DNA of 64,000 nt from positions 1 to 64,000 of the forward strand of contig CACIJH010000001.1 in the NCBI GenBank assembly GCA_902586905.1. The letters are read 5' to 3'. Positions 1 through 64,000 of the stretch are shown piece after piece. Within the stretch, counting starts at the first letter, position 1, and each line of letters starts with the position of its first letter. The notes under the pieces are model-generated. The model saw nothing but the letters and a program-made list of their open reading frames with translations. It was not told the DNA's origin and made no database searches. The position numbers and the translations under genes were made by a program. The DNA comes from an uncultured Bacteroidota bacterium (lineage in GTDB: Bacteria > Bacteroidota > Bacteroidia > Flavobacteriales > Flavobacteriaceae).

Positions 1-1
1 A

Positions 2-742
2 CATAAACAGTTTGACGGCACTGCCGTATTAAAAGGGATTTCAACTGAATTTAAGAGAGGAAAAACAAATTTGGTGATTGGTCAAAGTGGTTCTGGTAAA
101 ACTGTTTTGCTCAAAATTCTTTTAGGTCTTTTTAGGCCAAACAGTGGTGAAATTTATTTTGACAACACTTCATTTACTTCAATGTCGGAAGATGAACATA
201 GGATTCTGCGAAGAGAAATCGGTATGGTTTTTCAAGGAAGTGCACTCTTCGATTCGATGAGTGTGGTTGAAAATGTACTGTTTCCAATGCGAATGCTAAC
301 CAAGTTTTCAGAAGCAGAAATGATCGATCAAGCCGAGGCTGTCATCGAGCGCGTAAACCTGATAGATGCAAGACATAAATTACCCAATGAAATCTCAGGT
401 GGTATGCAAAAGCGTGTCGCCATTGCTCGGGCAGTTGTGATGCGACCCAAATATCTCTTTTGTGACGAACCCAACTCTGGTCTTGATCCTAAAACAGCTA
501 TTGTTATCGACAACCTTATTCAAGAGCTCACAAAAGAGTATGACATTACCACTGTTATCAATTCACATGATATGAATTCTGTAATGGAAATAGGCGAAAC
601 CATTCTCTTTTTGAAAGATGGAAATAAAGCCTGGGAAGGGTCGAATAAAAACATATTTAAGACTGATAACGAAGCTGTTACAGACTTTGTCTACTCCTCA
701 AATTTATTCAAAAAATTACGAAAGCTTTATCTCAGCGATTAA
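2..742 (+). CDS. ABC transporter ATP-binding protein, MlaF-like (5' partial)
   Basis: The reading frame is open to the left edge, so the start lies outside the window; 246 codons are visible. It is a complete-looking ABC ATPase core: Walker A GQSGSGKT, Q-loop in MVFQGSALF, signature SGGMQKR, Walker B YLFCDEP followed by SGLDP, and the switch histidine in NSHDM. The SGGMQKRVAIARA signature and the short 'SALFDSMSV' segment after the Q-loop are typical of the MlaF/Ttg2A branch. That branch energises retrograde phospholipid (or solvent) transport between outer and inner membranes together with an MlaE permease and an MCE protein. An MlaE permease gene would be expected just upstream, outside the window. 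Its stop overlaps the stop of the convergent DUF389 gene by 4 bases. The ATPase assignment is sure; the Mla substrate role is inferred from subfamily resemblance. Confidence 0.88.
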   Translation, partial: HKQFDGTAVLKGISTEFKRGKTNLVIGQSGSGKTVLLKILLGLFRPNSGEIYFDNTSFTSMSEDEHRILRREIGMVFQGSALFDSMSVVENVLFPMRMLTKFSEAEMIDQAEAVIERVNLIDARHKLPNEISGGMQKRVAIARAVVMRPKYLFCDEPNSGLDPKTAIVIDNLIQELTKEYDITTVINSHDMNSVMEIGETILFLKDGNKAWEGSNKNIFKTDNEAVTDFVYSSNLFKKLRKLYLSD

Positions 743-2175
743 TTCCTTTTGAGGACAAAGGGTCGCTCCTGCAGCTGAATCGACAACCAATTTCGCAAAC
801 GCTCTTCCTCCGATTGAATAGCAATTGAATCTAAAGAAGAATCCCACTGCATACGAAAAACTGCAATTGTGTCAATCTTATCAAAGTTTGAAATATAAGT
901 TTGCGCATAACTTAGCTCACGCACATAAGGGCTGATGACTCTCAGCTCTGCAATGATTTGATCAAATGATATATGATCGGTGTTTTGTTGGCTAAGCTCC
1001 CCTATTTTGGTTTGAAGCGACTCAATCTCATTTTGCTGTCGTATGAGCTCCAATGAGTCTCGTTTGCGCAACTCAATCAAATAACGTTGCTGGTCAAACT
1101 GATTGACTTCTCTTTCCAATTGATTGATAATCAACTTTGCATTGTTGAGTGATTCATAAGATTTAATCCTCTCCTTCAACAAACGCTCAACTGCTGGGTC
1201 GAGAGGTGCAACACCAAAGGAGTTGATCACCACTTTAGGTTGAGCATCATCATACTCAATACGTGCTGTCTGACGAAGATAATCGGCATTGTCAATCCCC
1301 TGAATTTCATTCTCTAAAAACAATTGTGCAGCAGCTTGAAAACGACTCTGTTGTAATACATCAACAAAAGTAAATCCAGCGGGGATCGCCATTAATAAAG
1401 CTAGTAATGTAGCCAGGTGCGATATCCGACGTCGTTTTTTAGCATTTGCATACTCTGTCATTGGGAATCGCAAAAGTTTGACGACCAAATAGGCAGCAAG
1501 GGCGATAAAACTTGCATTGATGGCAAATAAATACAACGCCCCAAGTGCATAGGCGATGTTGGAATGCGCAAGTGCATAACCAACAGTGCAAAGGGGTGGC
1601 ATGAGGGCAGTGGCAATCGCAACGCCAAAAATGACAGAGGCAATTGTACCCTTTTTTGTTCGTGCAATGATCAAGGCTAAACCCCCAAAAAAGGCGATCA
1701 ATACATCTCGAATATCAGGACTCACACGAGCCAAAAGCTCACTCGACTCCTCACGTAGTGGAAAAAGTGCGAAAAAAAGAAAGGCAGTAATTACACTCAA
1801 CAATACCATGACACCGAAGTTCACCAACGATCGACGAAGTGTTGCCAAGTCATTAATCGCCAAGGACACACCTACCCCCAAAACAGGTCCCATAAGGGGT
1901 GCGATTAACATTGCACCAATCACAACAGCAGTGGAATTGGCATTCAGTCCAATGGAAGCAAGAAAAATGGAGCAGATCAATACCCAAGCTGTGGCACCTC
2001 TAAAAGGGATATCATCTTGAATCGCTTGAATTGTTGCTCTGTAATCTGTGTCTTTACGAATAGATAAAAGGGTAGCCATAAATTGAAAAAGACTTTTAAA
2101 AAACCCTTTTGCATCTTGTTGAACTTCAGCTTTGGCAGCATTGGTTTCTTCTGAAAAATCAAATTTAGATTCCAT
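739..2175 (-). CDS. DUF389 family multi-pass membrane protein with C-terminal coiled coil
   Basis: This 478-residue protein has a short charged N-terminus, then a block of hydrophobic segments (about residues 60-270). The block contains the GAMLIAPLMGPVLGVG and ATALMPPLCTVGYA stretches characteristic of DUF389 (TIGR00341-type) proteins. After the last membrane segment comes a long polar tail. From roughly residue 340 to 420 it is rich in Leu/Glu/Gln/Arg heptads (LIELRKRDSLELIRQQNEIE) and should form a coiled coil. The family has no established biochemical function. It is the last gene of the leftward pdhA-pdhC-SDR-sprT run, 12 bases after sprT. Its stop shares TTAA with the stop of the convergent ABC gene. 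Family membership is clear; function is unknown. Confidence 0.85.
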   Translation of the reverse strand: MESKFDFSEETNAAKAEVQQDAKGFFKSLFQFMATLLSIRKDTDYRATIQAIQDDIPFRGATAWVLICSIFLASIGLNANSTAVVIGAMLIAPLMGPVLGVGVSLAINDLATLRRSLVNFGVMVLLSVITAFLFFALFPLREESSELLARVSPDIRDVLIAFFGGLALIIARTKKGTIASVIFGVAIATALMPPLCTVGYALAHSNIAYALGALYLFAINASFIALAAYLVVKLLRFPMTEYANAKKRRRISHLATLLALLMAIPAGFTFVDVLQQSRFQAAAQLFLENEIQGIDNADYLRQTARIEYDDAQPKVVINSFGVAPLDPAVERLLKERIKSYESLNNAKLIINQLEREVNQFDQQRYLIELRKRDSLELIRQQNEIESLQTKIGELSQQNTDHISFDQIIAELRVISPYVRELSYAQTYISNFDKIDTIAVFRMQWDSSLDSIAIQSEEERLRNWLSIQLQERPFVLKRN

Positions 2176-2187
2176 TCGTTGACATCT

Positions 2188-2784
2188 TTAATTCTCAACT
2201 ATCTGAACCTCACTGTGCGCAGCGAAGAGATAAGTTCTTTTGGTGGCAAGCTCAATGCAAGCGTAGCGTTTTCTACGCAAATGCCCAAGCTCGTAGATCT
2301 CTCCATTGCTTGCTTGAAAGCGAGTACCAGTTTCTAACTCAAAAATAAAGTTTTTATCATTAGCAGGGTCATATTGCTTTAGTGCAATTGCCAATTGAGG
2401 GTCAGCGTCTAGGGTCGCTTTGGGATTCTTCATATGCTTTGCCAAAAGCCCCAATAGGTTTTCAGGAAAAATTTGATCTTGCAGAAATGGCAACATTTGC
2501 ATTTTAAACGTTTGTTTCCAAATCGAACCATGCGGTTGGGTTCTGAATGGGTGTTGCTGCATGACCAACCAATGAGCCCACTCATGGATAAAAGTGATTA
2601 AAAATCGATAGGGGTTTTCCATTTTATTTAAAGTAATCTGAAATCTTCCATCAGGAAATTTTCGAAAATCACCATGCTTTGTTCGTCTTGGATTGACAAC
2701 ACGAATAGAGACTGGATGGTCTTTGACCAAGTTAAGACATCTAGAACGCGCATTGACTGGCAAATACTTCTTAAAAGTACTCAT
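2188..2784 (-). CDS. SprT-like zinc metalloprotease domain protein
   Basis: A 198-residue protein with the zinc-protease motif HEWAHW (HExxH) in the middle, preceded by the TFI segment and by a basic N-terminal region. This arrangement is typical of SprT/Spartan-like domains. The C-terminal third (FELETGTRFQASNGEIYELG) resembles the treble-clef-like tail of SprT-like proteins, but no obvious CxxC pair is visible. Bacterial SprT proteins are poorly characterised; eukaryotic Spartan digests DNA-protein crosslinks, so a DNA-repair protease role is only an inference. The start codon overlaps the stop of the upstream SDR gene in ATGA, so the two are translationally coupled within the pdh operon. 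Confidence 0.8.
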   Translation of the reverse strand: MSTFKKYLPVNARSRCLNLVKDHPVSIRVVNPRRTKHGDFRKFPDGRFQITLNKMENPYRFLITFIHEWAHWLVMQQHPFRTQPHGSIWKQTFKMQMLPFLQDQIFPENLLGLLAKHMKNPKATLDADPQLAIALKQYDPANDKNFIFELETGTRFQASNGEIYELGHLRRKRYACIELATKRTYLFAAHSEVQIVEN

Positions 2785-3458
2785 GGTGTGGATTGACTGA
2801 TCGGAAGTACTTTGCCGTTGTACAAATGATGCCCATTGAGTGAAAAGTCGGCAATATAGGTTGCCATTTGTGCTGCTGAAACAGGAGCTTTGTAGTCTGG
2901 AAATGCCTCTGCAAGCATCTCTGTTTGAACAGCTCCCAATGCCAAGGCATTACAACGCGGACCATTGTCTTTAAACTCCTCAGCCAATAACTCGGTTAGT
3001 ATCCCCAAGGCACCTTTACTGCTACTGTAGGCAGCCAATCCTGGAAATTTGGCAGTGCCATTGACACCTCCCATACTACTGATGTTAAGAATGTGACTCT
3101 CTGTTGTCAATAATGGAAGTAGATGCCGAATCAATTGAGCAGCCCCAAAAACATTGACACGATAAACAGCTTCAAAATCAGCATATGTGGTCTCAGCAAA
3201 AGGCTTGTTGATGAGCATTCCGGCATTGTTGATGACAGCATCAAAATGATCAACATCACATGATTGAACCCAATCGACTATTTGTTGTTCGTCAGAAAGG
3301 TCGATTGATACAGGATGTATGCCTTTGATTTTCTCGAGTTCATCTGTGTTTCTAGACAAAGCCCAAACCTCATGCTCCAAGTCCAAAAACCTATCAACCA
3401 AAGCGCGACCAATCCCACGACTGGCACCAGTTACAATGACACGTTTAGGAGATTGCAT
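2781..3458 (-). CDS. Short-chain dehydrogenase/reductase (SDR) family oxidoreductase
   Basis: A classical SDR of 225 residues. It has the Rossmann motif TGASRGIG at the N-terminus, NNAG in the middle, the catalytic Ser (ILNISSMGG) and the YSSSKG (YxxxK) pair. The substrate is not predictable. I start it at the ATG that gives MQSPKRVIVTG. The frame is open further upstream (to 3560), but that extension would overlap pdhC by about 100 bases and lacks SDR character. It follows pdhC by 4 bases and overlaps sprT by 4 bases, so it is inside the pyruvate dehydrogenase operon. No known step of the PDH complex needs an SDR. Confidence 0.85.
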   Translation of the reverse strand: MQSPKRVIVTGASRGIGRALVDRFLDLEHEVWALSRNTDELEKIKGIHPVSIDLSDEQQIVDWVQSCDVDHFDAVINNAGMLINKPFAETTYADFEAVYRVNVFGAAQLIRHLLPLLTTESHILNISSMGGVNGTAKFPGLAAYSSSKGALGILTELLAEEFKDNGPRCNALALGAVQTEMLAEAFPDYKAPVSAAQMATYIADFSLNGHHLYNGKVLPISQSTP

Positions 3459-3462
3459 AGTG

Positions 3463-5067
3463 TTAAATGACCAGGCGTAAGGGTTGTTCGATATATTCCC
3501 GAAGTGTTTGAAGGAATTGCGCACCTGTAGCACCATCAACTGTTCGATGGTCGCAGGCAAGTGTTAGTTTCATCGTACTTCTAACGACAATCTCTCCGTC
3601 TTTCACAACTGGTTTTTGCACAATTGCACCAACGGAAAGTATGGCTGAGTTGGGTTGGTTGATAATCGATGTAAATTCGTCTATCCCAAACATACCAAGG
3701 TTGGAAATGGTAAAGGTACTTCCTTCCATTTCGTCAGGTGCAAGTTTTTTGTCACGAGCACGAACAGCGTAATCTTTGACTTGTGTACCAATTTGTGGCA
3801 ATGCCATTTCATCTGCAAATCGCACAACTGGAACAACCAATCCATCAGGAACAGCGACAGCTACACCAATATGAACGTGGTGATTGAGCTGCATGCGATC
3901 ATCATACCAGCGTGAATTTACCTGTGGGTGTTGTTTAAGTGCCAAAGCTGTTGCTTTTACAACGATGTCATTAAATGATATTTTGGTGTCGGGCAGCTCA
4001 TTGTATTGCTTTCGGAATGCAATGGCAGCATCCATATCAAATTCTACAGAGAGGTAGTAATGAGGTGCGCTAAATTTAGACTCTGCAAGTCTTTTGGCAA
4101 TCACCTTTCGCATTTGCGAATTTGGAATATCTTCTGACGACTCCTGTCCTTTAGTTACAAATGGTGCTGCACTTGTTGCTGCACTGGGGACAAACTGTTC
4201 GATATCACGCTTTACGATTCTACCATGCTCACCAGAACCTTGTACCTGACTAAGATCAATTCCTTTTTCAGCAGCCATTTTTTTGGCAAGGGGTGATGCC
4301 ATAATCCTTTGATTACTATTGGCAGAAGTCTGTACCACTGCTTTTTCTACAGCTTCAGAGGGCTTGGTTGTAGTTGTTGGTGGTGCATCGGTAGTAGTTG
4401 TTTTAGGCTCTTCTGTCTTGGGGGTGTCTGCGCTTGACGCTGCAGCCAAAACAGCAGCAACATCAGTTCCACTAGGGCCAATGATTGCAAGCAAGCTATC
4501 AACAGCAGCTGATTCGCCTACCTGTACCCCAATGTGTAACAACTCTCCTGCATAAAAAGACTCAAACTCCATGGTTGCCTTATCTGTTTCGATTTCAGCA
4601 AGGATTTCGCCTTCCTCAACAGTATCGCCAACCCCTTTGAGCCACGATGCAACTGTTCCTTCTTCCATAGTGTCGCTCAAACGAGGCATTTTAACAACCT
4701 CAACACCCTCTGGTATGGTTGCCGCTGGCTGTTCTGCTGACTCTTCAGGCTGGGTTTCTTCTGCTTCTAGAGTTTCTTCTGTAGCAGCTTTCGCTGACTC
4801 CTCATTGAGCAAACCACTGATATCTTCACCCTCGTCACCAATAATGGCGAGCAAACTATCTACAGCAGCACTTTCCCCTTCTGCAATTCCGATGTACAAT
4901 AAAAAACCTTCATTGAAAGATTCAAACTCCATTGTGGCTTTGTCTGTTTCAATTTCAGCGAGAATATCTCCTTCTTCAACTTTATCACCTAATTTTTTGA
5001 GCCATGAAGATACTGTTCCTTCTTCCATGGTATCACTCAATCGCGGCATGTTTACTATAATCGCCAT
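3463..5067 (-). CDS. pdhC: Pyruvate dehydrogenase complex dihydrolipoamide acetyltransferase (E2)
   Basis: This 534-residue E2 core subunit has two N-terminal lipoyl domains (about residues 2-78 and 122-198). Each carries the ETDKATMEFES lipoylation motif, with lysines at about 43 and 163. A Thr/Pro/Glu-rich linker follows, then a peripheral-subunit-binding domain (ASPLAKKMAAEKGIDL to GRIVKRDIE, about 256-291). The C-terminal acyltransferase domain carries the catalytic DHRTVDGA motif. It transfers the acetyl group from lipoamide to CoA, linking glycolysis to the TCA cycle. It starts one base after the pdhA stop, so the two are co-transcribed. The gene for E1beta is not adjacent, and E3 is also elsewhere. 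The nearly identical lipoyl repeats also explain long meaningless antisense frames here. Confidence 0.96.
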   Translation of the reverse strand: MAIIVNMPRLSDTMEEGTVSSWLKKLGDKVEEGDILAEIETDKATMEFESFNEGFLLYIGIAEGESAAVDSLLAIIGDEGEDISGLLNEESAKAATEETLEAEETQPEESAEQPAATIPEGVEVVKMPRLSDTMEEGTVASWLKGVGDTVEEGEILAEIETDKATMEFESFYAGELLHIGVQVGESAAVDSLLAIIGPSGTDVAAVLAAASSADTPKTEEPKTTTTDAPPTTTTKPSEAVEKAVVQTSANSNQRIMASPLAKKMAAEKGIDLSQVQGSGEHGRIVKRDIEQFVPSAATSAAPFVTKGQESSEDIPNSQMRKVIAKRLAESKFSAPHYYLSVEFDMDAAIAFRKQYNELPDTKISFNDIVVKATALALKQHPQVNSRWYDDRMQLNHHVHIGVAVAVPDGLVVPVVRFADEMALPQIGTQVKDYAVRARDKKLAPDEMEGSTFTISNLGMFGIDEFTSIINQPNSAILSVGAIVQKPVVKDGEIVVRSTMKLTLACDHRTVDGATGAQFLQTLREYIEQPLRLVI

Positions 5068-5068
5068 A

Positions 5069-6067
5069 TTATAATTTGTGTGCTATAAATGGATAATCTT
5101 TTTGCTCATAAACAGCATCGTACATCAAAGATGTTTCTGGGTATGGTGAGGATTCTGCAAAGTCTGCACATTCTTGAACCCGTTTTTTTACATCTGCATC
5201 AATGCTAGCCAACTCATCTTCTGTTGCAAACTCGTTTTTCAAAATATGTTCACGCACTTGCGTAATTGGGTCTATTTTTCGATACTCATTCACCTCATCT
5301 TTCGTTCGGTAATGCTGGGCATCAGACATCGAATGACCTCGATATCGATATGTTTTTGCTTCTAGGAAAGTAGGGCCATCTCCTTTTCGTGCTCTGTTGA
5401 TTGCTTCCGAAATACCCTCTGCAACTTTCACAGGGTCCATTCCGTCTATTGGACCACAGGGCATTTCATATCCCAAGCCCAACTTCCAGATATCGGTGTG
5501 ATTGGCAGTTCGCTCAACAGAAGTACCCATGGCATAGCCATTGTTCTCAACGATAAACACCACTGGTAGTTTCCATAGCATTGCTAGATTTAAGGTTTCG
5601 TGAAGTGAACCTTGTCGGACTGCGCCATCACCCATATAACATAAAGTTACAGCGTCACTTCCATGATACTTATCACCAAAAGCCATTCCAGCCCCTAGTG
5701 GAATTTGACCACCAACAATTCCATGCCCCCCATGAAAACGATGTTCTTTGGAAAAAATATGCATTGAGCCTCCCAGACCCTGAGAAGTACCTGTTGATTT
5801 TCCATACAATTCTGCCATCACTTTTTTGGGATCAACACCCATACCAATTGGTTGTACATGATTTCGATAAGCAGTAATCATACGATCTTTGGACAGATCC
5901 ATCGCGTGTAGTGATCCCGCAAGAACAGCCTCTTGGCCATTGTACAAGTGTAAAAAACCTCGTACTTTTTGCTGTATGTAAACAGCCGCTAGCTTGTCTT
6001 CAAACTTGCGCCAAAAAAGCATATTCTCGTACCACGCTACATAGGTTTCTTTGGTAACTTCTTTCAT
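5069..6067 (-). CDS. pdhA: Pyruvate dehydrogenase E1 component subunit alpha
   Basis: The 332-residue E1alpha carries the thiamine-diphosphate motif GDGAVRQGS ending in ENNGYAMG, and the phosphorylation-loop-like region YRYRGHSMSD. It decarboxylates pyruvate together with E1beta and reductively acetylates the E2 lipoyl arm. The start is placed at the ATG giving MKEVTKETYVAWYENM, the usual flavobacterial N-terminus and length. The 11-codon longer frame would begin with a TTG that lies inside a good -7 promoter element (6098-6105), so it cannot be the start. It is the first gene of the leftward operon pdhA-pdhC-SDR-sprT-DUF389. Confidence 0.95.
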   Translation of the reverse strand: MKEVTKETYVAWYENMLFWRKFEDKLAAVYIQQKVRGFLHLYNGQEAVLAGSLHAMDLSKDRMITAYRNHVQPIGMGVDPKKVMAELYGKSTGTSQGLGGSMHIFSKEHRFHGGHGIVGGQIPLGAGMAFGDKYHGSDAVTLCYMGDGAVRQGSLHETLNLAMLWKLPVVFIVENNGYAMGTSVERTANHTDIWKLGLGYEMPCGPIDGMDPVKVAEGISEAINRARKGDGPTFLEAKTYRYRGHSMSDAQHYRTKDEVNEYRKIDPITQVREHILKNEFATEDELASIDADVKKRVQECADFAESSPYPETSLMYDAVYEQKDYPFIAHKL

Positions 6068-6097
6068 AGAATCAATATCTTTAGTGATATCTGACTG

Positions 6098-6105
6098 CAA
6101 AGGTA
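6098..6105 (-). promoter_or_regulatory. Predicted -7 element of the pdhA operon promoter
   Basis: Read on the minus strand this is TACCTTTG, a perfect match to the Bacteroidota -7 consensus TAnnTTTG. It is preceded, 19 bases upstream, by a run of five T that may serve as a degenerate -33 element (consensus TTG). The predicted transcript would start about 25 bases upstream of the pdhA ATG at 6067. Inference from consensus only. Confidence 0.6.
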
Positions 6106-6165
6106 ATGCTTTCGCAGTTTGTGTAAAAACTGAAAAAGCAATTATCCAAACAATGTGAATAGTGA

Positions 6166-7317
6166 TTAGTCCTCTCGGCTATCCCCAAAATTGAATGTGA
6201 GCGAGAATCGTAGCGTGTTTTCGAGAGGGTTGATGACTTTTGTTGCTGAAATTAAATATGAAAGATCAATATCAACAACGTTGTATTTAAAGCCTGCTCC
6301 CAATGTGATAAACTTTCTTGCGCCTTTGAGTTCATGCTCGTTAAAATATCCTGCACGAAGAGCGAAAGCGTTATTATAATTAAATTCGGCTCCAAAAGCC
6401 CAGGTAAACTCTTGCAACTCTTCACTGAATCCATCTGGCGCATCTCCAAACGACTTAAAGATTCCACTGAGAAAACTCACGTCAGGTTGAATATATCCAG
6501 TGATGATTTCTTCTCCATCGGCGTTTGTGGAAACAATGGGTTCACTTGGGGTTGGCACAAGCAATTTGTTGATTTCTAGACCAAAAGAGAGGGTGTTATA
6601 GCTATCGAGAATAAGATCAAGACCTCCTCCTAGTTTCAGGTTTGTTGGCAAGTAATCTGCATAGCCGTCTGTTTCGTAAGTCAACTTTGGCCCAAGGTTG
6701 CTGACGTAAAATCCACCACGCCACTTGCCGTCAAAGGTGCCTATGTTAAGTTCATCAGATTGGTAATACCCCGAAATTCCAAAGGCCACTGTGCTGGCCG
6801 CTGAGGCATCATCAGTTGCAGAACCAAGTTTTAAATCTGAGTTGATAAATGCGCCTGTAACACCCATAGAAAATGATTCATTGAGCTTTAACGCATAAGA
6901 AAAATCCAAAACAAATTCGTTTGGACGTTCAATAAGAGGGTTGATAAAATCGGCAGGTGTTTGCCCAATTTCTATTTCGCCCAGACTAAAATATTTTAGG
7001 CTTGTTGCCCAAGCTGCACGTTCTGAAATAACCCTGTAATAGGAAACATTTGCCAAGAAGATATCATTGACCAATTGACTTAGGTAGGGAGTGTAGCTCA
7101 CGCCAATACCCGATTCGCTCGGTGCAAAACTGTACTTTGAGGGATTCCAGTTTTGAGAGTAAGCATCAGGTGTTGTTGCAACCCCTTGTTCGCCCATCCC
7201 TGCTGATCTAGCATCAGAAGTGATAAGTAAAAAAGGAACCCCCGTGGTAATGACTCGATTTTGACTATATAAAAGGGATGTAAATAGGATTAATAATAGA
7301 CCAAAATATTTTTTCAT
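6166..7317 (-). CDS. porV: Type IX secretion system outer membrane channel/shuttle protein PorV
   Basis: A 383-residue outer-membrane beta-barrel protein. A signal peptide (MKKYFGLLLILFTSLLYSQ) is followed by the conserved PorV opening TTGVPFLLITSDARSAGMGEQG and NWNPSKYSF. Many alternating strands and a terminal aromatic strand (RFSLTFNFG) follow. PorV binds the C-terminal signal domains of T9SS cargo after SprA translocation and delivers them to the PorU attachment complex. It starts 8 bases after the porU stop and is surely co-transcribed with it. The porU-porV pair next to a divergent gldJ is a conserved flavobacterial arrangement. Confidence 0.93.
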   Translation of the reverse strand: MKKYFGLLLILFTSLLYSQNRVITTGVPFLLITSDARSAGMGEQGVATTPDAYSQNWNPSKYSFAPSESGIGVSYTPYLSQLVNDIFLANVSYYRVISERAAWATSLKYFSLGEIEIGQTPADFINPLIERPNEFVLDFSYALKLNESFSMGVTGAFINSDLKLGSATDDASAASTVAFGISGYYQSDELNIGTFDGKWRGGFYVSNLGPKLTYETDGYADYLPTNLKLGGGLDLILDSYNTLSFGLEINKLLVPTPSEPIVSTNADGEEIITGYIQPDVSFLSGIFKSFGDAPDGFSEELQEFTWAFGAEFNYNNAFALRAGYFNEHELKGARKFITLGAGFKYNVVDIDLSYLISATKVINPLENTLRFSLTFNFGDSRED

Positions 7318-7325
7318 ACCAAATT

Positions 7326-10300
7326 TTATTTCCTAATTATTCTATGTGTTTCGGTGTGCTTAGTATCTGATAACGTAGATTTTAGCGTTATCGTGCACAA
7401 ATATACTCCCTTATTTAATTCTGTGCCATCATTTGATTGACCGTTCCAGAAAATTTCACTATTCATGTTTGATCCTGAATACACTGTTTTTTCTTCTTCC
7501 CACACTAATTTGCCATTGATATCATGTATAACAATATAGGCGTCTAACATTTCGCGTGGCTTGTTGTGAGTGACCCAAAATGTTGTTTGTGTTTCAAATG
7601 GGTTGGGCACATTATAAATTCCATTGATCAAAATTGCATTGTCTTCTGACACAACAAATGCAATCGTTTTGGTTGATGGGTTATTATAAGTATCCCAAGC
7701 CGTTACTGAAAGTTCATGGGAGCCAGGGGTAAGATCGTTGAACAAATATGTAAGAGATCCAGATTGAAAATCACCCAAGTTTGTGCGATAGAAGTTATTT
7801 AAAACAATAGGATTCTGCGTGACTCCATCCAGCACGGCCAAGAGTTCATGCCCCAATCCACCAGAAGTATTAATTCCATTTTCGTCTGAAAATTTTGCGA
7901 TTAAAACAGGGTTTGACCCTGTCATATCTCCACTTACAAAGTTTTCGTCATTCAAAAAAAGTTCAATATCTGGTCCTGTAGTGTCATCCACTTGATTAGG
8001 GTTAATCCCACCAATGGAGATTTCAGTTGACAAACCTGTTTTTTTATTGGAGCTGTCGTTTGAAATTGCGTAAAGGCTGATTCGTGCTTGACCCACAGGA
8101 AGTGATATATCTTTGGGGATGATCAGCTCAATATTCCAAAATCCATTTTCAACTTCAGCATTTCCCTTAAACACAACATTGCCTAATGCGTCATAGGTGA
8201 AGGTTCCATTTCCATCGTTGCCAAGGGTTGTTTTTTGAATTTCTTTGTCAAAGATTGTCAATACGACCTCCCCATTGAATTGATCCAAAAGTTCCCCATT
8301 TTCATCCGATACTTGTCCAGCAAGATTGACACGATCGAGCGCGCGAAGTTGCTTATCTGAATCCTCTAATGAGTCAATCTGACTTCCATTGATATGCGTC
8401 AATTCAACTCTTTCATTAGGGACAGCGAGCTTGAGGGCTGGGTCGCCAATAAAGAAAATGATACGTCGCTGTGATGTTCCTGAAAATTCATTTTTTGATA
8501 AGCGCAATGCCTCTGCAATGGTTGGGTAGTCATCCTCACCATAGGCAAACAAATGCTTGGCTATGCTTTGATTGTATGAGATCCCATTTGTCACATAAAT
8601 TTGTCTTGTCGTTGAAATCAGTCCAATGACTCCTCCTGCAGGATTCGAAACGCTTGCCTCTCCAGCAGTATAAACTTCTGGATTATCAAATCGACTAAAC
8701 TCACAAGTTGAAGTAATAAAAAGGGGATATCTTCCGGGGTTATACAGTCGCTGGGCAAGTTCTTCGTCAAAGAATTTTTCTGACCCTAGTCCACTTTCAC
8801 CACCATGACCAAAATAATTTATCGCAAGTGAGCCCTGAATAAACTGATTTTCAAGAGCTAGATTTACACCCGGATACCTTGCGCCAGAAGCAGAAACAGT
8901 CTGCTCGTAAGCATCTGAGTGTATTTTCTGTAAATTTATAAAAGGCTTGTTGTACACAACCTGTTGACCAAGGGCATCAAGTCTTTCTTGAATAATTGTT
9001 TCCCATCCTTGATCAGGATCGTCAGAGAGAATCGTGAATGTATTTTGCCAATCTCCTTCTGCCAAACTATAATCGATTGACTTGTTTACCATTGCCAAAG
9101 CACCCTCTTTTGTATCAAACAGGATTCGACCAACAGCCAAATCCATTCGATCTGAAAAACCAAGATCTCCTTCATCATCATCCATCATCGTGTAAAAATC
9201 GTCTGACATATAGCTATTTGCCAAATGAAAACTATGCAACGCATGATAGGTCGGAACAATCATATTATTGTTGGGCACTCGATCTTTATAATCATAACTT
9301 GTGTCGCCAAACAAGCACAAATACTTTGGTTTATTGTCCTCTGAATTGTTGAGATATGCGTATCGAACAGCATTGCGTATGGCTACGATATCTATGTTTC
9401 CAGCGCTAAAATCATCATAGATTTCGGATAGAGTCAAGACAACGGATTTTAACCCTGCGTGTGTGCGATGATGGGCTGCAAGCTTGTTGGCCTCCTCAGT
9501 AAAATCATCATGCGTAACGATGATATATTCTGCCTCATTTGCCAGTCGCTCTCGCAGTTGGGGTGATGTAAAAACATCGCCATAATCACTTCGTTTGGGT
9601 GTATATACATCATTTGAATTGTGTAAATGAAAACGTTCAGTGGTGTCACTCTGGCTGAAATAAACATTTCCATTGTTGGGTTGGTAAACACTGATATTGC
9701 CATTGGTATGTAACTCCCAAACTGCATCAGTATTCGAAGCTTTGTAGGTGGCTGAAGGCTCTGTATGAAGCCTAAACTGTCCATCACCTCCGTCAAGGGT
9801 TCGCTGATAGGTCAGGCGTATGTAATCGATATAACCAACTGAAGAGCTCAGTCCTGCACCATCGTACTGTAAGTTTACATTTACATCATTTGAAGATGGA
9901 GTGAGCAATAAGCTAGCTGTATTTTCTGTTGCTTTGGTTAGCATTTGAGTCGAGGAAAAGTTTACCGATGTGCTTTCGCTTTCCACACGAACGTTAATTT
10001 GATTGGTGTTTGATGACGATCCTGCAGCAGCAACTTTGACATCAATTGGAGTTGACCCAGCACGATTGACCAATTGAAATGGGTAGTCTTTAGAGGCGTT
10101 GTGAAGAAGGCGATCACCAAACCATTTTCGCCCCATTTGAGCAACATTGACCAAATCTTCTTCAAAATGTAAATCGACCGATGCTGAAGTTTGTGCATCT
10201 TCAGCAACTAGTTGATAGGAATTGATACTGACTCGCAACCCATCTCCTCCCCCATGTGATATTATATAATGTGACTTGTCATGATACAAATTAATAGCAG

Positions 10301-11063
10301 TTTGGCTATCGCTGTTCCACTCATTAGACCCATAGGCATAGAACAAAATATAATCCTCCTCACCAATAACACCATCATCCATGCCCACAAGTTGTAAGGG
10401 ATTTTCAGAAAATCCATAATTATAATCATTTATTTCAGAGTTTATCATTGGGATCATCTGGCCTCCTTTACCGTGGATTTTAAGTGTTTTTGGATCCAAA
10501 TTTGCAATTGGCATACCAAGGTCTCTTAAAAATTTGCCAGTGATTTTGTAAATCCCTGATTTATCAACTTCAAATCTAAATCCTGATGTTGGGTGACTTG
10601 CTGTGGCTGTGCTGAATTGTTGAAAACGCTGGGTTCTTGACAACACTGTTGTCTTCGGAATAATCGTGAAGCCTGTTACTGTATGAAGCTTATTGTTTTT
10701 CACGACAAAGGGTTCCATTTCAATAACAACTTGATTGTTTGCCCTTCCTTTTGTTTTATAGATCAACAATTCAGGAGATTCGTTGAACTGACTCTTATCT
10801 AAATCAAGCTCTTTCTCAAACGCTTGGGTCTGAATATTTTGGATAGAATACGCTGTATTTGAATGGGTATTGATTGATTTTGAAATAGTGATAGAAAAGC
10901 GCTTGCTTTGGTCATCATAAAAAACAGTTTGATCCGTAGCACTGGGAACTTCTTTCGACAGTTCTCCTAGCTGTAATTGTTGGGTACCATCCCAATACAA
11001 ACGAAATTCTAACTTTTGAGACCAAAGGCAAAGTGGCAGAAAGATGAGGGTTAATAAACGCAT
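7326..11063 (-). CDS. porU: Type IX secretion system sortase PorU (gingipain-like C25 family)
   Basis: At 1245 residues this has the usual PorU length. After a signal peptide (MRLLTLIFLPLCLWSQ) comes an N-terminal beta region. A caspase-like C25 peptidase domain (about residues 500-850) follows, with the catalytic pair His753 (YFGHGGESG) and Cys787 (TSTCEFSRF). Then come Ig-like/FN3-like modules. The C-terminus carries a T9SS-type sorting domain (YNVPNPFETQTTF to HRIIRK). PorU sits on the cell surface, cleaves cargo C-terminal domains and attaches the cargo to A-LPS. The longest frame starts 23 codons earlier, but the shorter ATG gives a clean signal peptide. Divergent from gldJ; followed by porV. 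Confidence 0.93.
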   Translation of the reverse strand: MRLLTLIFLPLCLWSQKLEFRLYWDGTQQLQLGELSKEVPSATDQTVFYDDQSKRFSITISKSINTHSNTAYSIQNIQTQAFEKELDLDKSQFNESPELLIYKTKGRANNQVVIEMEPFVVKNNKLHTVTGFTIIPKTTVLSRTQRFQQFSTATASHPTSGFRFEVDKSGIYKITGKFLRDLGMPIANLDPKTLKIHGKGGQMIPMINSEINDYNYGFSENPLQLVGMDDGVIGEEDYILFYAYGSNEWNSDSQTAINLYHDKSHYIISHGGGDGLRVSINSYQLVAEDAQTSASVDLHFEEDLVNVAQMGRKWFGDRLLHNASKDYPFQLVNRAGSTPIDVKVAAAGSSSNTNQINVRVESESTSVNFSSTQMLTKATENTASLLLTPSSNDVNVNLQYDGAGLSSSVGYIDYIRLTYQRTLDGGDGQFRLHTEPSATYKASNTDAVWELHTNGNISVYQPNNGNVYFSQSDTTERFHLHNSNDVYTPKRSDYGDVFTSPQLRERLANEAEYIIVTHDDFTEEANKLAAHHRTHAGLKSVVLTLSEIYDDFSAGNIDIVAIRNAVRYAYLNNSEDNKPKYLCLFGDTSYDYKDRVPNNNMIVPTYHALHSFHLANSYMSDDFYTMMDDDEGDLGFSDRMDLAVGRILFDTKEGALAMVNKSIDYSLAEGDWQNTFTILSDDPDQGWETIIQERLDALGQQVVYNKPFINLQKIHSDAYEQTVSASGARYPGVNLALENQFIQGSLAINYFGHGGESGLGSEKFFDEELAQRLYNPGRYPLFITSTCEFSRFDNPEVYTAGEASVSNPAGGVIGLISTTRQIYVTNGISYNQSIAKHLFAYGEDDYPTIAEALRLSKNEFSGTSQRRIIFFIGDPALKLAVPNERVELTHINGSQIDSLEDSDKQLRALDRVNLAGQVSDENGELLDQFNGEVVLTIFDKEIQKTTLGNDGNGTFTYDALGNVVFKGNAEVENGFWNIELIIPKDISLPVGQARISLYAISNDSSNKKTGLSTEISIGGINPNQVDDTTGPDIELFLNDENFVSGDMTGSNPVLIAKFSDENGINTSGGLGHELLAVLDGVTQNPIVLNNFYRTNLGDFQSGSLTYLFNDLTPGSHELSVTAWDTYNNPSTKTIAFVVSEDNAILINGIYNVPNPFETQTTFWVTHNKPREMLDAYIVIHDINGKLVWEEEKTVYSGSNMNSEIFWNGQSNDGTELNKGVYLCTITLKSTLSDTKHTETHRIIRK

Positions 11064-11211
11064 ATAAGGACTATAACGAAAAAGTTTGAAAATTAGTGTT
11101 TGGAATGTACATAGAATAAAAAAGATTCGCAATCGTTATCAGTATAAATTGTGGCTAATGGATGTCAAATTTACACATATTTACTATCTTGCAGTCCAAA
11201 ATAGAATCTGT

Positions 11212-12906
11212 ATGTTACGTAAATGCATTTTCACTTTTGTTTTTTTATCTGCAATCTCCCTATCGATTACAGGTTGTAGCTCTAACGGATCTGCTAAAAA
11301 AGGTGAATCTTCTGCTACTGGTTGGAAAATTGGTGAAAGCGGAGGTTTTGATTATAAGGGAAAGGATTACAAAGACCAAATTCAAGCACCGAATTTAATT
11401 CTTATTAGAGGTGGTACTTACACCAAAGGACGTGTGCAAGACGATGTCATGAAAGATTGGAACAATGCACCTGTACGTATGCAAGTTCGCTCCTTCTACA
11501 TGGATGAAACTGAGGTTACTAACCTAATGTACATAGAATATCTTGATTGGTTGAAGCGTGTTTTTGTTGATCAGCCAGAAATTTATACCTCAGCTCTTCC
11601 TGACACTCTCGTTTGGAGAAATCAACTTGGTTTTTATGAAGACATGGTCAACAACTACCTTCGTCACCCCGCTTTTCGCACTCACCCTGTAGTTGGCGTG
11701 AGTTGGCAGCAAGCGAGCAACTTTGCCAAGTGGAGAACAAACCGCGTTAATGAATTGATACTTGAAGACAAAGGCTGGATTGCTAAAGGAGCAAGAACCT
11801 CTGACGACATTCGAGGGATTAACAATTTTGATACCGAAACTTATATCAAACGTCCTGATCAAGTGTATGGTGGAAATTATTCTGCCGAAAACGTTGATGC
11901 AGTTGAAAATGATACGGAAAACGAAACACAATCATTTGTTGGTCGATCGGCACAAATTAGAGTTCGTGGCGAAGGAGATGCAGAAGATGAAATTAAGGTA
12001 ACCAATGCAAGTGTTGAGTATGGTATTGTTTTACCTGAATACAGATTGCCAACAGAGTCGGAATGGGAATACGCAGCACTTGGACTGGCTGGCATACGTG
12101 AATACAATTCCTATCAAGGTAAAAAGAAATATCCATGGTCTGGCGACACCTCAAGAGTGACGCAAAGAAGAAACGCTGGTGATCAACTCGCCAACTTCAA
12201 ACAAGGCCGAGGAGACTTTAGTGGTGTTGCAGGATGGTCAAATGATGATGCTGAAATTACTGCTGATGTACGTCAATATCCACCAAATGATTTTGGTTTG
12301 TATGGCATGGCAGGTAATGTATCAGAATGGGTTGCCGATGTTTATCGACCACTGACAAACAACGAAGTGAGCGATATGAACTATTTCAGAGGTAATGTTT
12401 TTGAAAATTATATCACTGAGGATGGAAAAATTTCTGTTACGCAAGATGTGATTAACTACGATGAAAATCCCAACGGAAGAAGTGCATACAAACAATTACC
12501 TGGATCAATTCAGAAAGAGCAAATTGAACCACAAAATTATGGTGACGAAAATGCTAATTATCTGAATTCTAATGGACTTGCTGCAAACAATATCTCCTAT
12601 GCTGATGGAGATTTGTTGAATGCGCGAAACGCTGAAGATGAAGATTCGATGATGTATAGTGATCCTTTTTCTGAAGCAAGCAAGAGGGTGCGTCAAGAAA
12701 ACGAAAAGCGTTTGACACTTGTTTCCAACACCACAAGGGTCATCAAAGGTGCCTCGTGGAAAGATCGTGCTTTTTGGCTTGACCCTGCACAGCGCAGATA
12801 CATGCCAGAGTTTTTGGGTGCTGATTATATTGGTTTCAGATGTGCAATGTCCTATTTGGGAAACACTAGCAGCGACCGAAAGCCACGTGGTATCCCATCA
12901 AACTAA
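11212..12906 (+). CDS. gldJ: Gliding motility lipoprotein GldJ (SUMF1/FGE-like fold)
   Basis: The protein has 564 residues. The N-terminal lipoprotein signal MLRKCIFTFVFLSAISLSITGC ends in the lipobox SITGC. The mature part has the formylglycine-generating-enzyme-like fold: LILIRGGTYTKG, MDETEVTNLMYIEYL, VVGVSWQQASNFAKWR, LPTESEWEYAA, YGMAGNVSEWV and a closing IGFRCAM. GldJ is an essential helical-tract component of the gliding/T9SS apparatus, partnered with GldK (same fold). I chose the ATG that gives a lipoprotein signal; the open frame extends 42 codons upstream without signal-peptide character. The porV-porU / gldJ-murF order supports the assignment. Confidence 0.93.
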   Translation: MLRKCIFTFVFLSAISLSITGCSSNGSAKKGESSATGWKIGESGGFDYKGKDYKDQIQAPNLILIRGGTYTKGRVQDDVMKDWNNAPVRMQVRSFYMDETEVTNLMYIEYLDWLKRVFVDQPEIYTSALPDTLVWRNQLGFYEDMVNNYLRHPAFRTHPVVGVSWQQASNFAKWRTNRVNELILEDKGWIAKGARTSDDIRGINNFDTETYIKRPDQVYGGNYSAENVDAVENDTENETQSFVGRSAQIRVRGEGDAEDEIKVTNASVEYGIVLPEYRLPTESEWEYAALGLAGIREYNSYQGKKKYPWSGDTSRVTQRRNAGDQLANFKQGRGDFSGVAGWSNDDAEITADVRQYPPNDFGLYGMAGNVSEWVADVYRPLTNNEVSDMNYFRGNVFENYITEDGKISVTQDVINYDENPNGRSAYKQLPGSIQKEQIEPQNYGDENANYLNSNGLAANNISYADGDLLNARNAEDEDSMMYSDPFSEASKRVRQENEKRLTLVSNTTRVIKGASWKDRAFWLDPAQRRYMPEFLGADYIGFRCAMSYLGNTSSDRKPRGIPSN

Positions 12907-12935
12907 GTCTTCAATCCTACAGATAGCTAATAGCC

Positions 12936-14201
12936 ATGTCAGCGCTTTATCATATTTTTAGAGACGCTGCAGGTGTCAGTACAGACACTAGAACGCTACA
13001 ACCTGGAGAGCTTTTTTTCGCCCTGAGTGGGCCAAATTTCAATGGAAATGAGTTTGCAATGCAAGCCCTCGACAAGGGTGCAGCAGCTGTCATCATTGAT
13101 CAAGATATCCCTACAACTGATGATCGAATTATAAGAGTTGATGATTCTTTGAAATCTTTACAAGAACTCGCCACTGCGCATCGAACTGCTCTAGGAACTA
13201 CAATCCTAGCACTCACTGGCAGCAATGGCAAAACAACAACGAAGGAACTCATCTGTGCAGTACTCAAAGAAGACCTCAATACTGTTGCAACCAAGGGAAA
13301 TCTAAACAACCACATTGGAGTGCCCCTAACCTTACTTTCATTAAAAGAAGAAACAGAAATTGGGATTGTTGAAATGGGTGCCAATCATCATGGAGAAATT
13401 GCACTTTTGGCCAGCATCGCTCAACCAGATGCAGGACTGATTACAAATTTTGGAAAGGCACATTTAGAGGGGTTTGGCAGTTTGCAAGGGGTTGTCAAAG
13501 CCAAATCGGAACTCTATGACTTCCTGAAAAGCACAACTGGTATCATCTTTGCCAATGCAGATGATTCTAAAATCATGGCACAGCTCAAAGAGCATCACCC
13601 AATCACCTATGGAACAACTGCATCAGCTCAGTTTTTTGCAGAAGTTGATGATAAAAATGATACTATCGCCCTAAAAATCGATCGTGTGAGGATACAAACT
13701 CAGCTCAGTGGTGTTTATAATGCCTACAATGCACTTGCTGCCTATGCCATTGGAAAGCATTATGGGGTTTCAACCGAAACAGCCAAAAGTGCCCTTGAAT
13801 CTTATGTACCTGACAACAATCGATCGCAAAAAATTCGCAAAAACAACCTTCACATTACATTGGATGCTTACAATGCCAATCCAACGAGCATGAGTGCTGC
13901 CCTGCAAAGCTTTGCCAAAACTGAAGGTAGAAAAATCGCAATCCTCGGACAAATGAACGAACTGGGAAAGCACTCAGAAACAGAACACCAACAGCTCGTT
14001 GAATGGGTACAAGCATCATCGATTGATGATTGCTATTGGGTTGGTGCTGCTTTTGAGTCCTTTGTATCTGCAGATAAATACTTTTCCAACATCGATCAGG
14101 CCATGGTGCACTTCTCCTCAAACCCCATTGGAGATGGATCACTTCTAGTGAAAGGATCTCGCAGTTTTACACTTGAAAAATTAATAGACGTTATTCACTA
14201 A
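12936..14201 (+). CDS. murF: UDP-N-acetylmuramoyl-tripeptide--D-alanyl-D-alanine ligase
   Basis: The 421-residue Mur ligase has the ATP-binding loop GSNGKTTTKE at about residues 95-104. It also has the TKGNLNNHIGVPLT segment, GANHHGEIALLASIA and the C-terminal DAYNANPTSM motif that is diagnostic of MurF. In the cytoplasm it adds D-Ala-D-Ala to UDP-MurNAc-tripeptide, completing the peptidoglycan precursor. It begins 29 bases after gldJ and overlaps the next gene by one base (TAATG). Placement behind gldJ is a known conserved linkage in Flavobacteriia. Confidence 0.95.
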   Translation: MSALYHIFRDAAGVSTDTRTLQPGELFFALSGPNFNGNEFAMQALDKGAAAVIIDQDIPTTDDRIIRVDDSLKSLQELATAHRTALGTTILALTGSNGKTTTKELICAVLKEDLNTVATKGNLNNHIGVPLTLLSLKEETEIGIVEMGANHHGEIALLASIAQPDAGLITNFGKAHLEGFGSLQGVVKAKSELYDFLKSTTGIIFANADDSKIMAQLKEHHPITYGTTASAQFFAEVDDKNDTIALKIDRVRIQTQLSGVYNAYNALAAYAIGKHYGVSTETAKSALESYVPDNNRSQKIRKNNLHITLDAYNANPTSMSAALQSFAKTEGRKIAILGQMNELGKHSETEHQQLVEWVQASSIDDCYWVGAAFESFVSADKYFSNIDQAMVHFSSNPIGDGSLLVKGSRSFTLEKLIDVIH

Positions 14202-14398
14202 TGGGACGCACCCTTTTATTTATTGGACTTGTGCTTGTTCTCGTTGGAGGAGTGATATTATTGGGTGAAAAATCTGGGTATAAAAACCCTCTTGATTTTC
14301 GATTTGGTGGCGAAAACTGGACATTCTACTTTCCACTTGGCACCTCTATTGTAGTCAGTATCGTGCTGAGCTTGTTGTTTTATTTTTTCAGAAAATAG
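14201..14398 (+). CDS. DUF2905 family small membrane protein
   Basis: A 65-residue protein with two hydrophobic helices (LLFIGLVLVLVGGVILLG and SIVVSIVLSLLFYFF). They are separated by the loop PLDFRFGGENWTFYFPLGTS, matching the small DUF2905 family (usually about 65-75 residues). Function is unknown. Its ATG overlaps the murF stop (TAATG), so it is translationally coupled to murF. Confidence 0.8.
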   Translation: MGRTLLFIGLVLVLVGGVILLGEKSGYKNPLDFRFGGENWTFYFPLGTSIVVSIVLSLLFYFFRK

Positions 14399-14421
14399 CA
14401 ACCTGAAGTATTTCGAGTAGA

Positions 14422-14832
14422 TCAACTTCCACCAATACAAGTCACAAAAATCTTTCGCCCACTCGCACGATTTCGATGCTCGCACAAATAAACACCCTGC
14501 CATGTTCCGAGCTGGGGGATACCATTTTTGATTGGAAATGAAACTGATGAACCCAAAATACTACCCTTGATATGAGAGGTCATATCGTCTTTTCCCTCCA
14601 AGGTATGGGTATAATGATCGTCGGATTCAGAGACCAGTTTGTTGAAATGAGTTTCAAAATCAACACGAACACTGGGGTCAGCATTCTCATTGATCGTTAG
14701 ACTCGCCGAAGTGTGTTGGATAAAGACATGTACAATCCCTGTGAAATCAGGGAGCTTTGAGACAATCTCATCAGTGATGAGGTGAAACCCTCTTGCAAAA
14801 GGCTTTAAGGTGATTTCAATTTGATAAGTCAT
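14422..14832 (-). CDS. YjbQ family protein (UPF0047, secondary thiamine-phosphate synthase type)
   Basis: The 136-residue protein covers the entire UPF0047/YjbQ domain: HTSASLTINENADPSVRVDF, DDHYTHTLEGKDDMTSHIK, GTWQGVYLCEHRNR. The His/Glu/Asp residues are those of the family's metal site. The E. coli homologue shows weak thiamine-phosphate synthase activity, but the physiological role is unsettled. It is convergent with DUF2905 and sits directly downstream of the leftward tRNA-Val gene, 8 bases away. Confidence 0.88.
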   Translation of the reverse strand: MTYQIEITLKPFARGFHLITDEIVSKLPDFTGIVHVFIQHTSASLTINENADPSVRVDFETHFNKLVSESDDHYTHTLEGKDDMTSHIKGSILGSSVSFPIKNGIPQLGTWQGVYLCEHRNRASGRKIFVTCIGGS

Positions 14833-14840
14833 CTTAGTTG

Positions 14841-14915
14841 TGGGTCATACTGGATTCGAACCAGTGACTTCCGCCCTGTCAAGGCGACACTCTGAACCAA
14901 CTGAGTTAATGACCC
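14841..14915 (-). tRNA. tRNA-Val (anticodon GAC)
   Basis: On the minus strand the acceptor stem GGGTCAT pairs with ATGACCC and the discriminator is A. The D arm is ACTC-AGTTGGTTC-AGAGT. The anticodon arm has the 7-base loop TTGACAG, giving anticodon GAC. The T arm is ACTGG-TTCGAAT-CCAGT. The 3' CCA is not encoded (CAAC follows). GAC reads GUC/GUU valine codons. Confidence 0.92.
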
Positions 14916-14953
14916 AAGGGTCGCCAAAAATAAGATAAAATCGGCAGATTGTT

Positions 14954-14961
14954 TATGTTTG
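14954..14961 (+). promoter_or_regulatory. Predicted -7 element upstream of the flavin reductase gene
   Basis: TATGTTTG matches the Bacteroidota TAnnTTTG consensus and lies 10 bases before the ATG at 14972, giving a predicted leader of only a few bases. No clear TTG -33 element at the usual distance. Confidence 0.5.
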
Positions 14962-14971
14962 TAAAAAAGAA

Positions 14972-15589
14972 ATGCTACACTACTCAAGGGCAGACATTGA
15001 TCAGATGGATAAAATCTTCCGTCTAAACCTCATCAACAGTTGTACTGGTTATAAATCTGCAAATCTAATCGGCACACAATCTGCTGATGGCAGAACCAAT
15101 CTAGCTGTATTTAGCAGCATCACTCATTTGGGTAGCAATCCACCACTTATTGGCTTTGTGTTACGCCCAACGACTGTTCCTAGAGATAGCTATCGTAACA
15201 TCAAATCATCTTCTTTTTTTACAGTCAATCACATTCATCACAGCACTGTGGCTGATGCACACCACACCTCTGCCAATTATCCAGAAGATGTATCGGAGTT
15301 TAGCAAAACAGACTTCGAAGCTGAATACTTGGATGACTTTCAAGCTCCTTTTGTCAAAAATGCCAAAGTGCAATTGGCTTGTCGATTCCTCAACGAATAC
15401 CCAATCAAAGAAAACAACACCCTACTTTTGGTCAGTGAGATTCTAGCGATTCATGTTGAAGATGGTATCCTGGAAAGCGATGGCTGGCTAAACCTACAAC
15501 AAGCTGGTTCTGTGACGATTAATGGTCTAGATGGCTATGCAAAACCAGAACTCATTGAACGTTTCCCTTATGCAAAACCAACACGCTAA
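14972..15589 (+). CDS. Flavin reductase family protein (FMN-binding split barrel)
   Basis: A 205-residue protein of the flavin-reductase-like split-barrel family. The FMN-contacting segments are visible: TGYKSANLIGTQSADGRTNLA, the FSSITHLGSNPPLIGFVLRP strand-loop and SFFTVNHI. Members either reduce flavins with NAD(P)H or simply bind FMN; substrate and partner cannot be told. The stop overlaps the next gene's ATG by one base (TAATG), so it is coupled to the downstream O-methyltransferase. Confidence 0.85.
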   Translation: MLHYSRADIDQMDKIFRLNLINSCTGYKSANLIGTQSADGRTNLAVFSSITHLGSNPPLIGFVLRPTTVPRDSYRNIKSSSFFTVNHIHHSTVADAHHTSANYPEDVSEFSKTDFEAEYLDDFQAPFVKNAKVQLACRFLNEYPIKENNTLLLVSEILAIHVEDGILESDGWLNLQQAGSVTINGLDGYAKPELIERFPYAKPTR

Positions 15590-16224
15590 TGGATTTTATA
15601 TCTGAGGAACTCCAGCAATACATCGACAAGCACAGCATGGAAGAATCTGACTTGCTCAAGGCATTGGACAGAGAAACACATCAAAAAGTGCTGCTACCCA
15701 GAATGCTCAGTGGGTCGTATCAAGGTCGGCTATTGTCTTTGCTATCTAAGATGATGATGCCAAAGAAAATTCTGGAGGTTGGTACCTACACTGGCTATGC
15801 AACCCTGTGTTTGGCTGAAGGACTGGCAAAGGGAGGATCGATTGATACCATTGATCACAATGAAGAGTTGGTTGATATGCAACGACGCTATTTTGATCAA
15901 TCTCCATACGGCAATCAAATTGTTCAACACCTCGGCGATGCTAAAGATATTCTCAAAACCCTGTCAGGGCCTTATGATATGGTGTTTTTGGATGCCGATA
16001 AGGAAAACTACCCCCTTTATTTCGATTTGATAATTGAAAAACTGACAACAGGTGGCATACTTTTATCTGACAATGTATTGTGGTCTGGCAAGGTGTTATC
16101 ATCAGCAACTGATGAAGCAACCACTGCTTTGCAAGCATATAATCAAAAAATCAATTCAGATGCAAGGGTTGAAACGATTATTCTTCCTGTTAGAGATGGT
16201 TTAACGATCACACGAAAACGCTAG
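15589..16224 (+). CDS. Class I SAM-dependent O-methyltransferase (CCoAOMT-like)
   Basis: The protein has 211 residues with the O-methyltransferase family 3 pattern. SAM motif I is ILEVGTYTGYATLCLAEGL, followed by IDHNEELVDMQ and the metal/SAM-region VFLDADKENYPLYF. ILLSDNVLWSGKV comes next, then a C-terminal PVRDGLTI segment. It probably methylates a catechol-like hydroxyl in a divalent-cation-dependent way; the actual substrate is unknown. Co-transcribed with the flavin reductase. Its TAG stop shares CTAG with the convergent tatA stop. Confidence 0.88.
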   Translation: MDFISEELQQYIDKHSMEESDLLKALDRETHQKVLLPRMLSGSYQGRLLSLLSKMMMPKKILEVGTYTGYATLCLAEGLAKGGSIDTIDHNEELVDMQRRYFDQSPYGNQIVQHLGDAKDILKTLSGPYDMVFLDADKENYPLYFDLIIEKLTTGGILLSDNVLWSGKVLSSATDEATTALQAYNQKINSDARVETIILPVRDGLTITRKR

Positions 16225-16484
16225 TTGTTTCGTTTTACAGAGCCTGCAATATTTTCCACCTCGTCTTTGACCTCTTTTAAATCCTGTTCGATTTGTTTGG
16301 TGTCTAGACCTTGTTTTTCAGCAGATTTTTCAATCTCACTCTTAATGTCTTGCGTAGCATTGCGTACTTGTCGCATCCCCTTCCCTAGGGTTCGAGCGAT
16401 GTCTGGCACCTTATCGGCACCAAATACAAGAAGAATCACAAAGAAAACGAAGACCAGCTCGGCTCCGCTGATAAAATAAATCAT
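16221..16484 (-). CDS. tatA: Twin-arginine translocase TatA/TatE family subunit
   Basis: The protein has 87 residues. A short N-terminal transmembrane helix (GAELVFVFFVILLVFG) is followed by the hinge FGADKVPDIARTLGKG and then an amphipathic, highly charged tail rich in Lys/Glu. This is the TatA/B/E plan; TatA forms the pore for folded proteins in the inner membrane. TatA versus TatB cannot be separated on sequence alone. A -7 element lies 4 bases before the ATG. Confidence 0.88.
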   Translation of the reverse strand: MIYFISGAELVFVFFVILLVFGADKVPDIARTLGKGMRQVRNATQDIKSEIEKSAEKQGLDTKQIEQDLKEVKDEVENIAGSVKRNN

Positions 16485-16488
16485 GGGG

Positions 16489-16496
16489 TAAAGATA
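16489..16496 (-). promoter_or_regulatory. Predicted -7 element of tatA, leaderless spacing
   Basis: The minus strand reads TATCTTTA (consensus TAnnTTTG, last base differs), ending exactly 4 bases before the tatA ATG. If used, transcription would begin at or next to the start codon. Confidence 0.45.
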
Positions 16497-16516
16497 GGTA
16501 GTTATGATGATTCACT

Positions 16517-16561
16517 CAAAAACAAAAAACTGTCCGTCGGAATGATTATCCAACGGACAGT
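16517..16561 (-). terminator. Rho-independent terminator of the M1 peptidase gene
   Basis: Arms 16553-16561 and 16529-16537 form a 9-bp perfect stem (ACTGTCCGT / ACGGACAGT). Extra inner GG/CC pairing is possible. On the minus strand the stem is followed by T-rich TTTTTGTTTTTGAG. It lies just after the stop of the M1 peptidase gene and before tatA. Confidence 0.85.
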
Positions 16562-16567
16562 ATATTG

Positions 16568-18856
16568 CTAGTTGGTTTCTTTAAAACGATCAAAGTCTGT
16601 CTGAGCTTTCGTTCGAGGCCAAGAGTTGTTGGTTGTATTTACATCAGCTGTTTCTTCATTGGGATCAACCTGAACACCAACAATCTCTTTTTCTGAGGCG
16701 AGTAGACGTGAGTAGCTGTCGTCATTTTTTCGCCAAATCTGGACAGGATATCTCTCTGTCAATGTAGAACCATCTGCATAGGTGTATTCTACCAAAATTG
16801 GCATCACCAACCCACCAGGCTTATTGAAAGTAATCTCATACAGATAATTTGTTTTTTCCAAATTTTCTTGGGCAACTGTAAGTCCATTTTCAGCGAGGTA
16901 CTCCTCTGCATCTAGCCCAGCAAAAGGGGCAGCGGTTTCGTCATAGTCCTCGTCATCCTCACTTACACGAAACACCAGTGGCGGGAGGTCTTCAATAGAG
17001 TATCCATAGCTTTTAAGTCTTTCGATATATGCTGCTGGAGGCTGGCTTGTCACTTGGACAGTATTTACGCTTTCCACCCCAATATCGACAAAATCAGTGG
17101 TGTAGAACCATCCCCTCCAAAACCAATCCAAATCAACTGCAGAGGCGTCTTCCATCGAGCGGAAAAAATCTTCTGGCGTTGGATGCTTAAACATCCATCG
17201 CTGTGAATAGGTCATAAACGCATGGTCAAACAGTTCAGGTCCCATAATGGTTTCTCTGAGGATATTGAGTGCTGTCGCTGGTTTTCCATAGGCATTCGGA
17301 CCCAATTGAAATACATTTTCTGGGTTGGACATAATGGGTGCTAAAAAGTCCTGATTGTCTGACATATAAGGCACAATTTTTTTGGCCTCACCCCTACGTG
17401 ATGGGTACTTGTCTAGGCCAGGAATCGACTCTGGATAACGCTGTCCAAATTCTTGCTCGGTGAGGTATTGTATAAATGTCGTTAGACCCTCATCCATCCA
17501 ACCCCATTGGCGTTCATCGGAGTTGACTATCATCGGGAAGTAGTTGTGTCCAATCTCATGGATAATGACAGAGATCATCCCAAATTTGACGCGATCACTA
17601 TAGGTGCCATCTTCTTCAGGTCGGCCATAATTCCAACAAATCATCGGGTACTCCATCCCTTGGTTTTTGGCATGCACCGAAATTGCCTTGTGATAAGGGT
17701 AATCAAAGGTAAATCTTGAAACGGTTTCTAAGGTTTGTGCAACTGCGCGAGTTGACCATTCCTCCCAAAGTGGATTCCCTTCTTTGGGATAGAGTGAAAC
17801 AGCCATGACATCACGATCGCCAAGCTTGACAGCCATCATGTCCCAAATGTATTTTTTAGATGCTGTAAAGCCATAATCACGAACATTTTTTGCCGAAAAC
17901 TTCCATGTTTTGGTTTTGGTCGTTGTGGTTTTTTCGTTTGCCTCAGCCTCCTCTTGCGTGACAATCATCACAGGCTTGTCATAGGTCTGTTTTGCTTTTT
18001 TGTAACGACTCATCATTTCTTTTGTAAACACCTCTTTGCGATTGGTCAATTCGCCAGTGGCATCTACGATAAAGTTGGCAGGTACTGTCAAATTCACTTC
18101 ATAATCTCCAAAGGGCAGTGCAAACTCGCCATTGCCCCAAAACTGATAGTTTTGCCAACCTTCAACGTCATCATACATACACATACGAGGAAAAAACTGT
18201 GCAATGACATAGGCACGATTGTCATCTTTAGGGAAATACTCATAGCCCGAACGCGCTCTGTTGACCACGTGATTGTTGATGTTATACCACCATTTGATTG
18301 AGAAAGACACTTGCCCACCAGACTGCAATGGGGTTGGAAGATCGATACGCATCATTGTTTGATTGATGATATATGGCAGGGGTTTGCCCTGTGCATCTAG
18401 CACATGCTCAATATTGAATCCCCCATCAAAAGGGTCGCCGAGGTGATTGTTGGCAAAGGATGGCAATTGTGACACCTGGTCCATGGATTGACTGTTTTTG
18501 AGAAGTGAAGGGGAGTCTTTTTTACGAATGTTTTGATCGAGCTGAACCCATAAATATGCTAACACATCTGGAGAATTGTTGGTGTAAGTGATGGTTTCTT
18601 CGCCATATAAGCGTTGGGTTTCATCATCGATTTTGATATCCATGACATAATCGGCACGTTGCTGGTAGTAAGCAGCGCCAGGGGCACCACTCGCAGTTCG
18701 ATAATCGTTGGGTGTTGAGAACTCGTTGTAGAGTTGACGGAATTTGTTTTGATTGGTGTGCCCTTGCTTAGGGCCTTCTAAGTTTTGCTCTTGTGCCAAT
18801 GCCAAAGTGGGAAGTAGTAAGAAAAAAGATAGTATCTGGGTAAATAAACGTTTCAT
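16568..18856 (-). CDS. Secreted M1 family (gluzincin) metallopeptidase
   Basis: The protein has 762 residues with signal peptide MKRLFTQILSFFLLLPTLALAQ. The zinc site is HEIGH (His433, Glu434, His437), with the third ligand Glu456 in WMDEGLTTF, spaced as in M1 aminopeptidases. The upstream GMEYPMICWNYGRPEE segment corresponds to the exopeptidase GAMEN-type strand, with GMEYP instead. The protein should act in the periplasm or outside the cell; aminopeptidase activity is inferred. I use the ATG that begins the signal peptide; 22 further upstream codons cross the predicted promoter. A -7 element lies at 18883 and a clear terminator follows the gene. Upstream on the same strand are a DUF6702 and two carboxypeptidase-regulatory-domain proteins, a recurring flavobacterial neighbourhood. 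Confidence 0.9.
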   Translation of the reverse strand: MKRLFTQILSFFLLLPTLALAQEQNLEGPKQGHTNQNKFRQLYNEFSTPNDYRTASGAPGAAYYQQRADYVMDIKIDDETQRLYGEETITYTNNSPDVLAYLWVQLDQNIRKKDSPSLLKNSQSMDQVSQLPSFANNHLGDPFDGGFNIEHVLDAQGKPLPYIINQTMMRIDLPTPLQSGGQVSFSIKWWYNINNHVVNRARSGYEYFPKDDNRAYVIAQFFPRMCMYDDVEGWQNYQFWGNGEFALPFGDYEVNLTVPANFIVDATGELTNRKEVFTKEMMSRYKKAKQTYDKPVMIVTQEEAEANEKTTTTKTKTWKFSAKNVRDYGFTASKKYIWDMMAVKLGDRDVMAVSLYPKEGNPLWEEWSTRAVAQTLETVSRFTFDYPYHKAISVHAKNQGMEYPMICWNYGRPEEDGTYSDRVKFGMISVIIHEIGHNYFPMIVNSDERQWGWMDEGLTTFIQYLTEQEFGQRYPESIPGLDKYPSRRGEAKKIVPYMSDNQDFLAPIMSNPENVFQLGPNAYGKPATALNILRETIMGPELFDHAFMTYSQRWMFKHPTPEDFFRSMEDASAVDLDWFWRGWFYTTDFVDIGVESVNTVQVTSQPPAAYIERLKSYGYSIEDLPPLVFRVSEDDEDYDETAAPFAGLDAEEYLAENGLTVAQENLEKTNYLYEITFNKPGGLVMPILVEYTYADGSTLTERYPVQIWRKNDDSYSRLLASEKEIVGVQVDPNEETADVNTTNNSWPRTKAQTDFDRFKETN

Positions 18857-18882
18857 ATTAAACAATTTTAAAATAAAGGGTT

Positions 18883-18890
18883 CAAATGTA
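18883..18890 (-). promoter_or_regulatory. Predicted -7 element of the M1 peptidase gene
   Basis: The minus strand reads TACATTTG, a perfect TAnnTTTG match, 26 bases before the ATG at 18856. No convincing TTG element at 17-23 bases upstream. Confidence 0.5.
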
Positions 18891-18918
18891 ATAAAAAGGA
18901 ATGGATTTGAAGGTGTAT

Positions 18919-18940
18919 CCAACGTCTCTGCTGATGTTGG
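18919..18940. other. Intergenic hairpin between the DUF6702 and M1 peptidase genes
   Basis: CCAACGTC and GATGTTGG form an 8-bp stem (one G-T wobble) around a 6-base loop. There is no T-run on either side in either direction, so it does not look like a standard terminator. It sits upstream of the M1 -7 element, in the only intergenic gap over 150 bases in this block. Nothing else was recognised in 18941-19013. Confidence 0.5.
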
Positions 18941-19013
18941 TTATTTACTAAAATGTTACCATTAACCCGTAGATTTAGTGCATAAAATCCGCTACTTTTC
19001 ATACACAAGACCC

Positions 19014-19520
19014 TTACATCACACCCCTAAAAACATCCCCCACTTGTCTTTGGGTTTGCAGATAGCTTTTTCGTTTTGTTGGGGTTTTGATGCGCACAAT
19101 ATTTTGTTGGCCTTCCAACACCTCAAATAGAATGCTGTTTGAAATAGTTAGGGTTTTCACCTCTGCCACATCCTTAACCTCCAAATAGAAAACAATCTGA
19201 TCGTCTTGGTACTCCCTACCCAAAAAGACTGGCTGTACCTCTGTATCATTCAGTTTCAATTCAATCTCCTTTTGGAGGTAATCACTCGAATGAATCACAG
19301 TTTGTGCTGCATCACTGTCAGGATCCAAACGAAGGTCTTGGTCATAGTCTGTGTTGAGCATCAACTGCCAATCATCTGTAAACACACGAATCGTAATCTG
19401 TAGCGCCGATCGGTCAGGGCGATAGTCAATCTCCATCGTGCTGACATAATAAGGGTGGATTGTTGTTTGTACAAACAGCACCCACACAAATAACGAATAT
19501 GCTACGACACGATTCATCAT
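19014..19520 (-). CDS. DUF6702 family protein
   Basis: The 168-residue protein has an N-terminal signal/anchor helix (VVAYSLFVWVLFVQTT) and then HPYYVSTMEIDYRPDRSALQ. The conserved H-(P/K)-x-Y-V-S opening and the ITIRVFTDDWQLML strand are typical of DUF6702 proteins, which are small secreted beta proteins of unknown function in Bacteroidota. It may start at either of two adjacent Met codons. It overlaps the upstream carboxypeptidase-regulatory-domain gene by one base (TGATG), so it is translationally coupled to it, and it lies upstream of the M1 peptidase gene. Confidence 0.75.
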   Translation of the reverse strand: MMNRVVAYSLFVWVLFVQTTIHPYYVSTMEIDYRPDRSALQITIRVFTDDWQLMLNTDYDQDLRLDPDSDAAQTVIHSSDYLQKEIELKLNDTEVQPVFLGREYQDDQIVFYLEVKDVAEVKTLTISNSILFEVLEGQQNIVRIKTPTKRKSYLQTQRQVGDVFRGVM

Positions 19521-20311
19521 CAGGGTGTTCGGGAGTTTGAATAATCATTCATTGCCGCCAAAACAAGGGGGTGATTGCCACGAAGAAAATCACTTTCCAT
19601 CGATGGGGTGTTTTCAACACAAGCCAATACAAAGGCATAGATTTCATCTGCCGACAACGAATATTGGTCCTGCAAAAATTGAGTGCCATAAAAATCAATC
19701 ATACTGTTCACTGTTTGCAGTTGTTTGCTGAGTTTCCGACTTTCCTTTAGGCGTCTGTTGTACCCACTGATTTGCTTGTACATCCCTTCTACGTCCAATG
19801 GCATGACGGGCAATAGCAAGGTACTTAAAATCAAACTTCTTGTACTATTGTATCTTATTTTTTCGCGCCTTTCCCCTTCAAAACCTGGAATCCCAACATC
19901 TTTAAAATTGATTGGAGGTGGTGGCGCAGCGCTGATATCATCAGCGAGGTCTCCTGTCAGGTTGTGAGGTTTGACAACAACCTCTTCCAACTCATTGACA
20001 GCATGCTCGATATACACATTAATTTGAGGTTGAGCCATCACCAATGAGTCCAACACCAAGGCTTGTAGCTTGATATGAACAGCCGAAAACAAAAGGGTAT
20101 CAGTTGGTTTTGCACCAATTGAAAATTTGCCTTTTTGATTGGTGATGGTGGTTGCCCCACTGTTTTTGTTCACCACATGGATGCCTGAGATATCGAGAGA
20201 GTCTGAAACCACCTTACCTGAAAAGTCTTGTATGTTTTGTGTGTATGCGCTAAAACCTACAAACAATAGTAAGAAGAAAAAACACCTATTGCGTCTTTGC
20301 AAACTTTTCAC
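19520..20311 (-). CDS. Carboxypeptidase-regulatory-like domain protein (second of tandem pair)
   Basis: The protein has 263 residues with signal sequence RRNRCFFFLLLFVGFSAYTQ. A CarboxypepD_reg-like beta sandwich follows: FSGKVVSDSLDISGIHVVNKN, TTITNQKGKFSIGAKPTDTLLFSAV, NELEEVVV. The alpha-helical C-terminal half has no recognised domain. The domain is the same as the N-terminal one of many TonB-dependent receptors, but no receptor barrel follows. It overlaps the first paralogue by 26 bases and the DUF6702 gene by 1 base. Both paralogues end in a similar helical region (FLQDQYSLSADEIYAFVLACVE compare FFTTQLNIPPNKIGLFLEYI), supporting duplication from a common ancestor. Confidence 0.78.
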   Translation of the reverse strand: MKSLQRRNRCFFFLLLFVGFSAYTQNIQDFSGKVVSDSLDISGIHVVNKNSGATTITNQKGKFSIGAKPTDTLLFSAVHIKLQALVLDSLVMAQPQINVYIEHAVNELEEVVVKPHNLTGDLADDISAAPPPPINFKDVGIPGFEGERREKIRYNSTRSLILSTLLLPVMPLDVEGMYKQISGYNRRLKESRKLSKQLQTVNSMIDFYGTQFLQDQYSLSADEIYAFVLACVENTPSMESDFLRGNHPLVLAAMNDYSNSRTP

Positions 20312-21020
20312 TTTGCTTGATTAAAAAGTCCATCAGTTGAAATTCGTTTTCTTTTTTTAGCAAATCTTTTGTCTGTAATCGGCCATCGATATACTCCAAA
20401 AACAAGCCGATTTTGTTTGGTGGTATATTGAGTTGAGTGGTAAAAAATGCATCGGGAAATATCTGACGAATCACATCACTTGGTGCATAGGTAAACTCAT
20501 CACCTTCATCAGCTTTCTTTTTGCGTAGTGACTTGTACATCAGCTTAAAGATATTGACAAAATCAACCCCTTCATACAGTTGGTTTTTTCGCAAAATTTC
20601 GTTCTCGACCCGTGTAGATTTATCTGAAGTGTAGTCAAATTTTTTAAACTCTTCTTCTTGTAAATCCAAAAACTTCTCTGGTCGTGTTGGACTGACAACC
20701 ACTTCGTCTAGGACTGTGATTTTTTCATTTACATCCACCACCAAACGATTGCGTTGTAGGATGTCCTTGGTGATGATGATTGCACGAATTTCATATTGAA
20801 CAGATGATATAATAAGCTCATCGCCGAGCTTTACCTCAATGGCAAATTCACCATTGTCATCTGTTATTGTTGCATTTTCAGAGTTGGTGTTTAGTATATT
20901 GGCAGCAACAACACTGCTGTCTTGATACAACACCTTGCCACGCAACCAAGTGCGATAGTCTTGTTGTGCTGCTGCAAAAACAGTAGTGAACAACAACAAT
21001 AAGGTAATTGATTTTCGCAT
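20286..21020 (-). CDS. Carboxypeptidase-regulatory-like domain protein (first of tandem pair)
   Basis: The protein has 244 residues with signal peptide MRKSITLLLLFTTVFAAAQQ. The CarboxypepD_reg-like domain comes next: WLRGKVLYQDSSVVAANILN, ATITDDNGEFAIEVKLGDELIISSV, TVLDEVVVSP. A charged helical tail follows (LRKKKADEGDEFTYAPSDVIRQIFPDAFF). It has the same architecture as the next gene, so the two look like a tandem duplication. It probably acts in the periplasm or at the outer membrane; the role is unknown. It is the first gene of the run leading to DUF6702; a near-consensus -7 element lies 10 bases upstream. Confidence 0.78.
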   Translation of the reverse strand: MRKSITLLLLFTTVFAAAQQDYRTWLRGKVLYQDSSVVAANILNTNSENATITDDNGEFAIEVKLGDELIISSVQYEIRAIIITKDILQRNRLVVDVNEKITVLDEVVVSPTRPEKFLDLQEEEFKKFDYTSDKSTRVENEILRKNQLYEGVDFVNIFKLMYKSLRKKKADEGDEFTYAPSDVIRQIFPDAFFTTQLNIPPNKIGLFLEYIDGRLQTKDLLKKENEFQLMDFLIKQSEKFAKTQ

Positions 21021-21030
21021 GCTTCCTCAC

Positions 21031-21038
21031 TAAAGGTA
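21031..21038 (-). promoter_or_regulatory. Predicted -7 element of the carboxypeptidase-regulatory/DUF6702 operon
   Basis: The minus strand reads TACCTTTA, one mismatch from TAnnTTTG, 10 bases before the ATG at 21020. No firm -33 element. Confidence 0.4.
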
Positions 21039-21064
21039 TATAATCGAAAAAGAATATCAAAATT

Positions 21065-21493
21065 TTACAAGCGTTTCACAAAATGAAAGCCCAAATGTTC
21101 AAAGCCCTCTCGTTCGTAAAATCGATGTCCAGCCTTGTTTTCTTTATAAGCATTGAGCTCTAAAGCTTCATAGCATTTTGTTTTGAGTTGGGAAGTTATC
21201 CAATCCAGAAATTGCTTGCCATAGCCTTTGCCTTGAAAAGGCTCGTCGATGTAAAAGTGATCGAGTTCACAGCTTTTACCAGAGTAATGACGTGTTTGAT
21301 ACCACAATCCACAGAACCCAATCAGTTGATTTTCCAAAAGGATGGCTACACAGTCATAGTCATGGGCAAACATGGATTTCAGTCGCTGAAGCAATACATC
21401 ATCTGTATATTTATGAGAGGTGAAATCTTGCATCAGCGGAACAATTTGTGCTATATTGCTTTCTGATAAATATGTAAACTGCAAGTCTTGCAT
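21065..21493 (-). CDS. GNAT family N-acetyltransferase
   Basis: The 142-residue GNAT has the acetyl-CoA binding strand-loop ELDHFYIDEPFQGKGYGKQFLDW (motif A, Q/R-x-x-G-x-G/A as FQGKGYG). It is followed by LELNAYKENKAGHRFYEREGFE (motif B). The acceptor substrate is unknown. I start at the ATG giving MQDLQFTYLSE. A longer frame from 21523 would begin upstream of a perfect -7 element at 21502-21509 and is therefore unlikely. The start codon overlaps the start codon of the divergent GNAT gene in a shared CATG. Confidence 0.85.
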   Translation of the reverse strand: MQDLQFTYLSESNIAQIVPLMQDFTSHKYTDDVLLQRLKSMFAHDYDCVAILLENQLIGFCGLWYQTRHYSGKSCELDHFYIDEPFQGKGYGKQFLDWITSQLKTKCYEALELNAYKENKAGHRFYEREGFEHLGFHFVKRL

Positions 21494-21944
21494 GGCGTTT
21501 CCAAAAATACATATTAAAACCATTTCTGCAGAAACAACTCATATTGTTCGTCACCCTGTGCTGCGATCTGGGTTGCCAAAAGAAAGCTGTTTACTGCCTG
21601 GTGATGATCTTCCAACGACCATACATTTGGGTGCCTACAGTCAGCATGTATTGGTTGGGGTATGCACAGTTTTGAACAACCCCAAAGATGGTCCATACAC
21701 AGTGCCGAATGGGCAAATTCGAGGGATGGCAGTGCTGCCCGCAAACCAAAGTAGTGGTGTTGGTCGATTGCTAGTGGAAGAAGCTGAGCGACTTGGAAAA
21801 ACACTCAATTTTGAAGTCATGTGGATGAATGCTCGTAAAGGAGTATTTGCGTTTTATAAGTCGATGGGGTATAAAATCGACGGGGCTTTATTTGATGTCC
21901 CTATCTTTGGACCACATTATCGAATGAAAAAATCGATATTATGA
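21492..21944 (+). CDS. GNAT family N-acetyltransferase (divergent partner)
   Basis: The 150-residue GNAT has GQIRGMAVLPANQSSGVGRLLVEEAE (motif A with SSGVGRLL) and WMNARKGVFAFYKSMGYKIDG (motif B). These are typical of YjcF/ElaA-like small acetyltransferases; the substrate is unknown. The start ATG at 21492 lies in the same CATG as the divergent gene's start. The open frame runs 24 codons further upstream, but that part is antisense to the neighbour and not GNAT-like. The stop overlaps the M15 peptidase start (ATGA). Confidence 0.83.
   Translation: MAFPKIHIKTISAETTHIVRHPVLRSGLPKESCLLPGDDLPTTIHLGAYSQHVLVGVCTVLNNPKDGPYTVPNGQIRGMAVLPANQSSGVGRLLVEEAERLGKTLNFEVMWMNARKGVFAFYKSMGYKIDGALFDVPIFGPHYRMKKSIL
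21502..21509 (-). promoter_or_regulatory. Predicted -7 element of the leftward GNAT gene, inside the rightward GNAT gene
   Basis: The minus strand reads TATTTTTG, a perfect TAnnTTTG, 8 bases before the leftward ATG at 21493. It lies within codons 4-6 of the divergent gene, showing promoter and coding sequence superimposed. Confidence 0.5.
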
Positions 21945-22642
21945 AAGCAATGCTAAAGGGTCTATTTTTGTGTTTGACGATGCACGCTTTTGCACAACAT
22001 ACTGACCTTGATTTGGTCTTGGGAAAAAAAGCTCCTGAGCTTATCAACAATATGCAAGTTGAAGTCTATGAGGCCTTTGATCGAATGCGAGCAGCAGCTG
22101 CCAAAAAAGGGATTGAGATGAAAGTCGTTTCTGCCTATCGCAGCTACAATCGCCAAAGAGAAATCTGGAATGCGAAGTATAAAGCATTTACGCAGGAAGG
22201 GCTTGAACCCAAAGACGCCATTAAAAAAATTATTACATACTCAACCCTTCCAGGGACCTCACGTCACCACTGGGGTACAGACATCGATATCATTGACAAT
22301 GCCAATCCCCAATCTGGCGATGTGCTCCTGACAGAAAAATTTTATGACGATGGTCCCTCAAGCGCCCTTCGTGAGTGGATGAATGTCAATGCAGCAGCCT
22401 ATGGGTTTTTTGAAGTGTATACCAACAACCCCAATCGCAAGGGGTTTGCACACGAACCTTGGCACTACACATATCGTCCCCTTTCGAAGTCTTATCTTGA
22501 GGTTTTGACAACACATGCTTTGTCTGAAATCGCAAAAGATGATCAATTGCTCGGTCGTGCGTTTTTAGACAATGAATTTTTTAAGGCCTATACTTCAGCG
22601 CATATTTTAGATATCAATCCCATATTATTTGCACAAGAATAG
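21941..22642 (+). CDS. M15 family D-alanyl-D-alanine carboxypeptidase (VanY-type)
   Basis: The protein has 233 residues with a signal peptide (MLKGLFLCLTMHAFAQ). The VanY/DacB-type catalytic domain shows VVSAYRSYNRQREIW, then SRHHWGTDIDI (His and Asp zinc ligands), and EPWHYTYRP containing the Glu base and third His ligand. It should trim D-Ala from peptidoglycan stem peptides in the periplasm. The ATG overlaps the GNAT stop, so the two are co-translated. The next gene, gpmI, has its own promoter element. Confidence 0.9.
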   Translation: MKAMLKGLFLCLTMHAFAQHTDLDLVLGKKAPELINNMQVEVYEAFDRMRAAAAKKGIEMKVVSAYRSYNRQREIWNAKYKAFTQEGLEPKDAIKKIITYSTLPGTSRHHWGTDIDIIDNANPQSGDVLLTEKFYDDGPSSALREWMNVNAAAYGFFEVYTNNPNRKGFAHEPWHYTYRPLSKSYLEVLTTHALSEIAKDDQLLGRAFLDNEFFKAYTSAHILDINPILFAQE

Positions 22643-22666
22643 GAGTCGCTTTCGCCACGTTCTACT

Positions 22667-22674
22667 TATCTTTG
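22667..22674 (+). promoter_or_regulatory. Predicted -7 element of gpmI, leaderless spacing
   Basis: TATCTTTG is a perfect TAnnTTTG match and ends exactly 4 bases before the gpmI ATG at 22679, so the transcript should begin at or beside the start codon. No TTG at the usual -33 distance was found. Confidence 0.55.
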
Positions 22675-22678
22675 CCGC

Positions 22679-24190
22679 ATGAAGACAATGTTGATGATTT
22701 TGGATGGTTGGGGCATATCACCAGACCCATCTGTTTCTGCGATTGACCAAGCAAAAACACCTTATATCGATTCGCTATTCAACACTTATCCCCATGCCAC
22801 ATTGCGCACAGATGGGATGGATGTTGGGCTGCCCAATGGCCAAATGGGAAATAGCGAAGTTGGGCATGTCAATTTGGGTGCTGGACGTGTGGTGTATCAA
22901 GACCTTGCCAAAATCAATATTGCTTTGGAAAAAAACACCTTAAAAGACGAAGTAGTCTTGCAAGATGCTTTTGCTTATGCAAAGGAGAACAAAGTGAAAC
23001 TTCACTTTCTAGGACTGGTATCTGATGGAGGTGTACATGCACACATCAATCATATCAAAGGTTTGGTTGAGGCTGCAAACCTTTCCCAAGTACCAGAGGT
23101 TTATGTTCATGCTTTTACAGATGGACGAGATGTTGATCCAAAATCAGGTGCTACATTTATCGAAGAATTGCAAGAGTGCTGTGACGCTCACAACGCACAA
23201 GTTGCCTCAGTCATTGGGCGCTACTATGCCATGGATCGAGACAAGCGTTGGGAAAGAGTGAAAAAGGCTTATGATCTTTTGGTTCATGGTCATGGCAATA
23301 CAACAACAAATTTTATTGAAGCCATCCAACAGAGTTATGCGAGTGGTACGACAGATGAGTTTATTGAACCACACATCAGAGTAGGGGCTGACAATAAGCC
23401 TGTTGCAACCATTCAAGCTGGTGATGTGGTGGTGTTTTTTAATTTCAGAACAGACAGAGGGCGACAGTTGACCCAAGCCCTTCACCAACAGGATTTTACT
23501 GCCTATGGAATGGAGAAACGTGATCTTCATTTTGTGACGATGACAAATTACGATGATTCGTTTCAAGGTGTTCATGTCGTTTTTGACAAAGACAATGTCA
23601 CCAACACCATCGGAGAGGTACTTGCCAAAGCAGGTAAACGACAAATTCGAATTGCCGAGACAGAAAAATATCCACACGTGACCTTCTTTTTTAATGGAGG
23701 CAGAGAAGAACCATTTGAAGGGGAAGAACGCATTTTATGTCCATCGCCAAAGGTAGCAACCTATGACCTACAACCTGAAATGAGTGCTTATGAATTAAGA
23801 GATGCCATCGTGCCTAAGCTCAAAAATCAAGAAACAGACTTTGTGTGTCTCAACTTTGCCAATCCCGATATGGTTGGACATACAGGGAGCATGGAAGCAG
23901 CCATCAAAGCCTGTGAAACAGTTGATGCCTGCACAAAAGATGTGGTTGAAGCTGCCAAAGAGGGAGAGTTCAACGTGCTTGTTATTGCCGATCATGGGAA
24001 TTGTGACACCATGATCAACCCAGATGGATCTCCCAACACTGCCCACACAACCAATCCTGTTCCGATTATTCTTGTCAGTGATCAGCACAAATCCATAAAA
24101 AATGGTAATTTAGGAGATATTGCACCCACAATCCTCGAATTGATGGGTGTTGAAAAACCAAGTGAAATGACATCCAACTCTTTACTTTAA
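22679..24190 (+). CDS. gpmI: 2,3-bisphosphoglycerate-independent phosphoglycerate mutase
   Basis: This 503-residue alkaline-phosphatase-superfamily enzyme interconverts 3- and 2-phosphoglycerate in glycolysis. Visible features are the metal-binding DGWGIS at the N-terminus and the catalytic serine at about residue 59 in MGNSEVGHVNLGAGR. HAFTDGRDVDP, FRTDRGRQLTQ, LNFANPDMVGHTG and VIADHGNCD (C-terminal metal ligands) follow. Length is normal for the family (about 505-515). A thioredoxin-like lipoprotein gene follows after 4 bases. Confidence 0.97.
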   Translation: MKTMLMILDGWGISPDPSVSAIDQAKTPYIDSLFNTYPHATLRTDGMDVGLPNGQMGNSEVGHVNLGAGRVVYQDLAKINIALEKNTLKDEVVLQDAFAYAKENKVKLHFLGLVSDGGVHAHINHIKGLVEAANLSQVPEVYVHAFTDGRDVDPKSGATFIEELQECCDAHNAQVASVIGRYYAMDRDKRWERVKKAYDLLVHGHGNTTTNFIEAIQQSYASGTTDEFIEPHIRVGADNKPVATIQAGDVVVFFNFRTDRGRQLTQALHQQDFTAYGMEKRDLHFVTMTNYDDSFQGVHVVFDKDNVTNTIGEVLAKAGKRQIRIAETEKYPHVTFFFNGGREEPFEGEERILCPSPKVATYDLQPEMSAYELRDAIVPKLKNQETDFVCLNFANPDMVGHTGSMEAAIKACETVDACTKDVVEAAKEGEFNVLVIADHGNCDTMINPDGSPNTAHTTNPVPIILVSDQHKSIKNGNLGDIAPTILELMGVEKPSEMTSNSLL

Positions 24191-24194
24191 TTAC

Positions 24195-24692
24195 ATGAAA
24201 AACATCACACTTTTCCTTCTTACCACTCTTATTTTTACAGCATGTACAACCCCTTTTGAATCATTTGGAGAATTTTCTCGAAAGCAACTGCAAAATAGTG
24301 AACACAACAGTTGGTTTATGGACAACTACGATGCACACCCCCTCAACGATACATTGGTCTCACAAATCGATTCATTGTTCAGTGAAATTGAGGTGACTAT
24401 TTACATGGGTACTTGGTGTGAAGATAGTCAGCGAGAAGTAGCTGGTTTTTTTAGAATTATCGATGCGCTCGACGCCAACGACCAAATTAGTAGATTGGTT
24501 GGACTGAACGAGGATAAAATCAGTCATGATGGAAGCGCTGAAGAAGCAGGTATTACCTATGTTCCTACGTTTATCTTTTCAAAAAAAGGTGAGGAAATCA
24601 ATCGGATTGTTGAGTTTCCGATCATTTCTTTAGAGCAAGACATTCTCGATATTCTTCAAGACAAAGGTTATATGCACGCATACGATTTTTAA
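24195..24692 (+). CDS. Thioredoxin-fold lipoprotein with single active-site cysteine
   Basis: The protein has 165 residues. The N-terminal lipoprotein signal MKNITLFLLTTLIFTAC ends in the lipobox FTAC. The mature part has a thioredoxin fold: IYMGTWCEDSQREVAGFF places the redox motif as W-C-E-D-S (CxxS instead of CxxC), and YVPTFIF carries the cis-proline. CxxS thioredoxins cannot act as two-cysteine oxidoreductases but can still resolve mixed disulfides or bind thiols. Probably periplasmic, lipid-anchored. It sits between gpmI (4 bases) and map (2 bases) and so is co-transcribed with both. Confidence 0.8.
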   Translation: MKNITLFLLTTLIFTACTTPFESFGEFSRKQLQNSEHNSWFMDNYDAHPLNDTLVSQIDSLFSEIEVTIYMGTWCEDSQREVAGFFRIIDALDANDQISRLVGLNEDKISHDGSAEEAGITYVPTFIFSKKGEEINRIVEFPIISLEQDILDILQDKGYMHAYDF

Positions 24693-24694
24693 GG

Positions 24695-25513
24695 ATGGCA
24701 TTGCAAAAAACAGCTGAAGAAATAGAACTGATCAGAGAAAGTGCCTTGGTGGTATCCAAAACACTGGGGATGCTTGCCAGTGAAATCAAACCTGGTATCA
24801 CTACTCTCTATCTCGATGGTCTTGCCGAATCTTTTATCCGTGACCATGGTGCAGAGCCTGGTTTTTTAGGTTTATATGATTTTCCCAACACCCTTTGCGT
24901 TAGTCCCAATGAACAGGTGGTGCATGGCATTCCAAACGACAAGCCACTGGAAAATGGTGATATCGTTTCGATCGATTGTGGTGCGTTAAAAAATGGGTAT
25001 TATGGCGATCATGCCTACACCTTTGAGGTTGGTGAAGTCGATCAGGACGTGCAACAACTGCTCACAGTAACCAAGGAATCGTTGTATATCGGCATCGAAC
25101 AATTTTGTGTTGGCAAGCGTGTTGGTGATGTTGGTCATGCCATACAACAGCATGTGGAGTCATATGGTTATGGTGTTGTTCGCGAGTTGGTTGGTCATGG
25201 TCTGGGAAAAACAATGCACGAAAAACCAGAAATGCCAAACTATGGCCGGCGAGGAAGTGGAAAAGCTTTTACAGAAGGTATGGTCGTGGCATTGGAACCT
25301 ATGATTAACATGGGAACGCACAAGGTGAATCAGCTCAAAGATGGCTGGACAATCCTCACAGCCGATCGAAAGCCTAGCGCACATTTTGAACACAACATCG
25401 CCATTGTTGATGGCAAACCCGAACTCCTCTCCACTTTTGATTATGTCTATCAAGCACTAGGTATGCAAAGCGACGAAGAAAATCGCTTTCGGACAAAATC
25501 CCTCAACAAGTGA
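24695..25513 (+). CDS. map: Type I methionine aminopeptidase
   Basis: The 272-residue enzyme has the full pita-bread metal site: the HGIP His, the two aspartates in SIDCGALKNGYYGDHAY, His in GHGLGKTMHEKP, Glu in ALEPM and Glu in AHFEHNIAI. It removes initiator Met from nascent proteins in the cytoplasm. It starts 2 bases after the thioredoxin-like gene, and its TGA overlaps the GTG start of the following methyltransferase. Confidence 0.95.
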   Translation: MALQKTAEEIELIRESALVVSKTLGMLASEIKPGITTLYLDGLAESFIRDHGAEPGFLGLYDFPNTLCVSPNEQVVHGIPNDKPLENGDIVSIDCGALKNGYYGDHAYTFEVGEVDQDVQQLLTVTKESLYIGIEQFCVGKRVGDVGHAIQQHVESYGYGVVRELVGHGLGKTMHEKPEMPNYGRRGSGKAFTEGMVVALEPMINMGTHKVNQLKDGWTILTADRKPSAHFEHNIAIVDGKPELLSTFDYVYQALGMQSDEENRFRTKSLNK

Positions 25514-26277
25514 GTGCTTTCTTCCGATTTGCATTGCAACTGTTCCCTCGTCCCTTTTTGATTCGAGTGAGTCAATGCCTCTACCCCCTACTCGATTGGT
25601 GGTATCGTGGCAAGGGCTTTATCGATCCAATCAATGGAAAATCTTATCGTAAATTTTTGCCTTATGGCTATCAAAAACAACGCTTAAACGTCCTAAGTCC
25701 TGGCACCCTTTCACTCGAAAGGCATCGACTATTATGGCTATATTTTGATCGAGAAACAGACTTTTTTGATCGCCCTGCAGATGTACTTCACATCGCACCC
25801 GAACAGGCATTTCTTAAACGCTTTCAAAAGATAAAACATCGAAGCTATATCACTTCTGATTTGCATTCTCCCCTAGCCGATGTACAAGCCGATATCTGCA
25901 ATCTCCCTTTTTCCGATCATCAGTTTGATTGGATTATATGTAATCATGTTTTGGAACACATCCAAAATGATAGCACTGCGATGAAGGAACTTTATCGTGT
26001 ACTTAAGCCAGGTGGATGTGCAATTCTACAAGTGCCATTGCGTCTTGATCAAAACACCTTTGAAGACAATAGCATCACTGATCCAAAAGAACGAGCGCGT
26101 GTTTTTGGGCAGTATGACCATGTGAGAATCTATGGGAAAGACTATCAAAATCGACTCGAGAAAGTTGGTTTTCATGTGCGTATGCTGGCTTATGCAGAAC
26201 AGCTAACGCCTGAGGAACAACTGCGCTATGCAGTACCAGTCAATGAAATTATTCCTGTTTGTAAAAAGGCAAGTTGA
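25510..26277 (+). CDS. Class I SAM-dependent methyltransferase (Methyltransf_11 type)
   Basis: The protein has 255 residues and starts with GTG overlapping the map stop (GTGA). Segments typical of the family are VLHIAPEQAF in place of the glycine-rich motif I, ADICNLPFSDHQFDWIICNHVLEHIQND (motifs II/III) and ELYRVLKPGGCAILQVPL. The N-terminal 70 residues are aromatic and basic, with the segment WWYRGKGFIDPINGKSYRKF. The VLHIAPE variant of motif I suggests an unusual SAM pocket. The substrate is unknown. The 3' end overlaps the 3' end of the convergent apbE by 29 bases. Confidence 0.82.
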   Translation: MSAFFRFALQLFPRPFLIRVSQCLYPLLDWWYRGKGFIDPINGKSYRKFLPYGYQKQRLNVLSPGTLSLERHRLLWLYFDRETDFFDRPADVLHIAPEQAFLKRFQKIKHRSYITSDLHSPLADVQADICNLPFSDHQFDWIICNHVLEHIQNDSTAMKELYRVLKPGGCAILQVPLRLDQNTFEDNSITDPKERARVFGQYDHVRIYGKDYQNRLEKVGFHVRMLAYAEQLTPEEQLRYAVPVNEIIPVCKKAS

Positions 26278-27271
26278 GTGAAGGGAATTTCGGACTCAAC
26301 CGAAGATCATAAGCGCCATCCTCACCAGCAAAAATCAACATATATTCTACCCCTTCGATGGATTGCTCCTCAAGCATCGATAAGGGCATAGACATCAAGG
26401 CTGTTGCATAGGCATCTGCTGTCATACAATCTGCTGCAACCACAGAGGCACTCAACACTTTTGATGGCCTAGCTGTGCCATTCAATGGATTGATCGTATG
26501 CACAACTTTGTTGCCAGCGTCATCGATACGATATTTTCGATAGTTCCCAGAAGTGGCCAATGCTTGGTTTTCGAGCTTAAGTGTTCGCAACAACTCTCTC
26601 TCATCTGGGTTGATGTTTGGTGCATCAATGGCAACTGTCCACTGACTGTTTTTAAGGATATGTTTGCCTTTGGCATGCAATTCACCTCCTATCTCAACAA
26701 GGGTATTGGAATAGCCAAACTGACTTTCCATCATAGATGATATCACATCAACTGCATACCCTTTGCCAATGGCATTAAAATCCAAGTAGATATTTGGGTT
26801 TGTTTTCTTCACTCGACCCTCTTCAGTCAGCGTTACTTTTGCAAGCCCAGTGAGGTTGAGTAAACTGTCTCGAACAGCTATTGTGAGTGTTGTTAAGCTT
26901 TGTTCAGGACCAAAGCCATAAGCATTGACGAGACTACCTACTGTTGGATCAAAAAATCCTTTTGTAGCTGCAAATAATTCTTTTGACTTATTAAATACTT
27001 TTGTAAAATGATAATCAACAATCACCTCTTCATCCCCTCTATTGATTTTTGAAATATCAGAATTTTTGATGTAGGTGGACATCGACTTGTTTAGCACATA
27101 AAAAATTGAATCGAGTGCTGCGGGAATGTCAGGGTTCAAATGAGTGTCAAAATAAGTGATGTTGTAAGTCGTTCCTAAGGCATATCCTGTCACTTGTTGG
27201 ACTTGTAGCTGGGGTTTACATCCAACGAGGGATATCAGCAGGATTACACTATATCTTTTGAAGACCTTCAT
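26249..27271 (-). CDS. apbE: FAD:protein FMN transferase (lipoprotein ApbE)
   Basis: The protein has 340 residues, with lipoprotein signal [18 protein letters not shown]. The ApbE domain follows: GYALGTTYNITYF, DFNAIGKGYAVDVI, VEIGGELHAKG, HTINPLNGTARPSKVLSASV and ADAYATALMSM. ApbE attaches FMN covalently to threonines of exported proteins. Its position at the end of the nqr operon means NqrB and NqrC are the obvious targets. A start 4 codons earlier is possible, but the chosen ATG gives the better lipoprotein signal. The 5' end overlaps the preceding small gene by 23 bases. Confidence 0.93.
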   Translation of the reverse strand: MKVFKRYSVILLISLVGCKPQLQVQQVTGYALGTTYNITYFDTHLNPDIPAALDSIFYVLNKSMSTYIKNSDISKINRGDEEVIVDYHFTKVFNKSKELFAATKGFFDPTVGSLVNAYGFGPEQSLTTLTIAVRDSLLNLTGLAKVTLTEEGRVKKTNPNIYLDFNAIGKGYAVDVISSMMESQFGYSNTLVEIGGELHAKGKHILKNSQWTVAIDAPNINPDERELLRTLKLENQALATSGNYRKYRIDDAGNKVVHTINPLNGTARPSKVLSASVVAADCMTADAYATALMSMPLSMLEEQSIEGVEYMLIFAGEDGAYDLRLSPKFPSLNLPFYKQE

Positions 27272-27626
27272 AATTGATGGCATAAGGTTTAGACTTTACC
27301 AAAGGTAAGTCGTAATGGTCTGCTCGTGCAAATCCAACCCCAGCAAAACGAACCACAGCCTCGTATTTACTAGCATGATCCTTGATTTTCTCGATCAAAT
27401 CACTGTCATAATCTTTGGGATTGGAAGGATATATACATGCTTTCACCACCACAAAAACAAGTTGATTGTCTTTTTTACAGACAAACTGAGGGTCTTTTTT
27501 GAGTTCACTGTTTACAGCTACAAACTCATAGCCTTGTGCAATGAGGTCATCGCCCACAGTTTTCATCGCCAATTGATGTAACTCTTGAATTGAGGGTTTA
27601 TCCTCCAAAGTCGTCGAATCGAACAT
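27249..27626 (-). CDS. Small conserved protein between nqrF and apbE, function unknown
   Basis: The protein has about 125 residues from the Met at 27626. No signal peptide or membrane segment is visible. The fold looks alpha/beta, with [22 protein letters not shown] as a central pair of strands, then [21 protein letters not shown] and a C-terminal YAINYEGL. From memory, similar small proteins follow nqrF in other Flavobacteriia and are often mislabelled as NqrF, but it has no iron-sulfur or flavin motif. The start is uncertain: the ATG overlaps the nqrF 3' end by 29 bases, and a TTG at 27608 is an alternative. Overlap with apbE by 23 bases suggests tight co-expression. Confidence 0.7.
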
Positions 27627-28893
27627 TTTCTGGTGGGACACCAAAGTCCTCTGCCATTTTTTCAACAGCCATATTCATCAGTGGTGGGCCACAGAAATAG
27701 ACCTCGATGTCTTCAGGCTCTTCGTGATGGTTGAGGTATTGGTCAATCACAACTTGATGTACAAAGCCGATAAAGCCATCTCCTTTTGCATCTAAACTGT
27801 CTTTGACCTTCCAATTGTCCTCCTCCAAAGGTTCAGAGAGAGCAACGTAAAATTTGAAGTTCGGGAAATCTTTCTCCAACGCTCGGAAGTGGTCAACATA
27901 AAAGAGCTCACGACGCGAACGACCCCCATACCAAAATGTGACCTTTCTGCCAGTCTTTAGGGTACGAAACAGGTGGTAGAGGTGAGAACGCATCGGTGCC
28001 ATTCCAGCACCACCACCAACGTAAAGCATTTCTGATTCAGAATGATTGATGAAGAATTCGCCATAGGGTCCTGAGATTGTTACTTTATCGCCTGGTTTCT
28101 TCGAGAAAATATAGCTCGAAGCAACCCCTGGGTTTACGTCCATCCACGCATTTTTGTTGCGATCCCAAGGCGGTGTTGCGATACGCACATTGAGCATCAC
28201 CTCTTTCCCTTCTGCAGGGTAGGAGGCCATCGAGTATGCGCGCTCAACAACCTCAGTGTTTTTCATTGTTAAATCCCAAAGTCCAAACTTATCCCACTCG
28301 AGTTGAAATTTATTGGCATCATCTGGATGTTCTTCTGGGTGAGCAGAGATATCAATATCTTTATATGGGATTTCACAGGCAGGAATTTCAATTTGAATAT
28401 ATCCTCCTGCTTTGTAATCCATGTCTTCTGGAATGGCAACAACAAACTCTTTGATAAAAGAGGCTACGTTCCAATTTCGCACAACAGTTGCTTCATATTT
28501 TTTAATACCAAACACCTCTTCAGGCACCTCGATAACCATGTCTTGCTTTACTTTTACCTGACAGCCCAATCGCCATCCCTCAGCGATTTCTTTTCTCGTA
28601 AAGTGAGGTGCTTCAGTGGGAAGGATTTCACCACCGCCTTCTTTGATGATGCACTTACATTGAATACAAGTGCCACCACCTCCACACGCAGATGGTAAAA
28701 AGATTTTATTGTTTCCTAAAGTTGTGAGAAGGGTGCTACCAGAACCGACCTCCACATCTTCAGAACCATTAATCATAAGCTTTACTGGTCCTGATGGAAG
28801 TAGCTTGGCTTTGACTCCCAATAGCATTCCTACCAATAGGAACACAATGACCATAAATACAACTACACTAGCAAGAACGACTGTGATATCCAT
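27598..28893 (-). CDS. nqrF: Na+-translocating NADH:quinone reductase subunit F
   Basis: The 431-residue electron-input subunit has an N-terminal membrane helix ([20 protein letters not shown]). A 2Fe-2S ferredoxin domain follows, with cysteines 70, 76, 79 ([10 protein letters not shown]) and 111 (WRLGCQVK). The FAD domain contains RAYSMASYP and the NADH domain contains [13 protein letters not shown] and CGPPLMN. It oxidises NADH and passes electrons through FAD and 2Fe-2S into the Nqr complex in the inner membrane. It ends VRFDDFGG, the normal NqrF C-terminus. Confidence 0.97.
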
Positions 28894-28898
28894 AATAC

Positions 28899-29513
28899 TT
28901 AAATCTTAATTCCCATAAAACTCATAAAACCAATGGCCATGAGACCTGTTATAATAAATGTTATTCCCAGACCACGCAATGGAGCAGGGATGTTGGAGTA
29001 GGCAATCTTTTCACGAATGGCAGAGATGGCGAGGATCGCCAAGAAAAAACCAATCCCTGAACCAGCACCATAAACAGCTGATTCTCCGATACCTGCAAAA
29101 TCTTTTTGCTGCATAAACAAGCTTCCACCAAGTATTGCGCAGTTCACTGCAATCAATGGTAAAAAGATACCAAGTGCTCCATAGAGAGCTGGTGCAAATT
29201 TTTCAACGATCATCTCAACGAGTTGAACCATCGATGCAATCACTGCAATAAACATGATAAAACTCAAAAAGCTTAAATCAACATCAGCATAGCTTGCATC
29301 CAACCATGTCAAAGCACCTGGACGTAGCAAATAACTGTCTAACAAAAAATTGATTGGTACTGTGATCGATAGTACAAACACAACTGCCAGTCCAAGCCCA
29401 ACAGCTGTTTTGACTGTTTTTGAAACAGCCAAATAAGAACACATCCCCAAGAAATAGGCAAAGACCATGTTCTCAATAAAAATACTTCTAACAAATAGGT
29501 TTACGTAATCCAT
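28899..29513 (-). CDS. nqrE: Na+-translocating NADH:quinone reductase subunit E
   Basis: The 204-residue integral membrane protein has six hydrophobic helices. The conserved [17 protein letters not shown] stretch and [16 protein letters not shown] carry the cysteines that, with NqrD, hold the intramembrane iron-sulfur centre. It belongs to the NqrDE/RnfAE family and is placed between nqrD (3 bases) and nqrF (5 bases). Confidence 0.96.
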
Positions 29514-29516
29514 GAT

Positions 29517-30200
29517 TTATCCTTTTTCTATGAGTTTACGATTGCGTGCACGTTGAAGCCATATGATCACCCCAACAGTGATCAGTGCCATTGGAGATAG
29601 CAACATAAATCCATTGTTGACATATCCCATTTCGTAGAATGACTCTGGAATAATTTGATATCCATAGAGATTTCCTGATCCGAAAAGCTCGCGAAAGAAA
29701 GCAACCAAAATAAGCATAAAGCCATAGCCGGCAGCATTTCCAACACCATCCAAAAGAGATTTCCAAACACCATTCCCCAAAGCAAAGGCTTCCAATCGAC
29801 CCATGACAATACAGTTGGTGATGATCAGACCAATAAATATCGATAGCTGTTTACTCACGTCATAGGCGTAGGCCCTTAAAATTTGATCGACAAGAATCAC
29901 CATAGACGCAACAACAACAAGCTGCACGATGATTCGAATTCGATTTGGAATAAGGTTTCTCAGCAGAGAGACAATCACATTACTGGCACCCATCACAGAA
30001 ATGACAGAAATGGTCATTACTATTGCTGGTTCGAGTTGAACAGTAATTGCCAAGGCAGAACAAATCCCAAGTACTTGAACAGTGATTGGGTTGTTGTCGT
30101 CTAAGGGATCTGTGAGAAGTGCTCTATTCTTTTTTGAAAACAAAGGTTCTTTATCCTTTGCGACAAAAAGAAAAATTGGTTTGTTTGTTTTTTTTGACAT
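29517..30200 (-). CDS. nqrD: Na+-translocating NADH:quinone reductase subunit D
   Basis: The 227-residue six-helix membrane protein is paralogous to NqrE. It has VLGICSALAITVQLEPA and GLIITNCIVMGRLEAFALGNG, containing the cysteines for the shared iron-sulfur site. A basic N-terminal cytoplasmic tail of about 30 residues precedes the first helix. It is located 5 bases after nqrC in the operon. Confidence 0.96.
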   Translation of the reverse strand: MSKKTNKPIFLFVAKDKEPLFSKKNRALLTDPLDDNNPITVQVLGICSALAITVQLEPAIVMTISVISVMGASNVIVSLLRNLIPNRIRIIVQLVVVASMVILVDQILRAYAYDVSKQLSIFIGLIITNCIVMGRLEAFALGNGVWKSLLDGVGNAAGYGFMLILVAFFRELFGSGNLYGYQIIPESFYEMGYVNNGFMLLSPMALITVGVIIWLQRARNRKLIEKG

Positions 30201-30205
30201 ATCTC

Positions 30206-30946
30206 TTACATGTTTGCAGCAACAGTTGTTGTGGTTTGGGTTTGTTCTAAATAGGGTTGATAATGGGTCAAGCGCTCAATAATCATGTCTGATACACCAT
30301 CACCAGTGATTGTGGCGCCAGAGATGGCATCAACTTCATGGTCGTTTTTATCGAGGTCTTTGGGGTCGTTGTTTGTTTTGGATACAGATATACCGGCCAA
30401 TTTGCCATCATTGTCAAAAACCTTTTCCCCAACAAAACGATCCATAAACCATTGTTGTGTGATTTCAGCGCCCAAACCAGCAGTCTCTGCTTTGTGGTCA
30501 AACACTGCTCCTTTGATGGTATTTCGATCAGACTCCAAAGCAATATATCCCCAAATCGCATCCCATAGCCCAGCACCACGAAGTGGGATGATGTAATAAG
30601 AGGCTCCCTCTACATCTGCCAAATACAATGGAAAACGCTGTTGGGTTGGTTCTTTTTTCAACTCTAAAGCGAGTTTGATTCCTGAAAAAGGATCGACAGA
30701 TTGATCGACTGTTCCGTCGTTTCTCAAGGCAAGCTGAGAGGTGATGTGTTTATTAAAAAGAACTTCTGCGCCATCTCGATCGATTTCGATTCCTATCGTT
30801 GCAAGTATGTTTTGCATTTTTTCTTTGCGTACATTTTCTTGCTGAAGGTCTTTGAGTGAGCTTGCTGTAAATGCCAAGACAGAGGCGACAACAACAACCA
30901 TCGCTGCAGCAAATCCGAAAGTGTATGCGTTTGAGTCTCTATTCAT
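30206..30946 (-). CDS. nqrC: Na+-translocating NADH:quinone reductase subunit C
   Basis: The 246-residue subunit has one N-terminal membrane helix (TFGFAAAMVVVVASVLAFTA) and a periplasmic FMN-binding domain. The flavinylation motif is DAISGATIT with Thr212 as the expected FMN attachment residue, the target of the apbE gene at the end of the operon. GAGLWDAIWGYIALESD is another conserved segment. It begins 2 bases after nqrB. Confidence 0.96.
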   Translation of the reverse strand: MNRDSNAYTFGFAAAMVVVVASVLAFTASSLKDLQQENVRKEKMQNILATIGIEIDRDGAEVLFNKHITSQLALRNDGTVDQSVDPFSGIKLALELKKEPTQQRFPLYLADVEGASYYIIPLRGAGLWDAIWGYIALESDRNTIKGAVFDHKAETAGLGAEITQQWFMDRFVGEKVFDNDGKLAGISVSKTNNDPKDLDKNDHEVDAISGATITGDGVSDMIIERLTHYQPYLEQTQTTTTVAANM

Positions 30947-30948
30947 AA

Positions 30949-32106
30949 TTAAGCAGTTTGTACAGTTGTACTGTGTTGTTTTCTTTTAAGTCTTCTGTTG
31001 ACATTGGATTGCACAACATAGTGATCGATGGTTGGTGCAAACACATTCATCAATAAAATGGCGAGCATCACACCTTCAGGATAGGCAGGATTGAATACAC
31101 GAATGAGGATACATAAGATCCCTACCAAGATTCCATAAATCCATTTACCACGAACTGTTTGTGCTGCCGAAACAGGGTCAGTCGCCATAAATACAATACC
31201 AAAGGCAAACCCTCCTACAATGAGGTGGCTATACCAATCAAATTGCATTAAAGTGTTGGCACCCCATAGGTTGAACAGATAACCCATAATCGCTGCTCCA
31301 ATGACGCCGCCAAGCATGATACGCCAGCTTCCAACTCCTGTGAAAATGAGAATCGCAGCACCAACCAACACCCAAAGCGTTGAAGTCTCTGCAATAGATC
31401 CTGGGATAGACCCATGAAACATTTCAAACATTGAGTAGTCAACTGAAACACCTGAAGCAAGTGATCCTAATATAGTTTCTCCTGAAATTCCATCGACATT
31501 ACTGGCTTCTGAAACCCATACTTTATTTCCAGACATATAAGTTGGATAGGCAAAGAAAGCAAACGCTCGAGCAGTGAGAGCAGGGTTGAGGATATTCATT
31601 CCTGTTCCTCCAAACGCCTCTTTGGCTATAAAGACTGCAAAAGCTACTGACAGACCAACCATCCATAAAGGGATATCTACTGGCATGATCATGGGAATCA
31701 AGAGTCCTGTGACTAGGTATCCTTCGTTTACCTCGTGCCCACGATAGACTGCAAAGGCAAATTCGATCGCTAGCCCAACCCCATATGAAACAGCAATCAT
31801 GGGGAGAATCTTGAATGAGCCATGTAGAAAGGCATCTAGAAAAGTAAAGGCCTCACCTGTTTGGATGTAGTATTGATAACCTGTGTTGTAGATTCCATAG
31901 ATCAACGCAGGAATAAGAGCGATGATAACTGTAACCATCGTTCGTTTTAAATCAACGGCATCTCGAATGTGTGCTCCTTTTTTGGTTGTGTGATTGGGGA
32001 CAAACAAAAAGGTGTCAAACGCATTGACAGCTGGTGCGAATCTTTCGAATTTAGATCCTTTTGCGAATGGCTTTTTTAATCGATCAATTTGTTTTCTTAT
32101 CATCAT
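30949..32106 (-). CDS. nqrB: Na+-translocating NADH:quinone reductase subunit B
   Basis: The 385-residue multi-spanning core subunit carries covalent FMN and riboflavin and forms the sodium path. GLLIPMIMPVDIPLWMVGLSVAF, EAFGGTGMNILNPALTARAF and FMATDPVSAAQT are hallmark segments. The expected FMN site reads DGISGETILGS (Thr211), i.e. S-G-E-T where the usual motif is S-G-A-T. The N-terminus may start at the second of two Met codons. It lies directly after nqrA (9 bases). Confidence 0.95.
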   Translation of the reverse strand: MMIRKQIDRLKKPFAKGSKFERFAPAVNAFDTFLFVPNHTTKKGAHIRDAVDLKRTMVTVIIALIPALIYGIYNTGYQYYIQTGEAFTFLDAFLHGSFKILPMIAVSYGVGLAIEFAFAVYRGHEVNEGYLVTGLLIPMIMPVDIPLWMVGLSVAFAVFIAKEAFGGTGMNILNPALTARAFAFFAYPTYMSGNKVWVSEASNVDGISGETILGSLASGVSVDYSMFEMFHGSIPGSIAETSTLWVLVGAAILIFTGVGSWRIMLGGVIGAAIMGYLFNLWGANTLMQFDWYSHLIVGGFAFGIVFMATDPVSAAQTVRGKWIYGILVGILCILIRVFNPAYPEGVMLAILLMNVFAPTIDHYVVQSNVNRRLKRKQHSTTVQTA

Positions 32107-32115
32107 AATTTTGAA

Positions 32116-33468
32116 TTAACCAACTTCTTTATACATCAAATCCAACGCATCACGAATAATCGCTTGCGCTTCAATTTTGGAAGAGTTTGCATAGTCAATC
32201 AATGCAAAATCTTCGGGAGCGACTTCGTATATACCAAGTTGCTCCATTTTTTCAATATCGTTTGCCATACATGCTTTCAACAGCTGCATGGGGTAAATGT
32301 CCATAGGAAAGACTCTCTCCATCTCTCCAGTGACCACCAAGGCACGTTCTTCCCCATTCAAATTAGTGTCTGGGGTATATTGTCGTTTGGGAAACAACCA
32401 AGACAACGATGTATTGGATATGCTGTGGATTTTAGGTCCAGCGAATGGCAACCAACCAAACATGCGATATCGATCTCCCTCTGGAAGTACAGAGACTGTA
32501 TTGTTATAGTACCCTACATAACCAGCTGATGAAGTCGTAGTACCTGTCAAAACATCACCATTAATCACACGTAAATTAGCAAGGTTTTCGGCTCCCACGT
32601 CTTTGAGGATTGGTGCGAGCGATGCACCAACCTTTGACTTGTAATAACAAGGCGTGGATAAGGGATGCCCTACAACTGCCAAGGTTCGAGAAGCATCAAA
32701 AACACCTGTTTGAAAAAATCGCCCAATGTTGGCAACATCTTCTGCGCCAACAACCCATACTGTTTCCCCAGCATTAATTGGGTCTATGTGATGAATTTGA
32801 ACACCTACATTCCCTGCAGGATGAGGTCCTTCTACACGATGAATCGTACAGTTTTTGGTCTCAGCTATTTGACTGCTTTCCTTGGCTCCAACACTCAAAT
32901 GTAAATTTGGTGAGAGTTTGGATAACATATCGATTCCTGTCTGGAATGCATCTTGCTGCCCTTCCAAAATCACATCGAACTGAGCAGATAGAGGTGCAGT
33001 TGCCAAAGCACTTACAAAAATTGCCTTAGGCGTTGCATTTGGATCAGCAACAATATCATAAGGCCGTTGTTTGATAAAAGGCCAGTTCCCTGAAGCCAAT
33101 AAAAGCTCTTTCACTTGCTCGGGTGTAATCTTATCCAATGCTGGCAGTTTGTGCTTGACCGACTGTTGTTTTTTATCAGCAACAAGAACAATCTCTAATA
33201 CTTTTCGCTTTGCCCCCCTTTTGATTTCTTTGACTGTTCCACTGACTGGCGATACAAATTGTATGCTGTCTTGATATTTGGAAAAAAACAAAGGTTGCCC
33301 TGCCTGAATAGAGGTTCCATCTTTACACACAAGTTTGGGAAAAACACCATGAAAATCCGTAGGGTTTATCGCGTAGTTTGTTGATGCTGGTGCGGTCTTA
33401 AGCGTGTTGGGGGCAGCCCCCTTTAGACGGAGGTTAAGACCTTTTCGGATCTTGATGTCAATAGACAT
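32116..33468 (-). CDS. nqrA: Na+-translocating NADH:quinone reductase subunit A
   Basis: The 450-residue cytoplasmic subunit starts IDIKIRKGLNLRLKG and has the RnfC-like barrel-sandwich region PVSGTVKEIKRGAKRKV and the conserved VEGPHPAGNVGVQIHHIDPI. It binds quinone at the cytoplasmic face of the Nqr complex. It is the first gene of nqrABCDEF-orf-apbE and is preceded by a perfect -7 element at 33492-33499. It is divergent from the T9SS plug gene. Confidence 0.96.
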   Translation of the reverse strand: MSIDIKIRKGLNLRLKGAAPNTLKTAPASTNYAINPTDFHGVFPKLVCKDGTSIQAGQPLFFSKYQDSIQFVSPVSGTVKEIKRGAKRKVLEIVLVADKKQQSVKHKLPALDKITPEQVKELLLASGNWPFIKQRPYDIVADPNATPKAIFVSALATAPLSAQFDVILEGQQDAFQTGIDMLSKLSPNLHLSVGAKESSQIAETKNCTIHRVEGPHPAGNVGVQIHHIDPINAGETVWVVGAEDVANIGRFFQTGVFDASRTLAVVGHPLSTPCYYKSKVGASLAPILKDVGAENLANLRVINGDVLTGTTTSSAGYVGYYNNTVSVLPEGDRYRMFGWLPFAGPKIHSISNTSLSWLFPKRQYTPDTNLNGEERALVVTGEMERVFPMDIYPMQLLKACMANDIEKMEQLGIYEVAPEDFALIDYANSSKIEAQAIIRDALDLMYKEVG

Positions 33469-33491
33469 GATTTATTCCTTGTTTTGGTACG

Positions 33492-33499
33492 CAAATTTA
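33492..33499 (-). promoter_or_regulatory. Predicted -7 element of the nqr operon
   Basis: The minus strand reads TAAATTTG, a perfect TAnnTTTG match, 23 bases before the nqrA ATG. The gap to the divergent plug promoter (33500-33603) is AT-rich and holds nothing else I recognise. Confidence 0.55.
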
Positions 33500-33603
33500 C
33501 TTAGTAAAAAGCGCTTAAAAAAAGGTTCTTACTTCTTTTTATTCTTATTTATATTAATTCCAAATAATTTGTTTAACGCTCATTTTTTTGCCTAATTTTT
33601 GAC

Positions 33604-33637
33604 TTTGTCATTTCATATCTGATTTTGGGTATCTTTG
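33604..33637 (+). promoter_or_regulatory. Predicted -33/-7 promoter of the T9SS plug gene
   Basis: TTG at 33605-33607, a 22-base spacer, then TATCTTTG at 33630-33637, fitting the Bacteroidota TTG-N(17-23)-TAnnTTTG pattern. It lies upstream of the TTG start at 33661. Confidence 0.6.
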
Positions 33638-33660
33638 GTAAAATTTTAAAATTTTTTGAT

Positions 33661-34902
33661 TTGAAAAACGTTAAACAAATCATTTTTGCGTTTGTTTTTC
33701 CTGCAATGATGACAGGACAAATTTTAAATGAAAAATTACCCCCAAATCACATTGCCACTATCCTTTTTCAGGCACAGGATGAAATGGATAATATTCCAAT
33801 GGTAGCTCTCGGCAAGGCATTCACTTTGTATTTTGATGATTTGAATGGCGATGAGTCCTACTATTATTACACAATCCAACATGCAGATGCAGATTGGGCA
33901 GCCTCGGAATTGTTCAAATCGGAGTATCTCATTGGATTTGACGATGTGCGTATTCGAAACATGAGCAACTCATCAGCCACCTTGCAAAGCTACACGCACT
34001 ATTCCCTTACAGTTCCAAACAGATACGTAGAAATCACCACCAGCGGAAACTACCTTTTGAGTGTTTTTGATGCAAACCAAAATCTTGTTTTCACCACCCG
34101 ATTTGTTGTCTATGAACAACAAGCAAATGTGCAGCTAGGTGTATTTCGATTGCGTGACTTGGAGGGTATTGACAGTCAGCAGCGAATTGAAATTGGTGTG
34201 CAAACCAACAACATCAATTCTCGTCAGCCAGAACAAGAAATAAAGGTTTGGGCACTTCAAAATTTTCAGTGGTCATCGGCCAGAAAAATTTCAAAATTTG
34301 ATTATGTCATGAACCAAACATTGCAGTATGAATACAGTAATGATTTGATTTTTGAAGGAGGCAACGAGTACTTGTTTTTTGATACAAAAGATATTCGCTC
34401 AACAGGTGGAAATGTTGTTCGAATTCGACGAAACGAACTCTATCAAAGCATCTTATATCCTGATTATGTGCGTAATGGAAATGTATATACTTATGCCCCC
34501 GACATCAATGGGAATTTTGTGATTCAAACCACTGAGGGATTCAATCCAAACACAGATGCTGATTATACTGAGGTGACATTCAGCTTACAAACAGCCGAGA
34601 CAAACTATGATTTTTATGTGACTGGGCGATTCAATCAGCACCAACCGCAGTCGTATTACAAGTTGCAATACGAGCCCACAATCAACACCCATCAAGCGAC
34701 AATTCGATTAAAGCAAGGGGTGTATAATTACAAGTATTTGGCCATTGATGCAGCAAGTCGACTACTTGAAAATGGTGTTGGTGGGAGTCACTGGGAGACT
34801 GAAAACGATTATTATGCCTTGGTTTATTTCAGACCCTTTGGAGGACGCTACGATCGTTTGATTGGCATTGGCTTTGGAAACTCAAATCAAATTCGAAATT
34901 AA
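33661..34902 (+). CDS. Type IX secretion system plug protein (DUF5103)
   Basis: The protein has 413 residues from a TTG start giving the signal peptide (M)KNVKQIIFAFVFPAMMTGQ. The longer frame from 33625 overlaps the promoter, so it is not used. The protein matches DUF5103: SYYYYTIQHADADWAASELFKSEYL-type core, RIRNMSNSSATLQSYTHYSLTVP, TSGNYLLSVFD, and a C-terminal domain with TEVTFSLQTAETNYDFYVTGRFN. In Flavobacterium johnsoniae the Plug protein closes the periplasmic end of the SprA translocon. Divergent from the nqr operon and followed by apaG. Confidence 0.88.
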   Translation: MKNVKQIIFAFVFPAMMTGQILNEKLPPNHIATILFQAQDEMDNIPMVALGKAFTLYFDDLNGDESYYYYTIQHADADWAASELFKSEYLIGFDDVRIRNMSNSSATLQSYTHYSLTVPNRYVEITTSGNYLLSVFDANQNLVFTTRFVVYEQQANVQLGVFRLRDLEGIDSQQRIEIGVQTNNINSRQPEQEIKVWALQNFQWSSARKISKFDYVMNQTLQYEYSNDLIFEGGNEYLFFDTKDIRSTGGNVVRIRRNELYQSILYPDYVRNGNVYTYAPDINGNFVIQTTEGFNPNTDADYTEVTFSLQTAETNYDFYVTGRFNQHQPQSYYKLQYEPTINTHQATIRLKQGVYNYKYLAIDAASRLLENGVGGSHWETENDYYALVYFRPFGGRYDRLIGIGFGNSNQIRN

Positions 34903-34925
34903 CAAGTGGTAAAACAAAAGTTTTG

Positions 34926-34933
34926 TACCTTTA
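34926..34933 (+). promoter_or_regulatory. Predicted -7 element of apaG, leaderless spacing
   Basis: TACCTTTA, one mismatch from TAnnTTTG, ends exactly 4 bases before the apaG ATG at 34938. The same 4-base spacing occurs at gpmI and tatA. Confidence 0.4.
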
Positions 34934-34937
34934 GTTC

Positions 34938-35324
34938 ATGTTGCAATTACTCACAAGCGGAATCAGCGTTTCTGTCAAAGTTTTTTTTGAGGGGACATAC
35001 TTCAAAAATTACATTCTCAACTACTCCTATGCATACCAAATCATCATTCAAAATCAGGGAAAAGAGGCAGTTCAATTGCAATCACGTCATTGGGTCATTA
35101 TCGATTCCTTGAGACCTCAAACCATTATTGATGGTGAGGGTGTTGTGGGTAAAAAACCAGTCATCTACCCTGGTAAATCCTTCAGCTACAAATCGGGAAG
35201 TTTGATTTCATCATCTATCGGTGCTATGTTGGGGCATTATAATTTTGTCAACCTTGCAACTGCGAAAAAATTTAAAGTCTATATCCCCAAATTTAAATTA
35301 AGTCCTGCCTTTGCGCTTAATTGA
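34938..35324 (+). CDS. apaG: ApaG domain protein (Co2+/Mg2+ efflux protein ApaG family)
   Basis: The 128-residue fibronectin-III-like beta protein matches ApaG over its full length: YQIIIQNQGKEAVQLQSRHW, DGEGVVGKKPVIYPGKSF, GSLISSSIGAMLGHYNFVN and FKVYIPKFKLS. It is linked to divalent cation resistance in enterobacteria; the mechanism is unknown. It normally functions in the cytoplasm. Its stop overlaps the -33 box of the pruA promoter. Confidence 0.92.
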   Translation: MLQLLTSGISVSVKVFFEGTYFKNYILNYSYAYQIIIQNQGKEAVQLQSRHWVIIDSLRPQTIIDGEGVVGKKPVIYPGKSFSYKSGSLISSSIGAMLGHYNFVNLATAKKFKVYIPKFKLSPAFALN

Positions 35325-35351
35325 TTTAGTTAACACTTTTCCATAGATTTG
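35321..35351 (+). promoter_or_regulatory. Predicted -33/-7 promoter of pruA
   Basis: TTG at 35321-35323 (overlapping the apaG stop codon), a 20-base spacer, then TAGATTTG at 35344-35351. This is one of the best matches to the Bacteroidota promoter consensus in the window. The ATG of pruA is 26 bases downstream. Confidence 0.65.
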
Positions 35352-35377
35352 TTAAATAACCAAACAAGGAACAAATC

Positions 35378-37003
35378 ATGCCGTACGGATTTTTTACAGT
35401 TGACACCCCCCTCAACGAAGTTACTCACGACTATAGACCTGGATCTCCTGAGAGAAAAAAAGTTGAAGAAGCATACAAAAAGATGTTTCAGTCCAAAATT
35501 GAAGTCCCCTTATATTTAGGGGATGATGAGGTGTTTACAAAAGAGACCCGACCCATTCGACCCCCACATGATCATCAACACATCGTCGGCACCTATAGTG
35601 TTGCGCAGCCAGCACACGTCAAGCGTGCAATTGAGAACTCCCTCAAAGCCAAAAAGAAGTGGGCAGCGATGTCATGGGAACATCGCGTTTCGATTTTTAT
35701 AAAAGCAGCTGACTTGATTGCAGGGCCCTATCGTGCGATCATCAATGCTGGCACTATGATTGGCCAATCAAAAAATATCTTTCAAGCAGAAATAGATGCA
35801 ACTTGTGAATCTGTTGATTTTCTCAAATTCAATGCATCCTATGCATCTCAAATTTATCAGCAACAACCTGCCCCTGGAAATGGAGTGTTCAACCGAATTG
35901 AACACCGCCCTCTCGAGGGGTTTACCTATGCTGTGACTCCATTTAACTTTACTGCCATTGCTTGCAACCTCACTACATGTATGGCGATGATGGGGAATGT
36001 GGTCGTTTGGAAACCCAGTGATCATCAAATGTATACTGCAAAGATTTTGATGGATATTTTCAAAGAAGCAGGGCTTCCTGATGGTGTGATTACACTCGTT
36101 TCGGGTGACCCTGAAATGATTACTGATATCGTTTTACAACATCCCTCTTTTGCTGGTCTACATTTTACAGGTTCAACTTTTGTATTTCAAGACTTGTGGC
36201 AAAAAATTGGAGACAATATAAAAAACTATAAAACCTATCCTCGTATCGTTGGAGAGACAGGCGGAAAAGACTTTATCTTGGCACATCATTCTGCAGATAT
36301 TGATGTTGTCGCCACGGCAATCACTCGTGGTGCTTTTGAATATCAAGGGCAAAAGTGTTCGGCAGCATCTCGAGTTTATTTGCCTAAATCCATTGCTCAA
36401 AAAATCATTGATAAAGTTGTCGCTAATGTCAAATCCTTTACAATGGGATCTCCTGAAGATATGAGTCACTTTATTACAGCTGTCATCCATGAAACATCGT
36501 TTGACAAGCTTGCTAGCTATATCGATCAAGCCAAAAAGGACAAGGATGTTGAAGTGCTTGTCGGTGGAACTTATGACAAGTCCGAGGGTTATTTTGTATC
36601 CCCAACAGTACTGCTGACTACAAACCCAACATACACCACTATAGAGACAGAGCTGTTTGGTCCCATAGTGACCATATATGTTTATGATGATGAGCAGTGG
36701 GAAGAAACCATTGATTTGGTCGATAACACCTCTGTTTATGGCCTAACTGGAGCTGTAATTGCACAGGATCGTCAAGTGATAGAAGATGCGAGTGTAAAGC
36801 TCGTCAACGCTGCTGGTAACTTTTATATCAATGACAAGCCAAGTGGTGCTGTTGTCGGACAACAACCTTTTGGAGGTGCAAGAGCGTCAGGAACAAACGA
36901 CAAGGCTGGCTCGATGCAAAACCTATTGCGTTGGGTGTCGCCCAGACTCATTAAAGAAACCATGGTGCCAGCAAAAGACTATCGCTACCCACACATGGGC
37001 TAA
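35378..37003 (+). CDS. pruA: L-glutamate gamma-semialdehyde dehydrogenase (1-pyrroline-5-carboxylate dehydrogenase)
   Basis: This 541-residue aldehyde dehydrogenase converts P5C/glutamate semialdehyde to glutamate in proline catabolism. It shows TPFNFTAIACNLTTC, WKPSD, catalytic Glu in RIVGETGGKDFI and catalytic Cys327 in GQKCSAASRVY. C-terminal GQQPFGGARASGTNDKAG follows. Its stand-alone form and roughly 540-residue length match the P5CDH of Bacteroidota and eukaryotes rather than bifunctional PutA. No proline dehydrogenase gene is adjacent. Its stop overlaps the convergent rsmG stop by 4 bases. Confidence 0.95.
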   Translation: MPYGFFTVDTPLNEVTHDYRPGSPERKKVEEAYKKMFQSKIEVPLYLGDDEVFTKETRPIRPPHDHQHIVGTYSVAQPAHVKRAIENSLKAKKKWAAMSWEHRVSIFIKAADLIAGPYRAIINAGTMIGQSKNIFQAEIDATCESVDFLKFNASYASQIYQQQPAPGNGVFNRIEHRPLEGFTYAVTPFNFTAIACNLTTCMAMMGNVVVWKPSDHQMYTAKILMDIFKEAGLPDGVITLVSGDPEMITDIVLQHPSFAGLHFTGSTFVFQDLWQKIGDNIKNYKTYPRIVGETGGKDFILAHHSADIDVVATAITRGAFEYQGQKCSAASRVYLPKSIAQKIIDKVVANVKSFTMGSPEDMSHFITAVIHETSFDKLASYIDQAKKDKDVEVLVGGTYDKSEGYFVSPTVLLTTNPTYTTIETELFGPIVTIYVYDDEQWEETIDLVDNTSVYGLTGAVIAQDRQVIEDASVKLVNAAGNFYINDKPSGAVVGQQPFGGARASGTNDKAGSMQNLLRWVSPRLIKETMVPAKDYRYPHMG

Positions 37004-37617
37004 AGTGGCAAATGCACCACAGCTTTTGTAGCAAAAAACTGTTCGTGAAAATAGCGATCAAGTGGATAGATTTTCGCATGGGGATAGTCCTGAAGTTCTG
37101 CTGTCAAGTCACCTCCTTTTAAAGCGAGAATGCCATTGGCCAATTCGTGTTGCTGCGTTGTGCTTATTTTATTTTTCACCCATCCCACAAAGCGTGGCAT
37201 TTGGGTCACTGCACGAGAGACCACAAAATCAAATTGACCTTCAACCTCCTCGGCACGCAAATGACTCGATTTTAGATTTGTCAGACCAATTGCTTGAGCT
37301 ATCGCCTCCACCACCCTGATTTTTTTTTGAATCGAATCAATGAGATAAAAATTGGTTTCGGGAAAAAGAATAGCTAGGGGGATACCTGGAAAGCCACCAC
37401 CTGTCCCAACATCGAGAACATTGGCATTGGGGCCAAAGGATATCACTTTGGCAATCCCCAATGCATGCAACACATGACGTTCATAAAGCGCATCGATGTC
37501 TTTTCGAGAAATCACATTGATTTTGCGATTCCAATCTGCATACAAGCCATGTAGATGTTGCAGTTGTTGTTGTTGCAAATCAGTGAGGGCAGGAAAGTAA
37601 GTCAGCAGTTTTTCCAT
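37000..37617 (-). CDS. rsmG: 16S rRNA (guanine527-N7)-methyltransferase RsmG
   Basis: The protein has 205 residues. The SAM-binding motif is VLDVGTGGGFPGIPLAILFP, with NVISRKDIDALYERHVLHAL upstream and FDFVVSRAVTQMP downstream, all signature RsmG segments. It methylates N7 of G527 in the 530 loop of 16S rRNA. I start at the ATG giving MEKLLTYFPALT; a start five codons earlier is possible. A perfect -7 element lies 19 bases upstream. Confidence 0.94.
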   Translation of the reverse strand: MEKLLTYFPALTDLQQQQLQHLHGLYADWNRKINVISRKDIDALYERHVLHALGIAKVISFGPNANVLDVGTGGGFPGIPLAILFPETNFYLIDSIQKKIRVVEAIAQAIGLTNLKSSHLRAEEVEGQFDFVVSRAVTQMPRFVGWVKNKISTTQQHELANGILALKGGDLTAELQDYPHAKIYPLDRYFHEQFFATKAVVHLPL

Positions 37618-37636
37618 GAATCGATTACACAATAAG

Positions 37637-37644
37637 CAAAAGTA
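37637..37644 (-). promoter_or_regulatory. Predicted -7 element of rsmG
   Basis: The minus strand reads TACTTTTG, a perfect TAnnTTTG match, 19 bases before the rsmG ATG. It forms a divergent pair with the identical octamer of the desaturase gene 40 bases away. Confidence 0.55.
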
Positions 37645-37684
37645 AAAAAAGCAAAAAACAATGATGACTAACTACCAGAATCAC

Positions 37685-37692
37685 TACTTTTG
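37685..37692 (+). promoter_or_regulatory. Predicted -7 element of the desaturase gene
   Basis: TACTTTTG, a perfect TAnnTTTG match, 19 bases before the ATG at 37712. Its position excludes the earlier in-frame ATG at 37661 as the start. Confidence 0.55.
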
Positions 37693-37711
37693 TTTACCTA
37701 ATTTAGATTTT

Positions 37712-38818
37712 ATGAAGATTGCCAAAGGTAGCATTCGATTCTCAAGAAAAGACAAACAGAAATTTTTTTCAACTCTCAACAAACGTGTTAACGCTTATTT
37801 CAAAGACAACAATCTCCGTAAAACAGGAAATTGGAAGCTTCATCTGAAGACAGTTATTTTAATAACGCTTTTTGTCACACCATATGTTTTACTTCTATCG
37901 CTAGACCTCAGTCAACGGGTTAAACTTGGACTTTGTGTACTCCTTGGTTTTGGTATGGCGGGCATAGGGATGAATGTTATGCATGAGGGGAATCATGGCT
38001 CGTACTCTCGCTATGGTTGGGTCAATAAAATCATGGGTGGAGCGATTTATATTTTGGCTGGAAATGTCTTCAATTGGAAAGTGCAACACAATGTGCTTCA
38101 TCACAGTTTTACAAACATCCATGGGCATGATGAAGACCTCGAAGCAGGTACTGTTATGCGATTTTCCAAGCATGCAAAATGGCGTGCAATTCATCGTTTC
38201 CAACATCTTTATTTTATCATATTATATGGACTTCTGACGCTGCGCTGGGTCATTACAACAGATTTTATTCAACTCAAAAGATATCTAAAATTGAATCTAT
38301 CCTATAAGAAAAAAACTAGCCCTACCAGAGAATGGCTGGTACTTGTGTTGTCGAAGACTTTTTATGTGGCATTATGGATTGTATTGCCTATGTCGGTGCT
38401 TGACCTTGCTTGGTGGAAAATCTTAATAGGTTTCGTTGTAATGCACTACACAGCTGGCATCATTCTCAGTGTGGTTTTCCAATTGGCACATATTACAACA
38501 AACACTGACATGCCACTGCCCTCTACGACAGGTTCAATGAAAAACACTTGGGCAATTCATCAGCTATTTACCACTGGTAATTTTGCACCAAAAAACAGCT
38601 TTATCAACTGGTTTACAGGTGGGTTAAACCACCAAATCGAACACCATATTTTCCCATATATAAGCCATATCCATTATAAAAATATAGGCAAGATTGTTAA
38701 AAAAACAGCGCGCGAATTTGACTTGCCCTACAACGAATTTAAAACCTTTGGTGCTGCTTTTTCTTCTCATTATGAACTACTGAAATCACTGGCGAAAAAA
38801 CCAAACCCAGCAACATAA
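37712..38818 (+). CDS. Membrane fatty acid desaturase / acyl lipid desaturase
   Basis: The protein has 368 residues with hydrophobic segments and the three histidine boxes of membrane di-iron desaturases: MHEGNHGSYS, HNVLHHSFTN and LNHQIEHHIFP. The last box (Q-x-x-HH) is typical of the front-end/linoleoyl-CoA-desaturase-like branch. It introduces a double bond into fatty acyl chains in the inner membrane, adjusting membrane fluidity; regiospecificity cannot be read. The start is chosen downstream of the -7 element. The aminotransferase gene follows after 4 bases, so the two may be co-transcribed. Confidence 0.9.
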   Translation: MKIAKGSIRFSRKDKQKFFSTLNKRVNAYFKDNNLRKTGNWKLHLKTVILITLFVTPYVLLLSLDLSQRVKLGLCVLLGFGMAGIGMNVMHEGNHGSYSRYGWVNKIMGGAIYILAGNVFNWKVQHNVLHHSFTNIHGHDEDLEAGTVMRFSKHAKWRAIHRFQHLYFIILYGLLTLRWVITTDFIQLKRYLKLNLSYKKKTSPTREWLVLVLSKTFYVALWIVLPMSVLDLAWWKILIGFVVMHYTAGIILSVVFQLAHITTNTDMPLPSTTGSMKNTWAIHQLFTTGNFAPKNSFINWFTGGLNHQIEHHIFPYISHIHYKNIGKIVKKTAREFDLPYNEFKTFGAAFSSHYELLKSLAKKPNPAT

Positions 38819-38822
38819 AACG

Positions 38823-40010
38823 ATGAAGGAATCATTATCCAACCGCATACAGAGTTTACCAGCTTCGGCAACATTAGCCATGGCCGCCAAGGCAAGAGAA
38901 TTAAAAAATCAAGGAGTTAATGTCATTGGACTCAGTCTCGGAGAACCTGATTTTAACACCCCTGATTTCATCAAACAGGCTGCAATTCAAGCTGTCAACC
39001 ACAACTATAACTCATACACGCCAGTCGATGGGTATGTGGCGTTGAAAGAGGCCATTTGTCGGAAGTTTAAAAGAGACAATCAGTTGGATTATTCCCCAAG
39101 CCAGATCGTGGTTTCAACAGGTGCAAAACAGTCTATTGCAAACGCCATTCAGGTATTGGTAGACCCAGGAGACGATGTGCTGTTGGTGGCACCCTACTGG
39201 GTGAGTTACTCTGCTATTGTCTTGCTAGCTGAAGGAAACCCAATTGAAATTTATTCTGACATCAAAACAGATTTTAAAATTACACCCGAACAGCTTGAGA
39301 AATCAATCACGCCAAAAACAAAAATGGTCGTAATCAACTCCCCAAATAACCCAAGTGGATCGGTTTATACAGAAGCTGAATATCGTGCTTTGGCAGCTGT
39401 TTTGGAAAAGTATCCAGACATCTACATTCTTTCAGATGAAATCTATGAACACATCAACTATGGTGTTCCTCACTTTAGTTTTGCTCAAATTCCTTCGATG
39501 TACAATCGTACTTTGACAGTCAATGGAGTTGCCAAGGCCTTTGCAATGACTGGCTGGCGAATTGGCTATTTGGGTGCACCTGAGTGGATTGCAAAAGCAT
39601 GTACAAAAATGCAGGGTCAAATCACGAGTGGTGCCAACTGTATCGCCCAACGTGCAACGATTGCTGCTTTGGATGGGCCTGTTGCTAATATTCAGTATAT
39701 GGTTGATGAGTTTGCAACTCGTCGTGAAAGGATTCTTGAATTGCTCAGCAACATTGAAGGCTTTGTACTCAATCAACCCAAAGGTGCTTTTTATGTGTTT
39801 CCAGATATCTCTCATTATTTTGGAAAAACCATCAAGGGTAAAACGATAGGCAACGCATCAGATTTTGCACTCTATTTGTTAGAAGAGGCACACGTTGCTA
39901 CTGTGACAGGTGATGCCTTTGGATGCCCAAACAATATCCGAATTTCTTATGCTGCTTCTATGGAAAATATCGAAGAGGCAGTCGCAAGAATCCAACAGGC
40001 ATTGACTTAG
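38823..40010 (+). CDS. Class I PLP-dependent aminotransferase, aspartate aminotransferase type
   Basis: The 395-residue fold-type I aminotransferase has GLSLGEPDFNTPDFIKQAA, the NSPNNPSGSVYT motif, ILSDEIYEHINY with the PLP-ring Asp and Tyr, the Schiff-base lysine in VAKAFAMTGWRIGY, and a C-terminal IRISYAAS carrying the carboxylate-binding Arg. Best fit is aspartate aminotransferase of the Ib subgroup (oxaloacetate/glutamate interconversion), but related specificities are possible. It starts 4 bases after the desaturase; the stop overlaps the convergent trkH stop by 4 bases (TTAG). Confidence 0.9.
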   Translation: MKESLSNRIQSLPASATLAMAAKARELKNQGVNVIGLSLGEPDFNTPDFIKQAAIQAVNHNYNSYTPVDGYVALKEAICRKFKRDNQLDYSPSQIVVSTGAKQSIANAIQVLVDPGDDVLLVAPYWVSYSAIVLLAEGNPIEIYSDIKTDFKITPEQLEKSITPKTKMVVINSPNNPSGSVYTEAEYRALAAVLEKYPDIYILSDEIYEHINYGVPHFSFAQIPSMYNRTLTVNGVAKAFAMTGWRIGYLGAPEWIAKACTKMQGQITSGANCIAQRATIAALDGPVANIQYMVDEFATRRERILELLSNIEGFVLNQPKGAFYVFPDISHYFGKTIKGKTIGNASDFALYLLEEAHVATVTGDAFGCPNNIRISYAASMENIEEAVARIQQALT

Positions 40011-41503
40011 TGGTCTCTCCAAAAATAGGGAGTGAATAAAATCAGAGCTGTAAACAGTTCAAGACGACCAACGAGCATCAAAAAAGAACACCATATTTTC
40101 CCACCAGTTGGCATGGTCGTATAGGTCGAAACAGGACCAAAATCGCCAAGGCTAGGCCCTACATTTCCAAGACTTGCTGCAGAAGCACCAATAGACGATA
40201 AGAAGTCTAGGCCAAATAAGCTCAACACAAATGCGCCAATAATAAATAGCAGCATGTATAGGATAAAAAATCCAAGGATTCGATAGACCAAGCTTTGTTG
40301 AATGGTGACGTGGTTGAGGTGAAGTGAAACAATTGCGTTTGGATGTAATGCTCTTCTAAATTCAAGTAATGCATTTTTAATCATAACCAAATGACGAATG
40401 ACCTTCACACCCCCTGATGTTGAACCCGAAGAACCCCCCAAAAAGAAAAGACCAAAGAAAAGCATGGTTAGAAAGGGGGTCCAACCAGCAAAATCTGCAG
40501 TTACAAATCCAGTGGTAGTGATAATTGCAATTACTTGAAACAGGGCATGTCGGAAACTACTTTCAAACGCTCCAAAAATTTGTGGGTGATCAACTGAAGT
40601 CGATTCAAGCTGGACGTTGGTGTAAATTCCAATGAATGTGATCAGAGTAAAAAGAGTGACAAATCCGACATACCAACGAAACTCATTGTCTTGCCAAATT
40701 CGTTCTAATTTCCCTTTTAATCCAAAATAGATAAGGACAAAATTCGTTCCTGCCAAAAACATAAATAAGGTTACGATATACTGTATCATCGGACTGTTAT
40801 TCCAGTAGGCCAAGCTTTCGTTTTTTGTTGAGAACCCACCAGATGCCATCGTGCTCATCGAGTGATTTATGGCATCAAAAACAGACATACCTGCCAAGGC
40901 TAACAACAGGGCTTCCAGAGCTGTAAAACCCACATAGATATACCAAAGTCTTTTTGCAGTATGGCTGATTCGTGGGTGCAATTTGTCTCCCCCAACTGCT
41001 GTTGCTTCTGCAGAAAACAACTGAACACCACCAATACCCAAAAGAGGTAAAATAGCCACAGCCAATACGATGATTCCCATACCACCGAGCCAGTGCGTGA
41101 GTGAACGCCACAAAATGATACTTTTTGGCAGTGCTTCTATGTCTTGTACAATTGTAGCACCAGTGGCAGTAAAGCCTGACATGGTTTCAAACAATGCATC
41201 TGAATAGCTAGCCAATGATTGGGTCAACAGATAGGGTAAGGTGCCAAATATTACCATGCTAAGCCAGCCCATCACTACTGTCAAATAGCCATCACGCATC
41301 TTTATTTCACGCTTTCGGTTTCTCGTGATGAGGAGTAAAAGCAACCCAATCCCAGTTGTGATTAGGGCTGAAAAAAGAAGTCCTTCAGTAGCGCCATCAT
41401 CCAAATAAACACTCAACAATGTACAAACAAACATGGCTGTTGCATTGAACAAGAGCAACAAGCCAAGCATGTTAAAAATTGTTGAAAAATTGTATGGTTT
41501 CAT
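40007..41503 (-). CDS. trkH: TrkH family potassium uptake membrane protein
   Basis: The 498-residue protein has about ten membrane helices and four pore-loop repeats. Recognisable selectivity-filter-like stretches are MSGFTATGATIV, MSTMASGGFSTKN, ITTTGFVTADF and SLGNVGPSLGD. LGGSSGSTSGGVKVIRH corresponds to the gating loop of the third repeat. It forms the K+ channel subunit that works with the cytoplasmic TrkA regulator encoded immediately upstream (2-base gap). Confidence 0.94.
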   Translation of the reverse strand: MKPYNFSTIFNMLGLLLLFNATAMFVCTLLSVYLDDGATEGLLFSALITTGIGLLLLLITRNRKREIKMRDGYLTVVMGWLSMVIFGTLPYLLTQSLASYSDALFETMSGFTATGATIVQDIEALPKSIILWRSLTHWLGGMGIIVLAVAILPLLGIGGVQLFSAEATAVGGDKLHPRISHTAKRLWYIYVGFTALEALLLALAGMSVFDAINHSMSTMASGGFSTKNESLAYWNNSPMIQYIVTLFMFLAGTNFVLIYFGLKGKLERIWQDNEFRWYVGFVTLFTLITFIGIYTNVQLESTSVDHPQIFGAFESSFRHALFQVIAIITTTGFVTADFAGWTPFLTMLFFGLFFLGGSSGSTSGGVKVIRHLVMIKNALLEFRRALHPNAIVSLHLNHVTIQQSLVYRILGFFILYMLLFIIGAFVLSLFGLDFLSSIGASAASLGNVGPSLGDFGPVSTYTTMPTGGKIWCSFLMLVGRLELFTALILFTPYFWRDH

Positions 41504-41505
41504 TC

Positions 41506-42855
41506 CTATCGAAATAATCGCTCAATACGTGAAATGGACTTTGGCAAACAACATACGAGAACTCTGTCGCCGGGCATAATTTCAAAATCTCCAAGGGCGA
41601 TAATCCCCTCTCCTGCTCTAATCACACCACCAATCGTTGCTGTGCGAGATATATCTAAATCTTTGATTTTTTTACCCAAAACTTTTGAGTCTTGACTCAC
41701 AACAAACTCGAGAAGCTCAGCATCCATATTATTGAGTTTGGCTAGATCAACAACCTTTCCCTTGCGAACATATCGAAAAATACTGTTTGCAGTCAGCAAC
41801 TTCTTGTTGATCAGTGTATCAACGCCAATCGACTTGGTCAATTCGAAGTAATCAACATTCTCTACCAGAGCTATGATTTTAGATACTTTATTGGATTTTG
41901 CCATCAGGCAAGACATGATATTGGTCTCCGAGTCGTCAGTGACAGCCAAAAAAACATCCATCCCACCAATGTTTTCTTCGACAAGAAGTTCTGCATTTCG
42001 CCCATCGCCATGAATCACAAGCGTATTGGGCAAATCGCCAGAAAGCTTGATTGCTTTTTCTTTATCAGACTCAACGAGTTTGACGCGCATTCCTTGTTGA
42101 CACAAATCTTCAGCTGTTTTTTTTCCAATGCGACCACCACCGATAATCATTACATTCTCAGCCTCTTGTTTGGTATATCCAACCAATTCGTTGAGGGCAT
42201 CCATTCCAGATTTGGAACTTGTAAAATAGACCTGATCACCTGCTTCAAACAGTGTGTCACCACGAGGGATAAGGGTGGTATGCGTACCTGCACGCTTGAT
42301 GGCAATTGGCATAAAAAGTACTTCTGAAAACACTGCTGCTGCCTCTTTCACTGATTTTCCAACAAATGGAGCAGATTCCAGCAGTGTCGTACCCATCATT
42401 GTCAATGCACCTTCTTCAAACTCATAACTATTGTTGAAGGCAGACTCGTCGATCAACAATTGAATTTCTTTTACTGCCAGTTCCTCAGGTGAGATAAGTT
42501 CATCGATCCCTAGAGAATTAAAATCAACATCCTCTTTGTATTTATCAAACTCGATATTGGTTACACGAGCAATGGTTCTATTACAACCTAATTGTTTGGA
42601 CAGTAAGCAGCACATCAGATTTGTGGTTTCTGTTGGCGTCACAGCAATCATCATATCTGAATTGCCTGCATCTGCCTTTTTTAGAACAGCCAAAGCTGAG
42701 GGGTCTCCGTGTATGGTACGAATATCTAGATGCGTTTCGGCATAATTGAGGTGTTCTTTCACACTATCAATAAGTGTAATATCCTGGGATTCAAACGATA
42801 ATAGTTTCGCTAGATGAAGCCCAACATCACTCGCGCCGGCAATAATAATTTTCAT
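41506..42855 (-). CDS. trkA: Trk system potassium transporter peripheral subunit TrkA
   Basis: The 449-residue cytoplasmic protein has two RCK repeats, each with an NAD-binding TrkA-N domain (IIIAGASDVGLHLAKLL at the N-terminus, VMIIGGGRIGKKTAEDL near residue 235). Each is followed by a TrkA-C domain. It gates TrkH in response to nucleotide binding. It is the first gene of the trkA-trkH operon, with a perfect -7 element upstream and divergent from ubiE. Confidence 0.95.
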   Translation of the reverse strand: MKIIIAGASDVGLHLAKLLSFESQDITLIDSVKEHLNYAETHLDIRTIHGDPSALAVLKKADAGNSDMMIAVTPTETTNLMCCLLSKQLGCNRTIARVTNIEFDKYKEDVDFNSLGIDELISPEELAVKEIQLLIDESAFNNSYEFEEGALTMMGTTLLESAPFVGKSVKEAAAVFSEVLFMPIAIKRAGTHTTLIPRGDTLFEAGDQVYFTSSKSGMDALNELVGYTKQEAENVMIIGGGRIGKKTAEDLCQQGMRVKLVESDKEKAIKLSGDLPNTLVIHGDGRNAELLVEENIGGMDVFLAVTDDSETNIMSCLMAKSNKVSKIIALVENVDYFELTKSIGVDTLINKKLLTANSIFRYVRKGKVVDLAKLNNMDAELLEFVVSQDSKVLGKKIKDLDISRTATIGGVIRAGEGIIALGDFEIMPGDRVLVCCLPKSISRIERLFR

Positions 42856-42878
42856 GAAGAACGCTTGGTTTGCTGATG

Positions 42879-42886
42879 CAAATATA
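42879..42886 (-). promoter_or_regulatory. Predicted -7 element of trkA-trkH
   Basis: The minus strand reads TATATTTG, a perfect TAnnTTTG match, 23 bases before the trkA ATG. Confidence 0.5.
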
Positions 42887-42933
42887 GATGTTTTGCAATG
42901 ATTTGATACATACGTATGAATCTCTGATTGCCT

Positions 42934-42941
42934 TATCTTTG
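42934..42941 (+). promoter_or_regulatory. Predicted -7 element of ubiE-porT
   Basis: TATCTTTG, a perfect TAnnTTTG match, 24 bases before the ubiE ATG at 42966. No TTG was found at 17-23 bases upstream. Confidence 0.5.
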
Positions 42942-42965
42942 CACAAATTGCTATAAAACCACACG

Positions 42966-43697
42966 ATGGTCAAACCTTATAAAGACTCTTCCTCGTCCAA
43001 AAAAGACCAAGTTACCAGCATGTTTGATGGTATTGCCAAAAATTACGATGCTTTAAATCGAGTGATATCGATGGGAATCGACAAATCTTGGCGGCGAAAG
43101 TTGGTGGCTATGGTAGCGCAAAAAAACCCAAAGGAAGTTGTTGATGTTGCAACAGGAACAGGTGATTTAGCACTTGCATTGACATCGATACCAAACGCGA
43201 CGATCACTGGCATTGATATTGCTGTTGAAATGTTGGAAATTGGAAAACAAAAAGTCTATCAAAACAAACTCGATCGTCGAATAAAAATGGTTGTTGGAGA
43301 TGCGGAATCTTTACCCTTAACAGATGCATCTATCGATGCTGTGACAGTGGCTTTTGGTGTGCGAAATTTTGGTGATCTCAACAAAGGGCTTTCTGAAATT
43401 TATCGCATTCTCAAACCAGGTGGGCAGCTATTTGTGCTGGAGACTTCAGTGCCAAAAAAACAATTTTTTCGTTTTGGGTATAAGCTGTATAGTTCGTTAT
43501 TCCTACCCTTGGTTGGACGCTTGTTTTCTTCAGATAAAAATGCATACACTTATCTTTCAGATTCTGCTGCTGCCTTTCCTTATGGCGAAGCATTTAACAA
43601 TAAACTCAAAAAAGTTGGGTTTTCAACTGTAGAGGACCATCCCCAAACATTTGGTGTGGTAACCATTTACAAAGCCACAAAACGTATTGATGCGTGA
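42966..43697 (+). CDS. ubiE: Demethylmenaquinone methyltransferase (UbiE/MenG)
   Basis: The 243-residue C-methyltransferase shows MFDGIAKNYDALNRVISMGIDKSWRR, SAM motif I VVDVATGTGDLALAL, and VTVAFGVRNFGDLNKGLSEIYRILKPGG, diagnostic of UbiE/MenG. In a Bacteroidota host with menaquinone it should methylate demethylmenaquinol in the last step of menaquinone synthesis. Its stop overlaps the porT start by 8 bases, a linkage conserved in Flavobacteriia. Confidence 0.94.
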   Translation: MVKPYKDSSSSKKDQVTSMFDGIAKNYDALNRVISMGIDKSWRRKLVAMVAQKNPKEVVDVATGTGDLALALTSIPNATITGIDIAVEMLEIGKQKVYQNKLDRRIKMVVGDAESLPLTDASIDAVTVAFGVRNFGDLNKGLSEIYRILKPGGQLFVLETSVPKKQFFRFGYKLYSSLFLPLVGRLFSSDKNAYTYLSDSAAAFPYGEAFNNKLKKVGFSTVEDHPQTFGVVTIYKATKRIDA

Positions 43698-44376
43698 ATA
43701 CTTATTTATTGTTTTTCTTCTCTCCCCACTTCTAATCTGCTGGGGGCAACGAAAAGATACACCTGAGTATCACAAAAAAGATGATGATTTATTATTGCGA
43801 TTTGGGTATTATTTGGGCATAAACCAAATGAATTTTAAATCTGAATATACACGATATACAAGTCAGTTGGACATTCAACCACAGCTTGGATTTAATGTAG
43901 GGCTTTTTGCTGATTTACGAATCCTAAATAACATCAATTTACGCTTTGAACCTGGCATGTTTACAACCCAACGCAATATCACATTTCCAGAAATTTGGCC
44001 AGAAGTACGCGATCCAAACAATCGACTTCGCAAGGTAAAATCGACTTATGTACGACTGCCATTGGTGCTGAAGTTTTCAGTCAATCGCATTCACAATGGA
44101 CGACCATTTGTAGTCGCTGGGGTTTCATCATCATTTAACCTATCGAGCAATGAGAAAAGTCGTGAAGACAATGACAGTGGACGATTTCGTCTACGAACAA
44201 ATATGAACGCTCTTGAACTTGGACTGGGCGTTGAACTTTATTTGCCATTTTTTCGCTTTACCCCATCTATTCGAGGAATCTTTGCTTTGGAAGATGAACT
44301 TGTACCCGACGACTGGACAGTCCCCATTGAGTCGCTAAAAACACAAGGGGTTTTTATTAATTTTATTTTTCAGTAG
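43690..44376 (+). CDS. porT: Type IX secretion / gliding outer membrane protein PorT
   Basis: The protein has 228 residues with signal peptide MREYLFIVFLLSPLLICWGQ. A small outer-membrane beta-barrel follows: LLRFGYYLGINQMNFKSEY, YVRLPLVLKFSVNR, RPFVVAGVSSSFNLSS, a terminal aromatic strand GVFINFIFQ. The pattern and the ubiE linkage match PorT, a T9SS component needed for secretion and gliding in Porphyromonas and Flavobacterium. The ATG at 43690 is preferred over a TTG one codon earlier. The 3' end overlaps the convergent RNA methyltransferase gene by 14 bases. Confidence 0.87.
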   Translation: MREYLFIVFLLSPLLICWGQRKDTPEYHKKDDDLLLRFGYYLGINQMNFKSEYTRYTSQLDIQPQLGFNVGLFADLRILNNINLRFEPGMFTTQRNITFPEIWPEVRDPNNRLRKVKSTYVRLPLVLKFSVNRIHNGRPFVVAGVSSSFNLSSNEKSREDNDSGRFRLRTNMNALELGLGVELYLPFFRFTPSIRGIFALEDELVPDDWTVPIESLKTQGVFINFIFQ

Positions 44377-45091
44377 AGGTATTTCGCCGTGCTTCTGCCA
44401 AAATAATACCAGTTGCCATAGCAGCATTTAAACTTTCTGCACCTCCAAAGCGAGGAATCGAAAGGGTTTTGTTCGAGAGTGCTGTAAGCTGTTTTGACAA
44501 GCCTCTACCCTCATTTCCAATCAGCAAAACAGTAGGTGTATCAAAGCTGTGTTCGTAGATCGATTGTCCTGCCATTGAGGTTGAGACAATTTCATAATTT
44601 TTCAACCCCATCAACCAAGATTCGATGTCTTTGTATAACACCTGTACACGTGCCAAAGAACCCATAGTTGAGCGAACAACTTTTGTGTTATAGCAGTCAA
44701 CGGTATCAGAAGAACAAATGATATCTTGAATGCCAAACCAGTCACAAAGGCGAATGATTGTGCCCAAATTTCCAGGGTCTTGAATACTCTCCAAAGCAAG
44801 GACTACATCTGGCTGAGAAGGAGTTTGGGTTTTTGGCATGGCAAACACAGCCAAGGCATCTGATGGTGTCTTTAAATCGCTCATGGCTTTCATTTGGGTT
44901 TGATTGACAAGAGATACCTTTTGAGAGGGAAAGTGCCTTTCATCGAGTGCATAGAGCTGATGAAGTTGATAATTTTCGTCTATAAATTCACGAATCACTT
45001 TCAGGCCCTCTGCAACAAATAACTGATGTTGATCTCTATGTTTTTTTTGCCCCAACTGACGCACGAGTTTGATTTGGCTTTTGCTAACCAT
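44363..45091 (-). CDS. TrmH/SpoU family RNA 2'-O-methyltransferase
   Basis: The 242-residue SPOUT methyltransferase has an N-terminal RNA-binding substrate domain (HQLFVAEGLKVIREFI). The knotted catalytic domain follows, with motif 1 ALESIQDPGNLGTIIRLCDW, motif 2 VLLIGNEGRGLS and motif 3 LSIPRFGGAESLNAAMATGI. It methylates ribose 2'-O in rRNA (RlmB-like) or tRNA; the target cannot be told. I start at the ATG giving MVSKSQIKLVRQLG. The frame is open 35 codons upstream, but that region holds the divergent tamL promoter. Confidence 0.9.
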   Translation of the reverse strand: MVSKSQIKLVRQLGQKKHRDQHQLFVAEGLKVIREFIDENYQLHQLYALDERHFPSQKVSLVNQTQMKAMSDLKTPSDALAVFAMPKTQTPSQPDVVLALESIQDPGNLGTIIRLCDWFGIQDIICSSDTVDCYNTKVVRSTMGSLARVQVLYKDIESWLMGLKNYEIVSTSMAGQSIYEHSFDTPTVLLIGNEGRGLSKQLTALSNKTLSIPRFGGAESLNAAMATGIILAEARRNTSTEK

Positions 45092-45109
45092 ACAAATGAC
45101 GTATTTTTG
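45081..45109 (+). promoter_or_regulatory. Predicted -33/-7 promoter of tamL
   Basis: TTG at 45081-45083, an 18-base spacer, then TATTTTTG at 45102-45109. The ATG is only 7 bases further, and the -33 side overlaps the first codons of the divergent RNA methyltransferase gene. Confidence 0.6.
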
Positions 45110-45116
45110 AATTTTG

Positions 45117-47636
45117 ATGCTTGTACTGAAACAACATACCACAAAAATACTACTATTCCTTTGCTTGGGCACAATGCTTTCAGGTTGTCGCGTCACAAAG
45201 TCTCTTGACGAGAGTGATTTGTTGTTGGATCAGAATCAATTTTATTACAATGGAAATCGCACCTTTGCCGATTCCATTCAAGCACTTGTTCCTCAGCAAC
45301 CAAATAAAAAAATTCTAGGCATTCCTATGCGATTGTTACTCTACCAATCGGCAAATGACAGTGCTGCAGTAGACTTTGACAATTGGTTGCAAAAAACCCC
45401 CAAACGAAGCAAGCGAATGCAAGCGATTTGGTCTCAAAAACAGATTGATCAGATGCGATCTTATCGTGTACAGCTGCAAGATTGGAAAAAGAGAAACGGC
45501 GAACCACCCTCACTTATTGACTCTTTGTTGTACAATAATTATGCAGACAATATCAGCACTTACCTCTCAAACAATGGATATTTCAAGGCAAAAACAAATG
45601 TTAGGAAAGAGATCACCAGTGTGACAGGCCAAACAGCCAACTTGGTTTATGATATCCAAACAGGTCTTCCATATTACCTCGATAGCATATCAACAGACAT
45701 CAAAAATCCAGTGATTGACTCACTTTTTAAATTGAGTGCAAAACAGTCGTACCTAAAAAAAGGGCAACAGTTCAATACCTTGGATTTTGAAGAAGAGCGA
45801 AATCGATTGTATGCGTATTATAAAAACAATGGTGTTTATAACTTTCAGCTCAATTCGATTGGTTTTGAAATCGCGTGGGATACAACAAGCACCGACTTTC
45901 AGCTTCCAGTGAAAATAACAATCGATGATTTCAGAAAATCGACACCAAGTGGCGTTGTTTTTGAACCCTATAAACAAACCCAAATCAGCTCTACAAACGT
46001 GTACACAACACCAGCGGAAAAAGCAGAGGCACAGTCTGATTACGATAGTATTGGATTTTTTGGATTAAAAAAGAAACGTTTTAACAAAAAAGTATTGTCA
46101 AAAGCGATTCAAATGCGACCTGGTGATCTATACAGCGATGCCACTCGAAACCAGACAATTGCTGAACTCACTCGACTTGGAATTTTTCAATACCCTAGCA
46201 TTCGTTACTCATATGCCGATTCATTACAATCTGCCCTCAATACATCGATTGTTTTGGAGCCAAGAGAACGCTTTGGACTAGGATTTGGATTAGACCTAAC
46301 CCAATCGAACATTCAAGATCAAGGGATAGCCTTTAATAGTAGTCTAAACGTTCTCAATATATTCCGAGGAGCAGAAAATTTTGAGTTTGGCGTTCGAGGA
46401 ACCATAGGTCGTTCGGCTGATGAAGTTATTTCAGAAATTGGAGGAAATATGAGGCTGCGAATTCCCAAAATTTTAATGCCAAATTTTATCGCCAGATTAA
46501 TTCCTGAGAATCTTCAACCAACTTCTGTTCTCAATTTAGGTGCAGCCCTGCAAAACAATATCGGATTAGATAAACTCACCTATTCTGGTGGCATTGAGTA
46601 TAAGTGGAAAACGAAAAATAACAATCGTATTGACTTCTCATTGGTGGACTTGATGCTTGTTAACAATCGAAACACCCAGAACTATTTTAATATCTATACC
46701 AACACCTACTCACAACTCAATACTATCGCTCAAAATACAGCTGGCAGTTCTTCTTTTTTGAATGATAATAATCTAATCATCCCAAATGGAGCAACTGGTT
46801 TTATCAATTATGTGCTTTCTGGTGAGTCTCCAATTGAAAGAGAAAACCCCTCATATCTCACTGTCATGCGAATCGAGGAAAGAAGAAAGCGCTTGACACA
46901 AAACAACCTCATCATTGGCTCTAGTTTTAGCTTTTTAAAAAATAGTCAAAACAATTTTTTTGATGAAAATTTTTATCAAATCCGTTATAAAATCGAGTCT
47001 GCTGGCAATCTGATCAACTTGTTGGCTTCCCCACTCAATTTGAATAGAATTAACGATACAAACTATCTTTTTGATTTGCCCTACAGCCAATATCTGAAAG
47101 GGGAGTTTGACTACATTCAGCATTGGCTCGTTGGATCGTCTTCTGTTTTTGCATTTCGAAGTTTTTTGGGGTTGGCAGTGCCTTTGGGAAATGCCACAAG
47201 TATCCCCTTTAGCCAGTCATATTTTTCGAGTGGTGCCAATGACAATCGTGCTTGGGAAGTCTATCGATTGGGACCTGGGAGTAGTTTTTCGGGAAATGAA
47301 TTTAATGAGGCCAATTTCAAAATTGCATTAAATTTTGAGTATCGATTTGACCTTTTTGGCTCATTTAAAGGGGCACTCTTCGCCGACGCTGGTAACATTT
47401 GGAATCTGTTTGACGATGTTACAGACCCTTCGAAACGTTTTGATGGTTTTCGTGATTTGAGCGAACTAGCCATTGGCACTGGCTTTGGCGTGCGATATGA
47501 TTTTGGTCTGTTTATTTTTCGCCTTGACACAGGCTTTAAAACCCACAATCCGGCACTGGAAAAGTCGAAGAGATGGCTGACTGACATGCAGCTAAAAAAG
47601 GCAAACTTAACAATCGGTATAAATTATCCTTTTTAA
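45117..47636 (+). CDS. BamA/TamA family outer membrane lipoprotein (TamL-like)
   Basis: The protein has 839 residues. The lipoprotein signal has lipobox MLSGC (KILLFLCLGTMLSGC). POTRA-like periplasmic repeats follow, including YYKNNGVYNFQLNSIGFEI and MRPGDLYSDATRNQTIAEL. The C-terminal Omp85 barrel has typical strands such as FGLGFGLDLTQS, and it ends TIGINYPF. The final part contains GALFADAGNIWNLF, an Omp85 hallmark. Bacteroidota TamL is the lipid-anchored version of TamA, assisting outer-membrane assembly with TamB; no tamB is next to it here. The ATG at 45117 follows a promoter by 7 bases. Confidence 0.87.
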   Translation: MLVLKQHTTKILLFLCLGTMLSGCRVTKSLDESDLLLDQNQFYYNGNRTFADSIQALVPQQPNKKILGIPMRLLLYQSANDSAAVDFDNWLQKTPKRSKRMQAIWSQKQIDQMRSYRVQLQDWKKRNGEPPSLIDSLLYNNYADNISTYLSNNGYFKAKTNVRKEITSVTGQTANLVYDIQTGLPYYLDSISTDIKNPVIDSLFKLSAKQSYLKKGQQFNTLDFEEERNRLYAYYKNNGVYNFQLNSIGFEIAWDTTSTDFQLPVKITIDDFRKSTPSGVVFEPYKQTQISSTNVYTTPAEKAEAQSDYDSIGFFGLKKKRFNKKVLSKAIQMRPGDLYSDATRNQTIAELTRLGIFQYPSIRYSYADSLQSALNTSIVLEPRERFGLGFGLDLTQSNIQDQGIAFNSSLNVLNIFRGAENFEFGVRGTIGRSADEVISEIGGNMRLRIPKILMPNFIARLIPENLQPTSVLNLGAALQNNIGLDKLTYSGGIEYKWKTKNNNRIDFSLVDLMLVNNRNTQNYFNIYTNTYSQLNTIAQNTAGSSSFLNDNNLIIPNGATGFINYVLSGESPIERENPSYLTVMRIEERRKRLTQNNLIIGSSFSFLKNSQNNFFDENFYQIRYKIESAGNLINLLASPLNLNRINDTNYLFDLPYSQYLKGEFDYIQHWLVGSSSVFAFRSFLGLAVPLGNATSIPFSQSYFSSGANDNRAWEVYRLGPGSSFSGNEFNEANFKIALNFEYRFDLFGSFKGALFADAGNIWNLFDDVTDPSKRFDGFRDLSELAIGTGFGVRYDFGLFIFRLDTGFKTHNPALEKSKRWLTDMQLKKANLTIGINYPF

Positions 47637-47652
47637 AGGGAAAATTTTATCC

Positions 47653-47660
47653 TATTTTTG
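47653..47660 (+). promoter_or_regulatory. Predicted -7 element of fbaA
   Basis: TATTTTTG, a perfect TAnnTTTG match, 22 bases before the fbaA ATG. No clear -33 TTG. Confidence 0.5.
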
Positions 47661-47682
47661 CGCCTTTCAAACAATAAAACCA

Positions 47683-48750
47683 ATGAGCCATTCTATTCAC
47701 CCCGGAGTCATTACCGGCAAGCAAGTACAAGAAGTTTTCCAACTAGCCAAAGAGAAAAAGTTTGCTCTCCCAGCAGTCAATGTCATCGGATCAAGCTCGA
47801 TCAATGGAGTTCTCGAAACTGCTGCAGCACTCAACGCACCTGTCATTGTTCAATTCTCCAACGGAGGAGCACAATTTAATGCTGGTAAAGGATTTTCAAA
47901 CGAAAACCAACAAGCAGCCATCGCAGGAGCAGTTGCAGGAGCTAAACATGTTCATCAATTGGCAGAAGCCTATGGCGCAGTTGTGATTCTACATACCGAT
48001 CACGCTGCCAAAAAATTACTCGCCTGGATTGATGGTCTGCTCGACGCTAGCGAAAAACATTTTGAAGAAACAGGCAAGCCTTTGTTCAGCTCACACATGA
48101 TTGACCTTTCTGAAGAGCCATTGGAAGAAAACATCGAAATATGTAAAGAATACCTCAAGCGAATGTCTGTAATGGACATGACCCTTGAAATCGAACTTGG
48201 TGTTACTGGTGGTGAGGAAGATGGTGTTGACAATACAGACATCGACAGCTCGAAACTGTACACCCAACCAGAAGAAGTTGCTTACGCATTTGAAGAGCTA
48301 TCAAAGATCAGCAGTCAGTTTACAGTTGCAGCAGCATTTGGAAATGTGCATGGGGTTTACAAACCTGGTAATGTGAAACTTACCCCAAAGATTCTAAAGA
48401 ATTCTCAAGAATATGTCTGTGAAAAGTTTGGTGTTGAGCACAACACTATCGACTTTGTTTTTCATGGTGGATCAGGATCGACTGTAGAGGAAATCAGAGA
48501 ATCCATTGGATATGGAGTAATTAAAATGAATATCGACACAGATATGCAATACGCATTTATGAGCGGCGTTCGTGATTATATTGAAAGTAAATCAGATTAT
48601 CTCCAACAACAAATTGGAAATCCTGATGGAGATGATGTACCCAACAAAAAGTTCTATGACCCTCGTGTTTGGTTGAGAGAAGGTGAAAAAAGCTTTGTCG
48701 AAAGACTCAAGCAGGCTTTCGAGGATTTGAACAATGTGAACACATTGTAG
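47683..48750 (+). CDS. fbaA: Class II fructose-bisphosphate aldolase
   Basis: The 355-residue zinc aldolase of the class IIA type has [18 protein letters not shown], the zinc-site [47 protein letters not shown] and [12 protein letters not shown] with the third zinc His. It cleaves fructose-1,6-bisphosphate in glycolysis and builds it in gluconeogenesis. The last codons lie in an 18-base dyad symmetry (48731-48748) that overlaps the accD promoter. Confidence 0.97.
48731..48748. repeat. Perfect 8-bp inverted repeat at the fbaA 3' end / accD promoter
   Basis: ACAATGTG-AA-CACATTGT is a perfect 18-base palindrome with a 2-base centre. It covers the final fbaA codons; its right arm contains the TTG -33 box of accD. 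There is no T-run, and the loop is too short for a good terminator, so an operator-like DNA site is one reading; chance within coding sequence is another. Confidence 0.5.
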
Positions 48751-48773
48751 TATCAATTGGTTTTATATATTTG
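48745..48773 (+). promoter_or_regulatory. Predicted -33/-7 promoter of accD
   Basis: TTG at 48745-48747, an 18-base spacer, then TATATTTG at 48766-48773, 15 bases before the accD ATG. It falls upstream of the chosen start and inside the longer open frame, ruling out the start at 48771. Confidence 0.62.
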
Positions 48774-48788
48774 ATTAAAAAAAACCAT

Positions 48789-49649
48789 ATGTCTTGGTTT
48801 AAGCGAACAACAAAAGGGATACGCACAAGTACCCAAGATAAAAAAGATACGCCGCAGGGTCTTTGGTATAAATCCCCTACTGGAAAAATTATTGACACTG
48901 AAGAGCTGGCTGAAAATTTTTATGTCTCGCCAGAAGATGGCTACCACGTTCGCGTTGGAAGTCATATTTACTTCGATATTCTTTTTGATGAAGGCAAGTT
49001 TAGGGAAATAAATAAAAAAATGTCTTCAAAAGATCCACTCAATTTTGAAGATTCCAAAAAATATAAGGATCGCCTGTCGAGCGCACAGAAAAAAACAAAG
49101 CTAAACGACGCTGTTCGTACTGCTGTTGGCAAGTCAAACGGGAATCAGCTAGTTGTAGCCTGTATGGACTTTACTTTTATTGGAGGGTCGATGGGATCGG
49201 TTGTTGGGGAAAAAATTTATCGTGCTGCAGACTATGCATTGCAGAAAAAAATTCCTCTCATTGTGATTTCGAAATCTGGTGGTGCCAGGATGATGGAAGC
49301 AGCTCTTTCATTGATGCAAATGGCAAAAACATCGGCAAAATTAGCGCAATTGGCTGACGCTAAAATTCCTTACATCTCTCTGTGTACAGACCCAACAACT
49401 GGTGGAACCACTGCCTCATTTGCGATGCTTGGCGACATTAATATCGCTGAACCAGGCGCTTTGATTGGCTTTGCAGGACCTCGAGTGGTAAAAGATACAA
49501 CAGGGCAGGATTTGCCAGAAGGTTTTCAGACCAGTGAGTTTGTTTTGGAGCATGGTTTTTTAGATTTTATCACTCATCGAAAAGATTTAAAAAAGAAGGT
49601 GAACCTGTACTTAGACTTGGTTCTCAACCGAACGATAAGCAAATCATAG
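48789..49649 (+). CDS. accD: Acetyl-CoA carboxylase carboxyltransferase subunit beta
   Basis: The 286-residue AccD transfers carboxyl from carboxybiotin to acetyl-CoA with AccA, the first step of fatty-acid synthesis. The crotonase-like core is complete: [79 protein letters not shown] and [15 protein letters not shown]. The N-terminal region that in E. coli is a four-cysteine zinc ribbon here reads [17 protein letters not shown] with no cysteines. Own promoter; monocistronic, or followed by rpsO with its own promoter. Confidence 0.96.
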
Positions 49650-49668
49650 CTTTTTCGTATTAAATTCC

Positions 49669-49676
49669 TACATTTG
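49669..49676 (+). promoter_or_regulatory. Predicted -7 element of rpsO
   Basis: TACATTTG, a perfect TAnnTTTG match. Transcription would start around 49680, right at the beginning of the leader hairpin. Confidence 0.55.
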
Positions 49677-49680
49677 CACC

Positions 49681-49725
49681 CTCAAGAAAAGATCTTGAGT
49701 TTACATAATAATTATTTACAATAAT
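49681..49725 (+). promoter_or_regulatory. Structured 5' leader of rpsO (two hairpins), possible S15 autoregulatory element
   Basis: Hairpin 1: CTCAAGA (49681-49687) pairs with TCTTGAG (49693-49699) around a 5-base loop. Hairpin 2: ATTATT (49711-49716) pairs with AATAAT (49720-49725), ending just before the rpsO ATG at 49732. S15 represses its own mRNA in several phyla using unrelated RNA folds; that role here is inferred. Confidence 0.45.
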
Positions 49726-49731
49726 ATTGGC

Positions 49732-50001
49732 ATGTATTTAACAACAGAAAAAAAGAAAGAGATTTTTAAGAAATACGGTTCTTCCGAAACAAATACTGGA
49801 TCGACCGAAGGCCAAATAGCTCTCTTTACACATCGGATCAATCATTTATCCAGTCATCTTAAAACAAATCACAAAGACTTTAATACCGAAAGATCGCTTG
49901 TAAAGCTCGTTGGTAAAAGAAGAAGTCTTCTCGATTATTTGAAGAAAAAGGATATCAATAAATACAGAGAGTTAATCAAAGAACTCAACATCCGAAAATA
50001 A
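49732..50001 (+). CDS. rpsO: 30S ribosomal protein S15
   Basis: The 89-residue protein is full-length S15, with FKKYGSSETNTGSTEGQIALFTHRI and HLKTNHKDFNTERSLVKLVGKRRSLLDYLKKKD. It binds the central domain of 16S rRNA early in 30S assembly. Followed 76 bases later by pnp, the widely conserved rpsO-pnp order. The leader carries two hairpins and a clear -7 element. Confidence 0.98.
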   Translation: MYLTTEKKKEIFKKYGSSETNTGSTEGQIALFTHRINHLSSHLKTNHKDFNTERSLVKLVGKRRSLLDYLKKKDINKYRELIKELNIRK

Positions 50002-50077
50002 CATAAAAAGCATCATAGTTTTTCATTGGTGACTACGAACTCAACACAACAAACGTTCACATATAAAATGAAAAGAT

Positions 50078-52279
50078 ATGATACCAAAAGTATACACTGA
50101 GTCCATTGACTTAGGAGATGGTCGGACAATTACCATAGAAACTGGTAAGCTGGCCAAACAAGCAGACGGTTCTGCCGTCATTCGCATGGGCAACGCCATG
50201 CTACTTGCCACAGTCGTTTCGGCAAGACAAGCTTCAGATGTAGATTTTCTACCATTAACTGTTGATTACAGAGAGAAATTTGCTGCTGCTGGGCGTTTTC
50301 CGGGTGGCTTTTTTAAAAGAGAAGCGCGTCCAAGCAACGAGGAAATTTTAACCATGAGATTGGTGGATCGCGTTTTGCGACCACTGTTCCCAAAAGACTA
50401 TCACGCGGAAACGCAAGTCATGCTACAATTGATGTCGCATGATGAAAATGTAATGCCAGATGCGTTGGCTGGATTGGCTGCATCGACTGTGATTCAGTTG
50501 TCAGACATCCCATTTGAATATCCGATTTCGGAGGTGCGAGTGGCTAGAATTGACGGAGAATTTGTCGTCAATCCGAGTCGTGAGCAATTGCAAGAGTCAG
50601 ATATTGATATTATGATCGGTGCAAGTGCAGACTCTGTAGCCATGGTTGAGGGAGAATTTGATGAGGTTTCTGAGCAGTGTATGGCAGATGCCATCCGTTT
50701 TGGTCATGAAGCCATCAAAAAGCAAATCGAAGCGCAAGTTCGCTTGGTTGCCGCTGTAGGTAAAAAAGAAACACGTACCTACGAAGAAGAAAATCATGAC
50801 CAAGCTGTAGAGAAAAAAGTTCATGCGTTTAGCTATCAAACGTGTTATGACATTGCCAAGCAAGGACTTTCGAAGAAAGATCGTGGCGAAAAGTTCTCTG
50901 AACTAAAAGGAGCTTTATTGGCTGAATTTTCAGAAGAAGAGCAAGAAGAACATGGAAAATTGATTTCCAAATATTTTAGTAAAACACAAAAGGAAGCTGT
51001 ACGAGAACTCGTTTTGGCGGAAGGCATTCGCCTTGATGGTCGTGAAACGACCGATATTCGTCCGATTTGGTGTGAGGTCGATTATTTGCCCTCAACCCAT
51101 GGGTCTTCTGTCTTTACTCGTGGAGAGACACAAGCACTGGCAACAGTAACGCTAGGAACTTCAAGAGAGGCAAACATTATTGATTCTCCTTCGAATCAAG
51201 GGGAAGAAACCTTTTATTTACACTACAATTTCCCTCCATTTTGTACAGGTGAAGCACGACCATTACGTGGGACATCTAGACGTGAAGTTGGGCATGGTAA
51301 CCTTGCGCAACGTGCACTTAAGATGGTGATGCCAGAAGAATCGCCATATACAGTACGTGTGGTGTCTGAGGTTCTTGAATCAAATGGTTCATCTTCCATG
51401 GCGACAGTATGTGCCGGGACGATGGCATTAATGGACGCTGGTGTTCAAATCACAAGTCCTGTTTCTGGGATTGCAATGGGTTTAATCTCTGATGGCGATC
51501 GTTTTGCTGTTCTTTCAGATATCTTGGGAGACGAGGATCACCTTGGTGATATGGACTTTAAAGTCACGGGGACAGACAAAGGAATAACGGCTTGTCAGAT
51601 GGACATTAAAATCAAAGGGTTGTCGTATGAAATTTTGATACAAGCTCTAGAACAAGCGCGTGAGGGTCGACTACACATCCTTGAAAAACTGACAGATACG
51701 ATTGAGGTGCCTGCTGATTCGATTAAGGCACATGCGCCAAAAATGATCAACTGTAGAATTCCGAACGAGTATATTGGACCATTTATCGGCCCAGGTGGTA
51801 AGGAGATTCAAAATCTTCAGCGTGAAACAAGCACGACCATCGTGATCAATGAAGACCCTGATACACAAGAGGGAATTGTTGAAATTCTAGGAACCGATCA
51901 AGAGGGTATCGATCAGGTACTCGCGAAGATTGATGCGCTGACCTTTAAGCCTGAAAAAGATGAGGTTTATAAGGTAAAGGCGATTAAGATTCTAGAATTT
52001 GGTGCAGTGGTTGAGTATTTGGAAGCGCCTGGCAATGAAGTTCTTTTGCACATTAGCGAAATGGCTTGGCAGCGCACAAACGCTGTGACCGACGTTGTGA
52101 ATGTTGGTGATGAGTTTGAGGTGAAATACTTAGGCTTTGATCCACGTACCAGAAAAGATAAAGTGTCATTAAAGGCACTGCTTGAAAAGCCTGAGGGTTA
52201 TGTCGAGCGCCCACCAAGAAAAGGTGGCGGTGGCGGTCGAGATCGAAGAGGCGGTCGAGACAATCGCAACAGGAGATAA
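50078..52279 (+). CDS. pnp: Polyribonucleotide nucleotidyltransferase (PNPase)
   Basis: The 733-residue phosphorolytic 3'-5' exoribonuclease has two RNase PH domains: [23 protein letters not shown] early, and [15 protein letters not shown] with [30 protein letters not shown] later. A KH domain ([16 protein letters not shown]) and an S1 domain ([22 protein letters not shown]) follow. The extreme C-terminus is a Gly/Arg-rich tail ([19 protein letters not shown]). It acts in mRNA turnover. A strong terminator follows the stop. Confidence 0.97.
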
Positions 52280-52285
52280 TTTTTC

Positions 52286-52311
52286 AAAACCCCCTTTTTG
52301 GGGGTTTTTTT
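52286..52311 (+). terminator. Rho-independent terminator of rpsO-pnp
   Basis: AAAACCCCC (52286-52294), a five-T loop, then GGGGGTTTT running into a seven-T tract (52305-52311). A textbook intrinsic terminator directly after pnp. Confidence 0.95.
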
Positions 52312-52360
52312 ATTACCTTGCTTTGCTCAATTCATTGTTAGTTTCCAAAATTTAATCCCC

Positions 52361-54049
52361 ATGAAAACGTATATTTTCATCATCCTTCTGATCGCCGCCC
52401 AGCTATATTCACAAGATCGCATAACTGGTGAGCTTTTTGCGACACGGTCGGAAGTCATTGCCCAAAATGGTATGGTGGCTTCAAGCCATCCTCTTGCCAC
52501 ACAAATTGGAATTGATGTCCTGAAAAAAGGAGGGAATGCCATCGACGCTGCCATTGCTGTAAATGCAGCTTTGGGGCTCATGGAGCCAACTGGCTGTGGG
52601 ATTGGCGGTGATCTATTTGCCATTGTTTGGGATCCTAAAACAAAAAAGCTGCATGGCTTAAATGCCAGTGGCCCTTCACCTCAGTCGCTTTCTTTGGATT
52701 TTTTCCTTGAAAACAATTACGAAGGTATCCCCTATTACGGCGCTTTGCCTGTCAGCGTTCCAGGAGCAGTTGCAGGTTGGATTGCCTTACACGATAAGTT
52801 TGGCAATCTTACAATGGATCAAATCCTCTCCCCTGCGATACACTATGCCGAAAATGGTTTTCCACTTACCGAGCTCATCGCGTATTATATGCAACGGTCT
52901 GTTCAACGATTTGTTAGAGCCAATTACCCAAATATCAAAGAAACCTATATGGAACCAAATGGTGGAAAACTGCCAAGTGAAGGTGAGATTTTCAAAAACC
53001 CGCTTTTGGCCAAAACCTATAAGACCATAGCAAAAGAAGGTAAACAAGGGTTTTATAACGGAAAAATTGCTCTTGCGATTGCAGAAGAGGTACAACAACA
53101 GGGCGGGTTTTTGACCACAGCAGATTTATCTTCTTTTGAAGTGGAGTGGGTTGACCCCGTATCGATCAACTACAGGGGATACGATGTTTGGGAACTTCCT
53201 CCAAACGGACAGGGAATAGCCGCACTGCAAATACTCAAAATTTTAGAGGGTTATGACTTTTCAAAAATAGATTTTGGAAGTGATGAGCATATCCACCTGT
53301 TTACCGAAGCAAAGAAACTTGCTTTTGAAGACCGCGCCAAATTCTATGCAGATATGTCCTTTGCAGATGTTCCTATCAAGACATTATTAAGTGAATCTTA
53401 TGCCGATCAAAGAAGAGCGTTGATCAAAGAGAAAGCGTCGATGTATTCCGCAGGACAAATCAGTGCGGGCGAAACGATATATATGACTGTTGCGGACAAG
53501 GATGGGTATATGGTGTCTTTGATCCAAAGCAATTACTTTGGCATGGGTTCAGGCGTTGTGCCACAAGGAGTCGGTTTTATGCTTCAAAATCGCGGTGCAT
53601 TATTTAGTTTAGATGAAAATCATGCTAATGTCTACGCACCTAGCAAACGCCCTTTTCACACGATTATCCCAGCTTTTGTAACCAAAGATGGTATTCCGTT
53701 TTTGAGTTTTGGCGTCATGGGAGGGGATTTTCAGCCCCAAGGTCATTCGCAAATTGTGATGAACATTGTTGACTTTGGAATGAACACGCAAGAAGCAGGC
53801 GATGCCCCAAGATGGGATCATAAAGGGTCTTCCAGCCCAAGAGGAAATCAAGCGACAAACAATGGAAAAATCCGTGTAGAATCTGGGATTTCTTACGAAA
53901 CAATTCGCCAACTGATGTCTCGCGGACATGATGTCGGATTTACCATAGGAGAATTTGGAGGCTATCAAGCGATCTTATGGGACGAGAAAAACCAAGTGTA
54001 TCGCGGTGCTTCCGAAAGCAGAAAAGACGGACAAGTCAGTGGATATTAA
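52361..54049 (+). CDS. ggt: Gamma-glutamyltranspeptidase
   Basis: The protein has 562 residues with signal peptide MKTYIFIILLIAAQLYSQ. The Ntn-hydrolase precursor matches GGT: VASSHPLATQIGIDVLKKGGNAIDAAIA and PTGCGIGGDLFAI in the large subunit. The autoprocessing/catalytic Thr is at about residue 372 in GETIYMTVADKDG, followed by SLIQSNYFGMGSG and GAGG-type FGVMGGDFQPQGH. It hydrolyses or transfers gamma-glutamyl from glutathione in the periplasm. The start is taken after the pnp terminator; the longer frame begins inside the terminator loop. Confidence 0.94.
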   Translation: MKTYIFIILLIAAQLYSQDRITGELFATRSEVIAQNGMVASSHPLATQIGIDVLKKGGNAIDAAIAVNAALGLMEPTGCGIGGDLFAIVWDPKTKKLHGLNASGPSPQSLSLDFFLENNYEGIPYYGALPVSVPGAVAGWIALHDKFGNLTMDQILSPAIHYAENGFPLTELIAYYMQRSVQRFVRANYPNIKETYMEPNGGKLPSEGEIFKNPLLAKTYKTIAKEGKQGFYNGKIALAIAEEVQQQGGFLTTADLSSFEVEWVDPVSINYRGYDVWELPPNGQGIAALQILKILEGYDFSKIDFGSDEHIHLFTEAKKLAFEDRAKFYADMSFADVPIKTLLSESYADQRRALIKEKASMYSAGQISAGETIYMTVADKDGYMVSLIQSNYFGMGSGVVPQGVGFMLQNRGALFSLDENHANVYAPSKRPFHTIIPAFVTKDGIPFLSFGVMGGDFQPQGHSQIVMNIVDFGMNTQEAGDAPRWDHKGSSSPRGNQATNNGKIRVESGISYETIRQLMSRGHDVGFTIGEFGGYQAILWDEKNQVYRGASESRKDGQVSGY

Positions 54050-54072
54050 AACTTAATATTAACAATAAGACC

Positions 54073-54129
54073 ATGAAAAAAATCACTCTATTTATATTTG
54101 TGCTCGTAAGCACACAATGCACAACTTAA
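54073..54129 (+). pseudogene. Detached N-terminal signal sequence in frame with the S9 peptidase
   Basis: ATG at 54073 encodes MKKITLFIFVLVSTQCTT, an 18-residue lipoprotein-like signal (basic N-terminus, hydrophobic core, Cys near the end). A TAA at 54127-54129 follows, and then immediately the ATG of the S9 peptidase in the same frame. The simplest reading is that a single sense-to-stop change separated a secretion signal from the peptidase. The lipobox (V-S-T-Q-C) is not perfect. Alternatively the short frame could be a leader peptide, or the stop could be read through. Confidence 0.6.
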
Positions 54130-56205
54130 ATGCAACAACCACCATTCGCCAAACAAGTCCCAAAGACTTTAGAAATTCACGATGACAAACGCATGGATCC
54201 CTATTTTTGGATGCGATTGAGCGACGAGCAAAAAGAAGCCAAACAAGCAGACAGTCAGGCGCAGGATGTACTGGACTATCTCCATGCGGAAAACGACTAC
54301 CGCAAAGAAGTGATGAAGCCCACCGAAAAGCTTCAAGAAACGCTCTATGAAGAAATCATTGGGCGAATCAAGCAAGATGATTCTTCGGTTCCAGTTACGG
54401 TGAATGGCTACACCTACTACACCCGATTCGAACAAGGACAAGACTACCCTTATCATTGTCGGAAAAAAGCCGTCGAGGACAGCGATGAAGAAGTGATGCT
54501 CGATGTTCCCAAAATGGCCGAGGGGTTTGCCTATTATTCCATTAGCGGGCGAAGTGTAAGCGAAAACAACAAAATCCTTGCCTACGCAGTTGATACTGTT
54601 TCGAGAAGGGAATATACCTTGTATTTCAAAAATTTGGAAACAGGTGAAATCCTTTCAGATAAAATCGAAAATACCACTGGCGGCATCACTTGGGCCAATG
54701 ACAATCAAACTGTTTTTTATGTCAAAAAAGACCCTCAAACTCTTCGTGCATATCAAATTTTTAAACACCGATTGGGTACAGACACCAGTGATGATGAACT
54801 CGTTTATGAAGAAAAAGATGAAACTTTTTCATGCTGGATTTCAAAGACAAAGTCACGTCAATACTTGATGATTGGTGCGAGTCAAACGCTATCAACAGAA
54901 TATCGATTTTTGGATGCCAATACCCCTGATGGCAAATGGCAAGTGGTTCATCCACGTGAGAAAAATCTAGAGTACTTTGTCGATCATTACAAAAACGATT
55001 TTTATATCATTACAAACGATCAAGCCAAAAACTTTCGCTTGATGAAAACACCAGTTAATCGCCCTCAAAAATCAAATTGGACTGAACTTATCCCCCATCG
55101 TGAGGATGTGTTGTTGGAAGATATTGAAATTTTTAAATCCCATCTTGTTGTCAACGAACGACACAATGGTCTTTCGCGCCTTCGGATTATGACATGGGAC
55201 AATAACAATGAACATTATATTTCGTTTGATGATCCAACCTATGCTGCTTGGATTTCAGCAAATCCAGAGTTCAATTCAACACAACTCCGCTTTGGATATA
55301 GTTCATTAACAACTCCAACGTCGATATATGATTATGATCTAAACACCAAAGAGAAGACACTCAAAAAACAGGATGAAGTGTTGGGTGGTACGTTCGATTC
55401 GCAAAACTATCTTTCCGAGCGCATCATGGTTCCCAGCAGAGACGGATCGGCAAATATCCCTGTGTCTTTGGTCTATCACAAAGACTTTGAAAAATCGGGT
55501 GATGAACCACTCCTCCTCTATGGTTATGGATCTTATGGAAATACCATAGACCCTTGGTTTAGCTCGGCACGATTGAGTCTGCTTGATCGTGGTTTTGCCT
55601 TTGCCATTGCACATATTCGTGGAGGGCAAAATCTAGGTCGCTCGTGGTACGAGGATGGAAAACTCCTAAAAAAGAAAAATACATTTTATGACTTTATAGA
55701 TGTTGGGAATCATTTGGTACAGCAGGGTTATACCTCCACTGATCACTTGTATGCCCAAGGTGGCAGTGCAGGTGGTTTGCTGATTGGTGCTGTGATCAAC
55801 ATGGCGCCGGACCTGTTCAATGGTGCCATTGCTGCAGTGCCTTTTGTCGATGTTGTTTCGACCATGCTCGATGAAACCATACCCCTGACCACTTTTGAGT
55901 TTGACGAATGGGGAAATCCAAAAAACAAAGAATACTACGACTATATCAAGTCGTACTCCCCTTATGACAATGTCGAAGAAAAGGACTACCCTCACCTATT
56001 GATCACCACTGGCTATTGGGATAGTCAGGTGCAATACTGGGAGCCTGCAAAGTGGATTGCCAAATTGAGAGATAAAAAAACGGACGATAATTTATTGTTG
56101 ATGGATTGCAATATGGAGGTTGGTCATGGAGGCGCTTCAGGTAGGTTTAAGCGATACAAAGAGGTGGCTCTTTCCTATTCTTTCTTACTTCATTTAGAAA
56201 AATAA
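54130..56205 (+). CDS. S9 family prolyl oligopeptidase (protease II / PtrB-like)
   Basis: The 691-residue serine peptidase has an N-terminal beta-propeller starting PKTLEIHDDKRMDPYFWMRL. The C-terminal alpha/beta-hydrolase domain carries Ser546 (GGSAGGLL), Asp631 (GYWDSQV) and His666 (EVGHGGAS). The segment IAHIRGGQNLGRSWYEDGK is typical of oligopeptidase B. Homologues in Flavobacteriia commonly have a lipoprotein signal. Here the in-frame signal sequence just upstream ends in a stop codon, so the protein as annotated would stay in the cytoplasm. Follows ggt by 80 bases. Confidence 0.9.
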   Translation: MQQPPFAKQVPKTLEIHDDKRMDPYFWMRLSDEQKEAKQADSQAQDVLDYLHAENDYRKEVMKPTEKLQETLYEEIIGRIKQDDSSVPVTVNGYTYYTRFEQGQDYPYHCRKKAVEDSDEEVMLDVPKMAEGFAYYSISGRSVSENNKILAYAVDTVSRREYTLYFKNLETGEILSDKIENTTGGITWANDNQTVFYVKKDPQTLRAYQIFKHRLGTDTSDDELVYEEKDETFSCWISKTKSRQYLMIGASQTLSTEYRFLDANTPDGKWQVVHPREKNLEYFVDHYKNDFYIITNDQAKNFRLMKTPVNRPQKSNWTELIPHREDVLLEDIEIFKSHLVVNERHNGLSRLRIMTWDNNNEHYISFDDPTYAAWISANPEFNSTQLRFGYSSLTTPTSIYDYDLNTKEKTLKKQDEVLGGTFDSQNYLSERIMVPSRDGSANIPVSLVYHKDFEKSGDEPLLLYGYGSYGNTIDPWFSSARLSLLDRGFAFAIAHIRGGQNLGRSWYEDGKLLKKKNTFYDFIDVGNHLVQQGYTSTDHLYAQGGSAGGLLIGAVINMAPDLFNGAIAAVPFVDVVSTMLDETIPLTTFEFDEWGNPKNKEYYDYIKSYSPYDNVEEKDYPHLLITTGYWDSQVQYWEPAKWIAKLRDKKTDDNLLLMDCNMEVGHGGASGRFKRYKEVALSYSFLLHLEK

Positions 56206-56263
56206 TCTTTTTTTGTAACCTTTTGCATCATCTCCCCGTATAACAAGTGTAAAAACAAGTTAG

Positions 56264-57127
56264 ATGAGACAACTAAAAATTACCAAGCAGGTTACCAACA
56301 GGGAAACTGCTTCACTCGACAAGTATCTGCAAGAAATCGGAAAAGTTGATTTGATTACAGCTGAGCAGGAAGTCGAGCTCGCACAGCGTATCAAAGCTGG
56401 CGATCAAATTGCCCTCGAGAAATTGACAAAAGCAAACCTTCGATTTGTGGTTTCTGTGGCAAAGCAATATCAAAACCAAGGTCTCACACTTCCAGACTTG
56501 ATCAACGAAGGTAACTTAGGGCTTATCAAAGCTGCAAAACGATTTGATGAAACAAGAGGTTTTAAGTTCATTTCTTATGCTGTTTGGTGGATTCGACAGT
56601 CGATCCTACAAGCCCTCGCCGAACAATCTAGGATTGTACGTTTACCCCTCAACAAAATTGGTTCGATAAACAAAATCAATAAGACTTTTGCATATCTCGA
56701 GCAAGCGCATGAGCGTATGCCTTCTGCTGAGGAAATCGCAAAGGAACTCGACATGACTGTTTCTGACGTTAAGGAATCGATGAAAAATACAGGTCGTCAT
56801 GTATCTATGGATGCGCCACTTGTAGAAGGTGAAGATTCTAACTTATATGATGTACTTCGCAGTGGAGAATCTCCAAACCCTGATCGTCAGTTGCTACACG
56901 AATCGTTGAGAACAGAGATTAGTCGTGCGCTAGAAACACTCACCCCCAGAGAGTCTGATGTTGTTCGTCTTTATTTTGGACTTGGCAACCAACACCCAAT
57001 GACTCTCGAAGAAATTGGGGAAACCTTTGACTTGACTCGCGAGCGTGTTCGCCAAATCAAGGAGAAAGCAATTCGTCGATTAAAGCATACGTCTAGAAGC
57101 AAAATACTGAAAACCTACCTCGGGTAA
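56264..57127 (+). CDS. rpoD: RNA polymerase primary sigma factor, Bacteroidota RpoD
   Basis: The 287-residue sigma-70 lacks region 1.1 and the large spacer of E. coli RpoD. Region 1.2 begins [21 protein letters not shown], regions 2.1-2.4 cover [21 protein letters not shown] to [17 protein letters not shown], and region 3 contains [16 protein letters not shown]. Region 4 is [16 protein letters not shown] to [20 protein letters not shown]. This is the primary sigma that recognises the TTG / TAnnTTTG promoters predicted throughout this window. It starts the rpoD-rpe-anmK run; rpe follows after 2 bases. Confidence 0.96.
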
Positions 57128-57129
57128 TT

Positions 57130-57795
57130 ATGCGTGATAAAAAACTGGTTGCGCCTTCAATGCTTGCTGCTGATTTTGGCAATCTAGCTAGTGATATTGA
57201 TATGGTCAATCAAAGTGATGCAGATTGGTTTCACCTCGATGTGATGGATGGTGTTTTTGTGCCAAATATCTCATTTGGTATGGCTGTCATCAAAGCCATG
57301 GCAAAACACACAAGCAAACCACTTGATGTTCACCTGATGATTGTCGATCCTGATCGCTATATCCAAACGTTTGCCGATTTGGGAGCTGATGTACTTACTG
57401 TTCACGTTGAGGCTTGTACTCATTTACACAGAAGCTTACAGTCGATTAAAGCAGCAGGGATGAAAGCTGGTGTGGCGTTAAACCCTCATACACCTGTTTC
57501 CGATTTGTCACACACAATTGCAGATATCGATTTGGTTTGTTTGATGAGTGTAAATCCAGGGTTTGGCGGTCAATCATTTATAGAAGCTACCTATCAAAAA
57601 GTGAGAGAACTACGTGCACTGATCGATGCCAATGACGCAAGTACACTCATCGAAATCGATGGGGGTGTAACAGATCAAAACGCCACCCAATTGATAGATG
57701 CAGGAGCTGATGTTTTGGTTGCTGGTAGTTATGTTTTTTCTGCTGCAGACCCTTCATCAACGATCGCTAGCCTGTCTGCTCAGATCAATTCATAA
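57130..57795 (+). CDS. rpe: Ribulose-phosphate 3-epimerase
   Basis: The 221-residue TIM-barrel enzyme of the pentose phosphate pathway has APSMLAADFGNLASDI, HLDVMDGVFVPNISFG, DVHLMIVDPDRYI, LMSVNPGFGGQSFI and IEIDGGVTDQNA, which include the metal-binding His/Asp residues. It interconverts ribulose-5-P and xylulose-5-P. Two bases after rpoD and 4 before anmK, so co-transcribed with both. Confidence 0.96.
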   Translation: MRDKKLVAPSMLAADFGNLASDIDMVNQSDADWFHLDVMDGVFVPNISFGMAVIKAMAKHTSKPLDVHLMIVDPDRYIQTFADLGADVLTVHVEACTHLHRSLQSIKAAGMKAGVALNPHTPVSDLSHTIADIDLVCLMSVNPGFGGQSFIEATYQKVRELRALIDANDASTLIEIDGGVTDQNATQLIDAGADVLVAGSYVFSAADPSSTIASLSAQINS

Positions 57796-57799
57796 ACAG

Positions 57800-58843
57800 A
57801 TGTCTGTTGTTCTAGGACTGATGAGTGGCACTTCTTTGGATGGGCTTGATTTGTGTTGCGTTCGCTTTTCGTCCAATCTTAAAGATTTTCAAATACTCGA
57901 ATCAAAAACTGTCCCCTATACTGACAAATGGAAGTCCAAACTCGAAAACGCATTCTATATTTCTGCTGACGAAATCGACATCCTTGATAAAGCATTTGGA
58001 GTGTTTTTGGCAGAGCAGATTTCAGCCTTTATCAACACATCTTCACTCCCACCCATAGATCTGATTGCCTCGCATGGTCACACGATTTTTCACAATCCCA
58101 GTCAAGGCATCACCGAACAAATTGGGTGTGGAGAAGAAATTGCCAAACAAACAGGTATCAAGGTCATATATGACTTTAGAAGTCAAGATGTATCGTTGGG
58201 AGGGCAAGGCGCACCTCTCGTTCCGATGGGAGATGCTATCCTTTTTCACAGCTATGATGCATGCCTAAACTTGGGTGGTTTTGCCAATGTTTCTTTTGCC
58301 TTGCAAAAAAATCGAATTGCTTATGATATAGGTGCTTGCAACATCATTCTCAACCATTTTGCACAACAATTAGGGTATGACTATGATGACCGAGGGCAAC
58401 TGGCGCATAAGGGTTTATGTGATGAATCGTTATTACAAAAGTTGAATGATATTGATTATTACAGTTTAAATCCACCCAAATCTCTGGCAAGAGAGTTTAC
58501 AGAAACGCACCTACTGCCATTACTCTCAAGCGATGATGCAGAAACTGTGTTGCATACCTACACCAAACACATTGGTTTACAAATCGGAATGTCGCTGACA
58601 TCATGTAAGGCAAAAAACTGTCTGGTGACTGGTGGTGGGTCTCATAATCATTTTCTAATCGATCAAATCAAACAGCATACAAGTTGTCGTTTGGAGATCC
58701 CAGACCAAACGATCATTGATTACAAAGAGGCATTGATCTTTGCACTTTTGGGACTTTTACGCAATGAGAACAAAATCAATGTGTTGTCGAGTGTAACAGG
58801 TGCAAGTCGTGATCATAGTGCTGGACGCATGGCAAACCCTTAA
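57800..58843 (+). CDS. anmK: Anhydro-N-acetylmuramic acid kinase
   Basis: The 347-residue kinase starts VLGLMSGTSLDGLDLC, the family signature. It also has LIASHGHTIFHNPSQG, QDVSLGGQGAPLVPMGD, NLGGFANVSF and VTGGGSHNHFLI. It phosphorylates and opens anhydro-MurNAc to MurNAc-6-P in peptidoglycan recycling. I use the ATG at 57800; the open frame extends upstream through rpe and is not meaningful there. Confidence 0.94.
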   Translation: MSVVLGLMSGTSLDGLDLCCVRFSSNLKDFQILESKTVPYTDKWKSKLENAFYISADEIDILDKAFGVFLAEQISAFINTSSLPPIDLIASHGHTIFHNPSQGITEQIGCGEEIAKQTGIKVIYDFRSQDVSLGGQGAPLVPMGDAILFHSYDACLNLGGFANVSFALQKNRIAYDIGACNIILNHFAQQLGYDYDDRGQLAHKGLCDESLLQKLNDIDYYSLNPPKSLAREFTETHLLPLLSSDDAETVLHTYTKHIGLQIGMSLTSCKAKNCLVTGGGSHNHFLIDQIKQHTSCRLEIPDQTIIDYKEALIFALLGLLRNENKINVLSSVTGASRDHSAGRMANP

Positions 58844-58894
58844 CCATTGGCTAAAAAAATTGTACATTCAAACACTAATTTAAATAACCTATCT

Positions 58895-60652
58895 ATGAAA
58901 CTTTATCAAGTCCTTTTCGGTATTCTGTTCATCTTTTTTTCATGTGGTACCCCTACTGCAACAGATCAGCTTCAACAGTTGATGGAGGATTATTATGAAG
59001 AAAAATTGCAACTCTATCCCCTTAGTGCAACCTATCAAGGAGATAAAAGATACAATGACTATTTGCCAAACTCTCTCTCAGATGAGTTTATGGCAAAAGA
59101 AAAAACATTCTACACTTCTGTTCTCAATCAGCTTAAGTCTATCGATGAAGAAAGTTTGAGCGAAGAAGATCTACTGAGTAAAAAAGTACTTCGTTGGGAG
59201 TGTGACATCAACTTAAAACGACTTGAATTTCCGACCCACCTTCTGCCATTGAATCAAATGTGGACGCTTCAATTAACCATTGGGCAGTTGGCAGGTGGAA
59301 GCAGTGCACAACCTTTCAAGACAGTGGAAGATTATGACAATTGGCTAGCGCGCATTGATGATTATTTGGTATGGCTCTACACAGCCGAAGATCGAATGAA
59401 AGAAGGAATCGAAAAGGATGTAGTGCTGCCAAAATCACTGATCAAAAAGGTTGTTCCACAGCTTGCAAGTATTGCACTGACAGATGTAGTGGATCATTTG
59501 TTTTATGGCCCCATTCGACAACTTCCAGCAAGCTTTTCAGATGAAAATAAAACACGATTGACTACTACCTATCAATCGATTATTGAAGATAAAGTAAAGC
59601 CCGCCTACCTACAGCTTCATGATTTTATGAATGGTGAGTATATGGAAGCAGGTCGATTGAGTAGTGGTTTTGATGCATACACTTTTGGAAGTGATTATTA
59701 TGACTATGCCATTCAACTCTATACAACAACCAACATGAGTGCTGATGAGATTCATGAGTTGGGCTTGCAAGAGGTTGCACGATTGCGCAGTGAGATGGAA
59801 AAAGTAAAAAAACAGGTTGGGTTTACAGGTGATTTAAATGCCTTTTTTGAACATGTGAGAACCTTGCCACAGCTTGTCCCCTTTGATGATCCACAGCAAG
59901 TGATTGACAATTTTAATGCGATTCATGACAAAATGAAAGCCAATGTCGATAGGTTGTTTTCGCTGCAGCCAAAAACTGCTTTTGAGGTGCGTAGGACAGA
60001 GGCATTTCGTGAAAAATCGGCAAGTGCAGAGTACAGTCCAGGATCGCTTGATGGCACAAGACCAGGTATTTTTTATGTTCCCATCCCAGACGTGACCAAA
60101 TACAACATCTTTTCAGACGAGGATTTGTTTTTACACGAAGCCATTCCAGGGCATCATTTCCAAATTGCCTTGCAGCAAGAAAATACTGCCTTACCTGATT
60201 TTAGAAAAACACTTTGGTACAGTTCCTATGGTGAGGGCTGGGCGCTTTATTGCGAATCACTAGGAAAAGAGCTTGGGCTCTATGATGACCCCTATCAGTA
60301 CTTTGGTATGCTCAGTGCAGAGATGCATCGTGCGATACGATTAGTTGTCGATACAGGGCTACACACAAAGGGCTGGACACGTGAAGACGCAATCGCTTAT
60401 TCACTCGCAAATGAAGCAGAGCCAGAAGCAGCGATTATCTCTGAAATTGAGCGATATATGGCAAATCCAGGTCAGGCCTTGTCGTATAAAATTGGACAGC
60501 TCAAAATTCTTGAGCTAAAAGCAAATGCCAACGAGCTTATGAAAGACAATTTTTCCATGAGTACATTTCATGAAAAGGTATTGGAATCGGGCTGTATTCC
60601 TTTGGCATTATTGGAAGAAAAAATAGACCATTGGACCAACTCAGAACTGTAA
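58895..60652 (+). CDS. DUF885 family lipoprotein, predicted zinc-dependent peptidase
   Basis: The protein has 585 residues with lipoprotein signal MKLYQVLFGILFIFFSC (lipobox IFFSC). The helical DUF885 fold carries HEAIPGHHFQIALQQE (HExxxGHH metal motif) and SSYGEGWALYCESLGKELG, both diagnostic. Family members are inferred metallopeptidases of the outer or periplasmic compartment; the substrate is unknown. It follows anmK by about 50 bases and may belong to the same run. The signal-peptide Met is preferred over an upstream TTG. Confidence 0.88.
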   Translation: MKLYQVLFGILFIFFSCGTPTATDQLQQLMEDYYEEKLQLYPLSATYQGDKRYNDYLPNSLSDEFMAKEKTFYTSVLNQLKSIDEESLSEEDLLSKKVLRWECDINLKRLEFPTHLLPLNQMWTLQLTIGQLAGGSSAQPFKTVEDYDNWLARIDDYLVWLYTAEDRMKEGIEKDVVLPKSLIKKVVPQLASIALTDVVDHLFYGPIRQLPASFSDENKTRLTTTYQSIIEDKVKPAYLQLHDFMNGEYMEAGRLSSGFDAYTFGSDYYDYAIQLYTTTNMSADEIHELGLQEVARLRSEMEKVKKQVGFTGDLNAFFEHVRTLPQLVPFDDPQQVIDNFNAIHDKMKANVDRLFSLQPKTAFEVRRTEAFREKSASAEYSPGSLDGTRPGIFYVPIPDVTKYNIFSDEDLFLHEAIPGHHFQIALQQENTALPDFRKTLWYSSYGEGWALYCESLGKELGLYDDPYQYFGMLSAEMHRAIRLVVDTGLHTKGWTREDAIAYSLANEAEPEAAIISEIERYMANPGQALSYKIGQLKILELKANANELMKDNFSMSTFHEKVLESGCIPLALLEEKIDHWTNSEL

Positions 60653-60660
60653 AATCTTTG
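60631..60660 (+). promoter_or_regulatory. Possible -33/-7 promoter of the first glycan gene
   Basis: TTG at 60631-60633, a 19-base spacer, then AATCTTTG at 60653-60660 (one mismatch from TAnnTTTG), 6 bases before the ATG at 60667. It overlaps the end of the DUF885 gene. Confidence 0.4.
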
Positions 60661-60666
60661 TGCTAA

Positions 60667-61428
60667 ATGTCGATCTTTAGATTTCTAAAACAACACATTT
60701 ATCATCCCCCTAGACAAGCTGTAAAGCAACTGAAAGAGCATATTGCATATGCCTATTTTTTGATCAAAGGGAACCATGTGAAATATGGGCATCCAAAAAA
60801 TCAAAAAAAGGGAACAAAAGTCCTATATGTTGGCAGTGGCAAATCGGCATTGGAGTACAAAAATCATGATATCGATCAAGTAGAAGTGTTGACAGTAAAC
60901 AATAGTCATTTGGCATTTGATGATTTTGTTGCTTATTATTTATGTTCAACAGATTTTCCAAAAAAAAGAAAGCCAAATCGTGAGAAATATGGGGAACTCA
61001 TCCTTAAACCCAAATATTTTTATGACGTCTTGAGTCATGCACGTTATCACAAATTACCTTTTCGACCACGGGTTGGCAAAACCATATTTTTGGATGGTTT
61101 GTACTGGGCGATGACGAAAGGTTTTTCTGAGATTTACTTGCTCGGATTTGACCATGACTACAACCCCAAGCGAGTTGAAAAATGGGATGGAAAACACATT
61201 GGCAATGAAGAAAAGCTAAAAGAGATTTTTTCGAGTGATGATGAGTCGCCAGATGCGTTTTATGGCCAAAATACACCAGACCCTTTGCGCCATGGAAAGC
61301 ACAACTTAAGTCAAATGTTTGTGGATGCGCACAAACATGCAGCCCATTATGGATGCACGATATATAATCTATCTTCTAGAAAAGGAGGAATTGAAGTATT
61401 TGAACGAACTACTGAAATAAAAAAGTAA
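60667..61428 (+). CDS. Putative glycosyltransferase, GT42 sialyltransferase-like / DUF115-like fold
   Basis: The 253-residue protein has no signal peptide. After a basic N-terminus it has KVLYVGSGKSALEY, VLTVNNSHLAF, YYLCSTDFPKKRK, then TIFLDGLYWAMTKGFSEIYLLGFDHDYN and a final GCTIYNLSSRKGGIEVFE. This order resembles Campylobacter Cst-type GT42 sialyltransferases and the related MAF/DUF115 fold. There it is a G-x-G-x-S nucleotide-sugar loop, an Asn-containing strand and 'ALGYKEIYLxGxDxY', then a strand naming a Cys/Ser. The match is by pattern only. Neighbouring GT25 and GT32 genes support a surface-glycan role. Confidence 0.5.
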   Translation: MSIFRFLKQHIYHPPRQAVKQLKEHIAYAYFLIKGNHVKYGHPKNQKKGTKVLYVGSGKSALEYKNHDIDQVEVLTVNNSHLAFDDFVAYYLCSTDFPKKRKPNREKYGELILKPKYFYDVLSHARYHKLPFRPRVGKTIFLDGLYWAMTKGFSEIYLLGFDHDYNPKRVEKWDGKHIGNEEKLKEIFSSDDESPDAFYGQNTPDPLRHGKHNLSQMFVDAHKHAAHYGCTIYNLSSRKGGIEVFERTTEIKK

Positions 61429-61431
61429 AAA

Positions 61432-62151
61432 CTATGTGCTGCTGCCAAACAATAGCATTAGTTTTTCATAAAATGTAGTGTAAAATTTAACAAATAACCT
61501 TCGTTTGGTTTTGTCTCGATTTCCCATTGTTTTCAATACACTTTCACCATCAATATGAATGAAAGGGTTATTGAGGATACCCAACACCTTTTGTTTATGC
61601 TCCCAAAAATGTTGCATATCGACATCTATAGGTCTGAAAAAGGGAGAGCTGAAGGCTAGCATTTGTCTTGCTGCCTTTTTAGAGATGATATAAGCATAGG
61701 TTCCTTGGGGCGCTTTTTTGAATGAGATAAGTTGTAGCTCACCTTTGGATTGCAATATTTTTTTAATTCGTTTTTTGGGGATTTCCCCTAGCTTTATGAT
61801 GTCCCAGTCGGAGGGGTTGATTGATGATACAAATTCGAAAACATTATGTAGGTCTGCTTTCAACTCAAAATCATCTTCAAGCACAAGCATCTGATCGATG
61901 TCTTCATCAACCATTTTTTGCCAAAGCTTTCGATGGCTGAGGTAACAACCGATTTCTCCTGGTTTTAATGTCTTGTAATAGCCAAAATAATTTTGTCTTA
62001 TGCTGTATGTTTCAATCAAACCGGCATTCTCGTTCACCCTTATATCTACTGCCGAAATGCGTTCAAAATCTTGACCATAGTTTGAGAGTTGTTCACTACA
62101 TTTCTTGAGTCGATTGACAGATACATCTAAGTTTATAATGGCAATGCGCAT
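61432..62151 (-). CDS. Glycosyltransferase family 25 (LPS biosynthesis type)
   Basis: The 239-residue protein starts IAIINLDVSVNRLKKCSEQL and FERISAVDIRV. It has LKPGEIGCYLSHRKLWQKM and MLVLEDDFEL (the metal-binding E-D-D of GT25), then APQGTYAYIISKKAARQML and RPIDVDMQHFW. GT25 enzymes add galactose or similar sugars to lipooligosaccharide cores. The stop lies 3 bases from the convergent putative GT42-like gene. Downstream of the GT32-type gene (33-base gap), so probably one operon. Confidence 0.85.
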   Translation of the reverse strand: MRIAIINLDVSVNRLKKCSEQLSNYGQDFERISAVDIRVNENAGLIETYSIRQNYFGYYKTLKPGEIGCYLSHRKLWQKMVDEDIDQMLVLEDDFELKADLHNVFEFVSSINPSDWDIIKLGEIPKKRIKKILQSKGELQLISFKKAPQGTYAYIISKKAARQMLAFSSPFFRPIDVDMQHFWEHKQKVLGILNNPFIHIDGESVLKTMGNRDKTKRRLFVKFYTTFYEKLMLLFGSST

Positions 62152-62184
62152 CTAAATAAAATATTCCGTTTAATTTTTGCTTTG

Positions 62185-62961
62185 CTACTCATGCAAATGC
62201 TCGGTTTTCATACACTCGTAGAAGCGATAATGGAAAAATAAAAAAATGAACCAATCATAAGACATTCGCGGCACTCTTTTTAGTTTAGAAATTGCACTAT
62301 TCAACTTATAGCTAAGCGTCCTGTTCTTTTCAGACCACGAATCTGCCCACCAGTGAATACACACTGTATTTTCAGTGATGCAATCTTCTGAAAACTCCTC
62401 TATCCTGTGATAATAAGGATAAAAATAATCTTTGGTGAAAACAGTAACCCCACCGACTTCTTGGGTTTTGTGTTCGCTAACACCTCGATCAATAAGATAG
62501 GGAGATGCGATGGTTGGTGAACCCATTTGATGGAAATAGAGTCTTTGTTTTTTCTCTGTCATTTCGAGGCAATCTTTAAAAAATGGATGCTTTGGAATCC
62601 CACCCAATACTGCTGTATTAATGGGATGCCTTGATTGATCAAATGCTGTTTGAAAACCAGTAAACGATGATAGCTTCATCATATCACCAAATGGTTTAAT
62701 CATCTCTATATCAGTATCTAAATAAATTCCACCTTTAAAATAAAGTGAATAGAAACGCATATAATCAGCAATGAAAGCCCACTTCTTTCTTTTGTACATT
62801 ACCTTCAAAATGGGAATTTGTTTAAAAGGGGTATTTGACTCGTCCCAACAAATGATTTCATAATCTGGAAGTACTCTCCTCCATGATGCGATACATTTTT
62901 TGACCATTTCATTATGAGGGGCACCCCCATACCAGCAATAATGTATGATTTTTGGAATCAA
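62185..62961 (-). CDS. Glycosyltransferase with DxD motif (GT32 / OCH1-like)
   Basis: The 258-residue protein begins IPKIIHYCWYGGAPH, the near-invariant opening of bacterial GT32 enzymes. It has ICWDESNTPFK, FIADYMRFYSLYFKGGIYLDTDIE (DxD as DTD) and VCIHWWADSW. It transfers a hexose in capsule, O-antigen or glycan synthesis. The start is TTG at 62961: it fits the conserved N-terminus and lies 16 bases downstream of a perfect -7 element. The promoter overlaps the 5' side of the orphan T9SS CTD fragment. Confidence 0.85.
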   Translation of the reverse strand: MIPKIIHYCWYGGAPHNEMVKKCIASWRRVLPDYEIICWDESNTPFKQIPILKVMYKRKKWAFIADYMRFYSLYFKGGIYLDTDIEMIKPFGDMMKLSSFTGFQTAFDQSRHPINTAVLGGIPKHPFFKDCLEMTEKKQRLYFHQMGSPTIASPYLIDRGVSEHKTQEVGGVTVFTKDYFYPYYHRIEEFSEDCITENTVCIHWWADSWSEKNRTLSYKLNSAISKLKRVPRMSYDWFIFLFFHYRFYECMKTEHLHE

Positions 62962-62977
62962 ATCATTGACTTTGGAT

Positions 62978-62985
62978 CAAAGATA
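62978..62985 (-). promoter_or_regulatory. Predicted -7 element of the GT32-GT25 operon
   Basis: The minus strand reads TATCTTTG, a perfect TAnnTTTG match, placed 16 bases before the TTG start. It supports that non-ATG start. Confidence 0.5.
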
Positions 62986-63039
62986 ATGATGTTCGAAGAA
63001 TGTTCGATTGTTTTTGGGTGGTTATTCAAAAAACAACAA

Positions 63040-63237
63040 GAAAACTTCAAAACAAACCGAATTTACATTCAAGGAGAAAACGTTTTGCAAGCGGAACTCT
63101 TTGACCTAAGAGGCAGAAAAGTAAAAGCCACAAATCAAAAACAGATCGATTTAAGTGACATCAAAAGTGGATCGTTTATCCTTAAAGTCATAACAGACAA
63201 TAACAACACAAAATCATTTAAAATTATAAAGAAATGA
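63040..63237 (+). pseudogene. Orphan T9SS C-terminal sorting domain (type A), gene remnant
   Basis: About 65 codons match a Por-secretion type A C-terminal domain: NRIYIQGENVLQAELFDLRGRKV, then QIDLSDIKSGSFILKVITDN and the terminal basic KSFKIIKK. In intact cargo this domain follows a large secreted protein and has an upstream YPNP strand. Here that strand and the whole passenger are missing, and the in-frame upstream codons lie over the GT32 promoter and gene. I read it as the 3' remnant of a deleted T9SS cargo gene. Expression is unlikely. Confidence 0.75.
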
Positions 63238-63317
63238 GAATTACTGTGTGATCCAAGCTTTTGGAAGTTCGAACTTTATTGAAGTTATTGAATGTATTTT
63301 TGATTGTTTATTCTTTC

Positions 63318-63348
63318 AAAAATCAATTCAATTTTAAAATTGATTTTT
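63318..63348. terminator. Bidirectional terminator-like hairpin between CTD remnant and DUF5916 gene
   Basis: AAAAATCAATT (63318-63328) and AATTGATTTTT (63338-63348) form an 11-bp AT-rich stem with a 9-base loop and T-runs in both directions. It overlaps the DUF5916 stop codon. Between 63238 and 63317 I see nothing recognisable. Confidence 0.65.
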
Positions 63349-64000
63349 ATTTCCTTATTCGATTAAAATCTATCAAATAATTAACCCTAATCGAAAATTG
63401 GTGCTGCGCAGTAAAATCAAAAAGATTGTTTAAACTTCCGAAATAATCAAGCTTTGTTGCATTGTCACTTTTAAATAATTGGTTTCGATACAACAGCACC
63501 AAGTTACTTCCTGGGGCAAACCACCACTCAAAATTTACATCAAGGTTCCAGATGTTAAAGTTTGCATCTGGGTCAAAATCTAAAACTGAAAAGTCTGTTT
63601 CGCTTCGTTTTCCGTTTTCATTTAGTCGAAATAGCGTGTGATCGTATTTGGCTCTACTCCAATAGTTTCTTAGTCTTAAGTTAATCCATTTCTTACTATC
63701 AAAAAAGTAGCTAAGGTCAATGTTGTTTTCCACAGATCTAATATCTCTTCTACCAAAATAAATATTTTGATTTACTGACTCGAGATATCCCACATCATCT
63801 CTAAAATCAATGTGGTTGGACTTTAATGCAATTGAAAATTGCTCTGAAAAACGATAAAACGTAGATAAATTAAGTCTGTTTTGAGATTTTTGTTCTTCAA
63901 AATCTTCTTTAAAATAAGCAAAGTTGTTCCATTGTATCCGATATGAGAAATCTTTGTTTTTATTGGATTTCATCACAAGCTTTGCTTGGAAGTTCGCAGG
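63347..64000 (-). CDS. DUF5916 outer membrane protein, C-terminal part (5' partial)
   Basis: The frame is open to the right edge; only the last 217 residues are present. They form alternating beta strands of an outer-membrane barrel: YRIQWNNFAYFKEDFEEQ, RFSEQFSIALKSNHIDFRDDVGYL, NIWNLDVNFEWWFAPGSNLVLLYRNQLF and the terminal FSIRVNYLIDFNRIRK. The WWFAPGS motif and layout match the barrel of DUF5916 proteins. These usually have an N-terminal family-9-like carbohydrate-binding domain (outside the window) and unknown function. Confidence 0.78.
   Translation of the reverse strand, partial: PANFQAKLVMKSNKNKDFSYRIQWNNFAYFKEDFEEQKSQNRLNLSTFYRFSEQFSIALKSNHIDFRDDVGYLESVNQNIYFGRRDIRSVENNIDLSYFFDSKKWINLRLRNYWSRAKYDHTLFRLNENGKRSETDFSVLDFDPDANFNIWNLDVNFEWWFAPGSNLVLLYRNQLFKSDNATKLDYFGSLNNLFDFTAQHQFSIRVNYLIDFNRIRK

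Follow-up and report, generated by a model that had tools for sequence, protein, structure and literature searches.

A single G-to-T change in the lineage of G000, the metagenome-assembled genome that bears the 64,000-nucleotide window (the whole stretch of DNA analysed), has probably severed the export signal of a complete oligopeptidase B (OpdB)-like enzyme, which would now be made from ATG 54130 and stay in the cytoplasm. Such an event, in which an intact peptidase probably lost its export signal recently and by one base change, is ordinary in kind. GAA, the last codon before an internal Met, would have become TAA; the 18-codon signal would now be a free peptide, if made at all, and the complete enzyme would arise from the adjacent ATG, either because ribosomes initiate there independently or because they terminate at TAA and then resume. 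Ribosomes of E. coli can restart when stop and start lie very close together (PMC10666635), which supports restart at ATG 54130.

An earlier, sequence-only reading had described a TAA that parts a secretion signal from an in-frame S9 peptidase without a spacer, and the sequence and its translation bore this out. On the forward strand, one frame runs from the ATG at 54073-54075 through an export-signal remnant (MKKITLFIFVLVSTQCTT; 18 codons, 54073-54126, Cys at codon 16) to the TAA at 54127-54129, and the ATG at 54130 opens a complete 691-residue serine peptidase of the S9A type (54130-56205). The remnant is identical to the first 18 residues of the G005 protein (L005). Twelve other genomes of the genus were compared, of which 10 carry the gene, and in all 10 a homologous signal is joined in frame to the same enzyme, so the arrangement in G000 is more than chance.

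No stop was found at the TAA site in any of the 10 gene-bearing congeners, and their frame is open throughout the signal. The corresponding codon is GAA in eight (L002 and L004-L010) and AAA in G010 (L003); in G009 (L011) the alignment is shifted at the site, with the frame open and an ATG just upstream. A 71-base pattern (54073-54143), with base 54127 left open as N, was matched to G005, and 70 of the 71 bases were identical, the sole difference being base 54127 itself, which is G in G005. Because no congener has the stop and G005 differs at this one base, the sense-to-stop change is private to G000 among the genomes compared; the recent change that had been proposed can thus be given as GAA to TAA. 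That no congener has the stop and that G005 differs by one base over 71 both support a lost signal.

A second private change, ATC to TTC (I6F) at 54145, lies 18 bases past the changed base of the TAA. Phe occurs at this residue in none of the other sequences among the 119 surveyed, and the proximity of I6F to the TAA could point to errors in this spot or to a loosening of constraint.

The open reading frame from 54130 matches PF02897 at residues 5-414 and PF00326 at residues 476-688, so that a beta-propeller N-terminal domain and an S9 catalytic domain span its full length, as expected of OpdB. The catalytic triad is intact (Ser546, Asp631 and His666; codons at 55765, 56020 and 56125), its motifs GGSAGG, GYWDSQ and GHGGAS align with those of solved OpdB, and the alignment to the OpdB structure PDB 7ywp covers query residues 3-689. 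The score against the NCBIfam equivalog NF007511 was 801.6 bits, below the cut-off of 1313, and the enzyme is therefore named OpdB-like and not OpdB. Cleavage after Arg or Lys is a further mark of OpdB. An open reading frame that spans all of OpdB with an intact triad supports a cytoplasmic enzyme, as do the signal-less paralogues of other genera (L132-L135), which have a similar start point and accompany signal-bearing copies (L013, L017, L015 and L012). The proposal that the stop converts the protein into a cytoplasmic one is plausible since ATG 54130 coincides with the start of cytoplasmic OpdB. PF00326 had no other match in G000, which is itself an incomplete genome.

The enzyme had also been described as lipid-anchored before the change. 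The comparison supports an upstream export signal; lipidation is uncertain across the genus. The signal Cys is invariant in the genus, and the residue before it is Q in eight of the 10 congeners, K in one and N in one. By contrast, 76 of 83 other S9 orthologues have S, A or G at this position, as do 22 of the 27 lipoprotein-like signals examined on the genus's contigs. The G000 remnant reads STQC, without the G, A or S of a lipobox, and the TAA at 54127-54129 cuts it off from the mature protein, to which a lipoprotein signal should be joined in frame. With a non-canonical lipobox throughout the genus, lipid anchoring was doubtful even before the stop arose. A published survey of prolyl oligopeptidase homologues reported signal peptides in 78% of the 'Bacteroides' members and predicted periplasmic as well as cytoplasmic forms (PMC4522959).

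The G010 gene has ATA where the export signal of the others begins with ATG, and just before its internal ATG it has AAA instead of GAA; the exported form may have been lost here a second time, independently. Within the genus, pN/pS was 0.12 for the enzyme body versus 0.78 for the signal codons. The high signal ratio, the ATA of G010 and the odd lipobox suggest that constraint on export may already be weak across the genus.

In the tree of the S9 family, the window gene falls in a clade of 38 rows with an SH-aLRT support of 99. All its other rows were scored as signal-bearing and the window gene alone was not, in further support of a lost signal. Across the family, 10 changes of label between signal and none were needed, at least six of them forced by well-supported branches; these counts are approximate, because a heuristic assigned the labels and got a few of them wrong (L146 was scored 'none' despite a visible signal, and L003 'signal' despite its ATA). 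Repeated gain and loss of the signal makes the family suitable for studying enzymes that move between compartments. In another family of the order, one S9 orthologue (L014, G041:C19) is broken by an in-frame TAA at residue 82.

No single tree fits all of the S9 gene, as it is mosaic. In the 250-base profile, identity to G005 was 92-99% from about 52250 to 54565, and both flanks of this tract were 90-99% identical to G010 and 74-91% to G005. This G005-like tract, set in a backbone that resembles G004 and G010, takes in a putative gamma-glutamyltransferase-like gene, named by eye (52361-54049, forward strand), as well as the 5' end of the S9 gene. Within the latter, diagnostic sites switch from G005-like to G004-like at 54561-54571 (CDS offsets 431-441), which places the TAA inside the tract, about 430 bases from the breakpoint. 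We take the mosaic to be the product of homologous recombination, in preference to chimeric assembly, which would need two switches. The transferase-like gene ends 23 bases before ATG 54073, and from the list of open reading frames and this spacing the two genes are probably co-transcribed; no promoter-like site was found in 53900-54300.

An explanation compatible with signal loss holds that two starts predate the change throughout the clade, the upstream ATG giving an exported form and ATG 54130 a cytoplasmic form, so that the stop removes the exported form only. This is possible, if the less favoured account. In nine of 10 congeners and in 12 of 13 neighbouring orthologues codon 1 is itself an ATG, and the rest have one within four codons, compared with an ATG near the junction in 21% of control windows; in the neighbouring set Met occupies codon 1 in 13 of 14 sequences amid variable codons at -5 to -1 and +2 to +4, although all these rows share ancestry and the counts are not independent. 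A Met kept after the signal in the wider clade despite a variable linker hints at an internal start. The two-start account also fits the finding of at most one close match in each congener, with no second close OpdB-like copy in any of them, and it fits G010, which has lost the upstream ATG and has A at -3 of the internal one. Against it, 24 of 80 other orthologues (30%) have an ATG near the junction, barely above the 21% of the controls and not an enrichment, and the initiation context is unremarkable. The TAA itself puts U at -3. In Flavobacterium johnsoniae, initiation benefits from A at -3, and highly translated starts have U there less often (PMC6847099), which counts against use of ATG 54130. 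A broader proposal, that in a Flavobacteriales clade a start codon right behind the OpdB-like signal lets one gene yield both an exported and a cytoplasmic enzyme, and that point changes (the G000 stop and, in G010, a lost upstream ATG) leave the cytoplasmic one only, is tentative and somewhat more doubtful. Searches of the literature on dual-start bacterial peptidases, OpdB lipoproteins in Bacteroidetes and signal loss by nonsense change yielded nothing directly relevant.

The TAA could instead come from a faulty consensus or assembly, or represent a minority allele, with the living population carrying GAA and exporting the enzyme; we consider this possible but less likely. G-to-T changes are a common damage-type error. 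The G000 assembly (1.35 Mb) is in 42 contigs and about 70% complete, two sequence types meet within the gene, as chimeric assembly could yield, and I6F is only 18 bases away; the incomplete metagenome-assembled source and the nearby private change also weigh against the preferred explanation. On the other side, a chimera requires two switches 2.3 kb apart, and the TAA is about 430 bases away from the breakpoint. When 79 open reading frames of G002 and 39 of G006 were compared with the 140-kb contig, this was the sole stop within a real-looking G000 gene, and the remaining flagged stops fell in antisense-like reading frames or at the last residues. The lack of any other disrupting stop among the compared genes argues against a poor consensus, as far as the one contig covered, and supports a stop that would be present in living cells.

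That the gene is decaying towards complete loss is improbable. The signal is broken in different ways in two of the 11 genomes of the genus with the gene, and I6F is private, as decay would allow; the body, however, is intact, its pN/pS is the 0.12 given above, and past the breakpoint it differs from G004 at 7, 2 and 37 sites by codon position. Readthrough of the TAA, or a short reading frame acting as a regulatory leader peptide, both raised by the sequence-only reading, found no support and are very improbable: the stop does directly abut the start, but the short frame is homologous to the signal that every congener with the gene fuses to the enzyme in one frame, and the leader was rejected on the absence of promoter-like and terminator-like sites and of marked RNA structure.

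Loss of the signal by a single base change thus remains the preferred explanation. Taken alone, a nonsense change private to one metagenome-assembled genome is ordinary; here a change of compartment would have been caught at a single-base step, with a near-identical relative at hand to compare. The case also points to a two-start arrangement open to testing. Such a switch may be easy in this genus because a start codon already lies directly behind the signal.

Compared with known systems, the window enzyme resembles oligopeptidase B (MEROPS S9A; PDB 7ywp, 7ne4) in its full-length alignment (residues 3-689), catalytic motifs and N-terminal start point, and differs in its NF007511 score (801.6 versus the cut-off of 1313). 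The signal-bearing S9A peptidases of Flavobacteriales, with lipoprotein-type signals, form the clade that includes the window gene, whose upstream remnant is a homologous signal; in the window gene, however, a stop severs that signal, and in its genus Q, K or N precedes the Cys. Other Flavobacteriaceae have OpdB-like paralogues without a signal (L132-L135), which start close to the point where ATG 54130 falls, but they lie elsewhere in the tree, and the window gene, unlike them, still shows its upstream signal.
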